Below, in pieces: positions 1-44,514 of a stretch of 44,514 nt of DNA. Every line of letters starts with the position of its first letter. Position 1 is the stretch's first letter. The stretch lies in the NCBI GenBank assembly GCA_937910425.1, contig CALEOJ010000386.1, forward strand, positions 1-44,514, in the 5' to 3' direction. Origin of the DNA: an uncultured candidate division WPS-2 bacterium (lineage in GTDB: Bacteria; Vulcanimicrobiota; Vulcanimicrobiia; Vulcanimicrobiales; Vulcanimicrobiaceae). Under the pieces are notes generated by a model that saw nothing but the letters and a program-made list of their open reading frames with translations, made no database searches and had not been told where the DNA came from. The position numbers were made by a program, and so were the translations under genes.

Positions 1-902
1 GGATCGCCGGAGTCGCCGGCGAGGCGCCGGTGCACGACGCCGGCGCGCTGCAGGCCGTCGCGACCGTGCGCCGGCTGCGTCCAAAGCTGCCTCAGATCGC
101 GATCGCCGACAGCGCGTTCCACCGCACGATGCCCGCGGCCGCGACGACGTACGCGCTGCCGCGCGAACTCACCCGGTCGGGATTGCGCCGGCTCGGCTAT
201 CACGGCTTGAGCCACGAGTACGCCGCGCATCGCGCCTGCGCGCTCGCGGGGATCGACGTCGCTCGCGCGCGCGTCGTCACGGCGCATCTCGGCGGCGGTT
301 CGTCGCTGTGCGCGATCCGCGACGGCGCGAGCGTCGATACGACGATGGGCTACACGCCGCTCGAAGGGCTGCCGATGGCGACGCGCAGCGGCTCCGTCGA
401 TCCGGGCTTGCTGCTACACCTGCTGCGCGGCGGCCTCACGGTGAGCGAGCTCGAGGATGTGCTCGAACGCCGGTCCGGTCTGCTCGGGATCTCGGGACGC
501 AGCGGCGACGTGCGGGAGCTGCTCGCCGCACGCGAGGACGGCGACGCCCGGCTCGCGCTCGACGTGCTCGCATGGCGGCTTCGCGCCGGGATCGGCGCGA
601 TGATCGGGGTCCTCGGCGGCGTCGACCTCATCGCGTTCACCGGCGGCGTGGGCGAGCACGCGGTCGAGATTCGCGCGGCCGGCGTGCAGGGCGCCGCCGC
701 CGCGGGAGCCCTGGTCGACGAAGGACGCAACGCCTCGCTGACAGGCGAGGGCCGCATCTCCGGCGATCGCTCGCGCGTCGCCGTTTACATCGTCGCCGCG
801 CGCGAGGGATGGCAGCTCGCGCGCGCCGCGTTCACGGCGGCGGAGAACGCCTTCGGCCATGCTGCCGAGGATCGCGTGCCGGATCCTCCTACCGCGCTGT
901 GA
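1..902 (+). CDS. ackA: Acetate kinase, 5' end cut by window
   Basis: Converts acetyl phosphate and ADP to acetate and ATP (or the reverse) in the cytosol. The frame is open from base 3, so the N-terminal part lies outside the window; the GTG at 30 in the ORF track is internal. Visible family signatures are GYHGLSHEY, the AHLGGGSS phosphate-binding stretch, the TTMGYTPLEGL / TRSGSVDPG segment and FTGGVGEH near the C terminus. These make the assignment secure. The phosphoketolase at 9195-11570 makes acetyl phosphate, the substrate of this enzyme, so the two genes probably form one fermentative or energy-salvage branch. The gene ends in a short Ala/Pro-rich tail. Confidence 0.95.
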   Translation, partial: IAGVAGEAPVHDAGALQAVATVRRLRPKLPQIAIADSAFHRTMPAAATTYALPRELTRSGLRRLGYHGLSHEYAAHRACALAGIDVARARVVTAHLGGGSSLCAIRDGASVDTTMGYTPLEGLPMATRSGSVDPGLLLHLLRGGLTVSELEDVLERRSGLLGISGRSGDVRELLAAREDGDARLALDVLAWRLRAGIGAMIGVLGGVDLIAFTGGVGEHAVEIRAAGVQGAAAAGALVDEGRNASLTGEGRISGDRSRVAVYIVAAREGWQLARAAFTAAENAFGHAAEDRVPDPPTAL

Positions 903-940
903 CGAACGCGTGAAATGCTCTTCGCGAGTCGTTCACAGGG

Positions 941-1447
941 ATGCCGCACACTTCGGACATGGTCAGCGATATGGCGATCCGCGTTCGTCGCGCCGCCGCC
1001 GGTGACGCCGATCGGATCGACGCGCTGGTGCGTTCGCTCTCGCCCGGCTCCATCTTGAGGCGCTTCATGGGCGGCGTATCGCGCGAGGTCGCAGTTGCGG
1101 AACTGTCCCGCGAGGTCCGGGCCGGCGGCACCGACTTCGCGCTGATCGCGGAGAACTCGCGTGGCGAGCTCATCGGGGAGGCGTACGTCGCCATGCTGAC
1201 CCCGCACGATGCCGAGGCCGCCTTCGTCGTGCGGGATCGCGAGCAGCATCACGGCGTGGGGACGGCGCTCCTGACGGCGATCGTCGCCGAGCTGCGCGCG
1301 CGCGGGGTTCGCACGCTTCACGCTGACACGACGCCTGAAAACGTCGCGATGCTCGCGCTTCTGCACGAGGGCGGATTGGCGTCGCACGAACGGTATCTCA
1401 ACGGCATGATCCACGTCTCGGTCCAGATCGGCGAATCATCGACGTGA
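941..1447 (+). CDS. GNAT-family N-acetyltransferase
   Basis: A single GNAT domain of 168 aa. The acetyl-CoA pyrophosphate loop is visible as RDREQHHGVGTALL (the Q/R-x-x-G-x-G/A type), followed by a helix and the TPENVAMLALL strand-helix typical of the fold. The N-terminal part (LVRSLSPGSILRRFM) resembles the GNAT domains found in Pat-type protein acetyltransferases. A substrate cannot be read from the sequence. Starts at 941, 959 and 971 are all possible; the domain itself begins near 971. The 3' end overlaps the convergent SpoIIE-like gene by about 50 bases. Its place next to acetate kinase suggests a link to acetyl metabolism, which is inference only. Confidence 0.85.
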   Translation: MPHTSDMVSDMAIRVRRAAAGDADRIDALVRSLSPGSILRRFMGGVSREVAVAELSREVRAGGTDFALIAENSRGELIGEAYVAMLTPHDAEAAFVVRDREQHHGVGTALLTAIVAELRARGVRTLHADTTPENVAMLALLHEGGLASHERYLNGMIHVSVQIGESST

Positions 1448-2264
1448 ACGGCGCTTGCGCCGGCCACGCGCCATAGATTAGATCCTCGCACGCAAAAAGG
1501 ATTCCGTCGCCCGGCGATGGGTGCTTCGCCGCACCGGCACCGCCCGCCGCGACGATGCGGGCGACGACTACGCCGATGTCGTCCGTCTGGCGCCCGCCTG
1601 CGTGAGCGCACGCCACGTCGAGCACACCTCGCGCGGGATCGCCCCCACGGCGCAACGATCGCGCGACCGCGCACGCGGTCCGTTCGGCGCCGAAAAAATC
1701 ATCCGAGCCGGCGGGGCGGCTGTCGGCGACGCCGTCGGTCACAATGACCAGCGTCTCGCCCGCGTCGAGGGAGAGTACCGCGTCGCAGACGTGGACCGCG
1801 TACGGCACGCCGAGCATCGGCGCGGTCGGTCCGAGGTGACGGAGACGGCCGTCCTCGGCGAGCGTGAAGGCGACGTCGTGGCCGGCCGATGCGTAGACGA
1901 CGGTCCGCAATGCGGGATGGACCAGCGCGACGAAGGCGACTGCGTACGGCGATTCGTCGGCGAACCTCCGCAGCCGGTCGTCCGCGCAGCCGAGCGCCGC
2001 AGCCGGCGATGCGCCGCCCAGGAGTTCCGCTGTGATCGCGCCGGCGATGGCGGATGCGAGCGGAGCACGGGTCGCGCCGTGGCCGGCGACGTCGACCATG
2101 ACGATCGCGGTGCGGCCGGAGCCGAGCGGCAGCGTGAAGGCCATGTCGCCACAGCGGCCGTCATGGGCGGACGCTGCGCGCACGACCTGCCACACCCGTA
2201 TGCTCGACGGTGGCGGCCGTGGTGTGAAGAATGCACCACGGACCCAAACCGCTGCGTTCGTCAT
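1398..2264 (-). CDS. PP2C/SpoIIE-type serine phosphatase (RsbU-like)
   Basis: A 288-aa protein consisting almost entirely of a SpoIIE/PPM phosphatase domain. Metal-binding acidic motifs are visible: CGDMAF near residue 40, VMVDVAGHG, YASAGHD, IVTDGVADS and RQTDDIG near the end. Family members dephosphorylate anti-anti-sigma factors in partner-switching stress pathways or act as sensor phosphatases. No sensory domain is attached, and no anti-sigma or STAS partner is visible in the window, so the target is unknown. The last ~35 residues form a tail beyond the usual domain end and are encoded opposite the end of the GNAT gene. The ATG at 2264 has no clear Shine-Dalgarno sequence. Confidence 0.85.
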   Translation of the reverse strand: MTNAAVWVRGAFFTPRPPPSSIRVWQVVRAASAHDGRCGDMAFTLPLGSGRTAIVMVDVAGHGATRAPLASAIAGAITAELLGGASPAAALGCADDRLRRFADESPYAVAFVALVHPALRTVVYASAGHDVAFTLAEDGRLRHLGPTAPMLGVPYAVHVCDAVLSLDAGETLVIVTDGVADSRPAGSDDFFGAERTACAVARSLRRGGDPARGVLDVACAHAGGRQTDDIGVVVARIVAAGGAGAAKHPSPGDGILFACEDLIYGAWPAQAPFTSMIRRSGPRRGSCR

Positions 2265-2642
2265 GTGGCGATGCTACCGCGCGAGAATGAACATCATGTG
2301 AAGGGGCTGACGGCTTCTTTCACGTGCCGTTCTCAATTTGGCGATAGGCTGCGAGCGGGAAACGCACCGAGAGCGAGTGCATCGCTTACCTTGGGAAGCG
2401 GCGTTGCTGCGACCGAGGGTCGAGCGGCGGTGCTTTGACCGCGTTGGGATGCAGCTTCGGCGCATGCTGAGTCGTCTCGTGGTGGATTGCGCGCTCGAGG
2501 GTTTCGACTTCGAGACGGTGCTCCTCGTTAACGCCGTCCGGGCGCGGGGGGTTCGCTTTCCGTGATCTCATGGAGTTCCTCCGGATTGGGTGGCCCGTTC
2601 ATTCTCGCCGAGCCGTGAGAAGAGACGATGAAGAGACGCGGT
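2265..2642. other. Intergenic stretch, no supported gene
   Basis: About 380 bases between two minus-strand genes. Short ORFs exist on both strands (2338-2565 plus, 2386-2571 minus), but their protein sequences show no domain-like pattern and no good ribosome binding site. An imperfect inverted pair (CATGTGAAGG / TTTCACGTG) around 2294-2327 could be an operator or a weak hairpin. It probably holds the promoter for the phosphatase and the trailer of the P-type ATPase. Confidence 0.4.
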
Positions 2643-5165
2643 TCACGACTCGGACGCCCTTTGCCCGAAGAACAGACGCTTCCCGAGCTCGATCAAGCCC
2701 AGATACGTGACGACCATCAGCCCGAGAACGGCGAAGAACGCCGGCGGCAAGGCGACGAACCCGAGCACGTGAGCGAGCGGCGTGAACGGCAATGCCAGCG
2801 CGACCGCGGCCACGCCCAGCGTCGCAACGGTGAGCTGCCGGCTCGCGCGGCTGGCAAAGAACGGAACGCGGCGCGTTCGGATGAGAAAGATGACCAGCGA
2901 CTGCGTCGCGAGCGACTCGACGAACCAGCCGGTCCGGAACAGCTCGGGACCCGCGTGAAAGAGGAAGATCATCACGCCGAAGGTGAGGAAATCGAAGATC
3001 GACGAGATCGGCCCGAAGACCATCATGAAGCGCCGGATGAACTGCATGTCCCAGTGCGCCGGGCGCTGGAGCTGCTCCTCATCGACCTTGTCGGTCGGAA
3101 TCGTCATCTCGCTCACGTCGTACAGCAGGTTGTTGAGCAAGATCTGCGATGGCAGCATCGGCAGGAACGGAAGGAAGAGCGATGCGCCCGCGGCGCTGAA
3201 CATGTTGCCGAAGTTCGACGACGTCCCCATCAGCACGTATTTGGTCGTGTTGGCGAAGATGCGGCGGCCCTCGACGACGCCGTCGGCGAGTATCCCAAGG
3301 TCTTTTTCGAGCAGGACGATGTCCGCGGCGTCTTTCGCGACGTCGGTCGCCGAGTCGACCGAGATTCCGACGTCCGCATCATGCAGCGCGACGGCGTCGT
3401 TGACGCCGTCGCCGAGAAAGCCGACCACGCTGTCGGCCGCGCGCTGAAGCTTGATGATGCGCGACTTCTGCTCCGGCGTCACGCGCGCGAAGATCGTCGT
3501 GCCTTCGAGCGCGCCGCTGAGCTCCTCGTCGCTCATCGCGGCGATCTCCTTGCCGGTGAGGACGCCCGCGACCGGCAGACCGAGCTCGCGGCAGACGACG
3601 CGCGCGGTGCGATCGCTGTCGCCCGTCACGATCTTCAGCCGTATCTCGAGCGCCTCGAGGCGCCGCAGGCTCGCCGCGGCGTCCGCCTTCGGCTCGTCGG
3701 CGAAGGCGAGCAAACCGGCAAGCGACAAATCGCGCTCTTCGGAGGGATGGAGCTCGGTCAACGACGGCGCGTCGCGCTGCGCGAGCGCGAGTATTCGGTT
3801 TCCGGCGTCGAGCTGCACGTCGACGAGCTGCTCGAACGCCGTGTCGATCGACCCGCACCGTGCCCCAATCGCTTCCGGCGCGCCTTTGGCGAGGAGCAGG
3901 CGCCGCCCGTCCGGCGCGTCGACCAAGACCGACATCATCTGCCGCTGATAATCGAACGGCGCGCGGTCGATGACGCGATAGCTCGCCGCCCCAGCGCGCC
4001 GCGCCGGCGTCGCGGCTTCCCACAGCGCGACATCGAGCGCGTTGCCGCCGACGACGCGGTCCCCGTCGAAGACGACGTCGGTGCACACCAAGCCCAGTAG
4101 CGCCGCGTCGTCGGAGACCGCCCCACCGGGATCGATCGCGTGGCGAAACGAGATCTTGCCGTTCGTGAGCGTCCCCGTCTTGTCGGTGAAGAGGACCTCG
4201 ACGTTGCCGAGGTCCTCGATTGCGACCAGCCGCTTCACGATCACCGAGCGCCGCGCGAGGCGGCGCGCGCCGACCGAGAGGCTGATCGTGACGATGGCGG
4301 GGAGCAGCTGCGGCGTGATGCCGATCGCGATCGCCAGCGCGAACAGCAGCGACTCCAGCAACGAATGGTGCAGGAGCGCGTTGCACGCGAAGATCGCGGC
4401 CGCCAGAACGACGGTGACGCGGACCAGCAGTAGCGAGAAGCTGCGCAGCCCCAGCTCGAACGCCGTCTGCGGCGGACGTTCCGAGAGCTGGTGCGCGATC
4501 GATCCGAATGCCGCGTCGCGGCCGGTCGCGACGACGACGCCGCTCGCTGCGCCGTTCTTGACGGCGGTGCCGAAGAAGGCGCAGGACGGGAGGTCGAGCG
4601 GCGAGTCGCTCTGCCCGCACGGCGAAGGTGATTTCGTCGCCGGCAGCGCCTCGCCGGTCAGCGCCGACTCGTCGCATTCGAGATCGTGCGCGTCGATGAG
4701 CCGCAGGTCGGCCGGGACGACGTCGCCGACCCCGAGCCGCACGACGTCGCCCGGGACGAGCTCCGTGACGTCGACCGTCTCGCGTCTCCCGCCGCGCACG
4801 ACCACGGCTTTGCGCCGGACGCGCGCGCGCAAGTCCGCGACCGCGTTCTCCGAGCCGAACTCGTTCGCGAAGCTCAATCCCGCGCTGAGGCAGACGATAG
4901 CCAGGATGATCAGCGCGTCGGAGCGGTCGTGCAACCAGAGCGAGACCAGTGCGGTGCTGACCAGCAGGATCAGAAACGGGTTCCCGAGCTGCCGGCCGAG
5001 GATCGCGAACGCGCTGGTGCGGCGCTGCTCGATCTCGTTCGGCCCGGTCCGCCGGAGACGCGCCTCGGCCTCGTCCGGCGCGAGTCCGCCGGGCGAGGTC
5101 CCGAGCCGAAGCAATACCTCGTCGAAGGTGAGTGCCGCGGCGGTCCGCAGGTCCAGGGACGGCAT
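2643..5165 (-). CDS. mgtA: Mg2+-translocating P-type ATPase (MgtA/MgtB type)
   Basis: An 840-aa P-type ATPase of the magnesium-importer subfamily. In order: a cation-ATPase N-terminal domain (to about 60), transmembrane pair M1-M2 (62-100), an actuator domain with LTGEALP (169-175), M3-M4 with TPQLLPAIV (about 284-292), the phosphorylation motif DKTGTLT (Asp328), the nucleotide domain, the hinge motif GDGVNDAVAL and a long C-terminal membrane domain. The stretch SSNFGNMFSAAG followed by LLYDVSEMTIPTD is typical of Mg2+ ATPases. It sits in the inner membrane and would import Mg2+ at the cost of ATP. No Mg2+-sensing leader was recognised upstream. Similar ATPases occur in hypoxia and dormancy gene sets of other bacteria, which fits its neighbours. 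Confidence 0.95.
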   Translation of the reverse strand: MPSLDLRTAAALTFDEVLLRLGTSPGGLAPDEAEARLRRTGPNEIEQRRTSAFAILGRQLGNPFLILLVSTALVSLWLHDRSDALIILAIVCLSAGLSFANEFGSENAVADLRARVRRKAVVVRGGRRETVDVTELVPGDVVRLGVGDVVPADLRLIDAHDLECDESALTGEALPATKSPSPCGQSDSPLDLPSCAFFGTAVKNGAASGVVVATGRDAAFGSIAHQLSERPPQTAFELGLRSFSLLLVRVTVVLAAAIFACNALLHHSLLESLLFALAIAIGITPQLLPAIVTISLSVGARRLARRSVIVKRLVAIEDLGNVEVLFTDKTGTLTNGKISFRHAIDPGGAVSDDAALLGLVCTDVVFDGDRVVGGNALDVALWEAATPARRAGAASYRVIDRAPFDYQRQMMSVLVDAPDGRRLLLAKGAPEAIGARCGSIDTAFEQLVDVQLDAGNRILALAQRDAPSLTELHPSEERDLSLAGLLAFADEPKADAAASLRRLEALEIRLKIVTGDSDRTARVVCRELGLPVAGVLTGKEIAAMSDEELSGALEGTTIFARVTPEQKSRIIKLQRAADSVVGFLGDGVNDAVALHDADVGISVDSATDVAKDAADIVLLEKDLGILADGVVEGRRIFANTTKYVLMGTSSNFGNMFSAAGASLFLPFLPMLPSQILLNNLLYDVSEMTIPTDKVDEEQLQRPAHWDMQFIRRFMMVFGPISSIFDFLTFGVMIFLFHAGPELFRTGWFVESLATQSLVIFLIRTRRVPFFASRASRQLTVATLGVAAVALALPFTPLAHVLGFVALPPAFFAVLGLMVVTYLGLIELGKRLFFGQRASES

Positions 5166-5172
5166 ACCGATA

Positions 5173-5415
5173 CTATGTGCCGCGCCGCGTGAACTCCCCG
5201 TCCGTGTACTCCGCCAGCGTTCGAAGCGTAGGGTCGCAGGACGCGTTCAGCAATAGCCGCGTCGACAGCCGCAGGGCTTCGGCGGCCTCCTCGGATCCCG
5301 GCCGGCGCGCGGCTCTTGCCCGGTGTTCTTGCCGCGGAAGCCGTATCGAGATAGATCGCCCGGGCGCTGGGAGGCGAGGGCTACTCGCTGCGGCGGCCTG
5401 CGCGATCCGCAGCAT
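5173..5415 (-). CDS. Possible small protein, weakly supported
   Basis: An 80-aa ORF between the SRPBCC-like gene (whose 3' end it overlaps by 35 bases) and mgtA (8 bases downstream). The first 45 residues are Arg/Ala/Pro-rich and look like out-of-frame GC-rich DNA. The last 35 residues (from SEEAAEALRL to the end) look more protein-like. The operon-like spacing is the main argument for it. No family was recognised. It may be a chance ORF, or the true protein may be only its C-terminal half with an unusual start. Confidence 0.27.
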   Translation of the reverse strand: MLRIAQAAAASSPRLPAPGRSISIRLPRQEHRARAARRPGSEEAAEALRLSTRLLLNASCDPTLRTLAEYTDGEFTRRGT

Positions 5416-5872
5416 CCGATGTGTGCCCTACGTCGGCGACGACATCGGCGATAAGGCGGTCGAGGAGGTCCGCCAATGCGCGCGGCGCGATGCCGCGCGC
5501 GGCGGTCGCATCGATTGCGCGCCCGAGTATCCCGAGCGGGACCTCATACTCTCCGGACAGGGTGACCTTGGTTGCGGCGGTGCTCGCCTCGGCGAGGTCG
5601 AGGTCGCCTCGAAATCGCGGGTAGAGCGCCGGCCTGGTTCGTGCCGTGATCGTGAGCCCGAATCGGGGGGTTTTCGGCGCAAGATACCTCACGTGCAAGC
5701 GCACCGGCACAGCGACGCGCCCTCCCCCGGGGATCCACGCGGCCAGCACGACCGTCCCGTGCTCGGAGGCTTCCTCCAACGTCTCGAGCTGCCGCCGCAG
5801 CAGCGGCACGATCGCGTCGCAGTTCATCGGAATGCTTCGCACGATCGAGACGGGGGATGTCATCGGCGCCAT
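5381..5872 (-). CDS. SRPBCC-like (polyketide-cyclase/START-fold) protein
   Basis: A 163-aa protein of a conserved family of unknown function whose pattern fits the SRPBCC/START-like fold: a long N-terminal helix, strands, then LSGEYEVPLGILGRAID and a C-terminal helix. The final segment matches the C terminus of the PAS protein at 22350-23225 (LDGQYVPPFGALGRFFD), so the window encodes two members, one alone and one fused to PAS. SRPBCC domains hold hydrophobic ligands in a deep pocket; the ligand here is unknown. It is divergent from the hybrid kinase gene, with about 90 bases between starts. Other starts are possible (for example the Met at residue 16). Confidence 0.7.
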   Translation of the reverse strand: MAPMTSPVSIVRSIPMNCDAIVPLLRRQLETLEEASEHGTVVLAAWIPGGGRVAVPVRLHVRYLAPKTPRFGLTITARTRPALYPRFRGDLDLAEASTAATKVTLSGEYEVPLGILGRAIDATAARGIAPRALADLLDRLIADVVADVGHTSDAADRAGRRSE

Positions 5873-5964
5873 GGTCGCCGATGCGGCGGAAGATCGTTGG
5901 AACGGGCGTTCACATGAGGGTTCGCCGCCCGGCGCGGTTGAAGAACCGAGGCCCGGAGACCGAT

Positions 5965-8235
<2,271 letters not shown>

Positions 8236-8239
8236 CGCC

Positions 8240-9088
8240 TCACGCCGAGGTCGTACGCCGGACGGTGACGACCGGGATGCGCGCGTGCTCGACGACGTGT
8301 GCGGCGACGCTGCCCAGCACGAGCCGCTGGAACGCCGGCCGGCCGTGCGTGCCCATCACGATCATGCAGCACTCGAGCTCGTCGGCCGCCGAGAGCAGCG
8401 TCTCGGGCGCGCGGCCTTCACGAACGATGACTTCGGCGCTCACGCCGCGCGCGTGAACGCGCTTCGCGGCGCCGGCCAGCAGGGCGTTCACGCGGCCGGG
8501 ATCCGGGCTCGGCGTATCGCAGGCGTGGATCAGGGCGATCGAAAGTCCGCGTGCGGACGCGATCCAAATCGCGGTTTCGAGCGCGGCGTGCGCCGCCGGC
8601 GACTCGTCGAACGCTACCGCGATGGGGCCTTCTCGCACGACGTCGTCTTCGTGCACCGAGACCACCGGGACGTCGCTGCGCCGAAGGAGTCCCTCCGCGA
8701 CGCTGCCGAGCACGCTGCGTGCCAGGCCGGTTCTGCCGTGCGTGCCGACGACGATCGCCTGGGACCCGCTCTGCCGGACCAGCGACTCGATCGCTTCGAC
8801 GCACTGTCCGTGCAGCACGCGCACCTCCGCCGCGATCCCCGCGCCGGCCGCTTCGACTTGGGCACGCCGGCAGAATTCCGCCGCGTCGTCTTCGAGCACG
8901 GCGAGCATCGGGCCGGGATCGACCGCGACGCCGTAGGTGGCCGGCAGACAGACCAGCATTGGGTCGACGACGCTGCAGAACGTGACCGATCCCCCGCCGC
9001 GCGCGAGCTCCAGCGCGAACGCGACGCCTCGTTCGCTAGTCGTCGAACCGTCGACCGGGACGGTGATGTGCCCAAACGCGGCGCTCAT
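8240..9088 (-). CDS. Tandem universal stress protein (two UspA domains)
   Basis: A 282-aa cytosolic protein made of two UspA domains. Each keeps the ATP-binding pattern G-x2-G-x9-G-S: GTHGRTGLARSVLGS in the first and GTHGRPAFQRLVLGS in the second, so both halves may bind ATP. Tandem Usp proteins are typical of hypoxia and stationary-phase regulons. The start ATG at 9088 is preceded by GATGAGGAC, a good ribosome binding site. It converges on the hybrid kinase gene (4 bases between stops) and diverges from phosphoketolase, with about 105 bases of shared upstream DNA. No clear -35/-10 pair was found there. Confidence 0.95.
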   Translation of the reverse strand: MSAAFGHITVPVDGSTTSERGVAFALELARGGGSVTFCSVVDPMLVCLPATYGVAVDPGPMLAVLEDDAAEFCRRAQVEAAGAGIAAEVRVLHGQCVEAIESLVRQSGSQAIVVGTHGRTGLARSVLGSVAEGLLRRSDVPVVSVHEDDVVREGPIAVAFDESPAAHAALETAIWIASARGLSIALIHACDTPSPDPGRVNALLAGAAKRVHARGVSAEVIVREGRAPETLLSAADELECCMIVMGTHGRPAFQRLVLGSVAAHVVEHARIPVVTVRRTTSA

Positions 9089-9194
9089 GTCCTCATCGTC
9101 GCGGCCTCGTAAGAAAGGGCCAAGAATGCGAAGCGTTGTGCGCGTTCACACCCTCTTCACCCGGCCGACCCGTCGCGCGGCGTAGAATACCAGC

Positions 9195-11570
9195 GTGACG
9201 ATCATGGACTCGGCGACGATCCCCTTGCCGGCGCGCCTCGCCGCGCTCGACCGCTACTGGCGGACGGCGAACTACCTCGGGGCCGCGCAGCTCTATCTTC
9301 GCGACAACGTGCTCTTGCGGCGCCCGCTCGAAGCCTCCGACTGCAAGGTCCGCGTGCTCGGGCACTGGGGGACGCAGCCCGGGCTGAATCTCGTGTACAC
9401 GCACCTGAATCGGATCGTGAGCGACCGCGATCTCGACATGCTGCTCGTGGTTGGCCCTGGGCACGGGGCGCCGGCGATCTACGCCAACCTCTTCCTCGAG
9501 GGAACGCTCGGTGACCTCGATCCCCGTTTTGCCCGCGATGAAGCCGGGGCATCGCGGCTGGTGCGAGAGTTCTCGTGGCCGGGCGGTATGCCGAGCCATT
9601 TGACCGCACACGCGCCCGGTGCGCTGCACGAAGGCGGAGAGCTCGGCTACGCGCTTTCGCACGCCTACGGCGTCGCGCTCGACGATCCCGAGCTGGTCGT
9701 TGCCTGCGTCATCGGCGACGGTGAAGCGGAGACCGGCCCGCTCGCCGCATCCTGGCTCTCGCACGCGTTCATCGATCCGACGATGTCGGGCGCCGTGCTG
9801 CCCATCCTTCACCTGAACGGCTATAAACTTTCCGGTCCGACGGTCCTGGCGCGCCTGACCGACGAGGGGCTTCGCGCCTATCTTCGCGGACTTGGCTACG
9901 AGCCGATCGTCGTGCGGGTTGACGACCGGCAGACGGCGGATGCAATGCACGAGAGCCTTTGGCGGGCGTTCGACGCCGCGTACGATCGCCTGGCGGAGCG
10001 CCGTGCCGCCGCGCAGCGGTGCGCCGCGCCGATCGCGCCGCCGGTCCTGGTCCTGCGGTCGCCGAAGGGGATGACCGGGCCTTCGTCGATCGACGGAAAG
10101 CCCGTGGTCGATACGCCACGTTCGCACGGCATCCCGATCAGCGATCCGGTCACGAATGCCGAGCACCGGCTCGCAGTGGAACGATGGTTGCGTTCCTATC
10201 GGCCGGAGGAACTGTTTGACGTGGCGGGCCGGCCGGAAGCGGATATCCTGGAGTGTCTTCCGCCGACCCCTCGGCTGATCGGCCGCAACTCGCGTGCCAA
10301 CGGCGGCACGCGCCGCGTGCCGCTCGTGCTGCCTGCGCTGGAGCCGCACGCATCCAAGTGTCCAGTACCGGGAGCGATCTCTGGCTCGGCGACGCACCGC
10401 CTCGGCGGCTGGCTGGCAGACGTGTTCTGGGCGAACGCGCACACCGCGAACTTCAGGCTCTTCTCCCCGGACGAGACCTCGTCGAACAAACTGGACGACG
10501 TCTTCTCGGTGACCGCGCGAGCATGGGTGTTGCCGCATGTGGCGACCGACGAGTCGCTGGCGCGCGACGGGCGCGTGATGGAGATGCTGAGCGAACATAC
10601 CTGCGAGGGCTGGATGGAAGGCTACGTCCTGTCCGGCCGCCACGGCATCTTTGCATCGTACGAGGGTTTCGTGCCGATCGTCGATTCGATGGTCGCGCAG
10701 TACGCGAAGTGGCTCAAGATGGCGCGAGAGACGCCGTGGCGCCGGCCGCTGTCAGGGTTGAACTTCCTGCTGACGTCCCATGTCTGGCGTCAGGAGCACA
10801 ACGGCTATTCGCACCAGGGTCCCGGATTCGTGAACACGGTGCTCAACAAGAAGCCGGAAGCCGTTCGCGTGTACTTCCCGCCGGATGCGAACACGCTGCT
10901 GTGCGTGATGGAGCACGTGCTGGCGAGCACCGATCGTATCAACGTCGTGGTCGCGCCGAAGCAGGAAGCGCCGCAGTGGTTCAGCCTCGAGCAGGCACGT
11001 GCCCAAAGCGCGGCCGGCGCCAGCCGCTGGACGTGGGCGGCGGACGACCCGAATCCGCATGTCGTGCTCGCCTGCGCCGGCGACGTCATGGCGCAAGAGA
11101 CGTTGGCCGCCGTCTCGCTACTGCGCGCTCACGCGCCGACGCTGCGCCTCAGGGTTGTAAACGTCCTGAACCTCTTCGCCCTCGCATCCCCGGAGATGCA
11201 TCCGAGCGGTACGGACGACCGCCGGTTCGTCGAGCTCTTCACCGGCGACCGTCCGGTCGTGTTTGCCTACCACGGCTATCCGCGCACAGTGCACGAACTG
11301 ATCTACCGGCGCCCGTCGCCGGGCCGTTTCCACGTCCACGGTTACGTCGAGGAAGGGACCACGACGACGCCGTTCGACATGGTCGTGCTGAATCGGGTCA
11401 GCCGCTATCACCTCGCGCTGGACGCGCTCCGGCGCGCCGAAGAGAGCGACGGATACCGCGTCCCGGAGGGCGCGCGCTGGTTCTGCGAAGATGCACTGGA
11501 GCGCCATGCGGCCTACATTCGCGAGTATGGACGCGACATGCCGGAGGTCGTGGATTGGGGCTGGCGCTGA
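9195..11570 (+). CDS. xfp: Xylulose-5-phosphate/fructose-6-phosphate phosphoketolase
   Basis: A 791-aa thiamine-diphosphate enzyme that cleaves xylulose 5-phosphate (and often fructose 6-phosphate) with phosphate to acetyl phosphate plus glyceraldehyde 3-phosphate (or erythrose 4-phosphate). Full length for the family. Visible signatures: VLGHWGTQPGLN near the start, VVGPGHGAPA, the ThDP/Mg2+ motif GDGEAETGPLA, SHAFIDP, the middle-domain HNGYSHQGPGF and C-terminal YHGYPRTVHELIYRR. The start is GTG at 9195 or ATG at 9204. With acetate kinase at the window start it completes an ATP-yielding route to acetate, useful when respiration is limited. Confidence 0.97.
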   Translation: MTIMDSATIPLPARLAALDRYWRTANYLGAAQLYLRDNVLLRRPLEASDCKVRVLGHWGTQPGLNLVYTHLNRIVSDRDLDMLLVVGPGHGAPAIYANLFLEGTLGDLDPRFARDEAGASRLVREFSWPGGMPSHLTAHAPGALHEGGELGYALSHAYGVALDDPELVVACVIGDGEAETGPLAASWLSHAFIDPTMSGAVLPILHLNGYKLSGPTVLARLTDEGLRAYLRGLGYEPIVVRVDDRQTADAMHESLWRAFDAAYDRLAERRAAAQRCAAPIAPPVLVLRSPKGMTGPSSIDGKPVVDTPRSHGIPISDPVTNAEHRLAVERWLRSYRPEELFDVAGRPEADILECLPPTPRLIGRNSRANGGTRRVPLVLPALEPHASKCPVPGAISGSATHRLGGWLADVFWANAHTANFRLFSPDETSSNKLDDVFSVTARAWVLPHVATDESLARDGRVMEMLSEHTCEGWMEGYVLSGRHGIFASYEGFVPIVDSMVAQYAKWLKMARETPWRRPLSGLNFLLTSHVWRQEHNGYSHQGPGFVNTVLNKKPEAVRVYFPPDANTLLCVMEHVLASTDRINVVVAPKQEAPQWFSLEQARAQSAAGASRWTWAADDPNPHVVLACAGDVMAQETLAAVSLLRAHAPTLRLRVVNVLNLFALASPEMHPSGTDDRRFVELFTGDRPVVFAYHGYPRTVHELIYRRPSPGRFHVHGYVEEGTTTTPFDMVVLNRVSRYHLALDALRRAEESDGYRVPEGARWFCEDALERHAAYIREYGRDMPEVVDWGWR

Positions 11571-11579
11571 CTCCGATGC

Positions 11580-12185
11580 CTACCGCGCGGTCGGGTGCAC
11601 GGAAACCGGATAGCCGGCACTCAGCAGCGCGACGATCGAGGATGGGGTGAGCACGTCGACCGTGCCGCTCCGCGGTCGTCGCAGCCTCGCCGTATAGCCA
11701 CCGTCACTCCACGCGAGCAGCTCGTCTCGCCACACGAGCCACGCCGCCCCGTCGAGTGCGATGTAGGCACCGTCCGGCAACGCTGCGAGCGGCGCAGGAT
11801 ACGTGCGCTTCCGGCGGCCCTCGAGGCGCTCCGCCTGTAGCATTCGGTCCATCGAGTCCGCGTTTGCCGGCGCGCCGTGACACGCTTCCCAGAGCGCGCG
11901 AAAACGCTGATAGTCGGCGTACCGGCACTGCGCGCACGGACGATGTCCCGCTGCGAACGCCGTCGCTTCGTCGAGAAAGAACAGCTCGGTCCACCGCCGC
12001 GGCCGCATGACCATGCGGTACCGGCCGCGGAACTCCGTACGGCAAGCGATCCAGCGCCGCACCTGCCACGGGCGAACGATCCTGCGCGCGTCATCGTGCA
12101 GGACGCCGCGATTTCCCATCAGCAGGCCGCGTCCGGCGACCGCGACGAGATCGCCGAACGGCGTGACCCGATTCTGGAGCAGCAT
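11580..12185 (-). CDS. Conserved hypothetical protein with a His/Cys motif
   Basis: The sequence from MLLQNRVTPFGD onward reads as a conserved bacterial family of about 190-200 aa with unknown function. Conserved-looking blocks are LLMGNRG, an HDDARRI segment, a TELFFLDEATAFAAGHRPC stretch and CAQCRYADYQRF. The Cys-x2-Cys next to a His could bind metal, but this is unproven. The ORF track extends 44 codons further upstream; that part is Arg-rich and unlike the family, so the ATG at 12185 is preferred although no strong ribosome binding site precedes it. The gene converges on phosphoketolase and diverges from the exported protein at 12298. Confidence 0.75.
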   Translation of the reverse strand: MLLQNRVTPFGDLVAVAGRGLLMGNRGVLHDDARRIVRPWQVRRWIACRTEFRGRYRMVMRPRRWTELFFLDEATAFAAGHRPCAQCRYADYQRFRALWEACHGAPANADSMDRMLQAERLEGRRKRTYPAPLAALPDGAYIALDGAAWLVWRDELLAWSDGGYTARLRRPRSGTVDVLTPSSIVALLSAGYPVSVHPTAR

Positions 12186-12297
12186 GAAGACGACGTTCAC
12201 GTTCCCAACGAGATGCGGCGCTATCAACCGAGCGTGCGCTTGTCGACGAGGACGCATGCGAAACGACGTCGAGCCGGGCGTGGTTGTACGGCGTACC

Positions 12298-12702
12298 ATG
12301 AACAAGACGATGCGCATCGCGACGGCGACCGCGGGTCTGCTCGCCGCGTTCGCTCTGCCGCTGGTTGCGCAGGCAGCGACGACGACCAGCGCTCCTGCTC
12401 AGCATTTCAATCTGCAGACGCGGATGTTCGACCGTTACCACGCAGGCGAGTACGACGGTCAGCTCGTGCTCACGATCTATCCGAACGGGATCGTACAGGG
12501 CACCTACCGCCCTAGCGACGGCGGCGTGCGCACGGTGACGGGCGGCGTCGACGGCGAGAACATCTGGCTCGACATCGGACAGAGCCGCCCGCTTCACTGG
12601 ACCGGCACGTTCGTCAAGGGCGTCCTCGACATGGTCGCCGCGATCTCCGGTCCCGATACCTACTCGCTCCAGTCGGTCGGAAGCGTCACGACGGGCAAGT
12701 AG
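12298..12702 (+). CDS. Small exported protein of unknown function
   Basis: 134 aa with a clear Sec signal peptide: a basic start (MNKTMR), a hydrophobic stretch to about residue 20 and an AQA-type cleavage site. The mature part of about 110 aa is rich in beta-type sequence (YDGQLVLTIYPNGIVQGTYRP) and Gly/Asp turns, suggesting a small beta fold outside the cytoplasm. No family was recognised. The ATG at 12298 sits after a plausible region of about 110 bases shared with the divergent gene. The longer ORF-track version (from 12007) runs through that neighbouring gene and is rejected. Confidence 0.8.
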   Translation: MNKTMRIATATAGLLAAFALPLVAQAATTTSAPAQHFNLQTRMFDRYHAGEYDGQLVLTIYPNGIVQGTYRPSDGGVRTVTGGVDGENIWLDIGQSRPLHWTGTFVKGVLDMVAAISGPDTYSLQSVGSVTTGK

Positions 12703-12765
12703 CGGATGTCGCCGCGCTAGGCGTTCGGGTCGGGACGGCCTTCGAGCGCGAGAAGACAGCCAATC

Positions 12766-13863
12766 TCAAGAACCACGGCTGGCTGCGAGCCAGCGCATCA
12801 CCGATTCCGGCGTCACCACGCCGACGGCCACTCCCTGTGGGTTCGTCAACGCGACGGCATGCGCTTTGTTCCGCGCCATGTGTCCGATCGCGTCGTCGGC
12901 GGATGTCGTCGTCGGGACCTCGTCGAGATCCTCGACGCGCGTCATGAGCACCGTCACGTAGTTCCGCTCGCGCTCGTCATCGGGGAGTTGGCTCAGCTGG
13001 TCGTACGAGACGAGGCCGAGGACCCGATCTCCGAGGAGCACCGGCAACGCGCGCATGCCCGCGTGCTGGAATGCTTCGAGCGCTCCGTTCGCGCGCGCAT
13101 CCGCGGGGATCGCGAATTCCGCCGAGATCGCCAGTTCGGCGGCGCTGTGACCTTGCATCGCTCGCGAGAGCGCGATCCGCGTCTGCTCGGCGCTGCCGGC
13201 TTGGAGTAAGAACCAGCCGATGAACGTCGTCCACAATCCGGCGCCGACGTTGTACGCAAGCGCCTCGAATATCCCGAAGGCGACGATCGTGCCGGCCAAG
13301 AAACGGCCCGTGATCACCGTGATCGAGGTCGCGCGCTCGCGGCTTCCACCGATGCGCCACACGAGCGAGTGGAGCACGCGACCACCGTCCAGCGGATACG
13401 CCGGGATGAGATTGAAGATGGCGAGCGCGACGTTGACGTACGCCAGATAGCCGAACAAGACGCCCAACGGCGAGTTCGGTCCGAGCGCCTCCGCGCATCC
13501 GAAGAAGACCGCGCCGACGACGAGGCTCGTCAACGGCCCGACCGCGGAGATCCACGCCTCGCCCGGTGCGTCGTTGACCTCGTCCTCGAACATCGAGACC
13601 CCGCCGAAGATGAAGAGCATGATCCCCCGGACGCGAATCCCCCGCGCGCGGGCGACGAGTGAGTGGGCGAGCTCGTGGACGAGCACGCTCGCAAAGAACA
13701 GCACCGAGCCGATCACCCCGAGGACGATCCTGCCCGGAATCCCGAGCTCCGTCCGATGCAGCGGCCCGGTCGGGTCTGCCAGCGACCACGCCACGAGGGC
13801 AAACACGAAGATCCAGCTCAGGCTTACGCTGATCTCGATCCCGAACACCGACCCGATGCGCAA
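12766..13863 (-). CDS. Site-2 protease family M50 metalloprotease with CBS domains
   Basis: An intramembrane zinc protease (Rip/SpoIVFB type). Several transmembrane segments; the zinc motif HELAH (HExxH) lies in the second hydrophobic segment and the third zinc ligand in NLIPAYPLDGGRV (NPxDG-type). A C-terminal part of about 130 aa forms a CBS pair, which usually binds adenosine nucleotides, so cleavage may respond to energy state. Start choice: a perfect AGGAGGG lies just upstream of a TTG at 13863; the ORF-track GTG at 13896 lies before that site and is less likely. Substrates are typically anti-sigma factors; none is visible nearby. CBS-containing members are common in hypoxia or dormancy clusters. 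Confidence 0.92.
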   Translation of the reverse strand: MRIGSVFGIEISVSLSWIFVFALVAWSLADPTGPLHRTELGIPGRIVLGVIGSVLFFASVLVHELAHSLVARARGIRVRGIMLFIFGGVSMFEDEVNDAPGEAWISAVGPLTSLVVGAVFFGCAEALGPNSPLGVLFGYLAYVNVALAIFNLIPAYPLDGGRVLHSLVWRIGGSRERATSITVITGRFLAGTIVAFGIFEALAYNVGAGLWTTFIGWFLLQAGSAEQTRIALSRAMQGHSAAELAISAEFAIPADARANGALEAFQHAGMRALPVLLGDRVLGLVSYDQLSQLPDDERERNYVTVLMTRVEDLDEVPTTTSADDAIGHMARNKAHAVALTNPQGVAVGVVTPESVMRWLAASRGS

Positions 13864-13949
13864 AGCGATCCCTCCTGGGGTTGCCTGCCGCCTCACGGGT
13901 GCGAGCGGTTACCGGCAAGTCCCATCCGCGAAGCTAACGAGCGTGCGGG

Positions 13950-14219
13950 TTACAGCGGTTTATAGCCGACCAGGGTGGGGCCAGTCTTGACGTGCTCGAT
14001 CGTAATTTCGCAGGAATCGCGAGGTCCAGCCCCATCGAGGCCGGCCTTGTCCGACGGTTCACGCAGGTTCACTGCGCCTAAGGAAATCGTCTGTCCATTA
14101 TCGAGAGTAAACTGGTACTCGTTGCGCTTGGCCTTATGGAGAAACTTCATCTCATCAAAGCGGGCGCGGTACGTACCTGCTTCAATGGCGGCTCGGGAAC
14201 GAGGATCAGGTCGGCTCAT
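13950..14219 (-). CDS. Small hypothetical protein
   Basis: 89 aa from the ATG at 14219; the longer ORF-track start adds an Arg/Gly-rich stretch unlike the rest. The protein has no signal peptide or membrane segment. A part such as EYQFTLDNGQTISLGAVNLREP suggests a small beta-rich fold. No family was recognised. Codon use and the ordered sequence support a real gene. It stands alone between the site-2 protease and an unclear intergenic stretch. Confidence 0.6.
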   Translation of the reverse strand: MSRPDPRSRAAIEAGTYRARFDEMKFLHKAKRNEYQFTLDNGQTISLGAVNLREPSDKAGLDGAGPRDSCEITIEHVKTGPTLVGYKPL

Positions 14220-14313
14220 CACGTCCTGTGAACCCCAAATCCGCCGCGGCCGTTGCAAGCCGCCCCTCCGGCGCCTGCCCACCAGTCCGCCTGCGCTGCT
14301 CGGCCTCTGTATC

Positions 14314-14556
14314 GTGATCGGCGTGATTCAGGCCGTGGTGCGCGCCCAAACGCACGCGCTACCGACGAGGGTAGTGCCGGTCGTTCCACAGTTCGCCTCG
14401 ACCATTGACGCGCAGTACCATGAGTGCGTCCCGCTGGGGTGGTTCCCCGACAGCCGTCCCTGGCGCGGCTACTTCCCCGGCTCCAACGCGGACGTGGCCG
14501 ATACGGGCGTTGGCGGGACGAACGGTCATCCCTCAGAGATCCGAGCGAGCGAATGA
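14314..14556 (+). CDS. Candidate small exported or membrane protein
   Basis: The stretch 14220-14657 has no clear gene, but one plus-strand frame reads protein-like: a hydrophobic segment (CIVIGVIQAVV) followed by HALPTRVVPVVPQ and QYHECVPLGWFPDSRPWRG, ending in TGA at 14554. No ATG precedes it in frame; the GTG at 14314 is the nearest start, and a GTG at 14228 lies in another frame, so the gene could be frameshifted or truncated. No family was recognised. The alternative is chance coding in noncoding DNA. Confidence 0.25.
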   Translation: MIGVIQAVVRAQTHALPTRVVPVVPQFASTIDAQYHECVPLGWFPDSRPWRGYFPGSNADVADTGVGGTNGHPSEIRASE

Positions 14557-14657
14557 CGGCAGTCTCATCCACGCCGTACCGATCCCAATTGGTGTCGGCG
14601 TCGCCTTTTGTATCATAACGATCGCCGATGCTTGCTCTAGCAAAGCGACACTCCTGG

Positions 14658-15671
14658 CTATAGCCGAACGCTGCGGCGCGGCTCGCTATCGAGATCGGCC
14701 ATCGCGCGCGCGGGGTAACGCTCGCCCGCCGCGGCGTCCTTTGGTACGGAGGCCTCGATAGCGGCGATCTCCGAAGAGTCGAGGGTGACGTCGAGGGCAT
14801 CGAGCGCCTCCGCGAGTTGCGCGCGCGTGCGCGAACCGACGAGCGGTACGATATCGTCGCCACGGTGCAATACCCAGGCGATCGCGACCTGCGCGACCGT
14901 GACGCCCTTTGATTCCGCGAGCGTGCGCAGGTGATCGACGAGCTGCAGATTGCGGTCGAGGTTCTCGCCTTGGAACCGCGGGCTCACTGCACGGAAATCC
15001 CCCTCTGTCGGGCGGTCTTTCGTCCAGTGTCCGCTGATCAAGCCTCGCGAGAGGACGCCGTAGGCAGTCACGCCGACGCCCAGCTCGCGGCACGCCGGCA
15101 GAATCGTCTCCTCGATCCCGCGCGAAATCAACGAGTACTCGATCTGCAGGTCGCAGATGGGGTGGACGGCAGAAGCCCGGCGAATCGTTTCGGCCGAAAC
15201 CTCCGAGAGCCCGATGTAGCGCACGTATCCGGCCTGCACCATCTCCGCGAGCGCGCCGACGGTTTCTTCGATCGGCACGTTCGGATCGAGGCGTGCCGGC
15301 CGGTAGATGTCGACGTGATCGGTCCCAAGCCGCACGAGGGTCTGGGCCAAGGAGTTCTTCACGGCTCCGGGCCGGGCGTCGTAACCGACCCAGGCGCCGG
15401 CGGGGTCGCGTAACGCCCCGAACTTCACGCTGATCACGACGTCGTCGCGGTTGCGGCCGGCAAGGGCCTCGTGGATCAAGAGTTCGTTGTGGCCGCTGCC
15501 GTAGAAATCTCCGGTGTCGAGCAGGGTGATCCCGGCATCCAGCGCGGCGTGGATCGTGGCGATGCTCTCGGCCCGGTCTGCGGGACCGTACATATGGGAC
15601 ATGCCCATGGTGCCCAAGCCGATCGTCGAGACCGTCGGGCCGTTGCTTCCAAGCGTGCGTGATTCAGTCAA
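14658..15671 (-). CDS. Aldo/keto reductase
   Basis: An NADPH-dependent (beta/alpha)8-barrel oxidoreductase of about 337 aa, related to the YajO/AKR13-type branch. Visible: the start SRTLGSNGPTVSTIGLGTMGM, LLDTGDFYGSGHNE with catalytic Asp and Tyr, VISVKFG with catalytic Lys, and the NADPH-binding C-terminal LVGSRTRAQL. The usual catalytic His position reads DIYRPARLDP, so His is replaced, as in some relatives of this branch. The TTG at 15671 gives a start that fits the family; the ORF-track ATG at 15758 adds 29 unrelated residues. It is a single gene, with no operon partner visible. The substrate is unknown. Confidence 0.92.
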   Translation of the reverse strand: MTESRTLGSNGPTVSTIGLGTMGMSHMYGPADRAESIATIHAALDAGITLLDTGDFYGSGHNELLIHEALAGRNRDDVVISVKFGALRDPAGAWVGYDARPGAVKNSLAQTLVRLGTDHVDIYRPARLDPNVPIEETVGALAEMVQAGYVRYIGLSEVSAETIRRASAVHPICDLQIEYSLISRGIEETILPACRELGVGVTAYGVLSRGLISGHWTKDRPTEGDFRAVSPRFQGENLDRNLQLVDHLRTLAESKGVTVAQVAIAWVLHRGDDIVPLVGSRTRAQLAEALDALDVTLDSSEIAAIEASVPKDAAAGERYPARAMADLDSEPRRSVRL

Positions 15672-15837
15672 GGACTCGTACCTTCGGAAGATGTGTGACA
15701 ATTGACGACGAATGTAAGCTATCACAAACGCGCAAATCACGATAACCCGCTCGGCCACAAGGGTACACGTTTAGAACCGGTTAGAAGGTTCCGGCTACGA
15801 GCTGGCCGAGCGGACGGCGAAAATCAACGGGTGGTCC

Positions 15838-16638
15838 TTGGATATGTTCTATTCATCCGTCACGGGCGTCGTGATACGTTCACAGGGCGCAATCCGGCGC
15901 GCCACGTTTGCGTTTGTCGTAACGGCGCTGGCGTTCGCCTGCGCCGGATGCAATAGCGGCAGAGCCGCGCAGCAAGGGCCCCCGCCGCCGCTCGTCCAGC
16001 GTGCGGAGCACGACTCCCCGGATTCGTTCTCGCCGGCGGAGACGCTCGCCGCGTCGAGCGTGGCGATAATTGGAAGCCCGACCAATACCGGCAGAGCAGA
16101 CGCGCTCGAACCGCGCTATCGAGTTGGGGCAGAGAAGGTCGTATTCAGCGTCGCGCCGCGAAACGTCTCGAGCTCCATCACGGTGTTCGGGAGCAACATT
16201 CTCCGCCTGCGCGACAATGAGAAAGTGCTGCTAGCGCTAAGCCCTTCGATCGAGGACGCCATTTCGTTCCAGTTCACGACGCGAGTGTCGGCGGTCGGGT
16301 TTCTTCGGGAACACGACGTCGACTTTCGTTCCATTGACGGAGGGCTTGTCACCTTTCCCATAGCGCCGGATTCGAGCGTCGGTTGCTTCGCAGCGGCGAA
16401 TCCCGCGAGCGGCTGTCGTGCGGCGCTCCTCGCCCGGTTCGGCATCCGGTCACCGCGGCAGCAGCGCGTTTACGACGAACTGCTGCGAGAGAGTCCGGCG
16501 GGCGGCGTCATGTGGATTCACGCTTACCGCCGGACGCACGCCGCCTTTCCCGATCGGCTTTGCTCACGAATCGTCACCGTCCATTGCGCATCTGCGCAGG
16601 CCTTTTTTAAGGCCGCTCACCTTGACCTCAAGGTGTGA
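15838..16638 (+). CDS. Exported hypothetical protein, lipoprotein-like start
   Basis: 266 aa. Basic residues (RSQGAIRRAT) precede a hydrophobic stretch ending in FACAGC, so the protein is exported and may be lipid-modified, although the lipobox is not canonical. The mature part is polar, with a Pro/Gln-rich linker followed by a domain with mixed strand and helix patterns (VVFSVAPRNVSSSITVFG, GVMWIHAYRRTH). No family was recognised. The stop at 16638 lies 15 bases before a second small lipoprotein gene, so the two are probably co-transcribed. Confidence 0.7.
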   Translation: MDMFYSSVTGVVIRSQGAIRRATFAFVVTALAFACAGCNSGRAAQQGPPPPLVQRAEHDSPDSFSPAETLAASSVAIIGSPTNTGRADALEPRYRVGAEKVVFSVAPRNVSSSITVFGSNILRLRDNEKVLLALSPSIEDAISFQFTTRVSAVGFLREHDVDFRSIDGGLVTFPIAPDSSVGCFAAANPASGCRAALLARFGIRSPRQQRVYDELLRESPAGGVMWIHAYRRTHAAFPDRLCSRIVTVHCASAQAFFKAAHLDLKV

Positions 16639-16653
16639 CACCGGAAGGAAAGT

Positions 16654-16788
16654 ATGTCGAACAAGCTTTGGTCCGCGGTGGCGATCTTGCTTTCGATCCC
16701 ATTGACCGGTTGCGGCCCGGTCGGGGGTGGCTCGAATCCAGGTCCGAATCGCCAATCGCCCTTCGAGAGTCGGCGCGTCCGATCATGA
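16654..16788 (+). CDS. Small lipoprotein, 44 aa
   Basis: Too short for the ORF track. The ATG at 16654 is preceded by GGAAGGAAAG, a strong ribosome binding site. The protein starts MSNKLW, has a hydrophobic core and a textbook lipobox LTGC, then a short Gly/Pro/Asn tail and a basic end. Secretion and lipid attachment are therefore likely. It follows the exported protein by 15 bases. The IS3 relic begins about 100 bases downstream, so this may be the surviving N terminus of a longer lipoprotein or a genuine small one. Confidence 0.6.
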   Translation: MSNKLWSAVAILLSIPLTGCGPVGGGSNPGPNRQSPFESRRVRS

Positions 16789-16889
16789 GGAGTTTGGCTC
16801 CGCCGAAGCGGAAGAAGCGCAGCGGTGTCCGCTAGCCGCTGCGGAGCGAAATCTGGCGCGCGACTAGGTGCCGCCTCTTCGAACCTGCG

Positions 16890-17137
16890 TGGCCGCTCTC
16901 CAACAGCCTCACCACTGATTTCTGCATCGACGCGGTCGAGGAAGCGATCGCGAAGTTCGGCTCGCCGGACATCTTCAACACCGATCAGGGCTCGCAGTTC
17001 ACGAGAGCGCCTCGGAGGCCAAGTACTTCATCGGGCGGTACATCAACTTCTACAATCAGCTACGACCGCATTCGTCTCTCGACGGCCGGGCGCCGGACGC
17101 GGCATATTTCGATCCGCCGACCGCAAAGGCGACGTAA
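16890..17137 (+). pseudogene. IS3-family transposase (OrfB) remnant
   Basis: Two pieces of an IS3-type integrase-core transposase in different frames. The first, WPLSNSLTTDFCIDAVEEAI then SPDIFNTDQGSQFT, is the DDE core around the second Asp. After a deletion and frame change the second piece reads YFIGRYINFYNQLRPHSSLDG and ends in TAA at 17135, the family's C terminus. The N-terminal half, the stretch before the catalytic Glu and OrfA are missing, so it cannot move itself. It lies directly left of the first broken MBL gene copy. The end ACGGTCATCA near 17150 could be a decayed insertion-sequence terminus. Confidence 0.85.
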
Positions 17138-17185
17138 CCGGGACGGTCATCACATAACGGGTGCCGATTTCGTGTCCGAATAACC

Positions 17186-17327
17186 GGCGCCACCTCTGGT
17201 CGGTGCGGTACACGGTCGCTCCGACACCGCGTAGTGTCGCAAGCGTCGTTGCCGCGGGGTGCCCGAACAGGTTGTGTCGGCCGACGCTAATGAGTGCGTA
17301 TCGCGGGTGGACGGCGGCCACGAAGCG
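17186..17327 (-). pseudogene. MBL-fold hydrolase gene fragment, copy 1 (C-terminal part)
   Basis: About 140 bases that match the 3' part of the intact gene at 43671-44514 and of copy 2 at 31094. The minus strand reads HPRYALISVGRHNLFGHPAATTLATL, nearly identical to copy 2. All zinc-binding motifs are missing and the frame runs into unrelated sequence after YRTD, so it is dead. It sits between the IS3 relic and the end of the cco operon and has the same orientation as the other copies. Confidence 0.8.
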
Positions 17328-17411
17328 TGGTATGCTACGCGCCGACAGCGGCTGCTTGGTTCAGACGGCGGCGTCGAAGCGGCGTGGATCGATGTCGATC
17401 TCTCCAAGCGC

Positions 17412-18263
17412 TTAGCGTGCACGTTTTACGTCGTCGGGACTGATGATCGGTGAGTTGTTTCCCCACGACGTGCGTTCATGATCGATGATCGCGGCGATGT
17501 CGTTATCGCTGAGTTGTGGAAACGCCGGCATCTGACTTGCATACGGCTTCCCGACGATCGTCTTACCATGAAGTCCGTGCAAGACTATGCCGATGTGCGA
17601 CTCCGGGTCCTTCGCGGTGACGACCGGATCGCCGGCGAGCGCAGGAAAAGCCCCCGGAACGCCCACGCCGTTCACCCCGTGGCATGCCGAGCAGTTGGTC
17701 GTGTACAGTTGCGGCCCGGTCGCCGCATAGTCGAAGCCGGCCGCGACGCCATGCCCGCTGTACGTCGTCGGAGCCTTTTCGCCCATCGGCATGTTTGCTG
17801 CCGCAACGGCATTAGGCGCGTCCCCTTGAAGGAACGCGGTCGGCTGCTGAAACTCGGTCAGTCCGTACCAGCCAGCCCACGCGGCGATGAGCGCCGACAT
17901 GACCCACGTCCACACGGGAATCGGCCCGCTGGACTCGGCACGCACCGGGTCGAACGGCTCATTGGCACTGAACGCGTTGAGGGCGAGCTCGAGCCGTCCG
18001 CTGACGCGCTCGTTCGCGCGCAGCCCCGTGACGGTAATTCCAGGACCGTTCTGAACGACGAAGGGAATCACTCGTACCCCGGCGTTGCCGAGCGCATCCT
18101 GTGCCCGGACACGTAACACATGGGGCCCGTCTTCAAGCGCGGTCGTGTCGAGTTCGGCCGTCGCCGGGGGATGATACGTCGCGAGCGGTTCCGTCGCATC
18201 GTCCAGATAGACGCTGAGGGAGACGGTCTCGCCGCTCTCCGGACGACCGTCCGGCGGCTGCAT
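17412..18263 (-). CDS. cbb3-oxidase cytochrome c subunit (CcoP-like) with N-terminal Ig-like domain
   Basis: 283 aa. Residues 1-105 form a beta-rich Ig-like module (VSLSVYLDDATEP, HVLRVRAQDALGNAG). Residues 114-135 are one transmembrane helix (PIPVWTWVMSALIAAWAGW). From about 180 comes one class I cytochrome c domain with haem motif CSACH (191-195) and axial Met in QMPAF (Met245). Normal CcoP has two haem c domains; here there is only one. The start overlaps the preceding small subunit gene by one base (TGATG). The protein would pass electrons to the CcoN/CcoO core. The Ig-like part before the helix, with no signal peptide, is unusual for this subunit. Confidence 0.88.
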   Translation of the reverse strand: MQPPDGRPESGETVSLSVYLDDATEPLATYHPPATAELDTTALEDGPHVLRVRAQDALGNAGVRVIPFVVQNGPGITVTGLRANERVSGRLELALNAFSANEPFDPVRAESSGPIPVWTWVMSALIAAWAGWYGLTEFQQPTAFLQGDAPNAVAAANMPMGEKAPTTYSGHGVAAGFDYAATGPQLYTTNCSACHGVNGVGVPGAFPALAGDPVVTAKDPESHIGIVLHGLHGKTIVGKPYASQMPAFPQLSDNDIAAIIDHERTSWGNNSPIISPDDVKRAR

Positions 18264-18439
18264 CAGCGGTCGTCCTTAAAGATGAGGTTTTTGGGGTGGT
18301 CGGGCGCAGTCTCGCCGGGCCAGAACGTTACGCGAAAGGCCAGCACGAACGCGAGCAGGGTGACGAGCGCGCCGGCGATCACGACGATCGTTCCCAAAAG
18401 GTCGCCGCCGGGCGGGGGCCCCATCTGCATACCGCTCAT
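18263..18439 (-). CDS. Small single-helix membrane subunit of the cbb3 cluster
   Basis: 58 aa, too short for the ORF track as a separate entry and merged there into a shadow. Starts MSGMQMGPPPGG, has one helix (LLGTIVVIAGALVTLLAFVLAF), then a short tail with FWPGETAPDHP. Its ATG overlaps the ccoO stop (ATGA) and its stop overlaps the ccoP-like start, so translation is coupled. The size and position match a CcoQ-like or assembly subunit, but sequence identity to CcoQ is not evident, so no symbol is given. Confidence 0.75.
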   Translation of the reverse strand: MSGMQMGPPPGGDLLGTIVVIAGALVTLLAFVLAFRVTFWPGETAPDHPKNLIFKDDR

Positions 18440-19026
18440 GGTGATGGCGCGCGTGACGGAAGGGGCGGCTGCTTGAGTGACTTCAGGTAGGCCACGAGAT
18501 CTTGCTCCTCGTGCGTGGCGACGATGACTTTCCCCGGTGGCGCGTACTCCGGCGGAACGCTGACGACGACGTCGTCGGGCGCGGCGTGGTCCTTGGCGAC
18601 GAACATCCATGGATATGCCGGCATGATCGATCCGTGCACGAGCGCGCGCGGTTCGTAGAGGTGGATCGACTGCCAGACGTCGCTCGGCTGGCGTACTCCG
18701 ATGTTGCTCAAGTCGGGTCCCGTCCGCTCGGAACCGAGCAGCTGCGGCGTCGAGAACGCGTAGTCGCCCCCCCTCGAAGGTCGACCCCAGACCCGATCTT
18801 GCGCCAGCGGGCGGACCTGCTGCGTGTGGCAGTACGAACACCCCTCGCCGACGTACACATCGCGTCCGCGTGCGGCTGCCGCATCGAGCGGGACGAGCCC
18901 CGGGGTAGGTGGCGTCTTCGACAAGATCGTGCCGGGGATGACTCCCATGACGAGCGCCATAAAGGCATAGACGCCCGCGGCACTCAGCACAAGCACGCGT
19001 ACGTTGTCCATGCCGCGCCGTTTCAC
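18436..19026 (-). CDS. ccoO: cbb3-type cytochrome c oxidase subunit II (CcoO/FixO)
   Basis: 196 aa: an N-terminal membrane anchor (about 9-30), then a mono-haem cytochrome c domain with CSYCHTQQVRPL (haem Cys63/Cys66, His67), a signature of FixO/CcoO. The segment around RTGPDLSNIGVRQPSDVW and SIMPAYPWMF, with the axial Met, also matches the family. It carries electrons to the CcoN active site in the periplasm. The GTG start at 19026 overlaps the ccoN stop (GTGA); an ATG 5 codons in is also possible. It is slightly short for the family. Confidence 0.93.
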   Translation of the reverse strand: MKRRGMDNVRVLVLSAAGVYAFMALVMGVIPGTILSKTPPTPGLVPLDAAAARGRDVYVGEGCSYCHTQQVRPLAQDRVWGRPSRGGDYAFSTPQLLGSERTGPDLSNIGVRQPSDVWQSIHLYEPRALVHGSIMPAYPWMFVAKDHAAPDDVVVSVPPEYAPPGKVIVATHEEQDLVAYLKSLKQPPLPSRAPSP

Positions 19027-20453
19027 TCGTGAGCACTTTCCGCAGCGAGCGACATCGGCGAGGAGGACGTCGCCGTCGGCGTCGGAGCTAGCGTCATTCG
19101 CCAGACGTTATATGCGAAGATGACGTGGGCCAGCAACATCATCGTTCCGGAGACGGCGCGCCCGCTCCAATAGGGCGCCGCCGCCTCGACGGACGCGATG
19201 AACGGATCGCCGTTCGCCCACGTGATGCCTTGGACGGTGCCGGCGACCGACAGAACCAGCACGTAGATCGTCACGCCCAAGAACGCAAGCCAGAAGTGCA
19301 ATCCGACAAGGAGCAGGGGAGGGCGCTTCCCGGTCGCCATCGGCAAGAGTCCATAGATGCCGCCCCAAGCGATGAAGGTGATGAAGCCGTACATCGTAAG
19401 ATGCGAGTGCCCGACCGTGAAGTTCGTAAGGTGCCATATCGCTTGTAGACTGCGAAACGCCTCGACGGTGCCTTGTGTCGAACCCACGAAATAGTACAAC
19501 ACGCCGACGAAGAAGAACGGCAGCGCGTACGAGCGGCGGACCGTCGCCCATCGCCCGCGCATCGTCAGCCAAAAATTGCCGGTGCCGGCCCAGACCGGCA
19601 CGAGCATCCCTACGCTAAAGACGATTGCCAGCGTCTGAAACCACCACGGCAATGGCGAGAACTCGTAGTGGTGCGCGCCGATAACCGGGTAGAACACGAG
19701 GTTCGTCCAAAAGCCGAGGACGCCGAGCGCGTACGAATAGATCGGCCGATTCAGAAGTTTCGGAAGCGAGTAGTACGTGACACCCAGTGCGAGGAACGTG
19801 AACCACATTCCGACGGCGTTGTGCATGTAGAACCCTTGCACTGCCACTTGGCCAAGGCCGTACTGGTAGATCGGGATGGCCGCAGTAACGCCCAGGATCG
19901 TCGTGAAGATGAAGCCGCCGATCGTGTACCAGTTCGCAATGTAGATCTCGCGTTCGCGCCGCGCCATCACCGTGGCAACGACGACGACTCCGCTCAGAAC
20001 GACTGCGAGCAGGAAGAATGCGGCGACCCACCAGACCCATTCGCGATATTCTTGACTGCCGTTGCTGATGCCGAGATCGAGGGTGATGCCTCCAAGGACG
20101 GCGGCGATGTTGTAGGACCACAACGCCGCCCACGCGAGCCGCTTCTGGCGCAGATGGATACCCGACGATCGCGCGGCGATGTAGAACGCGAGGCCGGTGA
20201 GTGCGAGCGACGCCCAGCCGTAGAACGTGCCGTTCGTGTGGATCGCCCGCAGACGTCCGAACGAAAGGAACGGATTCGTCGCCAGATCCGGATACGTGAA
20301 CTTGAAGCTTAGGAGCAGCCCGATCGCGGTCGTGATCAACAGCCAAAGGGTCGCCGAAATCGTAAACGCACTGAAAATGGCGACGTCTTCGGCAACGGAA
20401 GCCTCATCGAACCGCTCACGGGAGCTCAGCCTGCCAACAGTCGCAGTTGACAT
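19023..20453 (-). CDS. ccoN: cbb3-type cytochrome c oxidase catalytic subunit I (CcoN/FixN)
   Basis: 476 aa with about 12 transmembrane helices: the proton-pumping haem-copper core that reduces O2 to water with high affinity. Histidine ligands appear in RAIHTNGTFYGW (low-spin haem b), FYPVIGAHHYEF (Cu-B) and HLTNFTVGHSHLTMYGF (haem b/b3). It is first of the ccoN-ccoO-small-ccoP-like run, all genes overlapping by 1-4 bases. The ferredoxin gene lies about 97 bases upstream. No second promoter is obvious in that gap, so it is probably transcribed from the FNR-type promoter at 21190. Confidence 0.96.
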   Translation of the reverse strand: MSTATVGRLSSRERFDEASVAEDVAIFSAFTISATLWLLITTAIGLLLSFKFTYPDLATNPFLSFGRLRAIHTNGTFYGWASLALTGLAFYIAARSSGIHLRQKRLAWAALWSYNIAAVLGGITLDLGISNGSQEYREWVWWVAAFFLLAVVLSGVVVVATVMARREREIYIANWYTIGGFIFTTILGVTAAIPIYQYGLGQVAVQGFYMHNAVGMWFTFLALGVTYYSLPKLLNRPIYSYALGVLGFWTNLVFYPVIGAHHYEFSPLPWWFQTLAIVFSVGMLVPVWAGTGNFWLTMRGRWATVRRSYALPFFFVGVLYYFVGSTQGTVEAFRSLQAIWHLTNFTVGHSHLTMYGFITFIAWGGIYGLLPMATGKRPPLLLVGLHFWLAFLGVTIYVLVLSVAGTVQGITWANGDPFIASVEAAAPYWSGRAVSGTMMLLAHVIFAYNVWRMTLAPTPTATSSSPMSLAAESAHE

Positions 20454-20550
20454 CGTTCATTCATTTTCCAAAGAATGCCGGGTGGGGAAACAGATCATCG
20501 ACGCCGGCGCCCGGCGACGTGCGGTCCCCAAGTCTTGAGCACACGAGACC

Positions 20551-20790
20551 TTACTTGTAGTGGTCCGCGTTGATAGCGGAATAGTGTTTCCACTTGTCCG
20601 GGACGTCGGCATCGGCATAGATTGCTTCGACGGGGCAGGCGGACACACATGCGCCGCAATCAATGCACACCTCGGGGTCGATGTAGACTTGGGGGTCGGC
20701 GTCGCCACCGTGGATGCAATCGACGGGGCAGACATCGACGCAAGACTTGTCTTTCGTTCCGATGCACGGCTCGGTGATGACGTAGGGCAT
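20551..20790 (-). CDS. fdxA: 7Fe ferredoxin ([3Fe-4S][4Fe-4S])
   Basis: 79 aa, cytosolic electron carrier. The first cluster motif is split (PCIGTKDKSCVDVCPVDC, with a long gap between the first and second Cys), as in seven-iron ferredoxins. The second, CIDCGACVSACP, is a standard [4Fe-4S] motif. The ending VPDKWKHYSAINADHYK resembles FdxA-type proteins of actinobacteria and thermophiles. The start at 20790 is preceded by AAGAAGGA. It lies between the Rieske gene and ccoN on the same strand, so it is probably part of the oxygen-limited respiratory operon. Confidence 0.92.
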   Translation of the reverse strand: MPYVITEPCIGTKDKSCVDVCPVDCIHGGDADPQVYIDPEVCIDCGACVSACPVEAIYADADVPDKWKHYSAINADHYK

Positions 20791-20817
20791 GATGGCGAAA
20801 CGGATCCTTCTTGGGGG

Positions 20818-21150
20818 TTATGCCTCGGAGGTTGCGTTCTTCTCGCCGACGTAGACGTCAGCGCCGTCAACCCGGACCGGATACGTATCGAGCGGCAGGA
20901 GGGCCGGTAACCGCAGGACGGCTCCCGAGATGACGTCGAAGCGGGCTCCGTGGCGCGGGCACTCAATCTCCTTTCCGAAGAGCACGCCCTGATCAAGCGG
21001 CCATCCGTCATGCGTGCACACGTTCGCAATCGCATAAAACCGGCCCGCGACGTTGCACAAAAGAACGTCGTCGCCGTCCGCGCTGGTGACCGGCCGCGCA
21101 GTCCCGGCAGGAACGTCGGTGACTTTCCCGACCGGCCGGGCGTTTGGCAT
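20818..21150 (-). CDS. Rieske [2Fe-2S] ferredoxin
   Basis: About 110 aa from the ATG at 21150, which has GGAGG 7 bases upstream; the ORF-track start at 21198 would lie within the promoter region. Both halves of the Rieske cluster motif are present: CTHDGWPL (Cys, His) and CPRHGARFD (Cys, His). There is no signal peptide or membrane anchor, so it is a soluble Rieske ferredoxin of the NirD/dioxygenase-ferredoxin type, not a bc1 Rieske subunit. First gene after the FNR-type promoter, 28 bases before the ferredoxin gene. The electron partner is unknown; the FAD reductase at 24290 is a candidate. Confidence 0.9.
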   Translation of the reverse strand: MPNARPVGKVTDVPAGTARPVTSADGDDVLLCNVAGRFYAIANVCTHDGWPLDQGVLFGKEIECPRHGARFDVISGAVLRLPALLPLDTYPVRVDGADVYVGEKNATSEA

Positions 21151-21189
21151 CGTGTCCTCCGCAGGACGATCGCGACGATTTCCCGATCC

Positions 21190-21238
21190 CTCCTGCATTG
21201 TAACGGCCGGCCTCGCCCGTCGTGTTGATTTTGATCAA
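21190..21238 (-). promoter_or_regulatory. FNR-type palindrome and class-II promoter for the Rieske-fdxA-cco genes
   Basis: A perfect FNR consensus TTGAT-N4-ATCAA lies at 21225-21238. On the minus strand a TACAAT -10 element lies at 21202-21197, which places the transcription start near 21190. The palindrome centre (21231.5) is then at -41.5, the exact position of class-II FNR activators. The palindrome is symmetric and also lies 45 bases upstream of the divergent Crp/Fnr-family gene, so it could autoregulate that gene. The site is seen directly; its use is inference. Confidence 0.75.
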
Positions 21239-21282
21239 TGACGTGCGACAGCACGTAATCGCGGCGGAAGCGTAGAGCAGCG

Positions 21283-22224
21283 ATGCCTCCTGCCAAGCAA
21301 ACTCGGACGCTCGACGTGCGTCCGATCCCGACCTGGGAGCGTCACGGGCGCATCTTTTCGGCGTTCGCCGACCTGCGCGGTGATGCATCTCTGACGATCG
21401 TCACGGACCATGAACCCCGCCCGCTCCACCTGCAATTCCAGGAACGCCATCCTGACGAGTTCGTATGGGAACAACGCCAAGTGGGCAGCGGGCGATGGGA
21501 GGTAAAACTTCAATGGTCGCCGCGGGCCGAAAACGGCGTAGACGACCAGACCTTCTTTCAACGTTGTGCGGTCCTTTCCAACGCGAGTGAGGAGACGCTG
21601 CGTGCGTTCCAGCAGGTGGCCGGCGAACGAACCTTCGAGGAAGGCGCGTCGATCGTCGAGCAGGACGCCCAATGGCCGTATCTGGGCCTCGTCCGGAGCG
21701 GGACGCTATCCGCCATCATCGGTTCGAGCACGGGACGCGATCAGGGTCTTTTCGACTTCCTTCAGGGCGACACGTTCGGTGACGTCGAGACTCTCGACGG
21801 CGGCCGAACGCTTGCGCGCATCGTGGTGACGGCAGCGCCGGCACGAGTCGTCCTGATCCCGCGCGGTATCGTTATTTCAGCTATGATGGCGGATCCTACG
21901 TTTGGACGGCAGTTAGCGGCGGTCTGCGCACAACGAGTACGCGTTCTCGCAGCGCACTTCTCGGCACATGTCGCTCATCCCGCCATCGCGCGCGTTGCTG
22001 CCGCGCTCCTCCCTTACGCGTCGGCCGATGCTGGGCTTGCGCCCTCGTTAGGGCCCCTCCAACACATGACGCAGAATCAACTTGCCGTTGTCGCTGGAAC
22101 AGCGAAGGAAGTCGCAGCTCGTGCCATTGCGGAGCTCGAGGCGGCGGGGGCCCTGCAACGCACGCAGGGCCACATTTCCCGAATTGACCGCGCCAAGCTG
22201 CGGGCATTCATCCCGGAGCAATGA
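21283..22224 (+). CDS. Crp/Fnr-family regulator with N-terminal DUF2249 domain
   Basis: 313 aa. Residues about 8-78 match DUF2249 (RTLDVRPIPTWERHGRIFSA, then a DHEPRPLHLQFQ segment), a small domain found in redox and denitrification proteins. Residues about 93-210 form a cNMP-type effector domain (GLVRSGTLSAII, GDTFGDVETLDGG). The C terminus is a Crp-type helix-turn-helix (MTQNQLAVVAGTAKEVAARAI) that keeps the Glu and Arg which in FNR and Crp contact the TGA half-site core. The N-terminal four-Cys Fe-S motif of FNR is absent: only Cys95 and one later Cys are present. Any redox sensing must use another route, perhaps the DUF2249 part. Divergent from the Rieske operon over the palindrome. Confidence 0.9.
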   Translation: MPPAKQTRTLDVRPIPTWERHGRIFSAFADLRGDASLTIVTDHEPRPLHLQFQERHPDEFVWEQRQVGSGRWEVKLQWSPRAENGVDDQTFFQRCAVLSNASEETLRAFQQVAGERTFEEGASIVEQDAQWPYLGLVRSGTLSAIIGSSTGRDQGLFDFLQGDTFGDVETLDGGRTLARIVVTAAPARVVLIPRGIVISAMMADPTFGRQLAAVCAQRVRVLAAHFSAHVAHPAIARVAAALLPYASADAGLAPSLGPLQHMTQNQLAVVAGTAKEVAARAIAELEAAGALQRTQGHISRIDRAKLRAFIPEQ

Positions 22225-22349
22225 GCCGTGAGAACGTGCAGCGGGCGTCTTGGGTCTCAGGGTTGCGATTTGCCGTTGCGCTTCACTCGAGAGCGACGGT
22301 ACCGGTCCGTGGCCGGTCTGGGTCTCGCATACGTGGCCGAGGAGTTCGT

Positions 22350-23225
22350 TCAGGAGTGACCCTTCCGCATTCGCTCCTCGCCCCGCTCGACGAACGAGGC
22401 CATCTCGTCCGCTAAGCGTTGAAGCGCGAGCTCCGCGACCTTCCGTCCTATGACAAAATCGAAGAAGCGCCCGAGAGCACCGAACGGCGGAACATATTGA
22501 CCATCAAGCGCGAGCCGGGTCAGCTGACCATTCGGTCGAACCGTAATGAAACCGTGAACCACTGGCAACGGCAGCCATCCGCTTGCGCGCCAAGTGAACG
22601 AGAAGGCTTCGTGCAGGCGCGAATGATCGCTGACGTCGCGGACTTGCGATGCCTCGCACCAGACATGTGCCCGTGCCCATCCGAAGGGCCCGATCCGGTG
22701 ATCCGGATTCGTCGCATGAAACAACTCGATGAGCTCGATCGTCCAGCTAAACGCAGATCGCACGTCTCGCTCGGCGTGGATAGCCGTCATGTTCGTGTCG
22801 AGACGCACAAGTTGCTGGCGAAGAGCCTTGAGCTCACGGAATCTCTTCGTTACGTCGCGCAGGATTGCCGCTACCCCAATGATGCTGCCGTCTGCGTCAC
22901 GCACCAGGAGAATCGTGAATTCGACGGAGATGCGCGCGCCGTCCTTACGCACCGCCGGAACAGCGAGCAGATCGCCGGCACCATAGCGCGTCTTCCCGGT
23001 CCGCATTGTCTCCGCATACCCGTTCCAGTGACGGCCCCGGAGATTTTCGGGGATCATGAGGTCGAGCGACTGTCCGAGCGCCTCCGCCTCCGAGAACCCG
23101 AAGATCCGCTCGGCGGCGTGGTTCCAGAATCGGATCAGTCCCCCGGTATCCGCGTAGATCAGCGCGTCGGGGGCATCTTGGACCAGGGTGCGGGAGAATC
23201 GATCGAGATCGAAGCCGACGTTCAT
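22350..23225 (-). CDS. PAS domain protein fused to an SRPBCC-like domain
   Basis: 291 aa. Residues about 5-125 are a PAS domain (LVQDAPDALIYADTGGLIRF, AAERIFGFSEAEALG, then GVAAILRDVTKRFRE). A short helix (RELKALRQQLVRLD) leads to a second domain of about 140 aa ending in LDGQYVPPFGALGRFFD and a long helix. That end matches the stand-alone SRPBCC-like protein at 5381-5872. No kinase, cyclase or DNA-binding domain is attached. The PAS would sense a signal and the second domain might bind a small hydrophobic ligand. Convergent with the Crp/Fnr gene, about 125 bases between stops. The combination is uncommon as far as I know. Confidence 0.88.
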   Translation of the reverse strand: MNVGFDLDRFSRTLVQDAPDALIYADTGGLIRFWNHAAERIFGFSEAEALGQSLDLMIPENLRGRHWNGYAETMRTGKTRYGAGDLLAVPAVRKDGARISVEFTILLVRDADGSIIGVAAILRDVTKRFRELKALRQQLVRLDTNMTAIHAERDVRSAFSWTIELIELFHATNPDHRIGPFGWARAHVWCEASQVRDVSDHSRLHEAFSFTWRASGWLPLPVVHGFITVRPNGQLTRLALDGQYVPPFGALGRFFDFVIGRKVAELALQRLADEMASFVERGEERMRKGHS

Positions 23226-23262
23226 GGCACTTTCCGTCGCCGCCGCGGATCGGCGGCAGACG

Positions 23263-23650
23263 CTATGACGAACCGGAGCTTAATATGTGGGAAGCGGGTG
23301 TGAAGCATGCGTAGGTGTCGCTTGAGTCGCTCCCGGCGCGGAATCGAGACCGGATGTACGGCAAAGGGTTGCCAAAGTCGTAGGGAGGAGCGATCACGGC
23401 CGGGATCCTCTTGAAGTTGTAGTAGGGTGGCGGCGAGCTGATCATCCACTCCAGTGTACGCGCTCCCCAGGGTTCGGGCCCGCCTTCTTCCCGTTCCTGA
23501 GACTCCACAGGATGTTGATGAACATCAGCAGGATGGCGAATGCCATCACATACGATGAGACCGATGCGAACTCGTTCCAGAAGCGGAATTGTGGGTCGTA
23601 GGTTGCTACGCGCCGTGGCATACCCAGCAGACCGAGCCAGTGCAGCCTGG
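23263..23650 (-). pseudogene. Relic of aa3-type cytochrome c oxidase subunit I (ctaD), C-terminal part
   Basis: The minus strand reads HWLGLLGMPRRVATYDPQF and AILLMFINILWSLRNGKKAGPNP, the last two helices of CtaD. The frame then breaks near 23460, and the neighbouring frame continues with PWGARTLEWMISSPPPYYNF, the conserved C terminus. The N-terminal 400 or so residues with all haem and copper ligands are missing. It is a dead remnant upstream of the PAS protein, about 3 kb from the intact cbb3 operon. The sequence from 23651 to 23910 shows no gene. Confidence 0.85.
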
Positions 23651-23910
23651 CATCAAAATACCCATCCCGGCAGCAACCTCTGCGATGCATGTCGCAATGG
23701 GCTGCGCCCTCACGTGAAGATTCCTACCCTCGTCCATACTAGGACGGTCCCGAGTCGATCGCCTTGACATTAATCATTTGCAGACGGCGAATTCTTAGCG
23801 CGGACATTGCACTCGTCGCCGCGCACGCATGGAAGAGATCTCGAATGGCCAGCAGGATGACGCTCCGTGAAAGTCGCCTTCGGCGCTATGCAAAGATGGC
23901 GGCTCAGCAA

Positions 23911-24288
23911 TCATGGTTGACGGGCTGCTATCCGCTCGAACAAGCTGCGTAGGACGATAGCTTCATTGCGCTCGGTATCCTTCGCGCCATACACGAGGGT
24001 AATGGTCTTCGTCCGTTTTGCAACATCGAGAATCTCGCCGATGCTCCTGGAGGCACGAGATTGAGTAAGCTCCGCGCGATAACGCTTGCGAAATTCAGGC
24101 CATCTATCCGGATCGTGCCCAAACCATTTACGCAGCTCGGTGCTGGGAGCCAAGCCCTTCGCCCACGTATCGAGCTGGAGATCCGTCTTTTTTACGCCCC
24201 GCGGCCACAGGCGATCGACCAGGACTCGAAATCCGTCTCCTCTAGCTGGCTTGTCGTAGGCGCGTTTCAGCAGAATAGTGCGTGTCAT
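23911..24288 (-). CDS. DUF488 family protein (YeaO-like)
   Basis: About 125 aa from the ATG at 24288; ORF-track start 24318 overlaps the upstream gene. The family pattern is clear: ILLKRAYDKPARGDGFRVLVDRLWPRGV, WFGHDPDRWPEFRKRY and the ending TLVYGAKDTERNEA. The function of DUF488 proteins is not established. The start lies two bases after the stop of the FAD reductase gene, so it is the third gene of a CDGSH-reductase-DUF488 operon. A second, different DUF488 branch is encoded at 30115-30654. Confidence 0.9.
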   Translation of the reverse strand: MTRTILLKRAYDKPARGDGFRVLVDRLWPRGVKKTDLQLDTWAKGLAPSTELRKWFGHDPDRWPEFRKRYRAELTQSRASRSIGEILDVAKRTKTITLVYGAKDTERNEAIVLRSLFERIAARQP

Positions 24289-24289
24289 A

Positions 24290-25585
24290 CTATCTCCAAC
24301 GCATAAGCGCCGTTGCATTGATGCCGGGCCGCTTCGAAGCGTTCATGACCCTGTCCACCGGACTGCGAGATGTTTCCGCGACGGCGACATTCGCAAGCGA
24401 AAAGTCATCGTTCGCGAGATTTTCCACGGGAACGTTGATCTGCCCTAATAGTCGCTTGGCATTGCTCGTGTCACGCGAGCGGTTTACGCCACATACCGCC
24501 TCGATGCGACCACCCTTAAGGTAAAAAGCCATAAACGAATCTTGTGCAGGATGACCGCGCAGAACGACGTCGTCCCATTCCTTGGCACTTCCGTAATATT
24601 GCAGGCCCCAATCGTATTGGTCCGACCAGAAGAACGGTATCGGATCATACGGCGTCGTTTTGCCGCACATCGAATCTGCTGCGGCAGCGCCTTGCAATTG
24701 CGCGTTGTCGAAATGTTCCAAACGCACATGGCGATTCAGCCGCGGGCGCCAGGAACGCGCGATGTCGCCGGCGGCAAAGACGTTATCGATGCTCGTCCGG
24801 CAAAACTCGTCCGTCATCAGCCCATCCTTCGTGCCGACATCGCTCAGCATGCCCAGAGATGGGTCGATTCCAATGCCGATGACCGCTGTCGTGCAGGCAA
24901 CTGTGCGGCCGTCCGAGAGCACCGCTTCTTCGAGCGAACGCACACCGCGAAATTCCGTGACGGTCGGGCCGATCTTCACGTCAACGCCGTGGGCGCGGTG
25001 GTAATCCGCATAGAAGGCGCCCACCTCCGGACCCAAGGCATGCGCCATCGGAAGAGCGGGTGCAGCAATTATCACCTCGCAGCCCACCTTCTTGGCGGAC
25101 GCCGCTACCTCACATCCAATGAAGCCGCCGCCTACGACCAGGACGCGCGGATGCTGCTCAAAGTCTTTGCGTAGAGCCAGCGCCTGCGGTAGCGTGCGCA
25201 GATAGTGCACGCCTGGGAGACCGGCCCCCGGAATGAGGAGCTGTCGTGGTAGGCCTCCGGTGGCGATCAAGAGCTTGTCGTACTTGACGTGCGCACCGCT
25301 TGCGCACTCGACCAGACAAGCGTGCGGATCGATATGGACCGCACGATCGGCCATATGTAATTCGATTGCATTGCCTCGATAGAACTCCGGCGAACGCAGG
25401 AGCACGAAGTCGGAAGATACTTCGCCGCGCAACAACTGCTTCGAGAGCGGCGGCCGCTGATACGGCTGTTCAGGCTCTTTTCCGATGAGCACGATTCGAC
25501 CATCGAAGCCTGCGCCGCGAAGCGCTTCCGCAGCACTGACGCCGGCCACACCGGCCCCGACGATAACGTACGTGCGAGCTGTCAT
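24290..25585 (-). CDS. FAD-dependent ferredoxin/rubredoxin reductase-type oxidoreductase
   Basis: 431 aa, cytosolic. N-terminal FAD-binding fold YVIVGAGVAGVSAAEAL; the family motif PYQRPPLSKQLL; an NAD(P)H-binding GGGFIGCEVA; the second FAD motif VFAAGDIA; a C-terminal reductase domain (FFWSDQYDWGLQYYG). This fits NAD(P)H-dependent reductases that feed ferredoxins, rubredoxins or Rieske-type ferredoxins. Two bases separate its start from the stop of the CDGSH gene and its stop from the DUF488 start. A CDGSH protein, or the Rieske and 7Fe ferredoxins at 20.5-21.1 kb, could be its electron partner; this is inference. Confidence 0.95.
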   Translation of the reverse strand: MTARTYVIVGAGVAGVSAAEALRGAGFDGRIVLIGKEPEQPYQRPPLSKQLLRGEVSSDFVLLRSPEFYRGNAIELHMADRAVHIDPHACLVECASGAHVKYDKLLIATGGLPRQLLIPGAGLPGVHYLRTLPQALALRKDFEQHPRVLVVGGGFIGCEVAASAKKVGCEVIIAAPALPMAHALGPEVGAFYADYHRAHGVDVKIGPTVTEFRGVRSLEEAVLSDGRTVACTTAVIGIGIDPSLGMLSDVGTKDGLMTDEFCRTSIDNVFAAGDIARSWRPRLNRHVRLEHFDNAQLQGAAAADSMCGKTTPYDPIPFFWSDQYDWGLQYYGSAKEWDDVVLRGHPAQDSFMAFYLKGGRIEAVCGVNRSRDTSNAKRLLGQINVPVENLANDDFSLANVAVAETSRSPVDRVMNASKRPGINATALMRWR

Positions 25586-25587
25586 GG

Positions 25588-25845
25588 CTACGCGGCGCCG
25601 AGCCCCTGTTTCGGTTTGGTCGCCGTCGCGTCGCCCTCGGTGGATTTGAACCCGATGCGCAAGTGCGAGTTATCGCAAAATGGCTTGTTGTTGGAGGCAC
25701 CGCAGCGACACAAGAAGATTGCGCCGCTACCATCGGCTTCGCCCTCCTGGGAGATCACATGGCCGCTTGGCCACAAAAGTTCGACAGCGCCGGTCACCAT
25801 GTTCGGACCATCGGCGGTTGCGGTAATTTGGATGGAAGCTGGCAT
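25588..25845 (-). CDS. CDGSH-type [2Fe-2S] protein
   Basis: 85 aa from the ATG at 25845, which follows AAAGGAA, a good ribosome binding site; the ORF-track start at 25998 is rejected. The CDGSH cluster motif LCRCGASNNKPFCDNSH has three Cys and one His ligand (the Gly of the name motif is Asn). The N-terminal half (ADGPNMVTGAVELLWPSG) matches bacterial CDGSH proteins with one motif and an N-terminal extension. Likely a small redox carrier or Fe-S donor. First gene of the operon with the FAD reductase and DUF488 protein. Confidence 0.93.
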   Translation of the reverse strand: MPASIQITATADGPNMVTGAVELLWPSGHVISQEGEADGSGAIFLCRCGASNNKPFCDNSHLRIGFKSTEGDATATKPKQGLGAA

Positions 25846-26106
25846 TACGTATTCCTTTATGAGGTAGATTCTGCTCCGAATGTGTTTTTCTATGGAAAGC
25901 GTGCGACAAGGATTGCAATGTCGTCTTGCAGTTGCCCGGATCTGGCCGATCTCAATCTCGTGGGTGCCCGTCAGGAATCGGTACGCGCTCTTGCTCACGA
26001 ATTTGTACCGCGCCGATGACTCCGGTCATTGACAAATCGAGTTGCGCTACTTGCGCCACATCACATGGGCTCGCGGGTTAGAATGAGGAGGAGGATATTG
26101 AAGGGG

Positions 26107-26168
26107 CAGTTGACGTGTGGGCAAATGTTCAAAGTAATAAAGGCGCGCATTCGCCCCAGCGTCAACTG
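26107..26168. repeat. Perfect 9-bp inverted repeat spanning 62 bases
   Basis: CAGTTGACG at 26107-26115 and CGTCAACTG at 26160-26168, separated by 44 bases. The right arm overlaps the stop codon of the hydrolase gene. It could be a long-loop hairpin that ends the hydrolase transcript, or the ends of a small decayed inserted element. No T-run follows. It lies within the 25846-26161 stretch, where no gene is supported apart from the promoter side of the CDGSH operon. Confidence 0.4.
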
Positions 26169-26800
26169 AGATGACGGCGTAAGAATGCTTGAACGTGATC
26201 CCAGCGATCGGCGATGACACGAGCAGGAAATGATTCCATGGTTACGCTGGTTTGCGACGCTGGGGCATCGTAGTGTTGGATTTCCACCATTTTGCCCGCC
26301 CCTTCAAGATCGCTACGGATCCCCTGAATCACGTCATCAGCATCGAGACGCGACGTCGCGAAGATAAGCAACACCGGACACTGGACGTCATGCGGATCAA
26401 ACGGTGCCGCCGGGTGCCAGTCCCCCGTCGGGCCGGTGCCCGCGTCTAAGTGAAGAATGATTGCAGCGGCGATGCCGGGGACGGTAGACGCGATCGCGCC
26501 ACAGCCTGCGCCCAATGACCACACTGCGATGCTCCCATGGCGGACATCGGGTCTATCGTTGAGAAAAATAATGGCTTCCGCGATACTGTGTTTGAGCTGT
26601 GCCCCATCAAACTGTTGCGCGAGCAATGGAAAAGCGAGCGTGACACGTGCTAGGCCCGAAAGCAGGTCTGCCACGTGGATTAACTCGGTAGCCGCGGTTG
26701 GCTCTTCCCCGATGACAATGACCGCCTGATGCTTTTCGGCGTCGCATGGGATTGCGAGATGAACCCGCACATCTCCAAGGAGAACCTCTTTAGTGTTCAT
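26162..26800 (-). CDS. Alpha/beta-hydrolase of the dienelactone hydrolase type
   Basis: 212 aa from the ATG at 26800; the ORF-track N terminus (to 27028) is out of frame with the preceding gene and rejected. The order of strands and helices fits a dienelactone-hydrolase-like fold: LLGDVRVHLAIP, AVIVIGEEPTAAT, then the nucleophile-elbow region SIAVWSLGAGCG, with Ser or Cys as possible nucleophile, and CPVLLIFATSRLDADD near the acid position. A late His lies in RWDHVQAFLRRH. The usual G-x-C/S-x-G is altered (VWSLG), so activity is uncertain. Start overlaps the small lipoprotein stop (ATGA), giving coupled translation. Confidence 0.8.
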   Translation of the reverse strand: MNTKEVLLGDVRVHLAIPCDAEKHQAVIVIGEEPTAATELIHVADLLSGLARVTLAFPLLAQQFDGAQLKHSIAEAIIFLNDRPDVRHGSIAVWSLGAGCGAIASTVPGIAAAIILHLDAGTGPTGDWHPAAPFDPHDVQCPVLLIFATSRLDADDVIQGIRSDLEGAGKMVEIQHYDAPASQTSVTMESFPARVIADRWDHVQAFLRRHLS

Positions 26801-26988
26801 ACGGCGCCAAGCCGGCGGGCGATGAAGTCGACGACGTGCGCGCCGGCCGCATCCGGGCCCTGTTGCGCTTGCGGCTGTCCCCGCTGGCAACCGGCGATCG
26901 CTGCGGTTGCAACCGCGCCGGCGCCGACGTTGCGCCGAAATGCCGAACGTGGAAACGGCGCCTCGGGACTGTGCTCGGACTCGCTCAT
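26797..26988 (-). CDS. Small lipoprotein with Tat-like leader
   Basis: 63 aa, hidden in the ORF track inside a longer shadow. Starts MSESEHSPEAPF, followed by FRRN (Arg pair), a hydrophobic Ala/Val stretch and a perfect lipobox AIAGC. The rest is short and Gln/Ala-rich. A GGAAAG site precedes the ATG at 26988, and the stop overlaps the hydrolase start by four bases. The Arg pair followed by a weakly hydrophobic core suggests Tat export, but a Sec lipoprotein is equally possible. No family was recognised. Confidence 0.62.
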   Translation of the reverse strand: MSESEHSPEAPFPRSAFRRNVGAGAVATAAIAGCQRGQPQAQQGPDAAGAHVVDFIARRLGAV

Positions 26989-27174
26989 CGTCACACTTTC
27001 CAAGCGACGAGCCCCTCGTCGCTGACATGCCGTTCCTCGATTAAGGAGAACCGTTTTCGCTTTCCGAGTGATTTTGGCGTCCGCGGAACTTACGCAAAGG
27101 ATCGTGCCTACGATACGACGGAACGACACCTGGTGAACGGTCGAAGAATTGGCATGGCGCCAAGAGGCGGCAAT

Positions 27175-27639
27175 ATGGATTTTGTGAGCACGATCTCGCC
27201 TACCGATCTGGTGGGCATCAAGTTGGTCGCCGAGTCGAACCAGTTCGCGATCTATGCCACCGGGCTCGAGACGTACCTCCTCATTCAACGCCACGAGAGC
27301 GTGCCGTGGACGGGTATCCTGCTCTCCGGTGACGGCCTGTTCCGCATTAGCGCCTTGCTCGGCGCGGCTACCCGAGATCTCTACCGGGAGGTAGCGGGGA
27401 AACTGTCGCCTACGAATCGCGAGCAGGCGGCCTTCGAGTCCCGGCCGATCGCGTCTGCCGCGACGAAGTCGGCTAGCGGGACGGAACGCCGAGATCTGTA
27501 TCAGGACGACCTGACCGAAGAACGCGAGATTTCGCCGATGCTCCGCGATACAATAGCGGCGACGTTGGTTCTCGATCCCGTCGACGGCGAGGAACATACG
27601 GGACAGCCATTGACGCGCCGGCCGTCAATTCAGCCGTAA
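27175..27639 (+). CDS. Hypothetical protein
   Basis: 154 aa from the ATG at 27175, which follows AGAGGCGG; the in-frame ATG at 27154 is an alternative. The first 85 residues look like a folded domain (VSTISPTDLVGIKLVAESNQ, GLETYLLIQRHESVPW, SGDGLFRISALLGAATRDLY); the rest is polar and probably flexible. No signal peptide, membrane segment or known family was seen. Divergent from the small lipoprotein-hydrolase pair, with about 185 bases between starts, so a shared promoter region is likely. Confidence 0.62.
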   Translation: MDFVSTISPTDLVGIKLVAESNQFAIYATGLETYLLIQRHESVPWTGILLSGDGLFRISALLGAATRDLYREVAGKLSPTNREQAAFESRPIASAATKSASGTERRDLYQDDLTEEREISPMLRDTIAATLVLDPVDGEEHTGQPLTRRPSIQP

Positions 27640-28298
27640 GGGTCGACGGCGTCGGGGTCGATACTTTGCGCCCTCGGCGCACGGATCGAGGCCTGTTCGA
27701 GGATCGTTGGGGGACCAGGTTCTGGACGTAGAGCTAGAGTGAAGGGTCGCTCCGAACCACGGATGAAGAAGCTGGTTCGAAAGAAGAAGCGGTAAACGGG
27801 GAGACTACGGCGATGCCGACGCGGCTTGAGCAGGTCCCGACCCGCGCAAGTGATGCAGCGAGGGTGCGTTTGACTGTTCGGTGCCGCCGAAGGTCGACAG
27901 CTCGAAGCCTTGTTGCTATTGGCTCCGATCGCCCGCGGCAAGACGACGCTCGCGGGCCGGTCGGCCGCGTCCGTGTGCGAACGAGGAACATGCGCTCTTC
28001 CGACGACGGAGCCTGCCGCGATGATAGCGCAGCTCCACAGCGTGTGTCGCCAACGCCCTCCAAGGTCTGCTGCAAGACGTAGCGGAATACGTCTACACGG
28101 TCTCGAGCCCGGCGGAAAAACTGTCCGACGGTCAAAGGTCGTCGAAGCGCAGCGCCAAGGCACGTTGCCCATGCTCGAACCGGGCGATTCGTGCGAATAC
28201 GAGCTGCAGTTCGACGTGCGAATTCTCTGGGCGATTGATTACTCATGTTCGTTTTTGACGAAGCGCATCGAAAAGTTCACGCGCCTGACGATCGTCGT
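27640..28298. other. Gene-poor stretch with repeat A and decayed ORF pieces
   Basis: About 660 bases with no supported gene. It contains repeat A (27763-27840). Just before the repeat the plus strand reads a basic tail, MKKLVRKKKR then stop; after it an open frame starts MPTRLEQVP and continues to about 28080 without a recognisable domain. The pieces look like the remains of two adjacent genes. The promoter of the cytochrome b/molybdopterin gene should lie near 28150-28290, but no clear -35/-10 was picked out. Confidence 0.45.
27763..27840 (+). repeat. Imperfect direct repeat, copy A
   Basis: About 78 bases matching copy B at 30014-30090 in the same orientation. The best part, CGATGCCGACGCGGCTTGAG and the following 9 bases (27811-27839), agrees at 26 of 29 positions. 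In both copies a Lys/Arg-rich reading frame ends in a stop, followed by a GGGAG-like ribosome binding site and an ATG (MP-T/A-RLE). The two copies flank the membrane cytochrome/molybdopterin gene. Confidence 0.7.
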
Positions 28299-29924
28299 AT
28301 GGTCGTCATCCTACGGCGGCGGTACATCATCTGGCTCGTCGTCGTCGTCGCCGTGCCGATCGTGCTCGCCTGGTCGCAAGTGCTCGTGCTCGGGATCCAC
28401 TCCGCCTCAGCGCCGCTCGCGGGCATCACAGCCAGCACGCCGAACGGCGAGCCGCGCGGCTTTCCGGTATGGATCCGGTGGACACACTATGCGAATCTGT
28501 TCTTCCTCTTTCTCGTGATGCGCAGTGGTCTATCGATCCTCATGGACCATCCACGACTCTATTGGCACAACGATTGCACCCCCGGAACAGAATGGTTACG
28601 CTTTACGCCGATCGACGTTCCGAAGGACCGCGCTTGGACTGCGAAGGACGATGCGCGTTATATCTCACCGTTCATCGCGCTGCCCGGTTACAGGCACACT
28701 CCCGGGATGGGCCGGTCCTGGCATTTCATCACTGATTATGGATTTATTCTAGTCGGTGTTATCTATGTCGCGATGCTCGTCGCTAGCGGGCAATGGCCGC
28801 GGCTTATTCCCACCTCGTGGGCGATCGTTCCATACGCATGGGAGACTTTCGTGCACTACGCGACCTTTCACTTTCCGGTCGAGCCGAACGGCTACTATGC
28901 GTACAACGCGATTCAACAGCTCGCGTACTTCGGCGTCGTTTTTATTATGGCGCCGCTCTCCATCTTGACGGGAATTGCGATGTCGCCGGCTGTCGATAGC
29001 GCCTTTCCTTGGTATCCGCGGATATTCGGTGGTCGGCAGGGCGGCCGCTCAATCCACTTTCTGCTTCTCTGCGGATACGTCGCTTTCACCATCGTGCACG
29101 TCAGCCTCGTATTCTGGACCGGAGCGCAGCGTAACTTCAACCACATCGTCTTGGGCACCGACGACACGCGCTTACTCGGACTGCTCCTCGGTTGCGCCGG
29201 TCTTGCCGTTGTGGTTGCCTCGTGGATCGTCGCGTACGTGGTCGCGTGGAGGTATCCGCGTCTGATTCAACGCTTGCACAAGGCGTTAGTCTTTCCGCTC
29301 GAACTCGGCGTGAGCGCCTCCACTCGCTTCAATCCGGCGGAGCGCTATACCCGAGCGGACGTTTCGCCATACTTTTGGGCGAACGGCAAGATGCCGGATT
29401 CCGATGAATGGAAACGCCTCGTGGCGGACGACTTCCGCGGGTACCGTTTGCGCGTCAGCGGCTGCGTCGAGAACTCCGTCGACTTGAGCCTCGACGAGAT
29501 TCGGGCGCTCGGACACGACGAACACGTGTCGTTGCATCACTGCATTCAAGGGTGGAGCGGAATCGCACAGTGGGGCGGCATCTCGATGGTGCGCCTTATC
29601 GGGTTGGTGAAGCCGTTGCCGGGCGCGCGCGTCGTCGAGTTCATCTCATTCGGCGAAGCGACGTTCGGTGGAGTCTATTACGATACGCAACGGGTCGAGG
29701 ACGTCGTCAAACCCGAGTGCCTTCTCGCCTACGAGATGAACGACGTGCCTCTTCCGCAGGTGCATGGTGCACCGATACGTTTGCGCGTGGAAAATCAGCT
29801 CGGCTTCAAAATGGTTAAATGGATTCGCGAGATTCGCTTTGTCGAGACGGAGAAGGCCATCGGTGAAGGTCACGGCGGGGCGAACGAAGATCAAGAATAC
29901 TTCGACCTATTGCCGTATATCTAG
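28299..29924 (+). CDS. Membrane cytochrome b-type domain fused to molybdopterin-dependent oxidoreductase
   Basis: 541 aa from the ATG at 28299; the earlier ORF-track ATG at 28245 is less likely. The N-terminal ~330 residues hold a short anchor helix, a bihelical block with paired His (WIRWTHYANLFFLF; HYATFHFPV; HFLLLCGYVAFTIVHVSLVF) and several more helices, as in diheme cytochrome b561/DUF4405-type membrane subunits. The C-terminal ~210 residues match the sulfite-oxidase/MsrP-like Mo-cofactor domain: FRGYRLRVSGCV, SLDEIRAL and VSLHHCIQGWSGIAQWGG, with the Cys that would bind Mo. In MsrP systems the membrane cytochrome and Mo enzyme are separate proteins; here they are one chain. The substrate is unknown. 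Confidence 0.9.
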   Translation: MVVILRRRYIIWLVVVVAVPIVLAWSQVLVLGIHSASAPLAGITASTPNGEPRGFPVWIRWTHYANLFFLFLVMRSGLSILMDHPRLYWHNDCTPGTEWLRFTPIDVPKDRAWTAKDDARYISPFIALPGYRHTPGMGRSWHFITDYGFILVGVIYVAMLVASGQWPRLIPTSWAIVPYAWETFVHYATFHFPVEPNGYYAYNAIQQLAYFGVVFIMAPLSILTGIAMSPAVDSAFPWYPRIFGGRQGGRSIHFLLLCGYVAFTIVHVSLVFWTGAQRNFNHIVLGTDDTRLLGLLLGCAGLAVVVASWIVAYVVAWRYPRLIQRLHKALVFPLELGVSASTRFNPAERYTRADVSPYFWANGKMPDSDEWKRLVADDFRGYRLRVSGCVENSVDLSLDEIRALGHDEHVSLHHCIQGWSGIAQWGGISMVRLIGLVKPLPGARVVEFISFGEATFGGVYYDTQRVEDVVKPECLLAYEMNDVPLPQVHGAPIRLRVENQLGFKMVKWIREIRFVETEKAIGEGHGGANEDQEYFDLLPYI

Positions 29925-30013
29925 CTGGACGAAGACTGGGAGCCAGTCACGGGCTTGGGCACGATTGGGTACTTGACCCGAGCTTGCCGAACGGCTGCGG
30001 GAAAGCGAACGCG

Positions 30014-30090
30014 GTGAAGAAGCGGGCTCGGCGGAAGAAGCGCTGACAGGGAGGTTGTCGCGATGCCGGCGCGGCTTGAGCGGATCCCGG
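30014..30090 (+). repeat. Imperfect direct repeat, copy B
   Basis: Partner of copy A at 27763. The plus strand reads VKKRARRKKR then stop, a GGGAGG ribosome-binding-like site, then ATG with MPARLERIPEA and a stop after 11 codons. The downstream reading frame is therefore broken at once. It lies in the 190-base gap after the molybdopterin gene. Confidence 0.7.
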
Positions 30091-30114
30091 AGGCGTGAGC
30101 AAGTGTGCTGGATC

Positions 30115-30654
30115 TTACGCTTCGAAGAGCACGTCGTAGCGGAGTCTGCCCGCCTCGGTAACGCGGACGCCCACAGTCGGAATGTGTGAGCGAAGTTTGC
30201 CGTCGTGCATCAGGTGCTGGACCCGGACGCCGTGCAGCAGGAACGCGGCGTCGGATATCAGCCGGCGATGACAGCGCCACCAGAGGGTTTCCGAGCATAA
30301 GATCGCGACGCGCGCCGCCGCCGCCCGCGCAAGTAACGCGACGAGGGCGCGCGTGAAGGCGTCCGTTTCCATGTAGTCCGCGTACGCGCGGAATGAGGGG
30401 TGGCGCAGAGCGACGTTGTTGCTGGTGCGATCGACCTTACGAAAACCTCCGAGGGTCGGCTCCCAGAGATAGGCGCTTCCGGTCCTTTCGGGCACCCAGC
30501 GCTCCATCTCTTCGCGCCAGAATTGCGGATGACGGCGACTCTTGGGGACCGAGCGAACGTCGACAATCGACTCGATCGCGGCTTCGCGAATGAGCCGAGC
30601 GAGTTCGTCGGCAGTTGCAGTTCCGTGTCCAAGCGTGAGCAACTCTCGCGCCAT
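30115..30654 (-). CDS. DUF488 family protein (long form)
   Basis: 179 aa from the ATG at 30654 (alternative 30672). Family features: LLTLGHGTATADELARLI at the start, SIVDVRSVPKSRRHPQF, LWEPTLGGFRK and ILCSETLWWRCHRRLISDA, whose Cys-x7-Cys/His block is conserved in this branch and could bind a ligand or metal. Biochemical function is not known. This branch is distinct from the YeaO-like protein at 23911. It is followed upstream by the HVA1-TUDOR gene on the same strand (29 bases). Confidence 0.92.
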   Translation of the reverse strand: MARELLTLGHGTATADELARLIREAAIESIVDVRSVPKSRRHPQFWREEMERWVPERTGSAYLWEPTLGGFRKVDRTSNNVALRHPSFRAYADYMETDAFTRALVALLARAAAARVAILCSETLWWRCHRRLISDAAFLLHGVRVQHLMHDGKLRSHIPTVGVRVTEAGRLRYDVLFEA

Positions 30655-30682
30655 CGAGCCCACTTCACGCACAACGTATTGC

Positions 30683-31021
30683 TTAGTCGGCCAGTCTTCT
30701 CAACGCCGAGGCCTTGTGCATCGCAATGTGATCGGTTTTATCACTTTTGATCTCGTATTGCGGTTCATCCTCGCTGGCATGAACTGTATACCCCTTGAAT
30801 TGGACCCTGGAGGTGACCACTCTCATGATCTTGCCGCGGACGCGGCCGGCTTCCGAATTCCAACTCACATGATCGCCCTTGCTAAACCGCCGCTTCGTCA
30901 TCATATGCCGCTTCTCGGACCCCACGCCCGACCGATGCTGGGTCTGCGCCATGACGCACGTCGAAGCGAGCACAAAAACAAGAGAGGCGGCGTAAGCACT
31001 CACCGCTGTTCGGAGCTTCAT
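30683..31021 (-). CDS. HVA1/TUDOR-type (DUF2945) protein with an apparent signal peptide
   Basis: 112 aa. Residues 41-110 match the hypervirulence-associated TUDOR domain (FSKGDHVSWNSEAGRVRGKI, VHASEDEPQYEIKSDKT, then a basic ALRRL end). Such proteins are normally about 70 aa and cytosolic. Here the frame begins 40 residues earlier with a convincing Sec-type leader: MKLRT, a hydrophobic stretch and a VMAQ cleavage region. The internal ATGATG at 30904-30901 gives a normal-length protein, so either form may be made. Function of the domain is not established. Confidence 0.8.
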   Translation of the reverse strand: MKLRTAVSAYAASLVFVLASTCVMAQTQHRSGVGSEKRHMMTKRRFSKGDHVSWNSEAGRVRGKIMRVVTSRVQFKGYTVHASEDEPQYEIKSDKTDHIAMHKASALRRLAD

Positions 31022-31093
31022 TGCAGCAGCGTAGCAAGAGGTTGTTTAGGACCTATGAAGGGGGGGCGTCACGACTGTCGGCACCACCCCGGA

Positions 31094-31704
31094 CTAGCAC
31101 GTGAGGGTCGTTGTCGCGCCGACATCTCTGCTTGGTTCGACGGTGATGGCGCCGCAGAGGTCGGTGCGGTAGGTCATCGCTCCGGTGCCGTGCAGCGTCG
31201 CGAGCGTCGTTGCCGCGGGGTGTCCGAACAGATTGTGTCGGCCGACGCTGATGAGGGTGTATCTCGGATGGACGGCGGCAGCGAAAGCAGGCGCGGACGA
31301 ATATGCGGAGCCGTGGTGGCCTACTTTCAGGACGTCCGCGTGCAGATCTATGCCGGACTCGAGCAGCCGCTGCTCGGCCTGAAATCCGGCGTCGCCCATG
31401 AACAGCATCCGAAAATCCTGATAGGCCAGCATGATGACGACGGAGTTCTCGTTCACGTCATTCTTGCCGTCGGCGAAGAGCGCGCCGCAGGGCGAGAGCA
31501 CCGAAAGGGTCACGCCGTCGTCGGTTACCCACCGGTCACCGCACCGTGCGACACGGACTGGAACACGACGCAGCGTCGCCTCGCGCATGCCGACGTTGAA
31601 CGCGCGTCCGCCGTAAGTCTGCCCGCTGTCCGCGATCGCATCGACGCGCAGCGCGCGCACGATCGGCGCGAATCCGCCGACGTGATCGCCATGCGGATTA
31701 TAAG
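31094..31704 (-). pseudogene. MBL-fold hydrolase gene fragment, copy 2 (lacks N terminus)
   Basis: An open frame from the zinc motif to the natural stop. The minus strand reads NPHGDHVGGFAPIV at 31702, then LRVDAIADSGQ, KNDVNENSVV, FRMLFMGDAG, LKVGHHGSAYSS, SVGRHNLFGHPAA and ends in a TLTC tail like the intact copy (TMLRC). About two thirds of residues agree with the intact gene at 43671. The first ~75 residues, including FLDVGQGD-type strands, are gone, and no start codon precedes the motif. Right of the break lies CACACGCTCGCTTGCTTGAG, similar to the sequence beside copy 3. Confidence 0.9.
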
Positions 31705-31842
31705 CACATCACACGCTCGCTTGCTTGAGCGCAACGGCCGGGTCAAGCGGTCGGAGGGCCGGCGCTCCCGACCATCAGCAACGATCTCGCGCTGATGGAG
31801 AAGGAACACCACGACGTCCTCGTTGTGCTCGCGCGCTGAGCG

Positions 31843-32215
31843 TTAATCCCCGCAGCGTGGCGCCGATCTTGGAAGCGTCCACGTGAACCGCGATCCTCGC
31901 CCCGGCCGACACTCGACGCTGACGTTGCCGCCCTGCACTTCGACGAGGCTCTTGACGATCGCGAGGCCCAAACCGCTGCCTCCGGAAGCCCGATGGCGTG
32001 AGGGATCCGCGCGATAAAAGCGCTCGAAGATGAACGGCAGCTCTCCCGGTGCGATTCCGGGCCCGTCATCCTGCACGAAGCATCGGATGTGCTCATGATC
32101 TGCCGTCGCAACTACGACGACGTGGCCGCCGGCCGGCGTGTACCGCAGCGCGTTCGAGATCAGATTCTCAAGAACTTGCGCCACCCTCAACTCGTCACCA
32201 ACCGCCGCGGGGAGT
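31843..32215 (-). pseudogene. Sensor histidine kinase relic (ATPase domain only)
   Basis: The minus strand encodes the HATPase domain of an EnvZ/PhoR-type kinase: LRVAQVLENLISNALRYTP, DDGPGIAPGELPFIFERFYR, SGLGLAIVKSLVEVQGG and a normal C-terminal end. Homology starts abruptly at about 32215 (LPAAVGDE); sensor, HAMP and HisKA parts are missing. Without the phospho-acceptor His it cannot act as a kinase. It is truncated at the same place where the plus-strand fragment 32218-32427 begins, so a rearrangement joined the two. Confidence 0.85.
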
Positions 32216-32217
32216 TA

Positions 32218-32427
32218 CTGCCTCATGGCTCGATCGGGATCTTACCGAACCCGTATAACCCCGCCGTGCCGGTGCCGCCGGATTCGGATTTCCGGGTCGT
32301 CTACCAAGACCATGACGGCGGCCGCACGGAGGACGTCACCGGTTGGCCTTCAGGGGACGTTCTGGCGCTCATCAAAGATCGCGCAGCCGCGGACGGGCTG
32401 CCCTTCCCGGAGCCCGCCGAGGGGTAG
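32218..32427 (+). pseudogene. Fragment of a small hypothetical protein
   Basis: The plus strand reads HGSIGILPNPYNPAVPVPP, then FRVVYQDHDGGRTEDVTGWP and a helix LALIKDRAAADGLP before TAG at 32425. It looks like a real small protein, but no ATG is in frame; the GTG at 32266 is the only near start. It abuts the truncated kinase relic exactly, so its N terminus was probably lost in the same rearrangement. The family is unknown. Confidence 0.35.
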
Positions 32428-32451
32428 CGCGACATCGCTGAGCGCCTTGGC

Positions 32452-32811
32452 TCACAGTGAATAGGGTACTGCCTCAAAAAGCAGCGCGCCCTGGCCGAGC
32501 ATCGTCGCATGGTCACGCGGAACGAGATACCCGCCAGAGCGCTCCGCTGGGATCGTGCATGTTGGCGCAGCGAGGTCAAGGACGAACCGCCGGTGCTTCT
32601 CGCACGGCGCCCAACGACTCGCCCGCATGGTGACAGACGACTCGCCGCGGGCATCGCATCCACACGGCCACGCGAGGCCCACGGGGACCATGGGGCGCTG
32701 TCCTTCCGGTCCGCGAGGAGCGAGTGCCTCACGCGGTTTCATCCACACCATTGTGAAGTCACCGATGCAACGCTCGACCTCGTCGATAGTGAACGGCCCG
32801 AAGTACGTCAT
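32452..32811 (-). CDS. Hypothetical protein with several Cys residues
   Basis: 119 aa from the ATG at 32811; a GTG at 32835 overlapping the upstream stop (GTGAGTGA) is an alternative start. The sequence looks folded (YFGPFTIDEVERCIGDFTMV; VGLAWPCGCDARGE; EKHRRFVLDLAAPTCTIPAE) and carries Cys-x-Cys. No known family, signal peptide or membrane segment. It is probably translated together with the gene at 32828-33466, just upstream on the same strand. Confidence 0.58.
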   Translation of the reverse strand: MTYFGPFTIDEVERCIGDFTMVWMKPREALAPRGPEGQRPMVPVGLAWPCGCDARGESSVTMRASRWAPCEKHRRFVLDLAAPTCTIPAERSGGYLVPRDHATMLGQGALLFEAVPYSL

Positions 32812-32827
32812 GGCGCGTATTACTGCC

Positions 32828-33466
32828 TCACTCACACTGCCGAAAGCGTCCGAGACGGTAACCGATGTAGCCGTCCGGCTCACGATCTGACTCTTCGGCG
32901 ACGTGCTTGTTATGCTCGCAGACCGGGCACGCGTCTGCCCAGGGGTTGCGCAACGGGACGACTTCCAAACGTGGGCTACTCCGGTAGACGGGCGGTTCCG
33001 GGAACTTCGGTAGCGCCTTCGGGAGGTAGACGCTCGCGTGCTGCCCCATGAGCTTGGCGTAGGCCGAGGACGACAGAAGCGACATTTTCGTGATTCGATG
33101 GGCCTCGCGAGCGCTAGCCGAACCGATATCCATGTTACGCAATAGGGACGACATGTGGCTAATGCGCGTGACGTCGCGAACCCTGGCGAGCGACGCTGGC
33201 GAGGCGACAAACGACAATCCCGGGATCGGGTGCGCGTGGGAAGCGGCGCGCAGCGTCCGCATCGCACGTGTGACTTCGCGAGTCGCCGTGATTGACGCCG
33301 ATGAGGAGAGAAGCGACATCGCCGCGAGACGTCCCGCATGCGGAGCAATCCGCTGCGTCTGTACTATGCGGTTGATGGATGCGAGCGCCGAGGAGCTCGG
33401 CGCGAGTCCGCTCGCAAGAGAACGAGTGAATCGATCGAATTTGATGGCAGTTGGCGCTTCGTGCAC
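32828..33466 (-). CDS. Hypothetical protein with C-terminal Cys-x2-Cys segment
   Basis: 212 aa from a GTG at 33466 with GAGG about 10 bases upstream. The N-terminal 140 residues are Ser/Ala/Arg-rich and helical, with two similar stretches (MSLLSSSASI and MSLLSSSAYA) suggesting an internal repeat. The C-terminal part (LEVVPLRNPWADACPVCEHNKHVAEESD) looks conserved and may bind metal through CPVC and a His. No family was recognised. First gene of a two-gene unit with 32452-32811, located between gene relics, so probably acquired DNA. Confidence 0.62.
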   Translation of the reverse strand: MHEAPTAIKFDRFTRSLASGLAPSSSALASINRIVQTQRIAPHAGRLAAMSLLSSSASITATREVTRAMRTLRAASHAHPIPGLSFVASPASLARVRDVTRISHMSSLLRNMDIGSASAREAHRITKMSLLSSSAYAKLMGQHASVYLPKALPKFPEPPVYRSSPRLEVVPLRNPWADACPVCEHNKHVAEESDREPDGYIGYRLGRFRQCE

Positions 33467-33489
33467 TTTCGCAATCCTCTAGTCTAAAC

Positions 33490-34061
33490 TGTGCGCTGCA
33501 ACAGCGTCGTATCTAACCGACCGGCAACACGGGCCCTACTGACATTATATCACGGAGAAGCAGATTGCGGTCTTTACTGATGGCATCGGCGCCGCGGCCG
33601 TCCTTGGCTTCGACGCTTGAGCCACTGCCCTAGCCCGACAGGCCCCCTGGACTAATTCGCGAGGTTGGGCCTCACGGAAGCCAGCTTCATTCCGCAGCTT
33701 GGCCGATTCTAGGAGCCTCACGGCACCCCGCCGGCGCAAACTGCAAACACGCACACTAGGCCGTTACCGATTGCTGCGCGCCGGCCGCCCTTGCAGCGCT
33801 GACGCGTGTCGGTATAGACCCCGTATGAGCACGACTGACTGGCGGCGGTTCCCGCCTATCTTACAGGGCGTGAAAACTCTACAGCTTCAGCCACGCTGTC
33901 CGCAGCTCGTGCTGAACGCTCGCGCGCTGGCATACCCCATGAGGACGAGATCGAGACTCGCGCGGCTATGCGGAACCGGCGTCGAGTGGCAAAGGCGATC
34001 TTAAGAGTTGACCGAGGCAAGCATACTAGACACGACCCGAGCGATATCGCGCGGCGCACTC
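33490..34061. other. Intergenic stretch, no supported gene
   Basis: About 570 bases. ORFs on both strands (33545-33754 minus, 33699-34004 plus) are Arg-rich and show no domain pattern or convincing ribosome binding site. No repeat, tRNA or strong hairpin was found. It should hold the promoter of the 33466 gene at its left side. Confidence 0.45.
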
Positions 34062-34349
34062 CTAACCGGCGTATCGCGGCAGCCGCAGCAGGTTATCACT
34101 GAGTACGCCGTCCGCCTTGGTACGCAGGTAACGGATGGAGCCATCAGTGACGACAACAACATCCGCAATGTCACCCTTCCAATCACGCGTGATGAACTTT
34201 GTGCCGGAGTCGATCGACTCGATGACTGCAGCGACCGTCCGCGTATAGGCCACGTATGGTTTGACGCCGTCATTGACGATGGCGCAGCCGGCGATGTGCT
34301 TGTGCTCGGCCCCGTCCGACATCCGGACGGCTACGATGTAGCGGGACAT
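34062..34349 (-). CDS. DUF3892 domain protein (second copy in operon)
   Basis: 95 aa, a single DUF3892 domain: an N-terminal strand with basic residues (RYIVAVRMSDGAEHKHI), a central helix (YVAYTRTVAAVIESIDSG), TKFITRDWKGDIADVVVV and the typical ending YLRTKADGVLSDNLLRLPRY. DUF3892 proteins are small, often phage- or plasmid-linked, with no known function. It is a paralogue of the next gene upstream (34444-34725), sharing the DNLL/M-LPRY ending. About 95 bases separate them. Confidence 0.85.
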   Translation of the reverse strand: MSRYIVAVRMSDGAEHKHIAGCAIVNDGVKPYVAYTRTVAAVIESIDSGTKFITRDWKGDIADVVVVTDGSIRYLRTKADGVLSDNLLRLPRYAG

Positions 34350-34443
34350 GCTGCTCCCTCCGAGCTTTGATCTTGCACTGCGTATGTGGCCGTTCGCGAG
34401 CAGATCGGAGCGCGGGCGACGTTTTCCCGGGCCCGCGCACGAT

Positions 34444-34725
34444 CTAGTAGCGCGGCAGCGCCATTAGGTTGTCGGTGTAGACTTGATCCCGGTAAGTCTG
34501 CACGTATTGGTTGCCCGCGCTGCTGACCCGCGCGGCGACGTACGCGACGTTGCCGGCGGCGTCGCGATCGAACCCGACGCCACCGCCTTTGATGAAGTCG
34601 TGCCAGGCAGCCCTGGTGTCCTCGTAGTTCTTGCCGGTGGAATCATCGGTTGCCTTGAGGCTCGCGATGTGCTCGTGACTCGTCCCCGGGTGGACCACGT
34701 GGACGGCTGTGAAGCGGACCGCCAT
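34444..34725 (-). CDS. DUF3892 domain protein (first copy in operon)
   Basis: 93 aa. FTAVHVVHPGTSHEHIASLK, a central helix with WHDFIKGGG, GNVAYVAARV and the ending YVQTYRDQVYTDNLMALPRY fit DUF3892. The start lies two bases after the stop of the YjzC-like gene, indicating co-transcription. No catalytic residues are apparent; the family may be structural or nucleic-acid related, which is unknown. Confidence 0.85.
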   Translation of the reverse strand: MAVRFTAVHVVHPGTSHEHIASLKATDDSTGKNYEDTRAAWHDFIKGGGVGFDRDAAGNVAYVAARVSSAGNQYVQTYRDQVYTDNLMALPRY

Positions 34726-34727
34726 GG

Positions 34728-34919
34728 TTATTTCCCCCGGCCGGCGCCGTTGCGCGCCGGGCGTGAGAGGACGTAGGAGGCGCCCTTCACGGGCGTCGGA
34801 GGAAGCGGCTCCCCGCGGACAACCGTCCGCTCGGGTCCGTTTTGCCCGCCGCGCGGGCCGATGATCTGGTATTCCCCGCTCTTGGGGGCTGTTTGTCCGG
34901 GTTTGTAATGGGGTTTCAC
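34728..34919 (-). CDS. YjzC-like small protein
   Basis: 63 aa, contained in the ORF track only as the tail of a longer shadow. The pattern YKPGQTAPKSGEYQIIGPRGG, then a TVVRGEPLPPTP motif, matches the YjzC family of small soluble proteins known from Bacillus and others; function is unknown. The start is a GTG at 34919 with GAGGAC upstream. First gene of a three-gene unit with the two DUF3892 proteins. The basic Gly/Arg tail is longer than in Bacillus. Confidence 0.8.
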   Translation of the reverse strand: MKPHYKPGQTAPKSGEYQIIGPRGGQNGPERTVVRGEPLPPTPVKGASYVLSRPARNGAGRGK

Positions 34920-34935
34920 GAGACTGGGTCCTCGC

Positions 34936-34944
34936 TGTGGATAA
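34936..34944 (-). promoter_or_regulatory. Perfect DnaA-box sequence
   Basis: TGTGGATAA on the plus strand is an exact TTATCCACA DnaA box on the minus strand, 17 bases upstream of the YjzC-like start. A second weaker match (TTGTGGACG) lies 13 bases further on. Two or three clustered boxes would suggest replication or DnaA control; a single perfect 9-mer can be chance. The rest of the 34920-35190 stretch holds no gene. Confidence 0.35.
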
Positions 34945-35190
34945 CCTGAGGATGTCTTGTGGACGTGTCCCAGGCTACGGTTTGCGAGTACCGAGGGGAG
35001 CGCCGGCTGGATTGAGGGAAAACCGTCAATGCCAAGGCGGTCGCTGCCCATCGGCATGCGCCCCCGGGGCCAGAAGGCGGCGGTTTCAGGCATCAATCTG
35101 TCCGCCGCTTTCGCGTTTCCTGGAGACGCTCGGGGTAGGTCGCATCCTCCCCTAGCCCGCCGCCGGGGTCCCGGCCAGCGGGAATTTCTG

Positions 35191-35679
35191 CTACGAGGCC
35201 GCCATGTCGGCCCCCGAGTCCGCCATCGCGTCGTCGAGGTCGTCCTGATCGATCGGGTCACTGATACCGGTGTCCTTGAAGATCAAGGCGATGACCCGGC
35301 CCGTGTCCGAGATCTTGAACGAGCAGATGACGCGCTTGGAGTAGTTCACGCTGCGGCGTGAGGTGAATTCCTCGATGAAACCCATGCGATCGAGCCAGTG
35401 GTAGGCCTGCCGACGCTCCTGCCATTCCTCGATGGAGAAGTCATGGAGGCACAGCTTGCTACCGTCTCCCTGGCGATCGATGATCGCCCGGAGCTCGGTT
35501 ACGTGCCTTTCCCAGCCGCGAAACCAATCCGGCTGCGTCACAAAGCGGAAGATCGCGTTGGTCACCGTCGACGGTCTCATGCCGAGATGGTGTGCCATCT
35601 CCTCGAGGGTCTGCCGCGAAGTCCGCGGCATCCGCAAGTAGACGGAGACCGACTCATCCGTTGCCTTCTTCGTCGCCAT
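35191..35679 (-). CDS. Putative DNA-binding regulator
   Basis: 162 aa from the ATG at 35679 (MATKKATDESVSVYLRMP). An N-terminal strand followed by TLEEMAHHLGMRPSTVTNAIFRFV reads as a ribbon-helix-helix or helix-turn-helix DNA-binding region. The middle (QERRQAYHWLDRMGFIEEFTSRR) resembles a winged-helix part. The C terminus is very acidic (DQDDLDDAMADSGAD). The combination suggests a small transcriptional or plasmid-type regulator. Family membership is not certain. It is divergent from the 55-aa protein at 35881 over about 200 bases. Confidence 0.62.
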   Translation of the reverse strand: MATKKATDESVSVYLRMPRTSRQTLEEMAHHLGMRPSTVTNAIFRFVTQPDWFRGWERHVTELRAIIDRQGDGSKLCLHDFSIEEWQERRQAYHWLDRMGFIEEFTSRRSVNYSKRVICSFKISDTGRVIALIFKDTGISDPIDQDDLDDAMADSGADMAAS

Positions 35680-35880
35680 GAGGGGCTGTACGAGAGGCCG
35701 CCCTGACGGTCCTGCCAGAAAATCGGCCAACCCATGACGCGTCTATGACAAACCAGACGCAAGAGCGAGCATGTGTTCGTATCGGACTGCAGAACCCAAC
35801 TGGAGGAGCTGCCGCCGGCGAAGGGATGCTCGGCTCAGTAGTATAAGCGAGCAATCACCTCCAGAAAGGACGGGTGTCCC

Positions 35881-36048
35881 ATGGCGAAAGTCGCTCCCTA
35901 CCACACAACTCGTCTCGAAGACCCGCCTGAGCGAAACGTCTATCACGACTACGACAACTGCCCCGCGGGGTCGCAGATCAAGCCCGAGCATAAGGCAAGT
36001 GGCACAGACGGTCGGCCGCGCTGCCTCGACTGCAAGGCGATGGACTAG
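35881..36048 (+). CDS. Small conserved-type protein, 55 aa
   Basis: Too short for the ORF track. The ATG at 35881 follows AAAGGA at the right distance. The protein starts MAKVAPYHTT, has VYHDYDNCPAGSQI in the middle and ends GRPRCLDCKAMD. The layout (H-D-x3-C-P-x-G then C-x2-C) resembles a family of 50-60 aa bacterial proteins with one Cys and a C-terminal Cys-x2-Cys, which could bind zinc or iron. Function is unknown. Confidence 0.72.
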   Translation: MAKVAPYHTTRLEDPPERNVYHDYDNCPAGSQIKPEHKASGTDGRPRCLDCKAMD

Positions 36049-36177
36049 CGAACCCGGCTCCTTGAACGACACCTGCCAGCGCGCGCCCGTCGGCTCGTCG
36101 GTCACGTATGGTGGCCCAAGTCGTCCTTTGAAATGGGCGATGAACAGAGCTCTGACCGGCTACCCGAGCGGGTTCGG

Positions 36178-36393
36178 CTAAGTGTGCGGCAGTCTATGCG
36201 AGCGAACGAGCTCATCGCCGATCTGGACGAGCTCGAAGACTCCGTCTCGTGTCCGTTCGAAGTAGCGTCCCGCCACCATGAAATGAGTGGAGTGGCCTGC
36301 GGCCACATCACGCTCGACTTTGCGCCGGATATAGTCGTTCGCCGCGGCGACCGCCACGCGCATTTCGTCGGTGAATTCCCCCATTTTGCGCAT
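36178..36393 (-). CDS. Small duplicated-family protein, copy 1 (GEFTDEM family)
   Basis: About 71 aa. Core pattern GEFTDEM, AAAND/E-x-IRR, GHSTHFM, ERTRDG-x-FEL and GDELVRSH. The same pattern is encoded on the opposite strand at 38632-38871, which proves that this reading frame is real, and not the antisense ORF at 36133-36456. Possible starts are the ATGs at 36393 and 36384. No known family, membrane helix or signal peptide. The N-terminal half is a long helix, the C-terminal half a small beta hairpin. Function is unknown. Confidence 0.72.
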   Translation of the reverse strand: MRKMGEFTDEMRVAVAAANDYIRRKVERDVAAGHSTHFMVAGRYFERTRDGVFELVQIGDELVRSHRLPHT

Positions 36394-36844
36394 AGTGTAC
36401 ACCCGGTACGCGAGGTGGCCAAGCATATCGTCCCCATGCGTTGTCGATTGCGCTAGGTCGGCGCGTCGGCTGCCAACTGCGCCGGCGTTTTGCCGCCTGG
36501 CAGCGGATCAACCACTCTCGCTCGCCGCTCGCTTTGGGGTCAGGGTACGGCGGCGGCTGTGTGAGTCCGAGAGGGTCTTTTGCGTATTTTGGATGATCGT
36601 GGGCGAACGCTTGAAGGTCGTCGTCATCCGAGCCTTCCGGCGGGCTCGCTACGGCGACGACTTGTTCGCGGTACTGCTCCCCGAAGGCTACTGTAATCGC
36701 CGTATCGTTTGTGACGCGCTGCGTGATGGCCGGGTCATCATCCGTTGAGAGTCGCTTCGCGTCCTTAAGCGCGCGATAGAGCTGACCGAAGGGCCTGGCG
36801 GCGCGTCGCATCCGGCTGCGGCGCTCGACGGCCGCGACGGTCAT
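36308..36844 (-). CDS. Hypothetical protein, probable
   Basis: 178 aa from an ATG at 36844 that overlaps the stop of the upstream ORF (ATGA). The first 95 residues look plausible (FGQLYRALKDAKRLSTDDDP; TVAFGEQYREQVVAVASPP), the middle is Pro-rich (LTQPPPYPDPKASGERE), and the end is Arg-rich and overlaps the start of the GEFTDEM gene by about 85 bases. The true stop may be earlier if a frameshift exists. No family was recognised; the coupling to its neighbour is the best evidence. Confidence 0.38.
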   Translation of the reverse strand: MTVAAVERRSRMRRAARPFGQLYRALKDAKRLSTDDDPAITQRVTNDTAITVAFGEQYREQVVAVASPPEGSDDDDLQAFAHDHPKYAKDPLGLTQPPPYPDPKASGEREWLIRCQAAKRRRSWQPTRRPSAIDNAWGRYAWPPRVPGVHYAQNGGIHRRNARGGRRGERLYPAQSRA

Positions 36845-37059
36845 CGCCGCGCTGACAACAGAGCCATGCACGCGCCGCGCTTGACGAGCGCGCTAGCTTT
36901 GCGGTAGGCAAGCACGAGACGCGCCGCGCGTAGCGTCTTCGCTGTGATCGCCGCGCGATCGACGAGGTCATAGCGCTCCGCCCACTGCGCTTCCTGTACC
37001 CCCGCCCGCCGCACCCGCGCCAACGCCGCCACCCGGAGCGCCACCCGCGCCGAAGCCAC
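36841..37059 (-). CDS. Small hypothetical protein
   Basis: 72 aa from a GTG at 37059 with AAGGG just upstream. Ala/Arg-rich and helical: QEAQWAERYDLVDRAAITAK is the most ordered part, ending KRGACMALLSARR. The stop is coupled to the next start by ATGA. No family. It lies 61 bases after the membrane protein at 37121 and may be part of the same transcript. Confidence 0.4.
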   Translation of the reverse strand: MASARVALRVAALARVRRAGVQEAQWAERYDLVDRAAITAKTLRAARLVLAYRKASALVKRGACMALLSARR

Positions 37060-37120
37060 GCCCTTAAGTTCGCCTGCGGTAGCCGCATGCTTGGGTCATC
37101 CGAAGTCGACGTCCCCATCG

Positions 37121-37717
37121 TCAATTCGACGATGTTGGCGGGTTCGGCTTCGGCGGCGGCGGTGCGACGGGCGGCGTTGCAGGACCAGACGTCTGTGCGG
37201 CTGGCGCGGCGGTCGTCGCTGCAGGTCCGACGTTGAGGCCCGGCTTCTTGGGATCTCCGACGGTAACTTTCGCGTTTGCATCCGGCGGAGTCAGTATCAG
37301 CATATAAAGGAGTCGGAGTAGAACCAGACGCTTGACGATGTGAAACACGAAAACGATGAGCGCTATGACGGTGATGATGAGCAGTACCGTACGATACGTG
37401 ACGACCCAACTCGACGAGGTTGTAACGATCGCGTAGTAAAACCCGACCGCGAGGAGAGCGAGCGTACAGTTCAGTACCAACGACCCGAGTTCGGCTCCAA
37501 TGTACGCTACCCCGGCGAGGACGTCTCCACGTGCCTTGTTTAGGATTGGAGCAAACTTCAGCATGTCGCTGAAGCCCGAGCCGATTCTTCGCGGTACAAA
37601 CATTACCACGGCGCGCAGAAGCCTCGCGACCGGGGACGTAAGGAGCGTCGCGGCGATGCCGATGGTGAGCGCGATCCATACGGCTGGATTTGTGAAGAAT
37701 TCTGTGATAGTCTGCAC
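37121..37717 (-). CDS. Membrane protein with Pro-rich cytosolic or periplasmic tail
   Basis: 198 aa from a GTG at 37717 preceded by GGGGAA. Four hydrophobic segments: WIALTIGIAATLLTSPVA, a region around VLAGVAYIGAELGSLVLNC, TLALLAVGFYYAIV and VLLIITVIALIVFVFHIV. The last 45 residues are a Pro/Ala/Thr-rich tail (PAATTAAPAAQTSGPATPP). No known family. The first gene of a leftward run (37717 to 36178) of unknown small proteins. Confidence 0.78.
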   Translation of the reverse strand: MQTITEFFTNPAVWIALTIGIAATLLTSPVARLLRAVVMFVPRRIGSGFSDMLKFAPILNKARGDVLAGVAYIGAELGSLVLNCTLALLAVGFYYAIVTTSSSWVVTYRTVLLIITVIALIVFVFHIVKRLVLLRLLYMLILTPPDANAKVTVGDPKKPGLNVGPAATTAAPAAQTSGPATPPVAPPPPKPNPPTSSN

Positions 37718-38466
37718 CGTTATTCCCCATCGGGTCGAGCACTAAGGTCGAGGGCGTCACGTTTTCGTCAGTGCGTTGTTGGCTACCCCATGACTCGAAG
37801 AGGTAAAAATCGGCCTAACGATCTCTAGTCCTGTGCCCCGTCGCTGAGCGGTCGCGCGGCGGCGGCTGCTTATTTCTTGCGCTTCGCTGCGATCTGGACG
37901 AACACCGGACTCGATGCGAGGCCGCGCGACAAAACCGCACGCCCAGCACCGGTCGGACCGCTAGCGGTGTACGCCGGAGCGCCAGCTCGGAGCGTCCCTG
38001 ATGAGGGACCACCCCATCGCGGTTATGCTCTCAGGGTTCCTCCGCGGCCGTCGGCGACGGGGCGGCGACGCCGGGTGTAGGCGCCCATGACAGGCGCGCG
38101 CCGCCGCCCCACGCCCATATTAGTACCTCCGCGGGGTCGGCGCTAGTCGGACCATCGACGCCAGTTGGCGCTGGTTCGACGATGTAAGACTTGCTTGAGA
38201 CTCTGTGCTCGCCAGGGACGGAAACGCCAAGGACCGGACGCGGGACCCGCGCCCTATACGACTGCACTCGGTCAGGTTAGCATTTGGGGATGCTGGAGCA
38301 TCGCGGCGTCCTGCAGTCGGCGTCCAATGTGCGATCGACGTCTTATTTGGAAGGCAGCGCACCGCTGTTCGAGGCTGGCTGACCTAGTCGGGCGAGGTGT
38401 CGATCTCGCCGACCCAGCAAGCAGCCAACTCCCGGCTGGGCGGGAGCCGCCAGCTTTACGAGTAGC
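37718..38466. other. Long intergenic region, no supported gene
   Basis: About 750 bases. ORFs (37877-38080 plus, 38165-38470 plus, 38120-38362 minus) lack ribosome binding sites and domain-like sequence. GC-rich inverted pieces such as GCGGGACCCGCGCCC near 38245 could form small hairpins. It ends at the iteron-like array, so the region may serve replication or regulation rather than coding. Confidence 0.45.
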
Positions 38467-38521
38467 GTGACAACCGTGACAACCGTGACAAACTCATTAT
38501 TTGGTGTCAACCGTGTCAAGG
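38467..38521 (+). repeat. Iteron-like 9-bp tandem array
   Basis: Five GTG-A/T-CAA-x-x units with exact 9-bp spacing in two blocks: GTGACAACC, GTGACAACC, GTGACAAAC (38467-38493), then 10 AT-rich bases (TCATTATTTG), then GTGTCAACC, GTGTCAAGG (38504-38521). The AT-rich spacer sits between the blocks. Such direct repeats are typical of Rep-binding iterons or of operators bound by small regulators. A perfect hairpin follows at once. The first gene downstream is the GEFTDEM copy at 38632. Confidence 0.8.
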
Positions 38522-38537
38522 TTGCTCTGTGAGCAAC
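38521..38537. promoter_or_regulatory. Perfect 7-bp hairpin next to the repeat array
   Basis: GTTGCTC-TGT-GAGCAAC: seven paired bases with a three-base loop, directly after the last 9-bp unit and about 95 bases upstream of the 38632 start. No T-run follows on the plus strand, so a simple terminator is unlikely. It may be a protein-binding palindrome or part of a small origin. Confidence 0.6.
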
Positions 38538-38631
38538 ACAACCTAACTAGCTGTCGCTCCGAGCCGAAAGTCGACCCTTTCGTTTGAGCGCCCTCAAGCG
38601 CGCCTCCGGGATGCGTGCTACTCTCAAGGCG

Positions 38632-38871
38632 ATGGGAGAGTTCACCGACGAGATGCTGAAGGCAATGGCCGCGGCGAACGAGCTGATAAGACGCGAGGTC
38701 ACGCAAGCCCTAGCCGACGGGCACTCGACGCACTTTATGCGCGAGGGGCGAATCATCGAACGCACGCGCGACGGCGACTTTGAGCTGATTAAGGTTGGCG
38801 ATGAGCTGGTGCGCTCGCATAAGGTGGCAACCGATCAGGGCTCTTCCGAGCCCCTTAGACCTGATCCCTAA
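38632..38871 (+). CDS. Small duplicated-family protein, copy 2 (GEFTDEM family)
   Basis: 79 aa from the ATG at 38632; the ORF-track start at 38584 adds residues absent from the paralogue. Shares GEFTDEM, AAANELIRREV, DGHSTHFMREGR, ERTRDGDFEL and GDELVRSHK with the protein encoded at 36178-36393. The C terminus adds about 15 unrelated residues. No known function. It lies just downstream of the iteron-like array and may be controlled by it. Confidence 0.74.
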   Translation: MGEFTDEMLKAMAAANELIRREVTQALADGHSTHFMREGRIIERTRDGDFELIKVGDELVRSHKVATDQGSSEPLRPDP

Positions 38872-38991
38872 TGCGCCTCACGACAGTTGACGTCTTTGTC
38901 ACCGCGAGAGGTTGGTCGTGATCAACCCACGCTGCGCGGCGGCGAGCGCCAGCGGCGGCGAGCTCTCTTGAACCTGCCGGCTAGTTCCATC

Positions 38992-39258
38992 ATGGTTGCA
39001 GTGGCGGCTGCGCTGCTAGGCTCCTATGCCGCGTATCGCGGTGCGCGGATCGCGCGCTGCATGTCCGACCGTCGGCGGTCCGTGGCCGCGATTCGCGAGC
39101 ACGCCAAGCACCTGTACGTAGCCGCGCTTGGACTATTCGCCTGCGCATTTCTCATGCACTGGATCTCGTACTTGACAATGGTCGCCCTCTTTCTTGCGAG
39201 CTATCTTGGCTGGCGACTCATAGCGACGCGAACGCTCGACGGGTACAACAGCGGCTAA
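38992..39258 (+). CDS. Small membrane protein
   Basis: 88 aa from the ATG at 38992; the ORF-track start at 38887 (TTG) adds an Arg-rich piece without hydrophobic character. Two or three hydrophobic segments: MVAVAAALLGSYAAYRGARI, HLYVAALGLFACAFLMHWI and LTMVALFLASYLGWRL, joined by a basic loop (CMSDRRRSVAAIREHAK). No family. It may be co-transcribed with the GEFTDEM copy 2. Confidence 0.55.
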   Translation: MVAVAAALLGSYAAYRGARIARCMSDRRRSVAAIREHAKHLYVAALGLFACAFLMHWISYLTMVALFLASYLGWRLIATRTLDGYNSG

Positions 39259-39594
39259 CCTGCGCGCCGCGCCGGTCGGTCTTTTTTGCGGCGTCGAAAG
39301 ACCTTGGCCACGCTCTTACGGCTGGGCTCGCTAAACCGAAGCGCAGCGGATTAATGCCGCGCCTGAGTTGCAGAGACTGGTGAGAGCCGTGTCGCAAGTA
39401 CCTTCGGAGCGACCAACTTTCGAGCTCTCGACACGGCTATCGCTCGCCTGTCCTTCTTCATTAGCAAAACGCGACGGTTCAAGGTGGCCCGCTATCGTCG
39501 CTGCCCCCAACCCCCAGCAGGGCAAGGGCGGTGCGACAGCAGAACCCTCCGCGCAGGTTCTGTCTTCCATGGCGGGCCGTGAAAGGGTGTTCAC
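39259..39594. other. Intergenic region upstream of the toxin
   Basis: 336 bases. The ORFs at 39368-39598 (plus) and 39331-39888 (minus) have no domain-like features and are not called. The region ends directly at the ATG of the lipoprotein-like leader (39595). It presumably carries the toxin promoter, but no clear element was picked out. Confidence 0.4.
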
Positions 39595-39661
39595 ATGAAA
39601 ATCGTACCGGGCCTTTTGGCCCTGGTATTGTGTGGAGGATGCATGCGTCATAGAAGGAGGG
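39595..39661 (+). other. Lipoprotein-like leader out of frame with the toxin
   Basis: An ATG at 39595 opens a frame MKIVPGLLALVLCGGC, a short signal-peptide-like start with Cys. It is in a different frame from the toxin. Loss of one G in the GGGG run at 39659-39662 would join it to the hydrophobic part of the toxin (VVVGGAALGV). The original toxin probably had this leader, so the present sequence shows a frameshift, a sequencing error or a slippery site. Confidence 0.5.
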
Positions 39662-40093
39662 GTGGTCGTAGGCGGCGCTGCGTTAGGCGTCGCCGAAGTA
39701 GCCGAACTTGTCGGCGACGTAGCACTAGCCGGGGCGATTCGCGGTGGCGTTGCAGCGAGTAGACGCGCGGCATGGCAGGCGCTTGAGAGCGCGGGGGGCT
39801 GGGTTAAAGGACGGTTCACGACTACAGCGGGGAGACTTCGCATTGCGGACCACCTGGACCCCGCTAAGAAAGTGCTCGGGGAAGCCAAGGACGTGGCGTA
39901 TCAGTCTCTAACCGCGCAGATTAAGGACGATATCGCATATGTTGAAGCAAACCCGGGGTACACGTTTATCCTGCGGCTTCGCGCCGGCGCGGACCCCACG
40001 AAGTTAAGCAAGCCCTTACAGAAGGTTATGGAAGACTTGATCGCTCGTGGTAGAGGTAGAATACAAGTGGGATCGGAGGATATACACCCGTGA
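39632..40093 (+). CDS. Tox-REase-7 nuclease-fold toxin
   Basis: 153 aa in this frame. Residues about 68-150 match the restriction-endonuclease-fold toxin domain 7 of polymorphic toxin systems: RIADHLDPAKKVLGEAKDVA, then YQSLTAQIKDDIAYVE, LRLRAGADPTKLSKPLQ and a final strand. The E-x-K pair in GEAKDV (about Glu84, Lys86) and the Asp of ADHLD fit the metal-dependent nuclease site, so DNA or RNA cleavage is expected. Before it is a glycine-rich hydrophobic stretch (VVVGGAALGVAEVAELVGDVALAGA). The GTG at 39632 has no ribosome binding site, and the leader at 39595 is out of frame, so expression is doubtful. The stop overlaps the next gene (GTGA). Confidence 0.78.
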   Translation: MEDACVIEGGVVVGGAALGVAEVAELVGDVALAGAIRGGVAASRRAAWQALESAGGWVKGRFTTTAGRLRIADHLDPAKKVLGEAKDVAYQSLTAQIKDDIAYVEANPGYTFILRLRAGADPTKLSKPLQKVMEDLIARGRGRIQVGSEDIHP

Positions 40094-40836
40094 CGCCATC
40101 ACGCGGTACGAAACCAGTGGCCGCGAGCCCTGACGTTGAGACGAAAGAATGGGCCCGCGTTCGTTCCTGGTCGCATTCGGCAAGGTCCGAACTTCAGAGC
40201 TCGCCGAGTACCGATGGTGCTCGCGAGCGCAATGAACTGGTGCGACGAAATCTTGCCGCTTCAGAGGGGCTTGTAGCTGAATTGCGGCAAGCCGGCGTTC
40301 CGCTAGAGGACATAGGTGAACTCTCGAATGTTCAATTGATGTACCCGAGCGCGGCACCCATCCTTTTGGCGCATCTTGAACGTCCCTATCCCGACGATAT
40401 TCGTATGGCGATCCTCCAGTCGTTACAGCGACCTTACGGAAGCGTTGTGTTCGAGCGACTTCGGGATCTGTTGAAGCATCACGCGGCGTCGCTTCCTCAG
40501 GACGTATCGGCCGGGTACGGCCATGCGATTGCAGCGAATGCGACGAAGGCGGACATTCCCGACCTCGTCGCCATGATCAAGGACCCCGCCCTCGGCATGG
40601 CACGCCTCTCCATCGCGCTACGAGCGGCGCGTTGGCGCGATGAACGCGTAGCGGAGGCAATTCGGCAACTTTTCCGGGAGCACTCGTTACCGTGGGCTGC
40701 CCTGCGCGCTGCACGACTGGCCAAGCTTTGGGACTTACGAGACGAGGTCCGTCCGTACCTCAACCATTCGACCGCCGATTTTCGGGAGGAGGCACGGGCA
40801 TACTTCCGGGCTTTGGATAAGGCTGCTGCGAAGTAG
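40090..40836 (+). CDS. HEAT-like repeat protein, putative immunity protein
   Basis: 248 aa, all helical with repeated helix pairs: LVAELRQAGVPLEDIGELSN, PAILLAHLERPYPDDIRMAILQSL, VFERLRDLLKHHAASLP, then DIPDLVAMIKDPALGMARLS and RDEVRPYLNHSTADFREEAR. The pattern fits HEAT/ARM-type repeats. The GTG start overlaps the toxin stop by four bases, the classic arrangement of a toxin followed by its immunity gene. HEAT-like immunity proteins are known in polymorphic toxin systems. The fit is by context; direct binding is untested. Confidence 0.75.
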   Translation: MTPSRGTKPVAASPDVETKEWARVRSWSHSARSELQSSPSTDGARERNELVRRNLAASEGLVAELRQAGVPLEDIGELSNVQLMYPSAAPILLAHLERPYPDDIRMAILQSLQRPYGSVVFERLRDLLKHHAASLPQDVSAGYGHAIAANATKADIPDLVAMIKDPALGMARLSIALRAARWRDERVAEAIRQLFREHSLPWAALRAARLAKLWDLRDEVRPYLNHSTADFREEARAYFRALDKAAAK

Positions 40837-40993
40837 ACGAAAGAAGCTCGTGGCATAGTCCGCCGTTTATCGTTTCGATGCAACGGCATTGCGACTGGAC
40901 CTGGTGTTGGGCGCATCAACTGCGCCTTCGCGAGTCCGCGCCGGGAGCCGGCGTGCGGGAGCGTTAGCCGCACGGGAGGGGATCAAAAATAAG

Positions 40994-41028
40994 AAGAGCC
41001 CGCTCCGGCCGAAGCCGAGCGGGCTCTT
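40994..41028 (-). terminator. Strong rho-independent-type hairpin, T-run on the minus strand
   Basis: A perfect 12-bp stem AAGAGCCCGCTC / GAGCGGGCTCTT with an 11-base loop. On the minus strand the stem is followed by CTTATTTTTG, a proper T-rich tail; on the plus strand no T-run follows. Thus it would best stop minus-strand transcription, although the neighbouring genes run on the plus strand. It lies in the 40837-41105 gap between the immunity gene and the DUF5677 gene. Confidence 0.6.
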
Positions 41029-41105
41029 CTCGGTAGCGCCAGGGAACGTGCCGCCTGTTACGGGTTCTTCGTACATGAGCTGATTGACATGCGGATCGGG
41101 TACAG

Positions 41106-41912
41106 ATGGACGAACGCTTGCCGACCAACCCCCTAATAGGTCTCGGACGAGAGCTGATCGCTCTCATCGAGAAAGCCGTCGATGTCCTGACGCCCGAGAC
41201 AGGCACGCCCTTGAGCCGACGAGACGTGGCGGCCCGACGGTGCGAGCTCCAGCTTGCGGTCCTTACGGTGAACGTCTCGGTTTCTGTGCTCTTGCTTTGC
41301 GAAGCTGGCGACGCACGCGGAGCGTACATTCTGCTGCGAAGCATCTACGAGTATCGCGTCAAAGCTGCTTACTTCCGAAAACACCCTAAGATCGCGTTCG
41401 AACAATACAAAAGCATCCAAGCTCGCCTGCATGCGCACCTCTCAAAGCTGAACCATCCAACACCGGGAATCACCGCGATCGTGGAAGCGGACCTTCGCGA
41501 ATGGCGCAAAACGGCTGGCGCAAGAGATGAGTATTCGGGTTCTGTGCAGTTTACGAAGATGGCGATGGACCTCGCCGACGACGCTCAGAAAAAGAAAGAT
41601 AAGCGTGGTCACGAGTACACAGCAGACAATCAGACACTCTATGGGATAGCTTCGCTCTACGCCCATGGTGACGTATCGCTTATGCACGAGGTGTTCCCTA
41701 ATTGGCGAGACGACAGCGATTGGACGATCGACGAATCTCGTGCAAATGTCAGTACGTCTACGGTCCTCTTCGGGCTGAACTCAATCCTAGCTTTGTATCT
41801 GAAGGAATTGGGAAGCGCTTACGGCCTGGACGTCACTGCCATACATGGGATCATGGGACGCATGCTCGCCTTGAACCAAAATCTTAGGATTACTGAGCCC
41901 GATACAGGGTAG
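41106..41912 (+). CDS. DUF5677 family protein
   Basis: 268 aa, mostly helical. The core LLLCEAGDARGAYILLRSIYEYRVKAAYF, HPKIAFEQYKSIQARLHAHL and the later TLYGIASLYAHGDVSLM match DUF5677, an all-helical family often found in defence or mobile regions and distantly like HEPN-type helical bundles. There is no clear R-x4-6-H ribonuclease motif. No membrane segment; cytosolic. Start at 41106 lies 78 bases after the strong hairpin. Function unknown; its location beside a toxin-immunity pair suggests accessory DNA. Confidence 0.82.
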   Translation: MDERLPTNPLIGLGRELIALIEKAVDVLTPETGTPLSRRDVAARRCELQLAVLTVNVSVSVLLLCEAGDARGAYILLRSIYEYRVKAAYFRKHPKIAFEQYKSIQARLHAHLSKLNHPTPGITAIVEADLREWRKTAGARDEYSGSVQFTKMAMDLADDAQKKKDKRGHEYTADNQTLYGIASLYAHGDVSLMHEVFPNWRDDSDWTIDESRANVSTSTVLFGLNSILALYLKELGSAYGLDVTAIHGIMGRMLALNQNLRITEPDTG

Positions 41913-41918
41913 AACCTC

Positions 41919-41936
41919 CGGGAGGACAGCCTCCCG
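41919..41936 (+). terminator. Hairpin after the DUF5677 gene
   Basis: CGGGAGG-ACAG-CCTCCCG: a perfect 7-bp stem with a four-base loop, 6 bases after the stop codon. No T-run follows, so it may slow or stop transcription only weakly or protect the mRNA end. Confidence 0.4.
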
Positions 41937-42118
41937 AACAGCCCCAGCGCTCTCGCACCGCAACTCGTATTCCCAGCCATTTCCCGACTCACGGCCTGGT
42001 GGTGCGCTCTCTCCTTGCGTCGCACGGACTGTCGGGTCAGGACCGACTTTGGGTGTCACGGATATTCACGGCGTAGACATCATCGCTAACGGATATTAAG
42101 ATTAAACGGTAAAGCGCG

Positions 42119-42486
42119 AGACGTCAGCGCGAAGGTCGGTACGCTCGCGCAAGAGTCGCTGCTCCGTCTCAAATCCTGCGTCGCCCGTGAACAGGATGCG
42201 GAACGCGGCATAGTGCAGCATAACGACGACCGAGTTCTCGTTGACGTCGTTTTTGCCGTCGGCGAGAAGCGTACCGCACGGCGAGAGCACCGACAGCACG
42301 ACGCCGTCATCTGTCGACAACCGATCGCCGCAGCGTGCGATCCGAATCGGTACGTGGTGCTCCGCGGCTTCGCGTAGGCCGTCGTTGAAGGCCCGTCCGC
42401 CATACCGCTGTCCGCTGTCCGCGATCGCATCCACACGAAGCGCGCGCACGATTGGGGCGAGACCACCGACATGATCGCAGTAGGGA
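42119..42486 (-). pseudogene. MBL-fold hydrolase gene fragment, copy 3 (internal part)
   Basis: The minus strand reads YCDHVGGLAPIVRALRVDAI at the right end (first His of the zinc motif changed), then KNDVNENSVVVML, FRILFTGDAGFETEQRLL and stops being homologous after DLRADV, just before the LKVGHHGS motif. Both ends are lost. It is closer to copy 2 than to the intact gene. Right of it lies CACACTACAGTGCTTGCTTG, similar to the flank of copy 2. The stretch 42487-42741 contains no gene. Confidence 0.9.
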
Positions 42487-42741
42487 ATCGACGCACACTA
42501 CAGTGCTTGCTTGCTTAGTGCGCCATTATGGGGCGACGGCGCCATGCGCTAGTGTCGGCCCCTCTACACTGGCCGTTGACACGGTCGCTGCGAATAATCA
42601 ATATTTAGACTCATGAGCATCGCCATGATCGAACGGCTCAATAACGATGTTTAGCGGACGCGGACAGCGCGCGAAGCCGTACGCTAACACGCGAACGCCA
42701 CGGGTCCTTCAGACTCAGGCGGACGCCTGGCTAGACGCGAA

Positions 42742-43524
42742 ATGCCCGAAATAATCCAAGCCTTCGTTGCTGCGGCCGTGGCACTCTTCGGCTTGCTGTG
42801 GCTCGCGTGGCCCCGGTTCGGAACCCTCGTCCCGGGAGGGTTGATTCTCGACGAGCGCGTTGCAACTCACCTCGGCCTGTCGAGCGATGCGTTGTCGCGC
42901 GTCCGCGACGCTGGTGGGATCTCGGGCCCTAGAGATATCGCGGAGGCTCGCATCCTCGGTTTCGCCCTCGCCTTTATCGGCATCTCGGCGCTCTTCAGCC
43001 ACACTTCCGCGATGGTGGTGCTCGTTGCAGTTGTGGTGGTCGACTATAGCGCCGTCCTAACGAGCGCAGGAGCGAAGCGCCTATCCGCGCGCGCGCTGCG
43101 GCCATCTGCCGAACGACGTGGGCGCTTCACCGTCGACAATGTAACGATGGTCGCAATGCTGGGGCCAATCGGCAACGCGGTGATCCTTGTCGCCGCGCCC
43201 TACTTTACCGCGCGCTGCCTCGCAATATTGGTGGGCGCGGTTGTCGCCATAGTGGCGTACGTGTACGCCGTCACGAATCTTAGCGCTGCGGCGTCGCCGC
43301 TTGAACGAGCATTGGCTGCCCGCCGGCGCTCCGCTTTGAGCTTTACCGCGATCGCCGCGGCGAACCTTGTCGCGTTCGCGTACGGCACTCTTGTGCTGGA
43401 CGTAGGTAACGGATTCGCCGTCGCTCTAACGGGATGGGGCGCAGTGTCCACTGCTCTGCTCGTCTATTACGCGCGGAAGCGTTTCTCAGCACTGAACGAA
43501 GCGTTACAGTCGGCGTTAAAGTAA
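42742..43524 (+). CDS. Multi-pass membrane protein of unknown function
   Basis: 260 aa with about seven hydrophobic segments: FVAAAVALFGLLWLAW, ILGFALAFIGISALF, AMVVLVAVVVVDYSAVL, VAMLGPIGNAVILVAAPY, LAILVGAVVAIVAYVYA, LSFTAIAAANLVAFAYGTLV and FAVALTGWGAVSTALLVYYA, with a basic cytosolic loop RRRSAL. The first loop contains a 45-residue soluble part (RVATHLGLSSDALSRVRDAGG). No known family was recognised. Start ATG at 42742. It lies between copy 3 and the intact MBL gene. Confidence 0.78.
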   Translation: MPEIIQAFVAAAVALFGLLWLAWPRFGTLVPGGLILDERVATHLGLSSDALSRVRDAGGISGPRDIAEARILGFALAFIGISALFSHTSAMVVLVAVVVVDYSAVLTSAGAKRLSARALRPSAERRGRFTVDNVTMVAMLGPIGNAVILVAAPYFTARCLAILVGAVVAIVAYVYAVTNLSAAASPLERALAARRRSALSFTAIAAANLVAFAYGTLVLDVGNGFAVALTGWGAVSTALLVYYARKRFSALNEALQSALK

Positions 43525-43670
43525 ACCGTAGGATGGGCGAACGGCCGTAGCAGCATGAAGTGCGACCACCGGTCTACGTCGCGACCGCGTTCACCCTACC
43601 CACCACGGTTCACGAAAACCGCAAACCCCGGTTCGAACCGTTCGCACTTGCAGCACCTGTTGCACACGCG

Positions 43671-44514
43671 TCAACAGCGTAGCATAGTAGACGGACGGCG
43701 CCCGTTCGCCTCAACGATGATTGCGCCGCAGAGGTCGGTCCGGTACGCGATAGCGCCGGCGTCGCGGAGCGTCGCGAGCGTCTGCGCCGCGGGGTGTCCG
43801 AACAGGTTGTGCCGTCCGACGCTGATCAGTGCGGAGCGCGCATGAACCGCGGCGATGAACGCCGGCGTCGACGAGTATGCCGACCCGTGATGGCCTACTT
43901 TCAGGATGTCGGCGCGGACGTCGGCGCCTGACGCGAGCATGCGGGCCTCGGTCTGCGCGCCGGCGTCGCCGGTGAACAGCATGCGAAAGGGTGCGGCGCA
44001 GCCGACGCAGCGATAGGTCATCATCACGACGACCGAGTTTTCGTTGACGTCATTGCGGCCTTCTGCGAGCAGCGGCTCCTCCGGCGCAAGCGCGTCGAAC
44101 GCGACACCGTCACCCGTGGCGTAGTGCATCCCCTTGCGAACGAGGATGACTGGTACGTGATGGGCGTGTGCCGCGGCCAGACAGTCGCGGAACGCCCGCC
44201 CGCCGTAGTCCTGTCCCGAGTCGCCGATCGCGTCGACGCGTAGCGCGTTCACGATCGGAAAGCAACCGCCGACATGATCGCCGTGCGGGTGCGTGTTTAC
44301 CAGCAGGTCGACGTGCCGGACCCCTTCGCGCTTCAGATAGGCCAGGACGACTCGCTCGCCGACGAGCTCGGCGGGGGATCGGCCGTCCCTGGCTGGGCCG
44401 CGCTCGAGGCGGCCGCCGCTGTCGATCAGGATCACGTGGCCGCGCGGGGTTCGCACGACGATCCCGTCACCCTGGCCGACGTCGAGCATCGTAATAGTCA
44501 GCTTCCCGTCCGGG
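43671..44514 (-). CDS. ComEC-type MBL-fold metallohydrolase, 5' end cut by window
   Basis: The frame stays open to the right edge (LTITMLDVGQGDG upstream of the ORF-track ATG), so the N terminus is incomplete. Family features: LDVGQGDGIVVRTP, the zinc motif VNTHPHGDHVGG (H-x-H-x-D-H), KNDVNENSVV-like RNDVNENSVVVM, FRMLFTGDAG with a zinc Asp, LKVGHHGSAYSS and SVGRHNLFGHPA. These match the beta-lactamase-like domain of the ComEC/Rec2 family, standing alone without the membrane part. Such proteins probably act on phosphoesters or nucleic acid; the exact role is unknown. Intact version of the three broken copies at 17186, 31094 and 42119. Confidence 0.94.
   Translation of the reverse strand, partial: PDGKLTITMLDVGQGDGIVVRTPRGHVILIDSGGRLERGPARDGRSPAELVGERVVLAYLKREGVRHVDLLVNTHPHGDHVGGCFPIVNALRVDAIGDSGQDYGGRAFRDCLAAAHAHHVPVILVRKGMHYATGDGVAFDALAPEEPLLAEGRNDVNENSVVVMMTYRCVGCAAPFRMLFTGDAGAQTEARMLASGADVRADILKVGHHGSAYSSTPAFIAAVHARSALISVGRHNLFGHPAAQTLATLRDAGAIAYRTDLCGAIIVEANGRRPSTMLRC

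Follow-up and report, generated by a model that had tools for sequence, protein, structure and literature searches.

An FNR-type palindrome in a predicted class II promoter between a DUF2249-Crp regulator gene and a divergent oxidase operon of Candidatus Eremiobacterota

RESULTS

Gene organization around the 132-bp gap

In the window, by which we mean the whole stretch of 44,514 nucleotides from an uncultured soil bacterium that was analysed, a 132-bp gap separates a minus-strand Rieske-fdxA-ccoNO(Q)P operon from a regulator gene on the plus strand. The first gene of the operon encodes a Rieske [2Fe-2S] ferredoxin-like protein (20818–21150; PF00355). We preferred the start codon at 21150, ahead of which the Shine-Dalgarno sequence GGAGGA can be read at 21160–21155, giving a leader of 40 nt; a longer ORF start at 21198 is probably not used because it overlaps the predicted −10 element. 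Further along the same strand lie genes for an FdxA-like ferredoxin (20551–20790; below the NCBIfam cut-off), a ccoN-like heme-copper oxidase subunit I (19023–20453; PF00115), a ccoO/fixO-like subunit (18436–19026; PF02433), a 58-aa membrane protein assigned to the ccoQ slot by position only (18263–18439) and a ccoP-like cytochrome c subunit (17412–18263; PF00034 and PF13442). The ccoN, ccoO and ccoP products carry these Pfam domains and found their best NCBIfam matches among cbb3 models (TIGR00780 for ccoN) but scored below the cut-offs, and the oxidase is therefore a divergent one.

The gene on the other side of the gap (21283–22224, plus strand) encodes the proposed activator. Its product contains a cNMP-binding-type domain (PF00027) and a Crp-type HTH (PF13545), both above cut-off, which place it in the Crp/Fnr superfamily, together with a DUF2249 domain; the best NCBIfam matches, FtrB and CRP, were far below cut-off. 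The fold predicted by a structure model (pLDDT 86) agrees with known structures of Crp-family proteins, Thermus CAP, DNR and FixK2 among them. The protein has two cysteines in total and lacks the FNR set. In the helix GTVKEVVxR, E and R are kept; these residues are the DNA contacts in Crp/Fnr proteins. The helix reads KEVAAR in the window regulator and KEVVSR in most relatives. A relative was found in 98 of the 99 genomes of the family, a DUF2249 domain likewise in 98 of 99, and the nearest relative (59%) is in genome G062. When named genomes were queried with the single protein no matches were obtained, but an alignment query did yield named relatives, and these put the lineage in Candidatus Eremiobacterota. 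Two relatives in the sister family f2 (L114 in G130 and L115 in G129) have one in-frame stop codon each. A paralogous DUF2249-Crp protein with an RDMAAR helix, encoded on contig C355 of the same genome (G000; locus L008), is near-universal in the family.

A palindrome centred at −41.5 from a predicted start

An exact search of the window agreed with the sequence-only reading that TTGAT-N4-ATCAA occurs once: TTGATTTTGATCAA, the palindrome TTGAT-TTTG-ATCAA, lies at 21225–21238. The same reading had placed a minus-strand start near 21190, and the arithmetic bears this out for a start predicted from the −10 element. TACAAT (21202–21197, minus strand) is 22 bp from the palindrome, the inferred +1 six bases past it falls at 21190, and the centre of the palindrome (21231.5) is thus at −41.5 for the operon. 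On the minus strand no −35 match was found at 17 bp from TACAAT. With respect to the predicted start, the arrangement of a dyad near −41.5, a −10 element and no good −35 is the layout of class II CRP/FNR-activated promoters. No promoter passed a consensus scan, which is the expected outcome for a promoter that lacks a −35.

Of 20,000 dinucleotide-preserving shuffles of the 132-bp gap, 4 contained an exact match (p = 2e-4), and shuffling of the whole window gave an expectation of 0.025 exact matches each, so a chance match in the gap is unlikely. A second dyad, ACGTGC-GACA-GCACGT (21242–21257), which the sequence-only reading did not mention, adjoins the palindrome in the direction of the regulator gene. 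Other GC-rich dyads occur in some relatives, placed between the −35 and −10 elements of that gene.

The composite of palindrome and −10 element occurred twice in the genome of origin, both times in the window and 2.5 kb apart, versus none in the control. The second predicted operator, ATGAT-TAAT-GTCAA (23764–23777, minus strand), is 22 bp from TAGTAT (23741–23736). Downstream of it an oxidase subunit I gene survives as a remnant, its C-terminal part in two frames (23356–23642, minus strand); in an intact relative of this remnant (L088), a site with one mismatch lies at 22 bp from the −10. A third operator-like palindrome, ATGAC-TCCG-GTCAT (ATGACTCCGGTCAT; 26016–26029), had no −10 at 22 bp. It received the top score with a matrix built without the window sites, and the palindrome at 21225–21238 ranked ninth in the window with the operator-only matrix. 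This third, perfect palindrome lies upstream of a CDGSH/FAD-reductase operon. Elsewhere in the window (3–11570), the genes of one run look by eye like those for acetate kinase, a P-type ATPase, a PAS sensor kinase, a universal stress protein and phosphoketolase, and the run is possibly a low-oxygen gene island.

The 22-bp spacing recurs in relatives

In the nearest relative, G062, the corresponding gap keeps the arrangement ATGACTTGCATCAA-21 bp-TACAAT, and the GTG start of a ferredoxin gene follows six bases further on. Around relatives of the regulator we found 13 intergenic palindromes (≤2 mismatches) followed by TANNNT at 20–24 bp, compared with 2 in the reversed control. A scan with a narrower consensus gave a spacing peak at 22 bp, with 11 sites versus none at that spacing in the control. 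With the wider consensus DTRAY-N4-RTYAH followed by TANNNT, applied to the family's loci around relatives of the regulator or around DUF2249 genes, the spacing was 22 bp in 21 sites and any other spacing occurred in at most 4; the control gave 1 in all. In 16 of the 21 sites an ATG follows TANNNT by 6–7 nt, a leaderless-type start, and the centre is therefore independently placed near −41.5. A single genus contributed eight of the 21, and the peak was still clear when these eight were counted once; at least one site (L085) is a coding chance match. On contigs chosen for stand-alone DUF2249 genes, all four matches had the 22-bp spacing, three of them from one genus. The genes behind the 22-bp sites encode stand-alone DUF2249 proteins, FdxA-like ferredoxins and, in the scan with the narrower consensus, an oxidase subunit I (PF00115). 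An NnrS identity was dropped for the multi-pass membrane proteins that the target operons encode, since those scanned had no Pfam match.

The sites vary among relatives: some keep only one half-site, and the window form TTGAT/ATCAA differs from the commoner TGACC/GGTCA. Eighty named loci yielded no new 22-bp sites because most of them hold the other, universal paralogue. Of the 26 family genomes that encode a close relative of the regulator, 15 contained the leaderless composite; of the 73 that do not, 8 contained it (p = 6e-6). Some of these eight look like coding chance matches, and one of them, G037, is an incomplete genome whose genus does carry the regulator. P-values serve here as guides, since the wider consensus was chosen with part of the loci already known. 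The co-occurrence is an association in the sequence data and not proof of binding, and it could stem from gene linkage, as the targets are often near the regulator. Judged by these sequence comparisons, the predicted promoter geometry is real and conserved, and the site is part of a small predicted regulon shared by several genera within a single family of Candidatus Eremiobacterota, often with leaderless-type starts.

A second family, f14 of the same phylum (genomes G134–G140; loci L387–L405), had the same composite with a leaderless ATG up to 11 times per genome, versus 0 in the control. Among the genes behind these sites are those for copper nitrite reductase (nirK), hemerythrin, radical SAM and Crp-family proteins. 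The Crp-family protein has four N-terminal cysteines, and in f14 this geometry may serve a regulator closer to classical FNR.

No FNR cysteine set or wider site set was found in the genome

The genome of origin is 3.62 Mb in 408 contigs and is 92% complete. Besides the product of 21283–22224, five Crp-family proteins were found in it, one of them the DUF2249-Crp paralogue, and the Fe-S cysteine set of FNR was absent from all six. Apart from the site in the window, the genome contained a single exact match to the palindrome, which was intragenic. Allowing ≤1 mismatch gave 51 places versus 11 in the control; ORFs were called for 46 of the 51, and the one place that fell outside a called ORF reads as coding too. 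No other consensus sites before respiratory genes were found in this genome. A scan for TTGAT-N4-ATCAA in front of such genes, which the sequence-only reading had suggested, thus failed to widen the regulon, as the other matches checked were coding. Among the 99 family genomes the exact FNR consensus occurred about one to two times per genome with no sign of a regulon, and most of the matches examined were coding. The best-looking distant match, 7 kb from a regulator in G045, was rejected because it lies inside a cytochrome b gene, and most other composite matches from the family and phylum scans were rejected as coding.

DISCUSSION

Proposed mechanism

We consider it likely that the palindrome is a class II activator operator of the operon and that the dimer at −41.5 is most likely the divergently encoded DUF2249-Crp regulator. 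The regulator dimer would bind the palindrome centred at −41.5 for the minus-strand operon, where it would make up for the absent −35 contact and bring RNA polymerase to TACAAT, and this activation would switch on transcription of Rieske-fdxA-ccoNO(Q)P. The signal would be low oxygen or nitrogen oxides, sensed via DUF2249.

The locus had previously been read as a class II FNR site. The class II geometry holds up, with its 22-bp spacing recurring in relatives, and the attribution to FNR found no support, as the cysteine set was absent from the six Crp-family proteins found. A conventional Fe-S FNR could nevertheless bind here, the palindrome then belonging to a global anaerobic regulon and the neighbouring regulator acting on other targets. 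The palindrome matches the FNR consensus perfectly and occupies the position preferred in class II activation; in f14 sites of the same geometry are carried by a gene for a four-cysteine Crp-family protein, by nirK and by a hemerythrin gene; and an fnr gene could sit in the missing part of the 92%-complete genome. We regard this as unlikely, given that the Crp-family proteins found in the genome lack the cysteine set and that its other near-consensus sites are coding, which argues against a global regulon of this site. That another Crp-family protein of this genome, such as the DUF2249-Crp paralogue on contig C355, occupies the palindrome is quite improbable. The paralogue is present in nearly all family genomes with the same domains, but in its RDMAAR helix D replaces the conserved E, its loci are almost without 22-bp sites, and same-genus relatives that hold only the paralogue are without the leaderless composite.

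The sequence-only reading had also held that one site could control both the operon and the divergent regulator gene. Control of the operon is supported by the 22-bp spacing in relatives, and control of the divergent gene found no such support, the plus strand being without TANNNT at 22 bp. The palindrome might instead repress the regulator gene, as autoregulation, and have no part in activating the operon. A weak plus-strand promoter (TTGATC, 17 bp, CGTAAT; 21231–21259) would overlap it, but these hexamers are poor, none passed the consensus scan, and the conserved geometry faces the other side, that of the operon; such a role seems very improbable to us. We think it just as improbable that the palindrome is a chance match. 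Exact matches do turn up once or twice per family genome, most of those examined in coding sequence, but the frequency in the shuffled gap, the correct −10 spacing, the counterpart in G062 and the family-wide spacing peak all speak against it. Several features also count against activation of the operon by the DUF2249-Crp regulator, which we nonetheless hold to be likely: the spacing of 21 bp in G062, the loss of a half-site in some relatives, the KEVAAR helix of the window regulator, and a site that departs from the commoner TGACC/GGTCA form and ranks ninth in the window with the operator-only matrix.

A broader proposal is more tentative, and we give it somewhat less than even weight: DUF2249 may sense oxygen, NO or nitrogen oxides in place of the FNR Fe-S cluster, and the regulator may be widespread in Candidatus Eremiobacterota, driving stand-alone DUF2249 and low-oxygen oxidase genes from leaderless class II promoters.

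Comparison with known systems

The position −41.5 is described as the commonest for activation by FNR (PMC7349173). The promoter predicted here resembles class II promoters of the E. coli FNR type in having TTGAT-N4-ATCAA at −41.5 and a −10 element without a good −35. It differs from FNR class II systems in that an FNR with Fe-S cysteines was not found in the genome and the site does not belong to a genome-wide set.

FNR-like sites bound by proteins without the FNR cysteines are described for DNR, NnrR and HcpR; in some delta-proteobacteria the motif predicted for HcpR is wyTTGACnnnnGTCAArw, and hcp and a gene for a ferredoxin-like protein are under its control (PMC1274295). The window regulator is likewise a Crp-family protein without an FNR-type cysteine motif. 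DNR, NnrR and HcpR are not described in the account cited as carrying an N-terminal DUF2249, and their target sets and phyla differ (PMC1274295).

DUF2249 itself, a domain of no known function, had earlier been associated with denitrification in both Thermus and haloarchaea. In Thermus, DrpA/DrpB tie the domain to nitrate respiration, and drpAB mutants alter nar expression (PMC6282519); in Haloferax (H. mediterranei), all four DUF2249 genes of the species are induced in denitrification (PMC11218638). Here, the domain is fused to a DNA-binding candidate activator, with predicted sites before stand-alone DUF2249, oxidase and ferredoxin genes. The role of DUF2249 can thereby be put to the test with a single purified protein and a single short DNA, and a largely uncultured phylum gains a predicted oxygen or nitrogen-oxide regulon. 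The descriptions of Thermus DrpA/DrpB and the Haloferax proteins in the sources cited do not include a fusion of DUF2249 to a Crp DNA-binding domain (PMC6282519, PMC11218638). As far as these descriptions can be compared, the window regulator shares DUF2249 with the Thermus and Haloferax proteins and adds to it the Crp DNA-binding fusion.
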